Shown here one piece after another: positions 1 to 32,849 of a stretch of DNA of 32,849 nt (position 1 is the stretch's first letter; each line of letters begins with the position of its first letter). The notes below the pieces were generated by a model. The model did not search any database and was not told where the DNA came from. It worked only from the letters and a program-made list of their open reading frames with translations. Source of the DNA: Rhodospirillales bacterium 69-11 (lineage in GTDB: Bacteria > Pseudomonadota > Alphaproteobacteria > Acetobacterales > Acetobacteraceae). A program made the position numbers and the translations under genes. The DNA lies in assembly GCA_001898425.1 (NCBI GenBank), contig MKTV01000069.1, positions 1 through 32,849 on the forward strand, written 5' to 3'.

Positions 1-221
1 CGAATGCCGAGGCAACTGCGCTGCTGAAGCAGGCCCAGGCGACATTCGATCCCGCCGAACAGACGAAGCTGCTCGCCAAGGCCCACACGATCGTCGTGGA
101 CGAGGCGGCGTGGCTGTTCATCGTGCACGACCTCAACCCGCGCGCGATGTCGAAGAAGGTGCACGGCTTCCAGCCGGTGCAGAGCTGGTTCGTCGATCTC
201 ACGACCGTCAGCGTCGGCTGA
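1..221 (+). CDS. ABC transporter substrate-binding protein, C-terminal fragment (5' end outside window)
   Basis: Reading from base 3, 72 codons run to a TGA at 219-221; the start lies before the window. The residues (AWLFIVHDLNPRAMSKKVHG, ending WFVDLTTVSVG) resemble the extreme C-terminus of family 5 (DppA/OppA-like) periplasmic solute-binding proteins, where an aromatic 'W-L/F-hydrophobic' strand precedes a final 'V-x-G-F-x-P' strand. Such proteins capture peptides or other small solutes in the periplasm for an ABC importer. The gene converges on the amidase gene and shares a hairpin terminator with it. Family assignment rests on a short tail, so the substrate cannot be stated. Confidence 0.7.
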   Translation, partial: NAEATALLKQAQATFDPAEQTKLLAKAHTIVVDEAAWLFIVHDLNPRAMSKKVHGFQPVQSWFVDLTTVSVG

Positions 222-228
222 CACCCCG

Positions 229-252
229 CCCTCCCCGCCTCGGCGGGGAGGG
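229..252. terminator. Shared bidirectional terminator hairpin
   Basis: A perfect 10-bp inverted repeat (229-238 with 243-252, CCCTCCCCGC/GCGGGGAGGG) closes a 4-nt loop. It lies between the convergent solute-binding protein stop (221) and the amidase stop (262), so it can end both transcripts. There is no clear U-run on either side. Confidence 0.7.
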
Positions 253-261
253 ATCCGCCGC

Positions 262-1656
262 TCACATCGCGAAATCAGGCCGGCGCGTCCGGGTGCCCAG
301 CGCCCGCTCCAGCGCATGGCCCACCCGCAGCACCAGCGCATCCTCGAACGGGCGCCCCCCGATCTGCAGCGACAGCGGCAGGCCGGACGCGTCATAGCCG
401 TTGCAGATGGACAGGCCCGGATTGCCGGTCACGTTGAAGGCACGGTTGAAGAAGGGCTGGTAGCCGCTCGCCATCACGTCCTCCCCGATCTCGCGCGCCA
501 CGCAGCGCGCGGTGGGGAACACCAGCACGTCGACGTCGCGCATCACCGAGGCGATCTCGGCGACCAGGCGTGCCCGTTGCCGCTGGGCGTTCACGTAGTC
601 GGCGGCCGCGATGAAGGCGCCGGCCATCAGCCGCTGGCGCCCGTAGGCCCCGTAGAGCTCCGGCGTCTTGCGCAGCCAGTCCTGGTGGAAGGCGAAAGAC
701 TCGGCGCGCGAGATCAGGCTGGCGGTATCGCCGTAGACGCCGAACGGCGACAGCGTGACGTCCTGCACGCTGGCCCCCAGATCACGGAGCGCCACCAGCG
801 AATCCTCGAGCGCGGCGATCACCGCCGGTTCGGTCACGAGATCGCGCTCGAAGAAGTGGCGAACCACCCCGACGCGCAGGCCGGCGAGACTGGCGTCGAG
901 CCCTGCCGTGAAATCGATCGGCGCAACCGACGCACTCGCCGCGTCCAGCGGATCGTGCCGCGCCAGGACCTGCATCATCAGCGCGCAATCCTCGCTGGTC
1001 CAGCACATCGGCCCTGCATGATCGAGCGAGAAGGACAGCGGTAGCACGCCACGTCGGCTGAGATAGCCATAGGTCGGCTTGAGCCCCGCGATCCCGCACC
1101 AGGCGGCCGGCCCACGGATCGAACCGCCCGTGTCCGATCCCATGGCGCCGAGACACAACCCCGCCGCGACCGCCGCCGCGGAGCCGGAGGAGGAGCCGGA
1201 CGGATCACGCGTCAGGTCCCACGGATTGCGGGCCGGCGGCCAGGGCAGGTCGAAGGACGTGCCGCCGATCGCGAACTCCCAGGTGGAGAGCTTGCCGGTG
1301 AACACCGCCCCGGCCTCGCGCAGCAGCGCGACGGTGGCGGCGTCCTCCTGCGGCACATGGTCCCGGAACAGCGCGGAATGACCCGTCGTTGCGATCCCGG
1401 CCGTGTTGTAGATGTCCTTGAGCCCGATCGGGATGCCATGCAGCGGCCCCCTGTACCGGCCCGCCGCGATCTCCGCCTCGGCACGCTTCGCCTCCGCGAG
1501 CGCCTGGTCGGCCAGCACCAGGATGTGGCTGTTCAGCTCGCTATCGAGCTGCTCGATCCGCCGCAGGAACGTCTTCGTGAGCGCCACCGGCGAAAGCGCG
1601 CGGGTGCGGATCAGCCGCGCGGCCTCCGCGATGGTGAGGAAATGCAGCTCCGTCAT
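262..1656 (-). CDS. Amidase (amidase signature family)
   Basis: A 464-residue amidase-signature (AS) hydrolase, which cleaves carboxamide bonds in the cytoplasm. The catalytic triad is visible: Lys80 (GIPIGLKD), the cis-Ser Ser155 in the GSSSGS loop and the nucleophile Ser179 in GSDTGGSIRGPA. The spacings of 75 and 24 residues equal those of the Lys142-Ser217-Ser241 triad of the family prototype FAAH. The start at 1656 (MTELHF) was chosen over an upstream in-frame start because a GGAGGGG Shine-Dalgarno precedes it and homology begins there; the upstream extension is Arg/Ala-rich and atypical. The gene is divergent from the flavin oxidoreductase and converges on a solute-binding protein gene. 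The substrate is unknown; GatA is unlikely because gatB/gatC are absent. Confidence 0.92.
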   Translation of the reverse strand: MTELHFLTIAEAARLIRTRALSPVALTKTFLRRIEQLDSELNSHILVLADQALAEAKRAEAEIAAGRYRGPLHGIPIGLKDIYNTAGIATTGHSALFRDHVPQEDAATVALLREAGAVFTGKLSTWEFAIGGTSFDLPWPPARNPWDLTRDPSGSSSGSAAAVAAGLCLGAMGSDTGGSIRGPAAWCGIAGLKPTYGYLSRRGVLPLSFSLDHAGPMCWTSEDCALMMQVLARHDPLDAASASVAPIDFTAGLDASLAGLRVGVVRHFFERDLVTEPAVIAALEDSLVALRDLGASVQDVTLSPFGVYGDTASLISRAESFAFHQDWLRKTPELYGAYGRQRLMAGAFIAAADYVNAQRQRARLVAEIASVMRDVDVLVFPTARCVAREIGEDVMASGYQPFFNRAFNVTGNPGLSICNGYDASGLPLSLQIGGRPFEDALVLRVGHALERALGTRTRRPDFAM

Positions 1657-1808
1657 CTCAGCCCCTCCGATTGCGAGAGCGACGGAAGGGCTTGCAAATG
1701 CGGGGCCACGCCTCGCAGCCAGACCGCGTCGCGCGACCGGGCGGGAAAGGATTGCGCCGCGCACCGCGACGGTCGATCCTGCCGACGACGCCGGATGCGA
1801 GGCCCGTG

Positions 1809-2861
1809 ATGAAATTCTCCAACTTCCTGTTCCCCGAGAGCCGCACGCCGGAGGACGACGGCCGTGTGATCCGGGAAACGCTGCGTGAGGCCCAGCTCAC
1901 CGACGAACTCGGCTTCGACGTGATCTGGCTGGCGGAGCATCATTTCGACGGCATCTGCGCCTATGTCGATCCAGTGAGCTTCGGGGCCGCGCTCGCGACC
2001 GCGACGACGCGAGCGAAGATCGGCTTCGCAGTCGCGCAGATGGCGCTGCACCATCCGGTGCGCTTCGCCGAACAGATGGCCGTCATCGATCACCTCTCCG
2101 GCGGCCGGCTGATCGTCGGGCTCGGGCGCGGCACCGCCTACAACATCTACGACTACCAGGGGTTCGGCATCGACCATACCGAGGCGCAGGCGCGCTTCGA
2201 GGAAGCCGAGGCGCTGATGATCGAGGCGTGGAAGGGCGAGCCCGTCGCCCACACGGGCCGGTTCTTCGACGTGAAGCTGCCGGCGCTGCGCCCGGCCCCC
2301 TTCACCCGGCCGCATCCCTATCTGATCCGCGCGGCCGCCAGCGAGCACGGCATGCTCGACATCGCACGCCGCGGCCAGCCCTTCATGATGAACGTGCAGC
2401 CGAACGACGTGACGGCGCATCGCATGGACCTCTACCGGCGCACCCTCCGCGAACTCGGGATGGACGAGGCGACCATCGCCGCGCGCGTGGACGAGTGCTG
2501 GGTCTGGCGCAACGTCTACGTCGCCGAGACGGATGCGGAAGCCGAACGCATCGCCCGCCCCGCCTTCGAGGCGATGCACGAATTCCGTGTGGAGATGCGC
2601 CACCGGGTCCATGCCGAACAGGGCGCCTCCATCCTGCCGATGCCGCCAGCCGGCGCCGCGCCGCCCCCGCACGCACAGGCCGAGCACGCGCTGATCTGCG
2701 GCTCCCCGGCGACGGTGGCGGAGAAGCTGGCCGTCCTAGGCAAGACCGGGGTGGGCGGGCTGATCATGCAGTTCCGCCTCGGGCCGATGAGCTGGGAGCA
2801 GACCGGCGCCAGCCTGACGTTGTTCCGCGACCAGGTGATGCCGGCGCTGCGCGGCCACTGA
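1809..2861 (+). CDS. LLM-class flavin-dependent oxidoreductase (luciferase-like monooxygenase)
   Basis: A 350-residue protein of the bacterial luciferase-like TIM-barrel family, which uses reduced FMN or F420 to oxidise small organic substrates. Family signs are the N-terminal MKFSNFLFPE strand, DVIWLAEHHFD with the characteristic H-H/F segment near residues 33-43, the 'RF-AEQMAVIDHLSGGRLIVGLGRGT' block around residue 90, and the C-terminal 'CGSPATVAEKL' helix. The ATG at 1809 follows a weak GAGG and begins where homology begins; a GTG one codon earlier is possible. It is divergent from the amidase, with 152 bp between the starts. Neither FMN versus F420 nor the substrate can be decided from the sequence. 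Confidence 0.9.
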   Translation: MKFSNFLFPESRTPEDDGRVIRETLREAQLTDELGFDVIWLAEHHFDGICAYVDPVSFGAALATATTRAKIGFAVAQMALHHPVRFAEQMAVIDHLSGGRLIVGLGRGTAYNIYDYQGFGIDHTEAQARFEEAEALMIEAWKGEPVAHTGRFFDVKLPALRPAPFTRPHPYLIRAAASEHGMLDIARRGQPFMMNVQPNDVTAHRMDLYRRTLRELGMDEATIAARVDECWVWRNVYVAETDAEAERIARPAFEAMHEFRVEMRHRVHAEQGASILPMPPAGAAPPPHAQAEHALICGSPATVAEKLAVLGKTGVGGLIMQFRLGPMSWEQTGASLTLFRDQVMPALRGH

Positions 2862-2880
2862 GCCGCCCTCGCTGATCCGC

Positions 2881-2919
2881 GGGCGCGCGTCCCCTCTGAG
2901 CGGCGGGGACGCCGCGCCC
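2881..2919 (+). terminator. Hairpin downstream of LLM oxidoreductase gene
   Basis: Two stacked perfect 7-bp arms (2881-2894 with 2905-2911 and 2913-2919) form a 14-bp stem interrupted by a single bulged C at 2912, around a 10-nt loop. It starts 19 nt after the stop codon at 2861. No U-tract follows, so it may be Rho-assisted or a 3'-end stabiliser. Confidence 0.5.
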
Positions 2920-3097
2920 GGCCGGGACCGGCTTCGCGGGAAACGGCAGGAATTGCTCCCCGACCATCTGTCAGGGCAATGGCCCCTGCCCGGACGGGCG
3001 TGATCGCGCGAGGATTTTCCCGCGCTTCCCCCCCGCCGCGCCGCCTCTATAGTCCGCCCCCGAACGCCGTCCCACGCACCTTTTGGGGGAGCACCCG

Positions 3098-4387
3098 ATG
3101 TCCAAACACCCGGAGACCCTGGCCCTGCATGCCGGCTGGCGGCGCGACGACGCGACCACCGCCGTGGCCGTGCCGATCTACCAGACCACCTCCTACCAGT
3201 TCGACAGCAGCGAACACGCCGCCAACCTGTTCGGGCTGAAGGAACTCGGGAACATCTACACCCGCATCATGAACCCGACGACCGATGCGTTCGAGAAGCG
3301 CATCGCGGCGCTGGAGGGTGGCGTGGCGGCCGTGGCCGTCGCGTCCGGCCAGGCGGCCTCGGCGTATGCGGTGCAGAACCTCGCGCGCGCCGGGGACAAC
3401 ATCGTCAGCTCGACCGACCTGTATGGCGGCACCTGGAACCTGTTCGCGAACACGCTGAAGGACCAGGGCATCGAGGTCCGCTTCGTGGATCCGACCGACC
3501 CCGAGGCCTTCGCCCGCGCGACCGACGACAAGACCCGCGCCTACTACGCGGAAACCCTGCCCAACCCCAAGCTGGTCCCCTTCCCGATCGCCGAGGTCGC
3601 CGCGATCGGCCGCCGCTTCGGCATTCCGCTCATCATGGACAACACGGCCGCCCCGTTGCTGGTGCGCCCGTTCGACCACGGTGCCGCGGTGGTCATGTAC
3701 TCCGCGACGAAATACATCGGCGGCCACGGCACCTCGATCGGCGGCGTGGTGATCGATGGCGGCAATTTCGACTGGGAAGCGAACGCCGCGCGCCAGCCGC
3801 TGATGAATTCGCCCGATCCCTCCTACCACGGCGCCGTCTGGTCCCAGGCCGCCAAGCCGCTCGGCCCGATCGCCTACATCCTGAAGCTCCGGGTGACGCT
3901 CCTGCGCGACCTTGGCGCCGCGCTGTCGCCGTTCAACGCCTTCCTGTTCCTGCAGGGGATCGAGACGCTGCCGCTGCGCATGCGCGAGCACAGCAAGAAT
4001 GCGCTCGCCGTCGCCACCTATCTCGCGGGGCGCAAGGACGTCGCGCGGGTGATCCACCCGTCGCAGCATGGCGGCGTCGGCGCGGAACGGACGGCGAAAT
4101 ACCTGCCGCACGGCCAGGGCGGCCTGGTCGGCTTCGAACTCGCCGGCGGGCGGGAGGCCGGTCGCCGCTTCATCGACGCGCTGAAGCTGTTCTACCACGT
4201 CGCGAACATCGGCGATGCGCGCAGCCTCGCCATCCATCCGGCGAGCACGACGCACAGCCAGCTCACCGCCGAGGAACAGGCGGCGACCGGCGTGACGGCG
4301 GGATATGTCCGGCTGTCGATCGGCCTCGAGCACATCGACGACATCCTGGCGGATCTCGGCCAGGCGTTGGACGCCGCGGCGGGCTGA
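3098..4387 (+). CDS. metY: O-acetylhomoserine aminocarboxypropyltransferase (OAH sulfhydrylase)
   Basis: A 429-residue PLP enzyme of the Cys/Met metabolism family that makes homocysteine from O-acetylhomoserine and sulfide. PLP-binding features are YTRIMNPT (54-61), SGQAA (83-87), Asp181 in MDNT and the Schiff-base Lys205 in SATKYIGGHG. The length (about 430) and the 'ELGNIYTRIMNPTTDAFE' block favour the MetY type over the shorter O-succinylhomoserine enzyme MetZ. The start at 3098 is preceded by GGGGGAG at good spacing; the five-codon upstream extension lacks this. A TATAGT-like -10 lies at 3048-3053 with a poor -35. The 236-bp leader was read for a SAM-II-type riboswitch and none was recognised. 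Confidence 0.9.
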   Translation: MSKHPETLALHAGWRRDDATTAVAVPIYQTTSYQFDSSEHAANLFGLKELGNIYTRIMNPTTDAFEKRIAALEGGVAAVAVASGQAASAYAVQNLARAGDNIVSSTDLYGGTWNLFANTLKDQGIEVRFVDPTDPEAFARATDDKTRAYYAETLPNPKLVPFPIAEVAAIGRRFGIPLIMDNTAAPLLVRPFDHGAAVVMYSATKYIGGHGTSIGGVVIDGGNFDWEANAARQPLMNSPDPSYHGAVWSQAAKPLGPIAYILKLRVTLLRDLGAALSPFNAFLFLQGIETLPLRMREHSKNALAVATYLAGRKDVARVIHPSQHGGVGAERTAKYLPHGQGGLVGFELAGGREAGRRFIDALKLFYHVANIGDARSLAIHPASTTHSQLTAEEQAATGVTAGYVRLSIGLEHIDDILADLGQALDAAAG

Positions 4388-4395
4388 TCGGACCT

Positions 4396-4425
4396 GCCCC
4401 CTCGTTCCGCACCGGACGAGGGGGC
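4396..4425. terminator. Shared terminator between metY and autotransporter genes
   Basis: A perfect 10-bp stem (4396-4405 with 4416-4425, GCCCCCTCGT/ACGAGGGGGC) with a 10-nt loop fills the 43-bp gap between two convergent stop codons (4387 and 4431). It can serve both transcripts. Confidence 0.75.
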
Positions 4426-4430
4426 TCCGC

Positions 4431-7400
4431 TCAGAACCGATAGGCCACGCGCAGGCTGCCGCCCTGGCTGAAGAAGTTGGTGGTGGCGCGGACGCCGTAC
4501 TCGGCGCGGACCTCCCACCCTTCCTTCTGATAGAGCTGCGCCCCGGCCGCGAACACGCCGAACGCATCCGGGGAGGTCAGGTAGGTACGGAACGTGCCCG
4601 TCCCCGGCAGCGTGCCCACGAAATGCGCGTCCACCGACCGCGTGCCGCTGGGCAGCACGCTCGCCCCCAGGTCCACGTAGGTCCGCAGCACGGTGTTCGG
4701 GCCGAGATCGGTGCGGCTGCCGATCTCCATCGTCGCACTCACCGCCGTCCGCGTGCTGTCGCTCGACCCGACCGAGAGCGCCATGCCGCTCGCGCCACTC
4801 TCGGCATAGGCGGGGGTGTGGAGATGGAAGACATCCACGTCGACGAACGGCCGCAGGTAGAAATGCTCGAACGGCACGTCGTAGGCCGCCCGCAACCGCG
4901 CGCCATAGAGCAGCGCGCTCGAATCGCTGCGCAGGACGGCGGATTGGCCCGGCAAGGTCACCACCCGCTCGTTGCTGAAGCTGCCGCCCTCGATCGCGAC
5001 GGAGGCAGCGAACAGCCACGGTCCGGTGACGTATTTCAGCGCGACGCTGCCGTCATAGACCTGGCCGGAGCTCGACGATCCGCCCGACTGGCTGGCCCAG
5101 AGCGTACCGGTCGCGAGCGAGCCGCCGATCGCCCAGCCCGGTGCGAAGCTCGCCTGGCCGCCGATCCGATAAGTTGCGGATGAAACCGAACTGCCGCTGT
5201 CCCACCGGTCCGTGGAGTCGCCCCCGACCTTCACCCAGGCGCAGCGCCCCTCACCCAGCAGCGTGGTCGCGCCCTCGAATTGCGGGCAGCTCATGGCGGC
5301 ACCCAGCACGTTGCCGGACAGGTCGGCGAGCGTGCTGGCCGCCACCTGGGTGGACAGGGGCGATGCCTGCTGCAGCACGTTCGCGTAGCCCGCCGCGGTG
5401 CCGACGCCGTTGTAGAGCGCGGCGAACACCGGTGCGAGCGCCGGATCCGCAGCCGCCCAGCCGCGCGCCAGGTAGCTCGCGACGGACGTCTCGCTCGCGG
5501 TCAGTGTCGCACCCGCGGGCATGAAGTTGGCGGTTGGCGTGATCGTGGCCGTCGTGCCGCTCTGCTGCAGGTTCCAGCCGAACAGGTAGGTCTGCGGCGT
5601 CGCGGCACTCAGCGCGAGGCTGGAGGCGGCGCGCAGCACGGTGTCGGTGAAGGGCAGCAGCGTGGTGCCGACCATGGGCGCGACGGTGCCGTCCACCTGG
5701 GCGATGGTGCCGATCGACAGGGTGTGGCTGTTCACCCCGTCGAAGGCGAAGGTGAGCTGCCCGGTGCCGCTCTGCGCGAAGTTGCCGGTCAGCGTGGTGG
5801 TGCCGGGCTGCAGCCGGATCGTGCCGCTGTTCTGCAGGCTCGCTGCGGTGACCTGGCTTCCCAGCACGAGCGTGCCGCCGGCATTGTTGGTGACCGATCC
5901 GGGAGTGCGGCCCAGCAGGATGTTGCCCGTGATGGTGCCGCTGTTGCTGATGTTGGTGATCCCGTAATCGGTGGTGATCGCCGTGCCGCTCACGCCGTCG
6001 ACGGTCGCGACGGAGCCGCCCGCCAGCACGGTGATCGTGTTGGCCGCCGCGGGCGCGACGCTGCCCGGCAGTACGCCGCCCGACACCAGGATGCCGGCGG
6101 CGCCCGCGCCCCCGCTCACGCCGGCATTGGTGCCGCCGGTCACGCTGCCGCCGATGCTGATGGTGATCGGCTGGGTGTAGACGCTCTTGCCGGTGCTCTG
6201 CGCGATGATGCCGATCGAGCCGGGACCGGAGGCGAGGATGGCACCGCCCGTCTGGGTGACGGTGACTGCCATGCCCTCCCCGGCATAGGTCTGGTCGGAG
6301 CGGCCATAGAACTGCGCGCTGTTGCCGGCCACCAGCGTGGCGCCGGTGCTCAGCCCGCCGCCCGCGGCGATGCCGCCGCCACCTCCCACCGCCTGCGCGA
6401 AGATGCCGTGCGCATTGGCGCCGCTGGTGGTGATGTTGCCGCCGACCGAAACGCTGACCGTTCCGGAATCGGGATAGGCTCCGTTGTTGTTCGGGCGGTC
6501 CGGCAGCGTGTTGGAGACGGGGAACTGCAGCGGCAGGGACGAATCGCCCGCGAACCCGCCGCCGCCGCCGATCGACTGCGCCAGGATGCCCCACGCACCG
6601 GCGCCGGTCGTGGTGATGGCGGCTCCGCTGCCGAGGGTCACCGAGACGCTGCCCCCTTTGGCGGCGTTGCTGCCGGGCTGTCCCTGGGCCGAGGTCGAGC
6701 CGATGCTGACCGCTGGACCGGCCACGAGGCCCCCGCCGCCGCCGATCGACTGCGCCACGATGCCGACGCTGCGGGCGCCGGTGGTGGCGATGGTGCCGCT
6801 GGCGACGGCGACCGTGGCGCTGCCGCCGTTGCCGCTCGCGCCCGATCCGCCGCCCACGGTGAAACTGAAATCCGAGGAGTCGTTCCAGGGCGCCGCGCTG
6901 CCGCCCACGCCGATCTTGTTGTTGCCCAGGCAGCGCGTGGCGGAGACGCCCTGCAATCCCGTCCCGCCGGAATTGCTGCAGCCGGCGCCGCCAAGCCCGC
7001 CGCCGCCGCCGATCGACTGCGCGACGAGACCGTAGGCATCGTCGCCCAGCGTCGCCACCGCCCCCGTGCTGGTGAGGGTGACGGTGCCCCCGCTGCCGCC
7101 GGCCGCGCCGCTGCCGCTCCAGCCGACGCCGAGACCGATCGTGCTCGAGCTGTTCGCGGTGCCCTCCGCGCCGACGCCGCCACCCCCGCCGATCGACTGC
7201 GCCAGCACTGCATGCGCGCCGTAGCCCGCCGTGGCGATGCTGCCGCCGGTGCTGACGCTCACGGTGCCGCCGTTGCCGGCCGATGCGCCCGAACCCCCAA
7301 GGGAAATGCCGATGTTCGCCGTCTGCCGGCTGGTGGAGGTGTTGCCCTCGTCATCGGTCGAGGTGGTCAGGCCGCCGAGGACCGATGTCGCATCGGAGGA

Positions 7401-10400
7401 CGCCACGCCCCCCGTTCCGCCGCCGCCGCCGATCGATTGCGCCAGGATGCCGTAGGCGCGGATCCCCAGGGTCGAGATCGTGCCGGTATTGGTGACCGTG
7501 ACCGATCCGCCATTGCCGCCGGTCCCTCCGCTGCCGCCGATTGCGAGGTTGCCGGTCATGCTGTTGGACGGAGCATTGGCGATGGCCGTGGCCGTCGCAT
7601 CCTCGAGCTGGTCGAGCGCGCCGATCGAGGCCGCCGCGTCGGAGGAGCCGCCGGCCCCGCCACCACCGCCAACCGACTGCGCCAGGATGCCGACTGCGTC
7701 GCCACCCCGGGTGAAGGTGAGTCCGTTTGACAGGCTCTGGGTGGCACCGGTGGCGATCGTACCGTTGTTGGTGACGGAGACCGCGCCGCCGGTGCTGCCG
7801 CCCCCGGCATTGCCGCCCAGGCTGACGTTGATGTCGATCGTGTCGCCGCTGCCGGTCGCCGTCCCGCCGCCGCCATTGCCGCCGCCGCCGCCGATGGACT
7901 GCGCGAGCACGCCTTGCGAGCCGGAGCCGGTGGTGCGGATGGTCGCCGCGGTGTCGTTGAGGACCGTGACGGGTCCGCCCGCGCCGCCGGCGCCGCCTCG
8001 GCCGCCGATCGTGTAGCCCAGACCGACCGAATCGCCGGTGCTGTTGCCCAGGGTCGGGCTCGACGTGCTCGCATCGCCGGCCGCGCCGTTGCCGCCGCCT
8101 CCGCCGATCGACTGCGCGGCGATGCCGGCCGCATGATTGCCGGTGGTCGTCAGCAGCGACTGGCAGCCGGGGCAGCTCTGCGACGTCACGTTCACCGAAC
8201 CGCCGTTGCCCGAAATCCCGCCACTGCCACCCAGGCTCAGGGCGAGCTTGAAGGTCGGGCTGGAGCCCTCGATCGCATAGGCGGAGGCCGTCGAGTCTCC
8301 TCCATTCCCCCCACCGCCGCCGATCGACTGCGCCAGGATGGCGTGAGCGCCGTCCCCGCCGGTGGTGATGATGCCGGTATTGCTGACCGAGACGATGCCG
8401 CCCTGGCTGCCGCTGCCGCCCTTGCCTCCCACGGCGAGGTCGACCGAGACGGTCGGGATTTCCGGATCGCCAACCGTGACCGCGAGGGACTTCGCAGTCG
8501 CCGCGCCGCCGCTGCCGCCACCGCCGCCGACCGATTGCGCGACGATGCCGATCGCATCCGGCCCGCTGGTCGTGATGTGGTACTGGTTGTCGACGGTGAC
8601 CGCTCCGCCCGCGGCGCCTGCCCCGCCGCTGCCGCCCACGTCCACCGCGAGCGCGAAGATGACCGTCGCCTGGTAGGTGTTCGCCGACCCGCCGATCCCG
8701 CCCCCTCCGCCGACGCTGTGCGCCAGCACGCCGAAGGATTGCTGGCCGGTCGTGACGATGCTCTCGGCCGCAGTGACCTGCACGGTGCCGCCGCTGCTGC
8801 CGGCGCCTCCATTCCCGCCGATCGCGGCGGAGAGCGCTGCGAGCGAATAGGTCTTGGAATAGCCCCCGTTGCCGCCACCGCCGCCGATCGACTGCGCCAC
8901 CACCGCCGCGGCGAAGTCGCCGCCGGTGCTGATGCTGCCGTTGCTCAGCCCAAGCGTGACCGATCCCCCCAGGCCGCCCCCCCCACCGGCGCCACTGACC
9001 GCCGCGGCGATTCCGGTTGCGTTGCCGCCATTGCCGCCGCCGCCACCGATGCTGTGGGCGAGCAGCCCGATCGCGCCGTCCCCGGCGGTGCTCAGCGTGC
9101 CGCTATGAGTCACCTGCACAATGCCGCCGTTGCCGCCGTCGCCGCCGGTCGTTCCGACCGCGATGATGCCGCCGGTTCCGGTCGCGGTGCCGCCGCCGCC
9201 GCCCACGCTCTCGGCCAAAATGCCGATCGCCGCGGCGCCGGTCGTGCCCACGGGACCGCTGCTGGTGATCGTGACGGCACCGCCGCTGGCTCCGTTGCCG
9301 GAACTGCTGCTGCCAAGCAGGTTCAGGATGCCGGGCCTGGTGTCGACGACGCCGCCGGACCCGCCCACGCTCAGGCCGAGGATGCCGATCGCGCCGGAAC
9401 CGGTGGTGGTCACCGACCCGGTATTGGTCACCGTGACGCCGGCGGGCGACCCGGACCCGGGCCCGACCTGGTCGATCGTGCCCTGGCCATTGGTGACCGC
9501 CATCAGACCGGCGCCGCGCCCGCCCGTCGAGCTGACGGCGGCAAGTCCGATCGCGACGTCACCCTGGGTCGAGATGCTGCCCCCGTTGCTGACCGTCACC
9601 GCACCGGCATTGCCGGCCGGCGCACGGCTCGTCGGCACCGCATTGGGCGAACCGCCGTTCTCCAGGCTGACGGGGGGTGCCTGGGTCGTGTTGGCGTTGC
9701 CGCCCGTGCTGACGGCCAGCACGCCGATCGCCAGCTCGCCCGAGGTCGTGATGCTGGAGCCGGCCACCGTGGTGACCACGACGGTGCTGCCGCTGCCGTT
9801 CTGGTGACCGGAACTGACGCCGTTGTCCTCATACCAGGACAGGCCACCCGTGCTCAGCGCGACCACGCCGGCGCCGTAGTCGCCCGACATCGCGATCGTG
9901 CCGGTGCTGCCGAGCGTGACCTTGACCGGGCCGGCATTGCCGCCGAGCAGGGAGTATTGGCTGTCGGTCGCGCCGGACACGCCGCCGGTCGACGCCGCAT
10001 AGATCCCGACCGCGCCCGTTGCCGCCCCGGCGATGCTGCCGCCGGCGGTGACGGTCACGCTGCTCCCATTGCCGCCGCTGTCGAAGTTGTGGTGGCTGCC
10101 GCTCGAATAGCCCGGCCCCTGCCCGCCGACGCTGAGGGCCGCGATGCCCGCGGTGTAGCTGCCGCCCAGCGTGATCTGCGAACCGGCATTCGTGGTGACG
10201 GTGACCGAACCCGCATCGCCGCCTGGACCGTTGGACCGATCCCCCGTGGCATCCGCCGTACCCGCGCCACCATCGGACCGCGCGAGGATCGCGGCGCCGA
10301 TGGGTTGCCCGACGCCACCGGACCCAGGGAGGAAGCCGCCCCGGCCGGCCGACAGGCTGATGCTGCCGCCGTTGGTGACCGAGACGGCGTTGGCGTTGCG

Positions 10401-10901
10401 CCCCATGTAGTGGTTGTTCGGCGCGGAGGAGCCGTCGTCCACGATCTGGTCCGCAACGCCGGCGGCTCCCGTGGAGGTCACGACCAACCCCGACAGCGTG
10501 CTGCCTTGCGCGCTGACGGTGCCCGTGTTGGTGGCCGTCATCAGTGGCGAGAACAGCCAGGGATAGACGTTGTAGGTCGCGCTCCCTGCCTCGTTGATCG
10601 GGACGCCCAGCCCGCCGAAGGTGAAGGCCGCGTCGCCGCCGTTGCTGGTGAGCGTCCCGCCGTTGGTCAGCGTACCCGAGACGTACGCGGGCTCCCCCAC
10701 GAGTTCGACCATCGGCCCGGACGCGGTCCCCGACACCTGGCAGGATAAGCTGAACCCGATCGCGCCATAGCCATTGTTCGCGTTGGCTCCGGCGGAGCAA
10801 CTCTGCGCATGGGCGGCGGGCGCGCGCAGTGTTGCCGGCACCCCAATGGCCAGGAGGATGAAGACCGTGCGAGCGGTTTCCCACGCGACCTGCGTGCGCA
10901 T
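4431..10901 (-). CDS. Giant glycine-rich autotransporter (type Va secretion)
   Basis: A 2156-residue secreted surface protein. Residues 1-33 are a signal peptide (MRTQVAWETA, hydrophobic core, AHA before Gln). The passenger holds about 23 copies of a core of the form 'A-x-G-I-x-A-Q-S-I-G-G-G-G-G-x-G', fifteen with five consecutive glycines, each followed by a T/S/V-rich stretch ('VTVTNTGTISTxG') predicted to form parallel beta-helix rungs. The last ~280 residues, starting near CAWVKVGGDST, are an autotransporter beta-barrel ending in RVAYRF with the C-terminal Phe used for outer-membrane assembly. I chose the ATG at 10901 (GGGGGA seven bases upstream) over one seven codons earlier. The role is probably adhesion or surface coating; the ligand is unknown. 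The frame is intact despite heavy internal repetition. Confidence 0.9.
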   Translation of the reverse strand: MRTQVAWETARTVFILLAIGVPATLRAPAAHAQSCSAGANANNGYGAIGFSLSCQVSGTASGPMVELVGEPAYVSGTLTNGGTLTSNGGDAAFTFGGLGVPINEAGSATYNVYPWLFSPLMTATNTGTVSAQGSTLSGLVVTSTGAAGVADQIVDDGSSAPNNHYMGRNANAVSVTNGGSISLSAGRGGFLPGSGGVGQPIGAAILARSDGGAGTADATGDRSNGPGGDAGSVTVTTNAGSQITLGGSYTAGIAALSVGGQGPGYSSGSHHNFDSGGNGSSVTVTAGGSIAGAATGAVGIYAASTGGVSGATDSQYSLLGGNAGPVKVTLGSTGTIAMSGDYGAGVVALSTGGLSWYEDNGVSSGHQNGSGSTVVVTTVAGSSITTSGELAIGVLAVSTGGNANTTQAPPVSLENGGSPNAVPTSRAPAGNAGAVTVSNGGSISTQGDVAIGLAAVSSTGGRGAGLMAVTNGQGTIDQVGPGSGSPAGVTVTNTGSVTTTGSGAIGILGLSVGGSGGVVDTRPGILNLLGSSSSGNGASGGAVTITSSGPVGTTGAAAIGILAESVGGGGGTATGTGGIIAVGTTGGDGGNGGIVQVTHSGTLSTAGDGAIGLLAHSIGGGGGNGGNATGIAAAVSGAGGGGGLGGSVTLGLSNGSISTGGDFAAAVVAQSIGGGGGNGGYSKTYSLAALSAAIGGNGGAGSSGGTVQVTAAESIVTTGQQSFGVLAHSVGGGGGIGGSANTYQATVIFALAVDVGGSGGAGAAGGAVTVDNQYHITTSGPDAIGIVAQSVGGGGGSGGAATAKSLAVTVGDPEIPTVSVDLAVGGKGGSGSQGGIVSVSNTGIITTGGDGAHAILAQSIGGGGGNGGDSTASAYAIEGSSPTFKLALSLGGSGGISGNGGSVNVTSQSCPGCQSLLTTTGNHAAGIAAQSIGGGGGNGAAGDASTSSPTLGNSTGDSVGLGYTIGGRGGAGGAGGPVTVLNDTAATIRTTGSGSQGVLAQSIGGGGGNGGGGTATGSGDTIDINVSLGGNAGGGSTGGAVSVTNNGTIATGATQSLSNGLTFTRGGDAVGILAQSVGGGGGAGGSSDAAASIGALDQLEDATATAIANAPSNSMTGNLAIGGSGGTGGNGGSVTVTNTGTISTLGIRAYGILAQSIGGGGGTGGVASSDATSVLGGLTTSTDDEGNTSTSRQTANIGISLGGSGASAGNGGTVSVSTGGSIATAGYGAHAVLAQSIGGGGGVGAEGTANSSSTIGLGVGWSGSGAAGGSGGTVTLTSTGAVATLGDDAYGLVAQSIGGGGGLGGAGCSNSGGTGLQGVSATRCLGNNKIGVGGSAAPWNDSSDFSFTVGGGSGASGNGGSATVAVASGTIATTGARSVGIVAQSIGGGGGLVAGPAVSIGSTSAQGQPGSNAAKGGSVSVTLGSGAAITTTGAGAWGILAQSIGGGGGFAGDSSLPLQFPVSNTLPDRPNNNGAYPDSGTVSVSVGGNITTSGANAHGIFAQAVGGGGGIAAGGGLSTGATLVAGNSAQFYGRSDQTYAGEGMAVTVTQTGGAILASGPGSIGIIAQSTGKSVYTQPITISIGGSVTGGTNAGVSGGAGAAGILVSGGVLPGSVAPAAANTITVLAGGSVATVDGVSGTAITTDYGITNISNSGTITGNILLGRTPGSVTNNAGGTLVLGSQVTAASLQNSGTIRLQPGTTTLTGNFAQSGTGQLTFAFDGVNSHTLSIGTIAQVDGTVAPMVGTTLLPFTDTVLRAASSLALSAATPQTYLFGWNLQQSGTTATITPTANFMPAGATLTASETSVASYLARGWAAADPALAPVFAALYNGVGTAAGYANVLQQASPLSTQVAASTLADLSGNVLGAAMSCPQFEGATTLLGEGRCAWVKVGGDSTDRWDSGSSVSSATYRIGGQASFAPGWAIGGSLATGTLWASQSGGSSSSGQVYDGSVALKYVTGPWLFAASVAIEGGSFSNERVVTLPGQSAVLRSDSSALLYGARLRAAYDVPFEHFYLRPFVDVDVFHLHTPAYAESGASGMALSVGSSDSTRTAVSATMEIGSRTDLGPNTVLRTYVDLGASVLPSGTRSVDAHFVGTLPGTGTFRTYLTSPDAFGVFAAGAQLYQKEGWEVRAEYGVRATTNFFSQGGSLRVAYRF
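6189..10299 (-). repeat. Intragenic tandem repeats encoding the IGGGGG cores
   Basis: Within the autotransporter passenger, a near-identical segment (on the + strand CCGCCGCCGATCGACTGCGCC) recurs every ~170-240 bp, matching the protein core A-Q-S-I-G-G-G-G-G. Central copies are the most alike; copies toward both ends have diverged (ARSDGGAG near the start, AQSTGKS near the end). Confidence 0.85.
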
Positions 10902-10980
10902 CGTGCTTTCCCCCAGCGGCATGGACCGCCCAGACTCGTGATCGGAGAGGAGAGCACACGATCGTCTGAATCAAAAGTAA

Positions 10981-11004
10981 GAACCCGGACGCAGCGCCGG
11001 GTTC
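10981..11004 (-). terminator. Intrinsic terminator of the 11176-12678 solute-binding protein gene
   Basis: A perfect 8-bp stem (10981-10988 with 10997-11004, GAACCCGG/CCGGGTTC) with an 8-nt loop is followed, reading the minus strand, by TTACTTTTGATT. This is a standard hairpin plus T-rich tail, ~170 nt after the stop at 11176. The rest of the 10902-11175 gap shows nothing recognisable. Confidence 0.65.
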
Positions 11005-11175
11005 CAAGAATTCACACCGTCACCATCCAGTCTCGCGATGAGCGGTGCCCTAGTCGGGGATCAGGTGATGAAATCCGTTGCTGGCCGACGATCGGCAGGG
11101 ACACCGACATGACGACGAGGCGCCTACGCCTGCCCGCGTCGTGCCGAGCCGGACAGGCTTCGGTCAGCGGCCATG

Positions 11176-12678
11176 CTACTGAGCGGGGCGGACGTCCTGC
11201 AGCCGCAGCAACCCGTCCGCGCGCAGCGTGAACCCGGCCACCTTGCGTGACACGCCCTGGATGTTGCGCGTCGTCCACAGATAGACCAGCGGCATGTCCT
11301 GGTTCACCTGCGTCCACACGCCGGCGTAGAGCTCGCGCCGCTCCGCCACGTCCGTCGCCGCACGCGCGCGGTCGAGCAGCCCGTCGACCTTCGGGTTCGC
11401 ATAGCGGGTCATGTTCAGCGCGCCCCCGGTGTGCAGGAACGTCCAGGCGTTGCTGTCGGTGTCGAGCAGGCCCGACCAGCCGCCAAGCGCCATCGCGAAG
11501 TCGCCGCGCTGCACGGCGGCGAGCGCGGTGCCGAACTCCATCGCATTGATCTTCACGTCGAACCCGGCTTCGGCGGCCATCGCCTGGATGACCTCCCCGG
11601 TCTGCACGGCCTGCGGCGTGTTGTAGACGACGAGCGGCACCGTATACGGCGTCGTCACGCCCGCCTCCTTCAGCAGCGCCTTGGCCTTCGCGACGTCACG
11701 CTCCGGCACCGCGATCGAGGGCGCGTAGAGCGGGCTCAGCGGCGAGGTCGCCTGGGCGTTCGGGATGTACATGCCCGCGAACACCACCTGGCTCAGCGCG
11801 CCGCGGTCGAGCGCCAGGGAGAAGGCCTGCCGCACCCGCGGGTCGCGGCCGAGTGGCGTATTGGCGGCCGGGGCGTCGCCGGTGTTGATGGTGAGCGCGC
11901 CGTACCCCAGCGACGGCACCGAGACGAGCTGAAGCGCTCGGTTCTTCTCGACCGCGGCGGCATCGAGCGGCGCGACCTCGGCGAGGTCCAGCGAGCCCGC
12001 CTGCAGGTTGGCGAGGCGGATGCTGCTGTCGGGGATCACGCGATAGGTGACGCGGTCGTAGTGGATGCGCGACGCATCCCAGTAGCCCGGGAACCGCTCG
12101 AGCGTGATGTGGTCCTGCGCCACGCGGTCGACGAACTTGAACGGGCCGGCGCAGACCGGATGCAGGCCGAACTCCTTGCCTGCCGCTTCGGCCGCCTTGG
12201 GCGAGACCATCATGCCGGCGCGATCGGTCAGCACGGCGACGAAGGGCGAGAAGGGCTGCTTCATCACCACGCGCACGGTGAGTGGGTCGACGACCTCCGC
12301 ATGGTCCATCGCACCGATCTCGCTGCGGCGGAAACTGCCGCTGGCGGTCAGGTGCCGCTGCAGCGTGTAGACGACGGCGGCGGCGTCGACCGGCGTGCCA
12401 TCCTGGAACGTGACGTTCGGCCGCAGCTTGATCAGCAGCGTCTGCGGATCCGTCCACTGGGAGCCCGTGGCCAGCCCCGGCACGATCTGCAGCTTGTCGT
12501 CGAAGTCGAACAGCTTGTCGCACAGCGCGGTCATCACGACGGTGCCGACATAGGTGCGGGAGAAGGTGGGATCGAGCAGGTCCGGATCGTCGCGCATGCC
12601 GATGCGCAGAGTCTGCGCCTCGGTCGGCTGGATCGCGGCGAGGGCGAGAAGGCCGGCAAGCAGGGGCAGGACGCGCAT
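11176..12678 (-). CDS. ABC transporter substrate-binding protein (family 5, peptide/nickel type)
   Basis: A 500-residue periplasmic solute-binding protein of the DppA/OppA family. It has a Sec signal peptide (MRVLPLLAGLLALAAIQPTEA), then the family's N-terminal 'LRIGMRDDPDLLDPTFSRTY' strand, 'LRPNVTFQDGTPVDAAAVVYTLQRH' (the family signature region near residues 85-110) and 'CAGPFKFVD' near residue 170. The start at 12678 has a GGGAGC Shine-Dalgarno; the 16-codon upstream extension would spoil the signal peptide. It is divergent from the SDR gene, and no permease or ATPase gene is in the window. The ligand cannot be inferred; glutathione-like or dipeptide ligands are typical of the family. Confidence 0.9.
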   Translation of the reverse strand: MRVLPLLAGLLALAAIQPTEAQTLRIGMRDDPDLLDPTFSRTYVGTVVMTALCDKLFDFDDKLQIVPGLATGSQWTDPQTLLIKLRPNVTFQDGTPVDAAAVVYTLQRHLTASGSFRRSEIGAMDHAEVVDPLTVRVVMKQPFSPFVAVLTDRAGMMVSPKAAEAAGKEFGLHPVCAGPFKFVDRVAQDHITLERFPGYWDASRIHYDRVTYRVIPDSSIRLANLQAGSLDLAEVAPLDAAAVEKNRALQLVSVPSLGYGALTINTGDAPAANTPLGRDPRVRQAFSLALDRGALSQVVFAGMYIPNAQATSPLSPLYAPSIAVPERDVAKAKALLKEAGVTTPYTVPLVVYNTPQAVQTGEVIQAMAAEAGFDVKINAMEFGTALAAVQRGDFAMALGGWSGLLDTDSNAWTFLHTGGALNMTRYANPKVDGLLDRARAATDVAERRELYAGVWTQVNQDMPLVYLWTTRNIQGVSRKVAGFTLRADGLLRLQDVRPAQ

Positions 12679-12819
12679 GTTCGCTCCCAATCGTCGGATT
12701 GTGCCCCATCCGGGACACGTGTTCACGGGTCCGCTTTCCGGACGCTCCTGCCCACCGGGACGATAGCGAGATCGCGGCGGCCGTGTTAGCCCCCGCCGTT
12801 CTCAGCCTGAGGAGAACCC

Positions 12820-13524
12820 ATGGCGCACCGCGTCGCTTTGATCACCGGTGGTGGAAACGGAATCGGCGCTGCCATCGCCGCCCGCCTCGACCGCGACGGC
12901 TGGCGGGTCGTCATCGCCGATCGCGACCCGGCCGCGGTGCCGCCGCCGAACGGCCGCGCGGTGACCTGCGACGTGGCCGACGAGACCTCCGTCGCGACTC
13001 TGGTCGCCGGCATCGCCGCGCAGGAAGGGCAGCTCGACGCGCTCGTGTGCAATGCCGGGATGATGATCCGCAAGCCGATCGCCGACCTGACGCTGGCGGA
13101 GTGGTCGCAGGTGATCGGTACCAACCTGACCAGCACATTCCTGCTGGTGCGCGCGGCCGAGACGCTGCTACGGGCGGCGAAAGGGGCGGTGGTCACGATC
13201 GCTTCCACCCGCGCCCACATGTCGGAGCCGAACACGGAGGCCTATGCCGCGAGCAAGGGCGGCATCGTGGCCCTGACGCATGCGCTCGCGGTCAGCCTCG
13301 GGCCTGACGTGCGGGTGAACTGCATCAGCCCCGGCTGGATCCTGACCAAAGGGCCCACGCCGACGCCGGAAGAACACGCCTTCCACCCGGCCGGGCGCGT
13401 CGGCGTCCCCGACGACATCGCCGCCCTCACCGCCTTTCTGCTCGGTCCCGACAGCCACTTCATCAGCGGGTCCGAGTTCATCGTCGACGGCGGCGTGACC
13501 CGGAAGATGATCTACCCGGAATAG
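12820..13524 (+). CDS. Short-chain dehydrogenase/reductase (SDR)
   Basis: A 234-residue classical SDR, an NAD(P)-dependent oxidoreductase. It has the cofactor motif TGGGNGIG (9-16), NAG (78-80), Asn102, Ser129, Tyr142 and Lys146 (the catalytic tetrad) and PGW (171-173) after the active site. The start follows an AGGAG Shine-Dalgarno. Asp34 after the second beta strand (VVIADRD) suggests NAD rather than NADP preference; this is inference. Its 3' end overlaps the convergent deacylase gene by 13 bp. The substrate is not evident. Confidence 0.92.
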   Translation: MAHRVALITGGGNGIGAAIAARLDRDGWRVVIADRDPAAVPPPNGRAVTCDVADETSVATLVAGIAAQEGQLDALVCNAGMMIRKPIADLTLAEWSQVIGTNLTSTFLLVRAAETLLRAAKGAVVTIASTRAHMSEPNTEAYAASKGGIVALTHALAVSLGPDVRVNCISPGWILTKGPTPTPEEHAFHPAGRVGVPDDIAALTAFLLGPDSHFISGSEFIVDGGVTRKMIYPE

Positions 13525-14540
13525 GGGCCGTTCGGGCCGATTTCGGTCCCGAGATGGAACAGGCAGTCACCCCGCATGGTGCGGCCCGGCATGCGCTTGC
13601 ACAGCACGACGCCCTTGCGATGGAACGTCAGCAGCACCGGCTCCGCCCAGGGCGTTTCGGGAAAATGCAGGCGCGCCGCGGGTTGACCCGCCAGCACCGT
13701 CTCGCCCGGCTCCGCGAGCGGTTCGTAGACCCCGTTCTCCGACGCATAGACGTAGTAATCCGGCCCGCCGACCTCCAGCAGGCGGGTCGGCTGCGGCGGC
13801 GCGATCCGATCGCTCTCGGGCAGGATGCCGAGATGCACGAGCAGGTTGTTCACGCCCCGCTCGACCATGCGCAGCGCGGCCGGGGTGAGGTGCCCGGCGC
13901 CGCCCGCCTCGGTGCCCACGCTCAACACGCCCTGCCGCAGGCAGGCACCGGTCAGCGTCTGGTCGCCGCCCTGGTTCGCCGCCGCGACATAGGCCGTCTC
14001 CGCCCCGAACGCCGCGAGGGCGGCAAGACCGCGCTCACCCCGCTCGTCGGGGCGATATCCGGGAAGCTGGGCGGAGGGCAGGTACATCAGCGACGAACCG
14101 CCGGAGTGCAGGTCGCAGACGAGATCCGCCATCGGCACGAGCGCGTGCTCGACATAGTAGGCGAGCTGCTGCGTCGGCGTGCCGTTCGGATCGCCGGGAA
14201 AGGAGCGGTTCAGGTTGCCCTCGTCGATCGGCGAGGTGCGCCGCCCCGCGACCGCGGCCGGCAGGTTCAGCGCGGGCAGCAGGATCACCCGCCCCCGGAT
14301 CCGCGCCGGATCGAGCCGGCGCCCCAGATCCGCGAGCGCCACCTGCCCCTCGTACTCGTCGCCATGGTTGCCCGCGACGAACAATGCGGTCGGTCCCGCG
14401 CCGTTCTTCAGCACCATGATCGGGACGGGGATGAACCCGTAGGCCGAGGCATGGACGGAATGGAACAGCCGCAGGAACCCGACCTGGCGGCCGTCACGGT
14501 CGAAATCGACCTCGGGGACGATTCGGCTGGCGGACGGCAT
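13512..14540 (-). CDS. Succinylglutamate desuccinylase/aspartoacylase family protein, DoeB-like
   Basis: A 342-residue zinc carboxypeptidase-fold deacylase. Metal ligands are visible as His59 and Glu62 (GNHGDEYEG) and His145 (CDLHSGG), with the catalytic Glu211 in GTEAGG. The blocks 'GRVILLPALNLPA', 'RTSPIDEGNLNRSFPG' and 'PMADLVCDLHSGG' are very close to my recollection of DoeB, the N2-acetyl-L-2,4-diaminobutanoate deacetylase of ectoine catabolism. No other ectoine-degradation gene (doeA, doeC, doeD, eut) is in the window, so a different N-acyl amino acid substrate is possible. The start at 14540 has GGGAGA upstream; a much longer in-frame extension is Arg-rich and was rejected. The 265 bp before the next gene hold no convincing feature. 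Confidence 0.85.
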   Translation of the reverse strand: MPSASRIVPEVDFDRDGRQVGFLRLFHSVHASAYGFIPVPIMVLKNGAGPTALFVAGNHGDEYEGQVALADLGRRLDPARIRGRVILLPALNLPAAVAGRRTSPIDEGNLNRSFPGDPNGTPTQQLAYYVEHALVPMADLVCDLHSGGSSLMYLPSAQLPGYRPDERGERGLAALAAFGAETAYVAAANQGGDQTLTGACLRQGVLSVGTEAGGAGHLTPAALRMVERGVNNLLVHLGILPESDRIAPPQPTRLLEVGGPDYYVYASENGVYEPLAEPGETVLAGQPAARLHFPETPWAEPVLLTFHRKGVVLCKRMPGRTMRGDCLFHLGTEIGPNGPYSG

Positions 14541-14805
14541 GCGCGCTCTCCCGTGTGGCGGGTCAGGGTAGCGCAACGTCGCCGGGTTCAGAACACCTCC
14601 TCGCCGCGCAGGACGATGTCGGGCCGCCAGAGTGCGTGCCGGGATGCGGCCTTGCCGATCCCCGCGGGAAAGACCAGTGTGCCGCGCGAGTGAGCAGCGC
14701 CCCGTGACGCGCGGGCGGCGACTGCGCACCGAATGACGTCGGCCGCCCCCGATCGCCCTGCCCGAACGAGAGGCTGGCGGTCCGGCCCGACCAAAGAGGA
14801 CCAGC

Positions 14806-16047
14806 ATGACCGAGACGAACGAGGCGGATGTCTGCGTGATGGGCGCGGGACCGGTGGGCGGCACGCTCGCCTGCCGGCTCGCGATGGCGGGCGTCCGCAC
14901 CGTGGTGATCGACCGCGCGTCACTGCCGCCCATGGAGCACCCGGCCTTCGACGGCCGCGCCTATGCGATCGCCGCCGGCGTGCGCCCGCTGCTGCAGGAG
15001 GCCGGGTTGTGGGACCGGCTGCCACAGGCGCCCGGCCCGATCCTGGACATCCGCGTCACCGACGGGCGAATCGGGCGCCCCGCCTCCCGGCTGCACCTGC
15101 ATTTCGACCATCGGGAGGCCGGCGCCGAGGCCGCCCCGTTCGGCTGGATGGTGGAGGCGCGCAGCCTGCGGGTCGCGCTGAACGCGCTGATGCCCACGCT
15201 GCCGACCTTACGGGTCTTCGCACCGGCCGAGACCGCGGTGGAGCGGCGGGACGACGGCGTGACCGTGCAGGTTGCCGGTGGCCCGCGCATCGCCTGCCGC
15301 CTCGTTGTGGCCGCCGAAGGCCGCCGCTCGCCTCTGCGGGACCAGGCGCGCATCCCGGTCACCCACCTGCCCTACAACCAGACCGGCATCGTGTGTGCCG
15401 TCGCGCATGACCGGCCGCATCACGGCGTGGCGCTGGAACATTTCCTGCCGGCGGGTCCGTTCGCGCAGCTGCCGATGGCCGCGAGCCCCGACGCCGAAGC
15501 CGGGGGCGCGGCAAACGTGTCGGCGATCGTCTGGACCGACCGCACGGAGCGGGCCGAGAAGCTGATCGCGCTGGACGAGGCGCGCTTCAACCGCGAAATC
15601 GCACGGCGTCTCGGCGACCATCTCGGCGCCGTCCACGTCGTCGGACGCCGCTGGCACTACCCGCTCTCGGCGATGCTGGTGCATCGCTACGTCGACACGC
15701 GGCTCGCTCTCGCAGGAGACGCGGCGCACGGCATCCACCCGATCGCCGGCCAGGGCCTCAACCTCGGCTTCCGCGACGTGATCGCGCTGGCCGACCTGGT
15801 TGCCGAGGCGGTCGCGGCCGGTGACGATCCAGGCAGTGCCGCGCTGCTCGCGCGCTACCAGCGCCGGCGGCGGCCGGACAACATACTGATGCTGGCGATG
15901 ACCGACGGGCTGGACCGGCTGTTCAGTTCGGACCTGCGGCCGCTGCGGCTGGCGCGCGACCTCGGCATTGCCGCGGTCGATCGCGCCGGGCCGCTGAAGC
16001 GGCTGTTCATGCGCCAGGCGATGGGGATCAGCCGGCTGGCGCGCTGA
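14806..16047 (+). CDS. UbiH/UbiF-family FAD-dependent monooxygenase
   Basis: A 413-residue flavoprotein hydroxylase of the ubiquinone-biosynthesis type. The N-terminal dinucleotide motif GAGPVG (13-18) binds FAD, '[10 protein letters not shown]' (170-179) is the DG-type motif, and [21 protein letters not shown] (304-324) is the FAD-ribityl and UbiH-family signature. Such enzymes add ring hydroxyls to octaprenyl or decaprenyl intermediates, usually at the membrane. An AGAGGA Shine-Dalgarno supports the start. Whether it acts at C1, C5 or C6 of the ubiquinone ring cannot be told; alphaproteobacteria use UbiL, UbiM, UbiF and UbiH variants for these steps. Its last 20 bases overlap a small minus-strand ORF. 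Confidence 0.88.
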
Positions 16048-16153
16048 TCCGGCCAGGCTGCGGCGCGGGCTGCGGCCTCGGCTGGGGCTTGGGAGCCGGC
16101 GGAGGCATGGACGGGCCGGAGACCACGTCGAAGTCGAAATCGGAACGGCGCAT
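16028..16153 (-). CDS. Putative 41-residue acidic/proline-rich microprotein downstream of an attenuator
   Basis: ATG at 16153 follows a perfect AGGAGG (16164-16159) with 5-nt spacing, a better ribosome site than most genes here. The product begins [19 protein letters not shown] and continues as a Pro/Gln/Lys/Arg tail ([13 protein letters not shown]) to a TGA at 16028. It has no Trp, Tyr or Cys and no membrane segment. I do not recognise a family. It is the first reading frame after the aromatic leader peptide and terminator at 16223-16333, so it is the apparent target of that attenuator. Its end overlaps ubiH-like coding sequence by 20 bp, convergently. It may be a real small protein, or the remnant left when the original attenuated gene was lost. 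Confidence 0.5.
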
Positions 16154-16222
16154 GGGAACCTCCTGTTGGGAAGGCCACCCTGTCCGACGGATTTCCGGGC
16201 ACATGGACCCGCAGAAACACGA

Positions 16223-16244
16223 AAGCCGCCGGAGAGGGCGGCTT
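16223..16244 (-). terminator. Attenuator terminator hairpin
   Basis: Reading the minus strand, AAGCCGCC (16244-16237) pairs perfectly with GGCGGCTT (16230-16223) around a 6-nt loop, extended by a G-U pair. It is followed by TCGTGTTTCTG, a moderately U-rich tail. It lies 27 nt after the leader peptide stop and ~60 nt before the Shine-Dalgarno of the 41-codon ORF. Confidence 0.7.
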
Positions 16245-16295
16245 CGGGAACTTGCTACGGGTGCACGATCCTAGGCCGCCGGTCTGTACCAGCGG
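16223..16295 (-). promoter_or_regulatory. Ribosome-mediated transcription attenuator (alternative hairpins 1:2, 2:3, 3:4)
   Basis: Four segments can pair in the classical way. Segment 1 CCGCTGG (16295-16289, inside the leader codons) pairs all seven bases, one as G-U, with segment 2 CCGGCGG (16282-16276). Segment 2 GGCGGC (16280-16275) can instead pair with segment 3 GCCGCC (16242-16237). Segment 3 forms the terminator with segment 4. A ribosome stalled at the Trp or Tyr codons would cover segment 1, favour the 2:3 antiterminator and allow read-through. The pairings are read directly; the mechanism is inferred from trp attenuators. Confidence 0.65.
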
Positions 16296-16333
16296 TACCA
16301 AAATCGCGAGGCGGGACGTCGCGTCTGTGCCAT
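16271..16333 (-). CDS. Aromatic amino-acid leader peptide (TrpL-like)
   Basis: A 20-codon ORF (MAQTRRPAS, then [11 protein letters not shown]) with one Phe, two Trp and two Tyr codons among six consecutive residues, ending in TAG just before the attenuator terminator. Such clustering of rare aromatic codons before alternative hairpins is diagnostic of amino-acid-sensing leader peptides. No Shine-Dalgarno precedes the ATG. A possible promoter at 16341-16369 would start transcription at or next to the ATG, making the message leaderless; the trpL leader of Sinorhizobium meliloti is known to be leaderless. The downstream gene is not a recognisable trp, phe or aro gene. The reading frame is open upstream, so a longer product is formally possible. 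Confidence 0.6.
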
Positions 16334-16340
16334 GCCGCTG

Positions 16341-16369
16341 CGTTTAGCGCGCTGCGGACTGGGATGCAA
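16341..16369 (-). promoter_or_regulatory. Candidate promoter of the leader peptide
   Basis: On the minus strand TTGCAT (16369-16364) and TAAACG (16346-16341) are separated by 17 bp. The predicted start is about 16334, the base before the leader ATG. The match is modest, but position and leaderless geometry support it. The -35 box overlaps the end of the adjoining palindromic repeat. Confidence 0.35.
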
Positions 16370-16621
16370 GCGGGTGAACTGGGGCTCCGCCCAAACCCGC
16401 CAGGGGCTCTGCCCCTGGACCCCGCTAAGGGCCAGCGGCCCTTAGGATCCCATCCGTTGGGGGTCTTGGGGGAGGGCCGACCCGGTCCTTGGCATGGTCT
16501 GCGTAGGCCCTCCCCCAAGACCCCCAACCGAGCGGTTCCAAGGGGCGTCGCCCCTTGGTGGGGGTGCAGGGGGCAAAGCCCCCGCCGGGGTCTGGGGCGG
16601 AGCCCCAGCACGCCTGCTTGC
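16366..16621. repeat. Large imperfect inverted-repeat element (MITE-like / dispersed palindrome)
   Basis: Two ~110-bp arms are related as inverted copies about a 27-nt centre (16479-16505). The inner 22 bp are perfect (16457-16478 with 16506-16527, TTGGGGGTCTTGGGGGAGGG...). The outer parts are alike with small gaps, ending in GCAAGC (16366-16371) and GCTTGC (16616-16621). Each arm contains its own small palindromes (GGGGCTCTGCCCC, AAGGGCCAGCGGCCCTT, AAGGGGCGTCGCCCCTT). No transposase ORF is present. Similar GC-rich mosaic palindromes are, to my knowledge, common between genes in Acetobacteraceae. No protein is supported between 16334 and 16699. Confidence 0.75.
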
Positions 16622-16647
16622 GCCCCCGGCCCGCGACCCGCTATACG
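16618..16647 (+). promoter_or_regulatory. Candidate rpmE promoter
   Basis: TTGCGC (16618-16623) and TATACG (16642-16647) with an 18-bp spacer lie 53 bp before the rpmE ATG. The first bases of the -35 are the terminal GCTTGC of the palindromic element, mirroring the leader promoter at the other end. Confidence 0.4.
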
Positions 16648-16699
16648 CCGCGGCTTCGCGCGGCCGGTCGGGATCGGCGGCGCCGTCAGGAGTTTGGCC

Positions 16700-16924
16700 A
16701 TGAAATCCGGGATTCACCCCGAGTATCACGAGATCACCGTCATCATGACGGATGGCACGCAGTTCAAGACCCGGTCCTGCATGGGCAAGGCGGGCGACAC
16801 GCTGCGGCTGGACATCGATCCGAAGTCGCATCCCGCCTGGACGGGCCAGCAGCGCATCATCGATACGGGCGGTCAGGTGGCCAAGTTCAACAAGAAGTTC
16901 GCGGGTCTCGGCCTCAAGCGCTGA
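16700..16924 (+). CDS. rpmE: 50S ribosomal protein L31
   Basis: A 74-residue protein with the L31 signature throughout: [16 protein letters not shown], '[18 protein letters not shown]' and '[13 protein letters not shown]'. L31 bridges the two ribosomal subunits. Only one cysteine (Cys27) is present, so the four-Cys zinc site of the zinc-binding L31 type is missing; this is the zinc-independent form usual in alphaproteobacteria. An AGGAG lies eight bases before the ATG. A longer in-frame start upstream would read through the repeat element and was rejected. A heat-shock-type promoter for the next gene begins 15 bp after the stop. Confidence 0.96.
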
Positions 16925-16939
16925 GAGCCGATTGCGCCT

Positions 16940-16968
16940 CTTGAACGGCGCGGGGTCTGATCCAAAAT
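16940..16968 (+). promoter_or_regulatory. Sigma-32 (RpoH)-like heat-shock promoter for hsp20
   Basis: CTTG (16940-16943), 18 bp, then CCAAAAT (16962-16968). This fits the alphaproteobacterial RpoH pattern CTTG-N17/18-CYTATNT at five of seven -10 positions. Transcription would start near 16975, giving a ~95-nt leader that contains the thermometer. Confidence 0.5.
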
Positions 16969-16974
16969 CGTTGG

Positions 16975-17069
16975 CTGTCCGGGATGCCCAGCAGGGGTCC
17001 CGGGGCCTGACAGAGCCGGCCCGACGGGCGGCTTGGGATCAAGACCTTGCTTGTTCAGGAGGTTTACTC
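16975..17069 (+). promoter_or_regulatory. ROSE-type RNA thermometer in the hsp20 5' UTR
   Basis: The Shine-Dalgarno AGGAGG (17057-17062) is masked by CCTTGCT (17045-17051): C-G, C-G, U-A, U-G, a bulged G, C-G, U-A around the loop TGTTC. The UUGCU with a bulged G opposite the Shine-Dalgarno is the conserved heart of ROSE elements. Upstream stems include CCGGGA/TCCCGG (near 16980-17020) and GCCGGCCC/GGGCGGC (near 17015-17035). Heating would melt the weak last hairpin and allow translation of the small heat-shock protein. Pairings are seen; temperature control is inferred from the family. Confidence 0.75.
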
Positions 17070-17546
17070 ATGACGACGTTCGACTTTGCCCCGCTGTTCC
17101 GCACCGCCATCGGCTTCGACCGTCTGGCGCGCCTGATGGACAATGCGGCGACTGCCGCGGAAGCGCCCAGCTATCCGCCCTACAATATCGAGAAGACCGG
17201 GGACGACAGCTATCGCCTGACCATGGCGGTGGCCGGATTCAGCCCCGACGACATCGAACTCACCGCGAAGGACAACACGCTGCTGGTCGCCGGCCGCGTG
17301 CGTAACGAGCAGGCGAAGGCCGAGGTGCTGTATCGCGGCATCGCGGCGCGTGCGTTCGAGCGTCGGTTCGTGCTCGCCGACCACATGGTGGTCGAGGGCG
17401 CCGATCTGCAGAACGGCCTGCTGCACGTCTCCCTGAAGCGCGTGGTGCCGGAGGCGCTGAAGCCCCGCCGCATCGCGATCGGTGGCGGCGCCGCGACCCC
17501 GGCGATCGCCAACGACAGCCCGCAGGCGACCGCCAACGCGGCCTGA
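17070..17546 (+). CDS. Small heat-shock protein, Hsp20/IbpA family
   Basis: A 158-residue alpha-crystallin-domain chaperone that holds unfolded proteins in the cytoplasm. The N-terminus FDFAPLFRTAIGFDRLARLMD is the IbpA-type arm. The crystallin domain spans about residues 36-135, with 'YNIEKTGDDSYRLTMAVAGFSPDDIEL', 'YRGIAARAFERRFVLADH' and the A-x-x-x-N-G-L-L motif (GADLQNGLLHVSL). The C-terminal I-x-I motif is RRIAIGG, used for oligomer assembly. The start at 17070 sits behind AGGAGG inside a ROSE thermometer; a much longer in-frame start at 16752 would run through rpmE and the thermometer and is wrong. A strong terminator follows, so it is probably monocistronic. Confidence 0.95.
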   Translation: MTTFDFAPLFRTAIGFDRLARLMDNAATAAEAPSYPPYNIEKTGDDSYRLTMAVAGFSPDDIELTAKDNTLLVAGRVRNEQAKAEVLYRGIAARAFERRFVLADHMVVEGADLQNGLLHVSLKRVVPEALKPRRIAIGGGAATPAIANDSPQATANAA

Positions 17547-17567
17547 TCCGCGCGGTGGACTGATGGA

Positions 17568-17595
17568 GGGGCCGGGGCGTTTCCCGGCCCCTTTT
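17568..17595 (+). terminator. Rho-independent terminator of hsp20
   Basis: A perfect 9-bp stem GGGGCCGGG/CCCGGCCCC (17568-17576 with 17583-17591) with a 6-nt loop is followed by TTTT. It lies 22 nt after the hsp20 stop and faces the convergent DUF1192 gene. Confidence 0.9.
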
Positions 17596-17631
17596 CCATG
17601 CGCGTCCTCCCTCGGCCGGACCGGGGCAGAC

Positions 17632-17832
17632 TCAGCTCGGCTTGCGGAAGAACGCGTCGGCGGCGCTGCGATGGCCGTGCTTCCTCGCGATGTCCGATTC
17701 GACCCGTGCGATCTCGTCCCGCAGCTCGCCGATGTAGTCGCGCAATTCGTCGATGCCGAGTGTGTCCAGCACCAGGGGTTCGAGACGCCGCCGCTTGCGC
17801 GGGGGACGATCGTCCTCCTCGAGTGTCGCCAT
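17632..17832 (-). CDS. DUF1192 domain-containing protein
   Basis: A 66-residue protein with a basic/acidic N-terminus (EEDDRPPRKRRR) followed by the DUF1192 core LEPLVLDTLGIDELRDYIGELRDEIARVESDIARKHGHRSAADAFF. The second half is a heptad-patterned helix, probably a short coiled coil. The family is confined mostly to alphaproteobacteria and its function is unknown. An AAGGAG lies ten bases before the ATG. It is divergent from the TrcR gene, an arrangement I recall as recurrent. Confidence 0.85.
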   Translation of the reverse strand: MATLEEDDRPPRKRRRLEPLVLDTLGIDELRDYIGELRDEIARVESDIARKHGHRSAADAFFRKPS

Positions 17833-17872
17833 TCGCGTATGTCTCCTTCCGACCGGATACCGGCAAACTGAC

Positions 17873-17901
17873 TTGACCCGTCAGGGACGGGTTGTCATAT
17901 C
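17873..17901 (+). promoter_or_regulatory. Promoter of the TrcR gene with an operator-like inverted repeat in the spacer
   Basis: TTGACC (17873-17878), 17 bp, CATATC (17896-17901) make a good housekeeping-type promoter 80 bp before the ATG at 17981. A perfect 7-bp inverted repeat, ACCCGTC-AGG-GACGGGT (17876-17892), occupies the -35 edge and spacer. It could be an operator or a chance palindrome. Confidence 0.55.
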
Positions 17902-17980
17902 CCAAAGCTGGCCGCTCGCGCGGCGCATCTTGCCGCGATGCCTTTCGCGTCGGCACCGTGGCCCAGAAAGTGACAGTACC

Positions 17981-18559
17981 ATGACCTTGCCGCTGATGCC
18001 CAAGGCCACCGCCGTGTGGCTGATCGAGAAGACCGCGCTCACCTTCACGCAGATCGCCGAGTTCTGCGGCATGCATCCGCTGGAAGTGCAGGCGATCGCC
18101 GATGGCGAGGTGGCGCAGGGGATTGTGGGCTACGATCCGGTCGCGAATGGGCAGCTCACGGCGGAGGAGATCCAGCGGTGTGAGGCCGATTCGAACCGGC
18201 GCCTGAAGCTGGCGTCCACCGCCCTGCCCGCCCCCAAGCGGCTGCGCGGCGCGCGGTATACGCCGGTCGCCAAGCGGAATGACCGCCCCGATGCGATCGC
18301 GTTCCTGCTGCGCAACTTCCCCCAGCTCACCGAAGCGCAGGTCGGCAAGCTGCTCGGCACGACCAAGGACACGATTCAGAAGGTGCGCGACCGTACGCAC
18401 TGGAACAGCGCGAACATCAAGCCGCGCGATCCGGTCATCCTGGGACTGTGCAGTCAGAGCGACCTGAACATGGCGGTCGCGCAGGCGAACGAGCGCCTGG
18501 AGCGGGAGGGACGGACCGTCCCGGTTCCGCCGCCGCCGGAGGCGGACGAGGCCGCCTGA
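17981..18559 (+). CDS. trcR: DUF1013 protein, cell-cycle transcriptional regulator TrcR
   Basis: A 192-residue DUF1013 protein. The N-terminal 'PLMPKATAVWLIEKTALTFTQIAEFCGMHPLEVQAIADGEVA' holds a helix-turn-helix, and a second one is visible at 'LTEAQVGKLLGTTKDTIQKVRDRTHWN' near residues 118-144. The region around residue 90 (TPVAKRNDRPDAIAFLLRNFP) is strongly conserved in the family. TrcR of alphaproteobacteria associates with RNA polymerase and is linked to cell-cycle gene expression. The start at 17981 begins the conserved sequence; its Shine-Dalgarno is weak (AGAAAG). A promoter lies at 17873-17901. A Pro/Glu-rich tail (VPVPPPPEADEAA) ends the protein. Confidence 0.9.
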   Translation: MTLPLMPKATAVWLIEKTALTFTQIAEFCGMHPLEVQAIADGEVAQGIVGYDPVANGQLTAEEIQRCEADSNRRLKLASTALPAPKRLRGARYTPVAKRNDRPDAIAFLLRNFPQLTEAQVGKLLGTTKDTIQKVRDRTHWNSANIKPRDPVILGLCSQSDLNMAVAQANERLEREGRTVPVPPPPEADEAA

Positions 18560-18591
18560 CGGCGCGGCGGGCGGGTTTCAGGCGTGTCCGC

Positions 18592-18765
18592 TCAATGGAC
18601 GAGCGATCGGAGACGCTCCATCTCCTCCTTCACGTGCAGCTTCTCGAGCTTGAGCCGGGTCAACGTCGTGCTGTCGGGGCGGGGTCGCTGGTCCTCATCG
18701 GAAATCCGCGCTTCAAGCGAGGCGTGGCGATCTTTGAGGGAGTCCAAGCGGGCCTGCATGCTCAT
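18592..18765 (-). CDS. DUF465 (YdcH family) protein
   Basis: A 57-residue, highly charged helical protein: MSMQARLDSLKDRHASLEARI, a short Pro-containing turn (QRPRPDS), then LTRLKLEKLHVKEEMERL. This helix-turn-helix hairpin is the DUF465/YdcH form; function is unknown. GGAGG precedes the ATG at 18765 by ten bases. The start was chosen because conserved sequence begins there; the much longer open frame upstream is antisense to purE. A 9-bp perfect hairpin (18807-18827) lies in its 5' region. It is paired divergently with a second DUF465 gene. Confidence 0.85.
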   Translation of the reverse strand: MSMQARLDSLKDRHASLEARISDEDQRPRPDSTTLTRLKLEKLHVKEEMERLRSLVH

Positions 18766-18928
18766 GGGCAAGATTCCTCCGAACAGTCTCGGTGTGGTGC
18801 CCTCAGCCGCCGCAGCGGCTGCGGCGGGCAACTGTAACGCGAATGCCACGGGCCTCGCTACAGCTAAGCAGTGTGTCTCCTCCGGACCATCGGAAGCGTG
18901 ATGCCATGATCGATTGCGGGCAAATTCC

Positions 18929-19132
18929 ATGCTGACCGACCGGGATTCCCTGCTGCGCAAGCTGCACGAACTGCGCAGCGAGCACCGCGACCTCGACACC
19001 GTGATCGCCCGGCTCGCCGAACAGGGGGCGTCCGACCAGCTCCATCTCCAGCGACTGAAGAAGCGCAAGCTGATGCTGAAGGACGAGGTCGCCTGGCTCG
19101 AAAGCCGCCTCATCCCGGATGATATCGCCTGA
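18929..19132 (+). CDS. DUF465 (YdcH family) protein, second copy
   Basis: A 67-residue charged helical-hairpin protein: [22 protein letters not shown], a turn (EQGASDQ), then [22 protein letters not shown]. It is a DUF465 paralogue of the divergent gene at 18592-18765. Its TGA shares one base with the ATG of purE (TGATG at 19130-19134), so the two are translationally coupled and probably co-transcribed. ATG at 18929 was chosen; a TTG five codons earlier is possible and neither has a strong Shine-Dalgarno. Confidence 0.85.
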
Positions 19133-19674
19133 TGAGCGCTGGCTCCCCGGCCCAGGGCGGGTCCACACCCCGCACCGACCTGCCCCCGCGCGTTGGCATC
19201 ATCATGGGAAGCCAGTCCGACTGGCCGACCCTCACCCACGCCGCCGCCATGCTGGCCCGGCTCGACGTGCCGCACGAAACGCGCATCGTCTCCGCCCACC
19301 GCACGCCCGATCGCCTGCGGGAATATGCGACGACCGCCCGCGCCCGCGGTCTCGCCGTCATCATCGCCGGCGCGGGCGGGGCCGCCCACCTTCCCGGCAT
19401 GTGCGCCGCCTGGACATCGGTCCCCGTGCTGGGCGTTCCCGTCGAATCGCACGCGCTGAAGGGCATGGACTCCCTGCTCTCCATCGTCCAGATGCCCGCC
19501 GGCATCCCGGTCGGCACCCTTGCCATCGGGCGCGCCGGCGCCGTCAACGCCGCCCTGCTCGCCGCCGCGATTCTGGCCGTGCACGACCCCGACCTTGCCG
19601 CCCGGCTCGATGCGTTGCGCGCCGAACAGACCGCTGCCGTCGGCGACATTCCGGTCGACGTCCCCGGATCATGA
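19132..19674 (+). CDS. purE: 5-(carboxyamino)imidazole ribonucleotide mutase
   Basis: A 180-residue class I PurE, which converts N5-CAIR to CAIR in purine synthesis. Motifs are GSQSDW (26-31), SAHRTP (54-59) with the catalytic His56, and [10 protein letters not shown] (80-89), followed by GVPVES and '[14 protein letters not shown]'. The N-terminus carries ~18 extra residues ([18 protein letters not shown]) before the first strand; a start nearer to the core would need a non-ATG codon. Translation is coupled to the upstream DUF465 gene. It is followed 13 bp later by purK, whose product makes its substrate. Confidence 0.96.
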
Positions 19675-19687
19675 GCGGACCCACGCG

Positions 19688-20821
19688 ATGACCGCCCTGC
19701 CCCCAAACGCCACGATCGGCCTCGTCGGCGGCGGCCAGCTCGGCCGCATGTCCGCCCTTGCCGCCGCGCGGCTTGGGTATCGCTGCCACATCCTGACCCG
19801 CGAGGTGGACAGCCCCGCCGCGCAGGTCTCCCACGCCGTCACCATCAGCGACTACAGCGACCCGGTCTCCCTGCGCGCCTTCGCCGAAGCGGTGGACGTG
19901 ATCAGCTTCGAGTTCGAGAACGTCTCGGCCGAGGGGCTCGATCTGCTCGCCTCCATCAAGCCCGTCCGGCCCGCTCCCTCGGTGCTCCGCATCAGCCAGG
20001 ACCGGCTTGCCGAGAAGTCCTTCCTGAACGGCGCCGGCGCGGCGACCGCTCCCTGGGCGCCGGTCCACTCGCTCGACGAGCTGCAGGAGGCCGTCGCCCG
20101 CCTCGGCCTTCCCGCCGTGCTCAAGACCACGCGGCTCGGGTATGACGGCAAGGGCCAGGCGATGCTGCGCAGCCCCGACGACCTTGCCCCGGCCTTCGAG
20201 CGGTTGGATCCGAAGCCGCTGGTGCTGGAAGGCTTCGTCGACTTCGCCATGGAGATCAGCGTCGTGATCGCGCGCGGGGTCGACGGCACGATCTCCGCCT
20301 TCGACACGGTCGAGAACCGGCACAAGGCGCACATCCTCGACCTCACCTTTGCGCCCGCGCGGGTCGCGGAGGCCGTGAGCGCCGCCGCCCAGGCGACCGC
20401 CCGGCGCGTCGCGGAGGCGCTGGACCTCGTGGGCCTGCTCGCGGTCGAGATGTTCGTGGACCGGACCGGCCGCGTTCTGGTGAACGAGATCGCGCCGCGG
20501 CCGCACAATTCGGGCCACTGGACGATCGATGCGTGCCCGGCCAGCCAGTTCGAGATGCATATCCGCTCCATCGCCGGCCTGCCGCTACCGCCGGCGGTAC
20601 GGCATTCGGATGCGGTGATGAAGAACCTGGTCGGCCCAGCGGACGTGGCGCTGTGGCCCGAAATCCTGGCGACCCCCGGCCTGATCCCGCACCTCTACGG
20701 CAAGGCGGAGGCGCGCGAGGGCCGCAAGATGGGCCACGTCAACCGCCTGTTCCCGCGCGGCGGCCTGCCGGGCGAGTTCGGAATCCGGGACGCTCTGGGC
20801 GTGTTGGGTTCGGACGTCTGA
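19688..20821 (+). CDS. purK: 5-(carboxyamino)imidazole ribonucleotide synthase
   Basis: A 377-residue ATP-grasp enzyme that makes N5-CAIR from AIR, ATP and bicarbonate. The N-terminal GLVGGGQLGRM (11-21) is the PurK glycine loop; the ATP-grasp domain includes 'AVLKTTRLGYDGKGQ', 'VLEGFVDFAMEISVVIARG' and 'NEIAPRPHNSGHWTIDA' (near residues 263-279). The start at 19688 fits the PurK N-terminus; a nearer ATG at 19671 is out of frame and the longer open frame upstream overlaps purE. It forms the usual purE-purK operon. The Shine-Dalgarno is weak, suggesting coupling to purE. Confidence 0.96.
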   Translation: MTALPPNATIGLVGGGQLGRMSALAAARLGYRCHILTREVDSPAAQVSHAVTISDYSDPVSLRAFAEAVDVISFEFENVSAEGLDLLASIKPVRPAPSVLRISQDRLAEKSFLNGAGAATAPWAPVHSLDELQEAVARLGLPAVLKTTRLGYDGKGQAMLRSPDDLAPAFERLDPKPLVLEGFVDFAMEISVVIARGVDGTISAFDTVENRHKAHILDLTFAPARVAEAVSAAAQATARRVAEALDLVGLLAVEMFVDRTGRVLVNEIAPRPHNSGHWTIDACPASQFEMHIRSIAGLPLPPAVRHSDAVMKNLVGPADVALWPEILATPGLIPHLYGKAEAREGRKMGHVNRLFPRGGLPGEFGIRDALGVLGSDV

Positions 20822-20908
20822 AGCAGCGCGCCTGCGCGCCGGTGGGCGCGGCCTGCTCTCCCGGGCCGCGGCGGTGTTGTAATCGGGCGGACGTCCGAGG
20901 AGAGGCCG

Positions 20909-21451
20909 ATGGAATCGCTCGCGCTTGCCAAGGCGTTCACGCTGATCGAGCCGGGTCCGGTCGTGCTGGTCACGACGCATGACGGCCAGGCGCACAACGT
21001 CATGACGATCTCCTGGACGATGGTGCTGGATTTCAGCCCCCGCTTCGCCATCACCACCGAGGCTTGGAACCACTCCTATGCCGCCCTGACGCGGACGCGG
21101 GAATGCGTCATCGCCGTGCCCACCGTCGATCTGCTGGACGTCGTGGTCGGGGTGGGAACCTGCTCCGGTGCGGATACGGACAAGTTCAGGACGTTTGGAT
21201 TGACGCCGGTGACGGCGCGGCATGTGCAGGCGCCGCTCATCGCCGAGTGCCTGGCCAACATCGAGTGCCGCGTGATCGACATCGTCGAACGCCACGACAT
21301 CGTGGTGCTGGAGGCGGTCGCCGCCCATCGCGACGACGGGCGCCGGGAGAAGCGGCTCATCCACGCCGTGGGAGACGGAACGTTCACGGTGGACGGCCGG
21401 CGATTCGAGAGGCGGAACGCGATGCGGTCGAAGCTGCCCGCCGGGGTCTAG
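20909..21451 (+). CDS. Flavin reductase-like (FMN-binding) family protein
   Basis: A 180-residue flavin reductase-like split-barrel protein. Family features are 'GPVVLVTTHDGQAHNVMTISWTMVLDFSPRFAIT' at residues 17-50 and 'ECVIAVPTVDLLDVVVGVGTCSGADTDKF' at 68-96. Members bind FMN and supply reduced flavin to monooxygenases or reduce small substrates. An AGGAG Shine-Dalgarno precedes the ATG. It lies 87 bp behind purK and may be in the same transcript. It could in principle serve the luciferase-like enzyme elsewhere in the window, but nothing links them directly. Confidence 0.85.
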   Translation: MESLALAKAFTLIEPGPVVLVTTHDGQAHNVMTISWTMVLDFSPRFAITTEAWNHSYAALTRTRECVIAVPTVDLLDVVVGVGTCSGADTDKFRTFGLTPVTARHVQAPLIAECLANIECRVIDIVERHDIVVLEAVAAHRDDGRREKRLIHAVGDGTFTVDGRRFERRNAMRSKLPAGV

Positions 21452-21497
21452 TCCGGCGGCGGGCAATGCCCACGGGTCAGCCGGCAGGCGCGGATGG

Positions 21498-22178
21498 TCA
21501 GCCCGCCGCCCCCGCGCTCAGGCGTTCGGCCACCTGCGCCACGCAGCGCTCGAACACCGCCAGGTCACGCCAGCGGTCGGCGGTTGGCGCGTCCTCGGCC
21601 AGCAGCAGGCCGCCGCTCGCCAGGATGCCGCCGGCGATCATCAGGTTCTCGAACAGACCGAAATTCTCGACCAGCAGCCCGTCACCGTCCCACCAGTCCT
21701 CGGCCGCATCCGCAGCGACCGTGGGACCGAGGGCGGCGCGCGTCCGGGCGAGCAGGTCGGCCGCGACGCAGGCATAGCCGAACACCGGCAGGCCCAACGC
21801 ACGGGCGAACCCGACCTCGTAGACAGTGCCGACATCGGCGCTGGGGCCGCGAAACGGGGTGAGATTTGCGATCACCGCGTCGCAGCGGCGGATATGCGCC
21901 TCGTTGTGGTGGAAGATGCGCTGCCAGTCGGGGAGGCCCAGCCACTCGGCTGGCGAGTCCGGCAGCGGATCGAGCGGAGAGACGCCCTCGAGCCCGAACG
22001 CGGCGCAGACCGCGCCGCGTCGCGCCGCCCAGGCATGCGAGTCGGGCAGGAACACGTCCGGCCCGGCGAGATACACACGCGGCCGCCGGACCGCGCCCGA
22101 ACCCGGCGTGCCGCCCGCGCCAGACGCCACGCCAGACCGGCCGGCGCCCGGCTCGTTCGCAGCGCCCGCCGGTGGCAC
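21498..22178 (-). CDS. Nucleoside 2-deoxyribosyltransferase-like protein
   Basis: A 226-residue protein of the nucleoside 2-deoxyribosyltransferase (NDT) fold. The core starts at RVYLAGPDVF (34-43); Asp100 (RRCDAVIANL) and the nucleophile-position Glu121 in GTVYEVGFA match the family active site. These enzymes move deoxyribose between nucleobases or hydrolyse deoxynucleotides. It starts with GTG at 22178, 7 bp after the pgk stop, with TGGAGG inside the end of pgk as ribosome site, so it is the last gene of the tkt-gap-fba-pgk run. About 30 Gly/Ala-rich residues precede the fold. Deoxynucleoside salvage and nucleotide-pool cleaning are both possible roles. Confidence 0.82.
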   Translation of the reverse strand: MPPAGAANEPGAGRSGVASGAGGTPGSGAVRRPRVYLAGPDVFLPDSHAWAARRGAVCAAFGLEGVSPLDPLPDSPAEWLGLPDWQRIFHHNEAHIRRCDAVIANLTPFRGPSADVGTVYEVGFARALGLPVFGYACVAADLLARTRAALGPTVAADAAEDWWDGDGLLVENFGLFENLMIAGGILASGGLLLAEDAPTADRWRDLAVFERCVAQVAERLSAGAAG

Positions 22179-22185
22179 CGCCGCC

Positions 22186-23376
22186 TCAGGCCTCCAGCGC
22201 GGCGACGCCGGGTAGGGTCTTGCCTTCCAGCCACTCCAGGAAGGCGCCGCCCGCCGTGCTCACGTAGCTCATCTTGTCGAGGACGCCCGCATGGCGCAGG
22301 GCCGAGACGGTGTCGCCGCCGCCGGCCACGCTGCGCAGGCCGCCCTTGGCGGTCGCCTCCGCCACCGCCTTCGCCAGCGCCACCGTGGCGGCGTCGAAGG
22401 GCGGGGTCTCGAACGCGCCAACCGGTCCATTCCACACCAGGGTGCGGAGCGCCGGCAGATGCTGCTCGAACGCCGTCACCGTGGCCGGCCCCACGTCCAG
22501 GATCATGCTGTCGGCCGGCACCGCGTCCACCGCCACCACCTGGGTCGGCGGGTTGGGCGCGAACTCCTTGGCGATCACGGCATCGGTCGGCAGCAGCACC
22601 TCGCACCCGGCGCGGGCAGCCTGGGCGAGGATCTCCCGCGCGGTGTCGTGCATCTCCGCTTCCTGGAGCGACTTGCCGACCCCGATCCCCTGCGCGGCGA
22701 GGAAGGTGTTCGCCATCGCGCCGCCGATCACCAGCAGGTTCACCCGCCCGACCAGGTTGCCCAGCAGCTCGAGCTTGGTAGAGACCTTGGCGCCCCCGAC
22801 GATCGCCGCCACCGGCCGCGTCGGGCTGCCCAGGGCGGCGTCCAGCGCCTCGAGCTCCGCCTGCATCAGCCGGCCCGCATAGGCCGGCAGCAGCCGCGCG
22901 ACGCCTTCGGTGGAGGCGTGCGCACGATGCGCGGCGGAGAACGCGTCGTTGACGTAGACATCCGCGAGCTTCGCCAGGTCCTTGGCGAATTCCGGGTCGT
23001 TCTTCTCCTCGGCGGCGTGGTAGCGGGTGTTCTCCAGCACCAGCACCTCGCCCGGATTGAGCCGCATCACCGCCTGTTCGGCGACGACGCCGGTGCAGTC
23101 CTCGGCGAACCGCACCGGCTTGCCCAGCACCTGCCCGAGCGCGGTGGCGACGGGGGCGAGGGACATTTCCGGGACGCGCTTGCCCTTCGGCCGGTCGAAA
23201 TGCGAGCAGACGATGACCCTGGCGCCCTTGTCGGACAGTTCCTTGATCGTCGGCGTCAGGCGCTCGATGCGGGTCAGGTCGGTGATGCGCCCGTCGCGCA
23301 CCGGCACGTTGAGGTCGGCGCGCAGCAGGACGCGCTTGCCGGCGGCATCCAGGCCATCGAGGGTTCGGAACGGCAT
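22186..23376 (-). CDS. pgk: Phosphoglycerate kinase
   Basis: A 396-residue full-length PGK, which interconverts 1,3-bisphosphoglycerate/ADP and 3-phosphoglycerate/ATP in glycolysis, gluconeogenesis and the Calvin cycle. The signature [12 protein letters not shown] (15-26), '[10 protein letters not shown]' near 58-67, '[15 protein letters not shown]' near 198-212 and the nucleotide loop GGGDT (352-356) are all intact. It lies 43 bp downstream of fba and 7 bp upstream of the NDT-like gene, so the three are one operon segment. Confidence 0.97.
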
Positions 23377-23419
23377 GTGTCAGTCCTTGGCGTCGGGGTC
23401 GCGGCCGGTGCGGCGGGGA

Positions 23420-24316
23420 TCAGGCCTTCTTGGTGGACGCGGTGTAGATCTCGTCCACGCTGCGGGCCAGGGCGGCGTTGAACTCCTCGTCGCTCATGGA
23501 CACGCGCAGCTCTTCCAGCAGCGCGCGCGAGAAGCTCGCGATCATGCCGTGGTTGCGCGCGAGGCGCTGGCAGGCATCCGCACGCGTGTAGCCACCGGAC
23601 AGCGCGACGACGCGCAGCACGCGGTCATGCGCGACGACGTCCTTGTACAGGTCGGCCTCGTCGGGGATGGTCAGCTTCAGCATGACGGGCTGGTCGGCCG
23701 GCACGCTGTCGAGATGCCGCAGGATCGCGTCGCGCAGCAGCTTCTCGGCCTGCGGCTTGTTCGGGCTCTTGATCAGCACCTCGGGCTCCAGGATCGGCAC
23801 GAGCCCGTGGCGGGAGATCTGGGCGCCCACCTCGAACTGCTGCTTCACGATCGCGGCGACGCCGGATTCGGAGGGCAGGTTGATGGTGGAGCGCATCTTG
23901 GTGCCGAAGATGCCCAGCTTGACCGCGCGTTCCAGCAGCGTGTCCAGGCCGGGGTTCGGCTTCATCATGCTGACGCCGTCGGCCTCGGCCTCCAGGCCCT
24001 TGTCGACCTTCAGGAACGGCACGCAGCTCCGGTCGTTCCACAGGTAGGACGGCACCGGCTTGCCGTGCACGTCGCCGTCCATGGTGCGCTCGAACAGGAT
24101 GGCGCCGATCACCTTGTCCCCGGAAAAGGCGGGGGCGGTCATGACGCGCACGCGCATCGCGTGCATCAGCGCGAACATCTCGGCGTCGCCGTTATAGGCG
24201 CTCTCGGGGATGCCGTAGAGGCGCAGCGCGCCGGGGGTGGACCCCCCGCTCTGGTCGAGGGCTGCGATGAAGCCGTTCCCCTTGGCCACATGGTCCTTCA
24301 TGGTCTGCGCGGGCAT
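23420..24316 (-). CDS. fda: Fructose-bisphosphate aldolase class I (Fda type)
   Basis: A 298-residue Schiff-base aldolase splitting fructose 1,6-bisphosphate to DHAP and glyceraldehyde 3-phosphate. The sequence (GFIAALDQSGGSTPGAL, 'MRVRVMTAPAF', 'FLKVDKGLEAEADGVSMMKP', 'GTKMRS', 'HGLVPILEPEV', 'VMLKLTIPDE') follows the Staphylococcus aureus Fda class closely. Glu177 and Lys214 match its Glu175 and Schiff-base Lys212 with the same 37-residue spacing. It is not a zinc class II aldolase. The start at 24316 has AGGAGA upstream; an earlier in-frame start is Arg-rich and rejected. It has its own promoter (24364-24392). Confidence 0.95.
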   Translation of the reverse strand: MPAQTMKDHVAKGNGFIAALDQSGGSTPGALRLYGIPESAYNGDAEMFALMHAMRVRVMTAPAFSGDKVIGAILFERTMDGDVHGKPVPSYLWNDRSCVPFLKVDKGLEAEADGVSMMKPNPGLDTLLERAVKLGIFGTKMRSTINLPSESGVAAIVKQQFEVGAQISRHGLVPILEPEVLIKSPNKPQAEKLLRDAILRHLDSVPADQPVMLKLTIPDEADLYKDVVAHDRVLRVVALSGGYTRADACQRLARNHGMIASFSRALLEELRVSMSDEEFNAALARSVDEIYTASTKKA

Positions 24317-24363
24317 CGACGTTCTCCTGGGCGAGTTGGTGGCTGCTGAAGCCTGATTGCTGC

Positions 24364-24392
24364 GGTATACGAATGGCAGGGCATTCCGCCAA
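24364..24392 (-). promoter_or_regulatory. Promoter of the fda-pgk operon
   Basis: On the minus strand TTGGCG (24392-24387), a 17-bp spacer and TATACC (24369-24364). The predicted start is near 24357, about 40 nt before the fda ATG. The rest of the 24317-24589 gap shows nothing else I can name. Confidence 0.6.
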
Positions 24393-24589
24393 TGGCGATC
24401 GGCCGTCCGCGGCCCCTTCGCTCGCCCCGACCGGCCGAAGGCACCGGATCGTGACGCGGAGTTCCGCCGGGCCGCGCGGGGCGGACGTCGAAACGACGTC
24501 GCGCGGGCACGCCGCTCACACGGCCTGCTCCGCGCGCCACGCGGCGACGGGCGCACGCGGGTGCGCGCCGCCCATCGCCGGTCTGGACC

Positions 24590-25603
24590 TCAGAGGCTGC
24601 CGAACAGCGCGGCGGTGTCCGACATCCGGTTGGAGAAGCCCCACTCGTTGTCGTACCAGCCCATCACGCGGGTCAGCGCACCGTCCACCACCGCGGTCTG
24701 CGAGGCGTCGAACGTGCAGGACGCCTTGTTGTGGTTGAAGTCGATGCTGACCAGCGGCGCCGTGTTGTAGTCGAGGATCCCGGCGAGCTCGCCCTTGGAG
24801 GCGTCCTGCATCGCCGCGTTGATCTCCTCCTTCGTCGCCTGCTGCTTCAGATTCACGTCGAGCGAGACCAGCGAGACGTTCGGCGTCGGGATGCGGATCG
24901 CCGTGCCGTCGAGCTTGCCCTTCAGTTCGGGAAGCACGAGGCCGACCGCGCGGGCGGCGCCGGTCGAGGTCGGGATCGCCGAGACCGCCGCGGCGCGAGC
25001 GCGGTGCAGGTCCTTGTGCAGCGTGTCGACCGTGTTCTGGTCGCCCGTGTAGGCGTGGATGGTGACCATGTAGCCGCGCAGGATGCCGAACTTCTCGTGC
25101 AGCACCTTCGCCATCGGCGCGAGGCAGTTCGTGGTGCACGACGCGTTCGACACGACCGTCATGTCCTTGGTCAGCGTCTTGTGGTTGACGCCGTAGACGA
25201 TCGTCGCGTCCACGTGGTCGCCCGGCGCCGAGATCAGCACCTTGCGCGCGCCCGCGGTCAGCAGCGCCGAGGCCTTCTCCTTCGAGGTGAAGATGCCCGT
25301 GCATTCCATCGCGACGTCGACGCCCTGGTACGGCACCTTGGTCGGGTCGCGTTCGGCGCTGACCTTGATCGGCCCATAGGTCTCGCCGTTGTGGCGGATG
25401 GTGATGCTGTCGCCCGACACCTCGATCTGGCCGGGGAAGCGGCCGTGCACGCTGTCATACGCGAACAGGTGCGCGTTCGCCTCCACGCTGCCCAGATCGT
25501 TGATCGCGACGGGGACCACGTCCTCCCGCCCGCTCTCGACAATGGCGCGCAGCACGAGGCGCCCGATGCGTCCGAACCCGTTGATCGCGACCTTCACGGC
25601 CAT
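24590..25603 (-). CDS. gap: Glyceraldehyde-3-phosphate dehydrogenase, type I
   Basis: A 337-residue phosphorylating GAPDH. It has the Rossmann motif INGFGRIGR (7-15), IND (34-36) where an Asp favours NAD over NADP, the catalytic SNASCTTNC with Cys156, His183 (TIHAYTGDQ), '[16 protein letters not shown]' and the C-terminal '[12 protein letters not shown]' signature. It interconverts glyceraldehyde 3-phosphate and 1,3-bisphosphoglycerate. It is between tkt and fda on the same strand. The 192-bp gap upstream contains an FNR/FixK-type box and a possible -10, so the gene probably has its own oxygen-responsive promoter. Confidence 0.97.
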
Positions 25604-25659
25604 GATATGCGTCCTTTCTGCCTTTTTGGCATTCCAACCGCAGGAATGTTGCCAAGTCC

Positions 25660-25673
25660 TTGATGTGAATCAA
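25660..25673 (-). promoter_or_regulatory. FNR/FixK-type binding site upstream of gap
   Basis: TTGATGTGAATCAA is a perfect match to TTGAT-N4-ATCAA, the consensus of FNR, FixK and Dnr regulators. Its centre (25666.5) is ~42 bp from a start predicted from the TGGAAT -10 at 25636-25631, the class II activator distance of -41.5. Confidence 0.7.
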
Positions 25674-25795
25674 CGTCCCGCCGCCACACTGGGGCGTGAC
25701 CCGCCAGATGGGCCTCACCCGACGGGCCGGCATGACCGACCCAGAGGGCGCCACCCGACAGGCGGGCGTGATCCGTCTCGCTCATATGGGGTCGC

Positions 25796-27829
25796 TCACG
25801 CGATCTTCCGCTTCACCGCCGCGACCACGGCATCCGGGGTCAGCCCGAAATGCCGGTAGAGCTCCTCATATGGTGCCGAGGCACCATAGCCGTTCAAGCC
25901 AATGAATGTCCCGCCTTCCCCGACCCAGCGCTCCCACCCGTACGAGACGCCGGCCTCGATGCCGATGCGCGGGGCGCCGCCGAGCACGGCCGTCCGATAC
26001 GCATCGTCCTGCACCTCGAACAGCTTCCAGCCGGGCAGCGACACGACGGCGACGCGGATCCCCTCCCCGGCCAGCATCTCCCGCGCCGCCAGGGCGATCG
26101 CGACCTCGGACCCGCTGGCAATGATGGTCGCCTGCCGCGGCCCCTCCGCCTCGGCCAGCACGTAGCCGCCGCGGGCACACCGGTTCTCCGCGGCATCCGA
26201 CCGGCAGGCCGGCACCGGCTGGCGTGAGAGCACCAGCAGCGTCGGTCCCTCGGTCCGCCGGATCGCGAGTTCCCAGCACTCCGCCGTCTCCACCGCATCC
26301 GCGGGCCGGTAGAGATGCACGTTCGGCATGGCGCGGAAGCTCGCGAGGTGCTCGACCGGCTGGTGCGTCGGGCCGTCCTCGCCGAGGCCGATGCTGTCAT
26401 GCGTCAGCACGTGCACGACCCGCTGGCGCATGATGGCGCCCAGGCGGATCGCCGGCCGCATGTAGTCGCTGAACGCGAAGAACGTGCCGGTATAGGGAAT
26501 GATGCCGCCATGCAGCGCCATGCCGTTCGCCGCCGCCGCCATGCCGTGTTCCCGCACCCCCCAGTGCACATACCGCCCGGCGTAGCTGCTGGACGAGATC
26601 GGCGCCATGCCCTTCGCCTGGGTGAGGTTGGAGCCCGTGAGATCGGCGGATCCGCCCACGAGTTCGGGGGTCGCGGCGACCAGCGCGTCGAGGCAGGCCT
26701 GGCTCGCGCTGCGGGTGGCGAGCCGGGGCCGCTCCTCAGCCAGATGCTGCTTGAGCGCCTGCACCGCCTCCATCCAGGTCTCGGGCAGCTTCCCGGCCAG
26801 GGCCCGCTCGAACTCCGCGCGCTGCGCGTGCCGTGCGAGGCGCTTGAGCCAGGACCGCCGGGCGGCCGCGCCGCGCGCGCCCACGGTGTGCCAGCGCTCC
26901 CTCAGGTCGTCGGGCACGTGGAAAGGCGGCTCGTGCCAGCCCAGCGCGACCTTCGCGGCGGCAGCTTCTTCCGGGCCGAGCGGCCCGCCATGGACGGCCG
27001 CGGTGCCGGCCTTGCGGGGGGCGCCGAGGCCGATGATCGTCTGACAGGCAATCAGCGTCGGCTTCTTCGAGCGCATGGCGAAGGACAGAGCGCCGGCGAT
27101 CGCCGTCGGATCGTGCCCGTCCACCCGCTTGGTCGCCCACCCATGAGCGGCGAACCGCTTCAGCACGTCGTCGGAGCTGGCGAGCGCGGTGTCGCCGTCG
27201 ATCGAGACATGGTTGTCGTCGTACAGCACCGCGAGCTTGTTCAGGCAGAGATGCCCGGCGAGCGCGGCGGCCTCGTGACTGATCCCCTCCATCAGGTCGC
27301 CGTCCGAGGCGATCACCCAGGTGCGGTGGTCCACCAGGGACTTGCCGAACCGCGCGGCGAGGTGCCGTTCGGCGAGCGCCATGCCCACCGCGGTCGCGAG
27401 CCCTTGCCCCAACGGACCGGTGGTGGTCTCGATCGCGGGGTGCTCGCCATATTCGGGGTGGCCGGCCGCGGCGGCGTGGAGCTTGCGGAAGCTCTGCAGG
27501 TCCTGGATCGACATGCCGGCATGCCCGGTCAGGTGGATCAGCGCGTAGAGCAGGATCGACCCATGCCCGGCCGAGAGCACGAAGCGGTCGCGGTCGTGCC
27601 AGCGCGGATCGGCGGCGTCGAACTTGAGGAACCGGCCGTAGAGCACCGTCGCCACGTCGGCCATGCCGAGCGGCAGTCCGACATGGCCGGACCGCGCCCG
27701 CTCCACCGCGTCGATCGCGAGAGCTCGGATGGCATCGGCCATGCGTCGCTGCGGGGTCGTCGGCCGCGCCAGGATCTCCGCCTGGCGGGCGAGGGCCGGA
27801 TTGGCGGCGACGACGGCGGAGCTGGCCAT
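25796..27829 (-). CDS. tkt: Transketolase
   Basis: A 677-residue thiamine-diphosphate enzyme that moves two-carbon ketol units between sugar phosphates in the pentose phosphate and Calvin pathways. Visible features are SAGHGS with His89, the TPP motif SDGDLMEG (175-182, Ser in place of the usual first Gly) ending at Asn206, and the catalytic Glu427 in REHGM. The C-terminal domain is complete (near 'IIASGSEVAIAL'). The start at 27829 has CAGGAGGATCT immediately upstream; a longer in-frame start is rejected. It heads the tkt-gap-fda-pgk cluster and is divergent from the racemase-like gene, with 119 bp between them. Confidence 0.96.
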   Translation of the reverse strand: MASSAVVAANPALARQAEILARPTTPQRRMADAIRALAIDAVERARSGHVGLPLGMADVATVLYGRFLKFDAADPRWHDRDRFVLSAGHGSILLYALIHLTGHAGMSIQDLQSFRKLHAAAAGHPEYGEHPAIETTTGPLGQGLATAVGMALAERHLAARFGKSLVDHRTWVIASDGDLMEGISHEAAALAGHLCLNKLAVLYDDNHVSIDGDTALASSDDVLKRFAAHGWATKRVDGHDPTAIAGALSFAMRSKKPTLIACQTIIGLGAPRKAGTAAVHGGPLGPEEAAAAKVALGWHEPPFHVPDDLRERWHTVGARGAAARRSWLKRLARHAQRAEFERALAGKLPETWMEAVQALKQHLAEERPRLATRSASQACLDALVAATPELVGGSADLTGSNLTQAKGMAPISSSSYAGRYVHWGVREHGMAAAANGMALHGGIIPYTGTFFAFSDYMRPAIRLGAIMRQRVVHVLTHDSIGLGEDGPTHQPVEHLASFRAMPNVHLYRPADAVETAECWELAIRRTEGPTLLVLSRQPVPACRSDAAENRCARGGYVLAEAEGPRQATIIASGSEVAIALAAREMLAGEGIRVAVVSLPGWKLFEVQDDAYRTAVLGGAPRIGIEAGVSYGWERWVGEGGTFIGLNGYGASAPYEELYRHFGLTPDAVVAAVKRKIA

Positions 27830-27948
27830 AGATCCTCCTGTGGGGCGGCGCCGTGATAGGGGCCGCAACCGCGCGGAGCAAGGGCGCCCCCGCGCTTGGC
27901 CCACCTTCCCCGGAGCGGTAGCCTGCGGACATCCGGGAGAGACACGTC

Positions 27949-28611
27949 ATGCGCATCGCCTTGATCCACGCCCTGAAGCACTCGGTCGCCCCGATCGAGG
28001 CCGCCTTCGCGCGGCTCTGGCCCGAAGCGCGGCTGATGAACCTGCTGGACGACTCCCTCTCGGCCGATCTCGCGCGGGACGGGGCGCTGACCCAGGCGAT
28101 GACGGAGCGGTTCCTGACGCTGGCCCGCTATGCGCGCGGCACCGGCGCGGACGGGATCCTGTTCACCTGCTCCGCCTTCGGGCCCTGCATCGATGCCTGT
28201 GCCAAGGCCCTGGCGCCGATCCCGGTGCTGAAGCCGAACGAGGCGATGATCGAGGAGGCGGTCGCGCTGGCCGGCCCGCATGGGCGCATCGGGCTGATGG
28301 CGACCTTCGCGCCGACGCTCGCCTCCATGCCGCCCGAGTTCGCGGCGACCGCCCCGGGCGTCATGCTGGTGCCCTGCCTGGCCGCCGAGGCGCTGTCGGC
28401 ACTGGACCGCGGCGATGCGGTCGCGCACGACCAGGAAGCCGCGAAGGCGGCAACGGCGTTGCAGGAGGTGGATGCGATCGCGCTGGCGCAGTTCAGCCTG
28501 GCGCGCGCGGCGCCGATGGTGTCGACCGCGACCGGCAAGCCGGTGCTGACCACGCCGGACAGCGCCGTGCGCAAGCTGCAACGCCTGCTGACCCGACAGG
28601 AGGCCGCATGA
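27949..28611 (+). CDS. Aspartate/glutamate racemase superfamily protein
   Basis: A 220-residue Asp/Glu/hydantoin racemase-fold protein: MRIALIHALKHSVAPIEAAF, 'GADGILFTCSAFGPC' with the first catalytic-type Cys74, and 'GRIGLMATFAPTLASMPPEF'. The second catalytic Cys expected near 180 is absent: the segment reads AIALAQFSLARAA. Two-base racemisation therefore looks unlikely; a lyase, decarboxylase or isomerase role is possible. GGGAGAG precedes the ATG. Its TGA overlaps the next gene's ATG (ATGA at 28608-28611), so the two products are probably made together. Confidence 0.8.
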   Translation: MRIALIHALKHSVAPIEAAFARLWPEARLMNLLDDSLSADLARDGALTQAMTERFLTLARYARGTGADGILFTCSAFGPCIDACAKALAPIPVLKPNEAMIEEAVALAGPHGRIGLMATFAPTLASMPPEFAATAPGVMLVPCLAAEALSALDRGDAVAHDQEAAKAATALQEVDAIALAQFSLARAAPMVSTATGKPVLTTPDSAVRKLQRLLTRQEAA

Positions 28612-28901
28612 TCACCGATCTCGCCACGTTCCGCGCGTCACTGGACGACGCGACGCCACCGTCCGGACTGAGCCTGCCGCTGCAGGCCCTGTGGTGGGAC
28701 GGCAAGGGCGACTGGGCACAGGCGCATGGCTGTGCCCAGGCCGATGACGGGCCGGATGGCGCGCACGTGCACGCCTACCTGCACCGGAAGGAGCCGGACC
28801 TCGCCAATGCGCGCTACTGGTATGCGCGCGCTGGCGCCTCGCCGGCGACCGGCCCGCTGGAGGCGGAATGGGACGCGCTGGTGACGCGCCTGCTGGGGTG
28901 A
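28608..28901 (+). CDS. Conserved hypothetical protein, coupled to the racemase-like gene
   Basis: A 97-residue protein with LQALWWDGKGDWAQAHGCAQ and 'HVHAYLHRKEPDLANARYWYARAG' around residues 53-76. I recall the latter pattern (His-rich, then E-x-D-x-x-N-A-x-Y-W-Y-x-R-A-G) in small conserved proteins of unknown role; it looks like a single TPR/SEL1-like helical pair. No signal peptide or membrane segment. AGGAGG lies inside the end of the upstream gene, and the ATGA overlap implies translational coupling. The function is not known; a partner or chaperone of the racemase-like enzyme is a guess from the coupling. Confidence 0.75.
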   Translation: MITDLATFRASLDDATPPSGLSLPLQALWWDGKGDWAQAHGCAQADDGPDGAHVHAYLHRKEPDLANARYWYARAGASPATGPLEAEWDALVTRLLG

Positions 28902-28919
28902 GGCCGGCGCGCATCCCCC

Positions 28920-28941
28920 GCCTCCCGCCGCGAGGGGAGGC
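28920..28941. terminator. Hairpin between convergent genes
   Basis: GCCTCCC (28920-28926) pairs with GGGAGGC (28935-28941) around an 8-nt loop, with a further CCC/GGG beyond one mismatch. It lies between convergent stops at 28901 and 28956; no U-run. Confidence 0.55.
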
Positions 28942-28955
28942 AGGGCGGCGATGGC

Positions 28956-30545
28956 TCAGGCCTCCCGGCGCAGGTTCCAGAAGATCGCGAACCCGTTCAC
29001 CCGGTCCTTCAGGTTGCTGCGGAGCGCCGTGAAGGAGTTGTAGACGCCGAGCGGGATGTAGGCGACTTCCTCGATCGCCACGCGCTGGATGTCGGTGGTG
29101 ATCGCCTTGCGGCTCGCCTCGTCCGGCGCGTCGAACCAGGCGTCACGCAGCCGCTCCAGCTCCGGGATCTCGGGCCAGCCATACCAGGCGCCCTTGCCGT
29201 TGCCGCGGATCAGCACGTGACCGGCGGGATCAGCGAAATCGAAGCTCGAGAAGGCGGTGCACAGGGCCGACCAGCCGCCCTTGTCCACCGGCTCCCGATT
29301 GGCGCGGCGCTGGATCACCGTACCCCAATCGGACAGGGCGAAGTCCTGGTTGAACCCGAGGCGGCGGAACAGGTCGGCGGCGACCTGCGTCATGGCGGCC
29401 GGGGCGAGGATGTCGGTCGGACCGATCAGCCGCATCTTCTGGTCGGTGTAGCCGGCGGCTTTCATCAGCTTCTTGGCCGCCTCGAGATCGCGCGGGCCGG
29501 TCAGCGGCTCGAGCCCCGCCTGCGTCGCATAGGGCGTGCCGGGCGTGAAGACGCCCACCTTGTCCTTCCAGTCCTTCGGATCGTCGCCGACGATCGCCGT
29601 CATGAAGTCGCCCTGCACGATCGAGGGCAGGATCGCCTGGCGCATCTTCTTGTCGTCGAAGGGCGGGTGCAGGTGGTTCAGCCGCATGACGCCCAGCAAT
29701 CCGCCGGGATCGATGACCGCGACCGCCACGTCCTTGTTGCGCGCGAGCAGGGCGCGCAGCTCCGGCGTGGGCTGCTCCCACCAGTCGATCTCGCCCTGCT
29801 GCAGGGCGGCTCCGGCGGTGGAGGCGTCCGTGATGATGTGCCACTCGACCCGGTCGAAGAACACGCGCTTCGGCCCGGCGATCAGGCTCGGCGTGCCGCC
29901 GGAACGGGGCACGTAGCCGGCGAACCGCTCGTAGGCCATCAGGCTACCGGAGTTGTATTCGTCCTTCTTGAACCGGAACGGGCCCGACCCCGTCGTATCG
30001 GTGATCTGCTTGAACGCGTCGGTGGAGGCGAGCCGTTCCGGCATGACGAAGCAGGCGCTGCTGACGCAGGCCAGAGCGTTGAACAGCAGCGGGAACGGCT
30101 TCTTCAGCCGGAAGCGGAGCTTGCTGTCGTCCAGCGCCACCAGTTCGTCGGTGACGCTGGCGAGCTTCTGGCCCCACGGGCTGCGCTTGCCCCAGCGCTG
30201 GATCGACGCGACGGCGTCGGCGGCCCGCACCTTCTCGCCGTCGTGGAAGACGAGCCCGTCGCGCAGGGTGATCGTCACCATCCGGCCGGCTTCGTCGATC
30301 GAGTGCCCCGCCGCCATCTGCGGCTCCGGCTCGTAGGCCGCGTTCAGGCCGTAGAGCGTGTCGTAGACCATGAACCCGTGGTTGCGGGTGATGTTGGCGG
30401 TGGTCCAGACCGGGTCGAAGGAGGTGAGATTGGCCTGGGGCACCATCTTCAGCACGCTGGTGCCCGCGGCCCGCGCGAGGCGCGGTGCGGCGAGCGGGGC
30501 CAGGGTGCTGACGGCGGTGCCGGCGAGGAACGAGCGGCGGCGCAT
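28956..30545 (-). CDS. Tat-exported ABC transporter substrate-binding protein (family 5)
   Basis: A 529-residue periplasmic solute-binding protein. The N-terminus MRRRSFLAGTAVSTLAPLAAPRLARA is a twin-arginine signal ending in ARA before Ala. Mature family features are 'VLKMVPQANLTSFDPVWTTANITRNHGFMVYDTLYG', 'ITLRDGLVFHDGEKVRAADAVASIQRW' and 'GSGPFRFKKDE'. It is a clear paralogue of the protein at 31247-32827 over its whole length. AGGAGA precedes the ATG. It lies downstream of the heme monooxygenase gene with 215 bp between, partly filled by short repeats. No permease is in the window; the ligand is unknown. Confidence 0.92.
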   Translation of the reverse strand: MRRRSFLAGTAVSTLAPLAAPRLARAAGTSVLKMVPQANLTSFDPVWTTANITRNHGFMVYDTLYGLNAAYEPEPQMAAGHSIDEAGRMVTITLRDGLVFHDGEKVRAADAVASIQRWGKRSPWGQKLASVTDELVALDDSKLRFRLKKPFPLLFNALACVSSACFVMPERLASTDAFKQITDTTGSGPFRFKKDEYNSGSLMAYERFAGYVPRSGGTPSLIAGPKRVFFDRVEWHIITDASTAGAALQQGEIDWWEQPTPELRALLARNKDVAVAVIDPGGLLGVMRLNHLHPPFDDKKMRQAILPSIVQGDFMTAIVGDDPKDWKDKVGVFTPGTPYATQAGLEPLTGPRDLEAAKKLMKAAGYTDQKMRLIGPTDILAPAAMTQVAADLFRRLGFNQDFALSDWGTVIQRRANREPVDKGGWSALCTAFSSFDFADPAGHVLIRGNGKGAWYGWPEIPELERLRDAWFDAPDEASRKAITTDIQRVAIEEVAYIPLGVYNSFTALRSNLKDRVNGFAIFWNLRREA

Positions 30546-30650
30546 CCGGGGCGGTCTCCTGTCAGAGGGTGTGAGGCTCCTCCTCCCTGCGTCTGTGCGC
30601 AGGTTGCGCGCGGGTTCTTAGCGAAGCGGCAACGGATGCGCCACCACAAG

Positions 30651-30760
30651 CGAAGCGCCGCCGGAGGCGCGCCGGAACCGAAGCGCGCCGGCGGCGACCG
30701 GAAGCGAAGCGCGCCGGATGTGCGACCGGAGCCGAAGCGCGCCGGCGGCGCGACCGCCGC
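30651..30760. repeat. Degenerate 26-28-bp tandem repeats
   Basis: Four imperfect copies begin at 30651, 30679, 30705 and 30733, each opening CGAAGCGCGCCGG (first copy CGAAGCGCCGCCGG) and ending near ACCGGAGC. The array ends against the stop codon of the heme monooxygenase gene and may also fold into GC-rich hairpins at the 3' end of its message. Confidence 0.65.
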
Positions 30761-31075
30761 TCAGCGCTCGACGGTCTGCACCACCTCGAAGCCCTCGAAC
30801 TCGGGATGCCCCTGGTAGAGCGGCTTGTTGCCGCCCGCACCGGCATGGGCGCGCCGGAACGCCTCGGACCGGGTCCAGTCCTCGAAGGCGCTGCGGCTGG
30901 CCCAGATCGTGTGGGAGGAGAAGAGCGTGTGATCCTCCCGCTCCGGCCCGCGCAGCAGGTGGAAGGAGACGAACCCCGGCACGCCGGGAAGATGCGTGTC
31001 GCGCGAGGTCCAGACCTTCTGGAAGTCGTCTTCCGCCCCGCGCAGGACCTTGAAGCGGTTCATCGCGATGAACAT
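30761..31075 (-). CDS. Heme-degrading monooxygenase, IsdG/HmuQ type (ABM domain)
   Basis: A 104-residue antibiotic-biosynthesis-monooxygenase-fold protein: MFIAMNRFKVLRGAEDDFQKVW, 'GFVSFHLLRGPEREDHTLFSSHTIWAS', 'FEDWTRSEAFRRAHAGAG'. Asn6, Trp67 and His77 match the catalytic Asn-Trp-His triad of IsdG/IsdI in identity and spacing. Such enzymes open heme in the cytoplasm and release iron. The start at 31075 was chosen because homology begins at MFIAMNRF, with AAGGGA upstream; a longer frame reads through the 17-bp repeats. It sits between two solute-binding protein genes on the same strand. Confidence 0.88.
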   Translation of the reverse strand: MFIAMNRFKVLRGAEDDFQKVWTSRDTHLPGVPGFVSFHLLRGPEREDHTLFSSHTIWASRSAFEDWTRSEAFRRAHAGAGGNKPLYQGHPEFEGFEVVQTVER

Positions 31076-31123
31076 GGTGCATCCCTTCTGCCGTGTGAGG
31101 AGCAACGTGGTCGGGAGGCATGG

Positions 31124-31174
31124 AGGACGCAAGCCACGGGAGGACGCAAGCCACGGGAGGACGCAAGCCACGGG
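31124..31174. repeat. Perfect 17-bp tandem repeat, three copies
   Basis: AGGACGCAAGCCACGGG occurs three times head to tail (31124-31140, 31141-31157, 31158-31174) followed by a degenerate fourth copy (CGGACGCCACGG). It lies in the 5' region of the heme monooxygenase gene, ~50 bp before its ATG. Seventeen is not a multiple of three, so it is not coding. Confidence 0.9.
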
Positions 31175-31246
31175 CGGACGCCACGGCGGTTCCGCGGCCA
31201 CGCGCGCCGGAAGACCGCGCCTGCCCGGGGGCACCGCCGTGGGGCG

Positions 31247-32827
31247 TCAGCCCTCCTTCTTCACGTTCCAGAACAGCGCGAAGCCGTTCAGCACGCCCGA
31301 CAGCTTCGTGGAGTACGCCGTCGCCTGCAGGTACTGGCCGAGCGGCAGGTAGGGGAGCTCGTGGAACGCGACCTCCTGGATCTCGCGCGCGACCTTCTGC
31401 TGGGCGGCGAGGTCGGGCGCGTCGAACCACTGCTCGCGCAGCGCTTCCAGCTTCGGGATGTCCGGCCAGCCGATCCAGGCGTTCGCCCCGTTGGCGCGCA
31501 GCGCGAGCTCGCCCGCGGGCGTCAGCATGTCGGTCCCCGCCCAGGCGGTGCAGAACGCGCTCCAGCCGCCCTGGTCCACCGGGTCCTTCTTCACGCGGCG
31601 CTGGTTCACCGTGCCCCAATCGGTCGCGACATAGTCCACGTTCATCCCCGACCGCTGGAGCATGTCGGCGACCACGTCGGACATCGCCTTCAACACGGGG
31701 AAGTCGGTGGCGGCGAGCAGCACCACCTTCTCGCCCTTATAGCCGGCCGCCTTCAGGTCGGCCTTGACCTTCCCGTAGTCCCGCGGACCGGTCAGCACCG
31801 ACAGCCCGGCATCGGAGGCCATCGGCGTGCTCGGACAGAAGAAGCCGGTCGGCACGTGCCACATCGACTTGTCGTCGGTCGCGACCGCGGTCATCACGTC
31901 CGCCTGGTTCACTGCCCCCAGCAGCGCGCGCCGGATCGCCGGATTGTCGAACGGCGGCTGCAGGAAGTTGAACCGCATCATCGCCATCTGGCCCGACGGA
32001 TCCTGCACGGACACTTTCAGGTTCCGCGCTCGGCGCAGCAGCGGCAGCAGGTCGGCGGTCGCGTAATCCCACCAGTCCTGCTCACCGCTCTGCAGCGCGG
32101 AGGCGGCGGTCGAGGCATCGGGAATGGTGGTCCACTCGACCCGGTCGAAGTTCACGATCTTCGGCCCCGCGGTCCAGTCCGGCGTGCCGCCGCTGCGGGG
32201 AACGTAGTCCTCGAACTTCGCGTACACCGCACGGGAGCCCGGGACACGCTCCTTCGCCAGGAAGCGATACGGGCCGGAGCCGATCACCTCGGTCACCTGG
32301 GTGAACGCGTCGGTCTTGGCCAGCCGTTCCGGCATCATCGCCGGCATCAGGCTGGGGGACTTGCCCAGCGCGTCCGGAAGCAGCGGGAACGGCTTCTTCA
32401 GCTTGAACTGGATGGTCTTGTCGTCCGGCGCGGACAGCTCGTCGGTAGCCGCCAGCAGCGCCTGGCCGAACGCGTCGCGCTTGCCCCAGCGCTGGATGGA
32501 GGCAACGCAGTCGCGCGCCAGCACCCGCTCTCCGTCATGCCATTTCAGGCCGTCGCGCAGCGTCAGCTTCCACAGCTTGCCGTCGTTCTCCACGACATGG
32601 CCCGCCACCATCTGGGGCGAGACCTTGTAGGTGCTGTCCTGCCCGTACAGCGTGTCGTAGACCATGAAGCCGTGGTTGCGGGTGACGTAGGCGGTCGTCC
32701 AGATCGGGTCCAGGACCGTCAGGTCCGCCTGAGGAATGAACCTCAGCACGCGGCTCCCCTGCGCGCGGCCCACGGCCGGCATGGCGAGACCCGCCGCAGA
32801 CGCGGCGAGGAAGGTGCGGCGTTTCAT
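31247..32827 (-). CDS. Tat-exported ABC transporter substrate-binding protein (family 5), paralogue
   Basis: A 526-residue periplasmic solute-binding protein. MKRRTFLAASAAGLAMPAVGRA is a twin-arginine signal (R-R-T-F-L) ending GRA. The mature part, 'VLRFIPQADLTVLDPIWTTAYVTRNHGFMVYDTLYG' onward to 'LNGFALFWNVKKEG', parallels the protein at 28956-30545 almost block for block. A duplication followed by divergence is likely. The ATG at 32827 is near the window end, with a weak GCAGGACGG site. The heme monooxygenase gene lies 171 bp downstream, separated by 17-bp repeats. Dipeptide-type binding proteins (DppA, HbpA) can bind heme, so heme or porphyrin is one candidate ligand among many. Confidence 0.92.
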   Translation of the reverse strand: MKRRTFLAASAAGLAMPAVGRAQGSRVLRFIPQADLTVLDPIWTTAYVTRNHGFMVYDTLYGQDSTYKVSPQMVAGHVVENDGKLWKLTLRDGLKWHDGERVLARDCVASIQRWGKRDAFGQALLAATDELSAPDDKTIQFKLKKPFPLLPDALGKSPSLMPAMMPERLAKTDAFTQVTEVIGSGPYRFLAKERVPGSRAVYAKFEDYVPRSGGTPDWTAGPKIVNFDRVEWTTIPDASTAASALQSGEQDWWDYATADLLPLLRRARNLKVSVQDPSGQMAMMRFNFLQPPFDNPAIRRALLGAVNQADVMTAVATDDKSMWHVPTGFFCPSTPMASDAGLSVLTGPRDYGKVKADLKAAGYKGEKVVLLAATDFPVLKAMSDVVADMLQRSGMNVDYVATDWGTVNQRRVKKDPVDQGGWSAFCTAWAGTDMLTPAGELALRANGANAWIGWPDIPKLEALREQWFDAPDLAAQQKVAREIQEVAFHELPYLPLGQYLQATAYSTKLSGVLNGFALFWNVKKEG

Positions 32828-32849
32828 GTCGTCCGTCCTGCTGAAGTCG

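Follow-up and report, generated by a model that had tools for sequence, protein, structure and literature searches.

The trpL and pheL leaders of E. coli place their control codons in region 1 of an RNA that switches among 1:2, 2:3, and 3:4 pairings, and each leader serves one amino acid and has a biosynthetic operon directly behind it; the DAHP synthase (DAHPS) genes of E. coli are controlled by TyrR and TrpR. In Bacillus subtilis, uncharged tRNA-Trp turns on rtpA, which encodes the small trans-acting pathway regulator anti-TRAP. Three papers, taken jointly, report that the S. meliloti trpL transcript starts at the leader ATG and that this leader yields the sRNA rnTrpL and the peptide peTrpL, and propose that the uORFC-13-1 motif upstream of aroF in Acholeplasma is a leader-ORF attenuator of DAHP synthase (PMC8632094, PMC2965389, PMC7298713).

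The element described here lies on the minus strand of a 32,849-nucleotide stretch of DNA from Rhodospirillales bacterium 69-11, which we refer to as the window. It resembles the trpL of S. meliloti and other Rhizobiales as an alphaproteobacterial ribosome-mediated attenuator with products that could act in trans; for S. meliloti trpL a transcript beginning at the leader ATG has been reported, and here one is predicted from the placement of the promoter. The Rhizobiales trpL leaders have consecutive Trp codons and trpE(G) directly behind them, and our element has neither: its leader combines Phe, Trp, and Tyr codons and precedes a microprotein gene, with DAHPS or trpG behind in some lineages only. 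The codons for three amino acids and the microprotein gene likewise distinguish it from E. coli trpL and pheL, whose 1:2, 2:3, 3:4 logic it shares. The motif from Acholeplasma, which belongs to another phylum, differs in that a U run codes for Phe, and the available part of its description mentions no small gene between the leader and aroF. With anti-TRAP the likeness is one of logic only, a starvation signal that would be passed to a small regulatory protein: there a T-box RNA controls a zinc-binding protein with a known target, whereas here a leader-peptide attenuator precedes a protein made of a short motif and a proline-rich tail, and no T-box RNA or other Rfam family reached its gathering threshold in the window. 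We found no earlier description of the element in the open-access literature.

The features of the element are collected in Table 1. Within the window, contig C69 of a 6.48 Mb genome, the element sits between rpmE (50S L31, 16700-16924, plus strand) and a convergent UbiH-family hydroxylase gene (14806-16047).

Table 1. Features of the attenuator and of the microprotein gene behind it, by position in the window.
Feature	Positions	Strand	Details or basis
Microprotein gene, 41 codons	16028..16153	minus	AGGAGG at 16159-16164
Conserved core FDFDVVSGP of the microprotein	16112..16138	minus	alignment of relatives
Hairpin over the Shine-Dalgarno site	16157..16176	minus	GGCCTTC (16170-16176) with GGAGGTT (16157-16163)
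CGGAAATCCGTC, region 3-like element, candidate partner of region 4 (tentative)	16186..16197	minus	folding vs shuffles
3:4 intrinsic terminator hairpin	16222..16245	minus	T-rich tail to ~16213
2:3 antiterminator	16237..16280	minus	GGCGGC 16275-16280 with GCCGCC 16237-16242
1:2 protector hairpin	16264..16308	minus	region 1 16288-16308, region 2 16264-16283
Leader peptide ORF, 20 codons	16271..16333	minus	ATG at 16333, stop 16271-16273
-10-like TAAACG, ends 7 nt before the leader ATG, predicted leaderless start	16341..16346	minus	
-35-like TTGCAT of the leader promoter	16364..16369	minus	sequence scan of relatives

The short leader ORF is rich in aromatic codons and overlaps region 1; its F-W-Y-R-W codons and its final part together make up the long 1:2 hairpin. 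In the predicted fold of the leader RNA, this hairpin is followed by the terminator (-54.2 kcal/mol), and a 184-nt fold is more stable than those of shuffles (z -2.95). The terminator, GAAGCCGCC-CTCTCC-GGCGGCTTT at 16245-16222, is the one terminator-like site found in 15900-16750, where shuffling leads us to expect 0.5. When its 3' arm is withheld, the 2:3 pairing GGCGGC/GCCGCC appears (-18.9 kcal/mol), so that the leader has mutually exclusive 1:2, 2:3, and 3:4 pairings and an intrinsic terminator, as judged by invariance and energy rather than covariation. Given a free choice with region 2 open, folding favours the terminator (-25.0) over 2:3, and antitermination must therefore be kinetic. 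If a stalled ribosome is assumed, as we do, to cover 12 nt past the A codon, a modelled stall at W12 or Y13 leaves the GGCGGC partner of region 3 free while one at W15 or Y16 covers most of it, which makes F11, W12, and Y13 the likely sensing codons. Ribosomes halted farther on, at the second W-Y pair, would probably sit over region 2, a point that counts against the explanation favoured below. Pairing of region 4 with the downstream CGAAAT-CGCC element is suggestive only in our folding comparisons, with a weak mean z of -0.70 over 74 sequences and a z of -0.6 in the window.

Relatives were gathered in several ways. A DNA pattern with a fixed leader core and CGGCGG, in which Phe could also be TTC and the Arg codon was free, matched 97 stretches, of which 80 were examined and 79 kept as named loci; L104 (Angelakisella) was removed as a chance match. 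Their titles are mostly Acetobacteraceae, Azospirillum, Rhodospirillales, and unclassified alphaproteobacterial or proteobacterial MAGs, with one MAG labelled Rhizobium. By DNA search, the element is present in 28 of 33 genomes of the genus, the window genome counted; this set and the named set overlap because some assemblies are common to both. Here the genus is Rhodopila (Acetobacteraceae), and congeners in the named collection are Rhodopila and other Acetobacteraceae. A covariance model built from 55 sequences, among them the window and sequences from several genomes later searched, matches 51 of 299 genomes of the order at E 1e-4, a lower bound given our strict filters, with a single match per genome except where the same stretch lies on two contigs (G011). 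It finds one element only in the window genome, whose own score is no test of the model since the window sequence is part of it. A class sample of 387 genomes gave matches in 27 at a limit of E 1e-3. Twelve of these matches, the window included, are strong (E 3.2e-8 or better), some of the other 11 being model members, and their leaders read RFWYRWY (six), RFYDRWY (one), RYFTRWY (two), RYFGRWF (two), and RFYGRWF (one), so that the six with diverged leaders still hold Phe, Tyr, and Trp codons. Of the eleven strong matches from other genomes, eight are followed by the mini-ORF, as we call the small ORF of the microprotein gene, and neither DAHPS nor trpG was seen in their flanks; in the other three a DAHPS, recognised by eye, lies directly behind without a mini-ORF. 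Five further class matches (L237-L240, L244) have WYFT leaders and different genes behind, and the other ten show no relatedness by eye. Among plasmid records, a protein search returned no match and a DNA search only one place, in Azospirillum thermophilum, where a leader that ends in RYFGRWFRLAA and carries no annotated feature is followed by a terminator and by the gene of a 55-residue 'hypothetical protein' (WP_168220556.1) that begins MFDFDVVTGP and whose end is overlapped by a convergent gene.

Across these relatives, the control codons are kept, with one exception in the genus, where TAC has become TAA and puts a stop codon inside the leader (G008). The leader Phe codon is TTT in 89 of 89 non-redundant leaders and the Arg codon before it CGA This invariance is explained in 74 of 82 sequences by pairing, since at least five of the nine bases of CGATTTTGG are paired (P > 0.5) within the 1:2 hairpin; an outside partner for this segment was considered and dropped for the same reason. 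The region CGATTTTGGTACCGCTGGTA is near-invariant, as are the 2:3 segments GGCGGC and GCCGCC in the 55 sequences. The pairing arms hardly drift because region 2 must fit both 1 and 3, and covariation is almost absent because the arms are invariant (a double change in one of 15 pairs); the pairing thus rests on conservation and energy. Recurrence in the genus, together with ORF and folding analysis, confirms the 20-codon leader, the terminator, and the competing 1:2 and 2:3 pairings that a preliminary description had read from this strand by sequence alone, and the wide conservation of leader peptide, pairings, terminator, and promoter supports its reading of them as an attenuator. The search of relatives that it proposed bore out conservation of the leader, the stems, and the downstream ORF, but not the stem covariation.

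The promoter is conserved by position. TTGC, a spacer of 16-18 nt, and an A-containing -10 ending 6 or 7 nt before the leader ATG are found in 78 of 87 sequences, in a scan whose scoring favoured -10 distances of 4-10 nt. In a count free of this spacing bias, 52 of 75 named loci have TTGC 35-37 nt ahead of their closest in-frame ATG, and no other offset from -50 to -5 is shared by more than four. A sigma-70 consensus scan listed no site. From this placement, we predict that the transcript is leaderless and starts at or next to the leader ATG.

Behind the leader, at a distance of 105-139 nt, 69 of the 79 named loci carry a small ORF with an N-terminal core of the type FDFDV[IV][TS]GP; in 66 it is a separate ORF, and in three it runs on in frame into a longer protein; the two of these that were scanned match PF13531. 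Among the ten loci without a mini-ORF, four contigs end too soon, five have class II DAHPS directly behind, and one (L147) has neither. A first set had left out 17 loci as having no mini-ORF, and L150 and the three fused forms were later counted in. Of the 75 named loci whose sequence runs far enough, 69 have the pattern M..D[FY]DV behind the leader, and it occurs in none of 3750 shuffled stretches and on none of 75 reverse strands. Because mini-ORFs were chosen by DFDV-like patterns, the invariance of D-F-D-V is partly by construction. The Gly (65/77) and Pro (71/77) that follow the core were not fixed by the motif, and since each is written with four different codons across the loci, their conservation indicates that the core is selected, and hence conserved, as protein. 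Within the genus, a search with the mini-ORF gave 17 hits below E 0.01 in 16 genomes, every one of them behind the attenuator. We define the FDFDV microprotein family by a DFDV core within ~20 residues of the start and a position 105-142 nt after the leader stop, both of which the window mini-ORF has; only ~9 residues are conserved, and the tail is variable and proline-rich. In the window, an in-frame upstream ATG at 16204 would make 58 codons, but the small ORFs of relatives align from 16153; the mini-ORF shares 20 nt with the end of the convergent UbiH-type gene. Searches of Pfam, NCBIfam, and PHROGs with the mini-ORF gave no family above cut-off and only scattered weak matches (at best E 0.014 in one of 71 members for Pfam and E 0.037 for PHROGs), and Pfam and NCBIfam scans of two leaders likewise gave none. 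A single PDB sequence match to the microprotein, at E 0.35, was taken as chance.

A hairpin over the Shine-Dalgarno site may limit translation of the mini-ORF. In 76 relatives, one further sequence having been dropped for want of an anchor, 428 of 532 cells are paired, against 313 and 304 when the register is slid by one; with partners re-dealt among sequences the mean is 421, and 0 of 2000 trials reach 428, a small excess, whereas that over the slid registers is large. Matched variants include GGTCTC/GAGACC and GGCTTCC/GGAAGCC, and free folding of the segment is mildly better than that of shuffles (mean z -1.06, 77 sequences).

The genes farther downstream vary, and the mini-ORF is the constant partner of the attenuator. 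Class II DAHPS stands behind the switch in 18 of the 79 named loci (13 after a mini-ORF, five without) and trpG, after a mini-ORF, in 17; in 13 of the latter, the mini-ORF ends in a 4-nt overlap with the start of trpG (ATGA), and the same overlap joins mini-ORF and DAHPS in L113, L130, L136, and L141. Sample proteins confirmed the families (TrpG and TrpD in L107, TrpG type in L119, DAHPS in L130). Neither gene lies within 900 nt in 35 loci (31 with a mini-ORF, three fused forms, one without), and the contigs of the remaining nine are too short to show a follower; contexts on MAG contigs may be cut. For the 34 mini-ORF loci with neither gene, a scan of 39 ORFs recognised a convergent neighbour in ten, another gene on the same strand within 350 nt in nine (five of these within 100 nt; HAD, P450, luciferase-like in three, and others), and nothing in 15; at those nine loci, the microprotein may not stand alone. 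In the genus, 16 of the 28 attenuators lie directly before class II DAHPS and 12, the window included, do not; every one of the 12 genomes lacking an adjacent DAHPS keeps the core, as do 11 of the 16 that have one (p 0.05, relatedness ignored). Among named loci, the core is missing in five of 18 with DAHPS and one of 52 others (p 0.004, with nine short contigs dropped and relatedness ignored). In the window, the next gene after the mini-ORF is convergent and the microprotein gene is the sole gene behind the switch. This genome has a single class II DAHPS gene, on contig C32, and the 260 nt upstream of that gene show no such leader; its single trpE-type gene closely follows an upstream ORF, again with no such leader seen.

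We think it probable that in the window genome the element is a ribosome-mediated attenuator for Phe, Trp, and Tyr that has the microprotein gene as its constant target and relays starvation in trans. We infer the following course of ribosome stalling, read-through, translation, and trans action. Transcription would begin at or beside the leader ATG. With all three aromatics plentiful, the ribosome would reach the stop codon inside region 2, the GCCGCC/GGCGGC terminator would form, and a short RNA would be released. In an aromatic shortage, the ribosome would instead stall at the F-W-Y codons (11-13) and open the 1:2 hairpin, and region 2, freed by the stall, would hold region 3, letting the polymerase continue into the FDFDV microprotein gene. 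That read-through would also feed class II DAHPS or trpG in other lineages; in the window genome, the microprotein would relay aromatic starvation in trans, the simplest route being through an enzyme of the shikimate or tryptophan pathway or through a regulator of either. The genes that make the sensed amino acids follow the switch in relatives (DAHPS, trpG), and only the microprotein gene follows it here. At loci without a biosynthetic enzyme behind, the output must be in trans or on an unrelated follower, and in the window, where the next gene is convergent and the microprotein stands alone, in trans only. That no such leader was seen before DAHPS or trpE in the window genome likewise points to a trans-acting response, carried by the microprotein or by the terminated RNA. 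We rank the microprotein first, since its conservation is at the protein level and parallels that of the attenuator; the terminated RNA comes second, since S. meliloti has such a case.

The preliminary description had set the locus apart from attenuators of trp, phe, or aro genes and offered two readings, an aromatic-amino-acid-responsive microprotein system or an orphaned attenuator. The contrast does not hold, since in relatives the same attenuator precedes class II DAHPS or trpG, usually with the mini-ORF between. The 41-codon frame with its AGGAGG is real, judging by the core-bearing small ORFs of the named loci, and only the convergent ubiH-like gene follows it, as described. The microprotein system was the better guess in that the small ORF is conserved as a protein and is the constant partner. 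An orphaned or decaying attenuator, whose biosynthetic gene moved away leaving nothing functional behind, is disfavoured and in our estimate highly improbable: the mini-ORF recurs with or without DAHPS or trpG behind, the 34 of 79 named loci with neither gene include Azospirillum, Dongia, and Roseomonas, none of the 12 genus genomes without an adjacent DAHPS has lost the core, and the window keeps promoter-like sites, leader codons, pairings, terminator, and mini-ORF. Decay would fit the stop codon inside the leader of G008 and the position of the class II DAHPS gene, which follows the attenuator in congeners but in the window lineage occupies a separate contig and has an upstream region of its own. 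What acts in trans could instead be the terminated RNA of the leader or its peptide, as with rnTrpL and peTrpL, which would leave the mini-ORF secondary. The predicted leaderless start shared with trpL, the near-invariant region noted above, and the lack of a biosynthetic gene behind the switch in the window are all compatible with this; however, the 1:2 hairpin largely explains the invariance, the mini-ORF and the attenuator are conserved together, and a crude duplex test of the whole RNA against the DAHPS start (nine genomes) and the trpE start (window genome) gave no signal, and we regard this as very unlikely.

Two further alternatives concern what the mini-ORF does. It is quite unlikely, in our judgement, to be merely a second cis-acting uORF, a translational coupler or arrest peptide without a functional protein, because a convergent neighbour leaves such a uORF nothing to control, and the recognised neighbour is convergent in the window and in ten of the 34 loci lacking DAHPS and trpG. 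A coupler would nonetheless account for the 4-nt overlaps with trpG and DAHPS, the hairpin over the Shine-Dalgarno site, conservation confined to the N-terminus with prolines after it, and the same-strand genes within 350 nt in nine of those 34 loci. The microprotein might also control class II DAHP synthase specifically, for example by relieving feedback inhibition, and be redundant where the attenuator drives DAHPS; core losses in the genus, which occur only beside an adjacent DAHPS (5/16 vs 0/12), point this way. We consider this unlikely too, since 296 of the 299 order genomes have class II DAHPS and 51 the attenuator, so that presence of the enzyme does not discriminate; the association of the attenuator with it was set aside as uninformative on the same ground.

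The most economical reading is an attenuator for three amino acids that has the microprotein gene as its stable partner. In certain lineages DAHPS, of the common pathway, or trpG, of the Trp branch, stands behind the switch, at times with loss of the microprotein core. It is possible, and we suggest it only tentatively, that FDFDV microproteins are the trans messenger of aromatic starvation in Rhodospirillales-type Alphaproteobacteria, made under the attenuator and adjusting the shikimate or tryptophan pathway, to which cis control of DAHPS or trpG was added later, sometimes replacing it. The element gives a concrete case of an amino-acid attenuator with a microprotein as its constant target in place of a biosynthetic enzyme, and of one regulatory RNA with the same small gene and different genes (aroG, trpG) behind it. 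Its one leader, with codons for all three aromatic amino acids, would stand at the entry of the shikimate pathway, and if the microprotein acts in trans, it would form a new link from tRNA charging to enzyme control in Alphaproteobacteria.

A second, predicted attenuator of the WYF type, with an unexpected target, is represented by leaders of a separate clade that end in NAWYFTPLT (L238-L240 and L244, in genomes G559, G625, G685 and G381; L244 reads KGWYFTSPK) and are followed by similar terminators, the next gene behind the L238 leader encoding a GNAT acetyltransferase. At a further locus, L237 (G638:C27), the leader FRPWYFTLHT and a terminator precede an 88-residue protein with S4 and TyrRS C-terminal matches, both weak and below the cut-off.

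Within the aromatic attenuator itself, the leader of L217 carries TAA in place of TAC after FW, a premature stop within region 1 and possibly a sequencing error; the mini-ORF behind it, the microprotein gene with the FDFDV core, is intact despite this stop. An element of the form CGAAAT-CGCC, which resembles region 3, could, by its predicted pairing, associate with region 4 of the terminator once read-through has occurred.

Several genomes of the genus Rhodopila (G020, G011, G012, G021, G022, G024, G025, G029 and G032) have two class II DAHP synthase genes, one behind the aromatic attenuator and one elsewhere. In many genomes of the genus a TAGCCATT...TTTCGCGACATAA-like stretch, promoter- or operator-like in sequence, lies upstream of the class II DAHP synthase start (L069-L098, by eye), and at some attenuator loci, for example in G013, it also lies between the mini-ORF and the synthase gene.

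Between rpmE and the attenuator, the window contains a GC-rich element that includes an inverted repeat of 80 nt (73% complementary) and appears REP-like or like a small mobile repeat, because five other contigs of the same genome carry pieces that resemble it. Elsewhere, a 2163-codon open reading frame has, by eye, glycine-rich repeats and an autotransporter-like C-terminus.

Positions of features in the window and at related loci
Feature	Locus	Position	Strand
Open reading frame, 2163 codons	window	4431-10922	-
CGAAAT-CGCC element	window, and relatives	16186-16197	
GC-rich element	window	16356-16631	
Leader with premature stop	L217 (G008:C37)	115704-115808	
FDFDV core fused in frame to longer protein	L121	860-1636	
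FDFDV core fused in frame to longer protein	L133	6445-7242	
FDFDV core fused in frame to longer protein	L161	107-871	

At three Rhodopila-type loci (L105, L115 and L151), the mini-ORF is followed on the same strand, after 68-95 nt, by the start of a gene for a luciferase-like monooxygenase (PF00296); this gene may share the read-through transcript. Two of the three FDFDV fusion proteins, those of L133 and L161, were scanned, and both match SBP_bac_11 (PF13531); such fusions may be a clue to function or may have arisen by chance.
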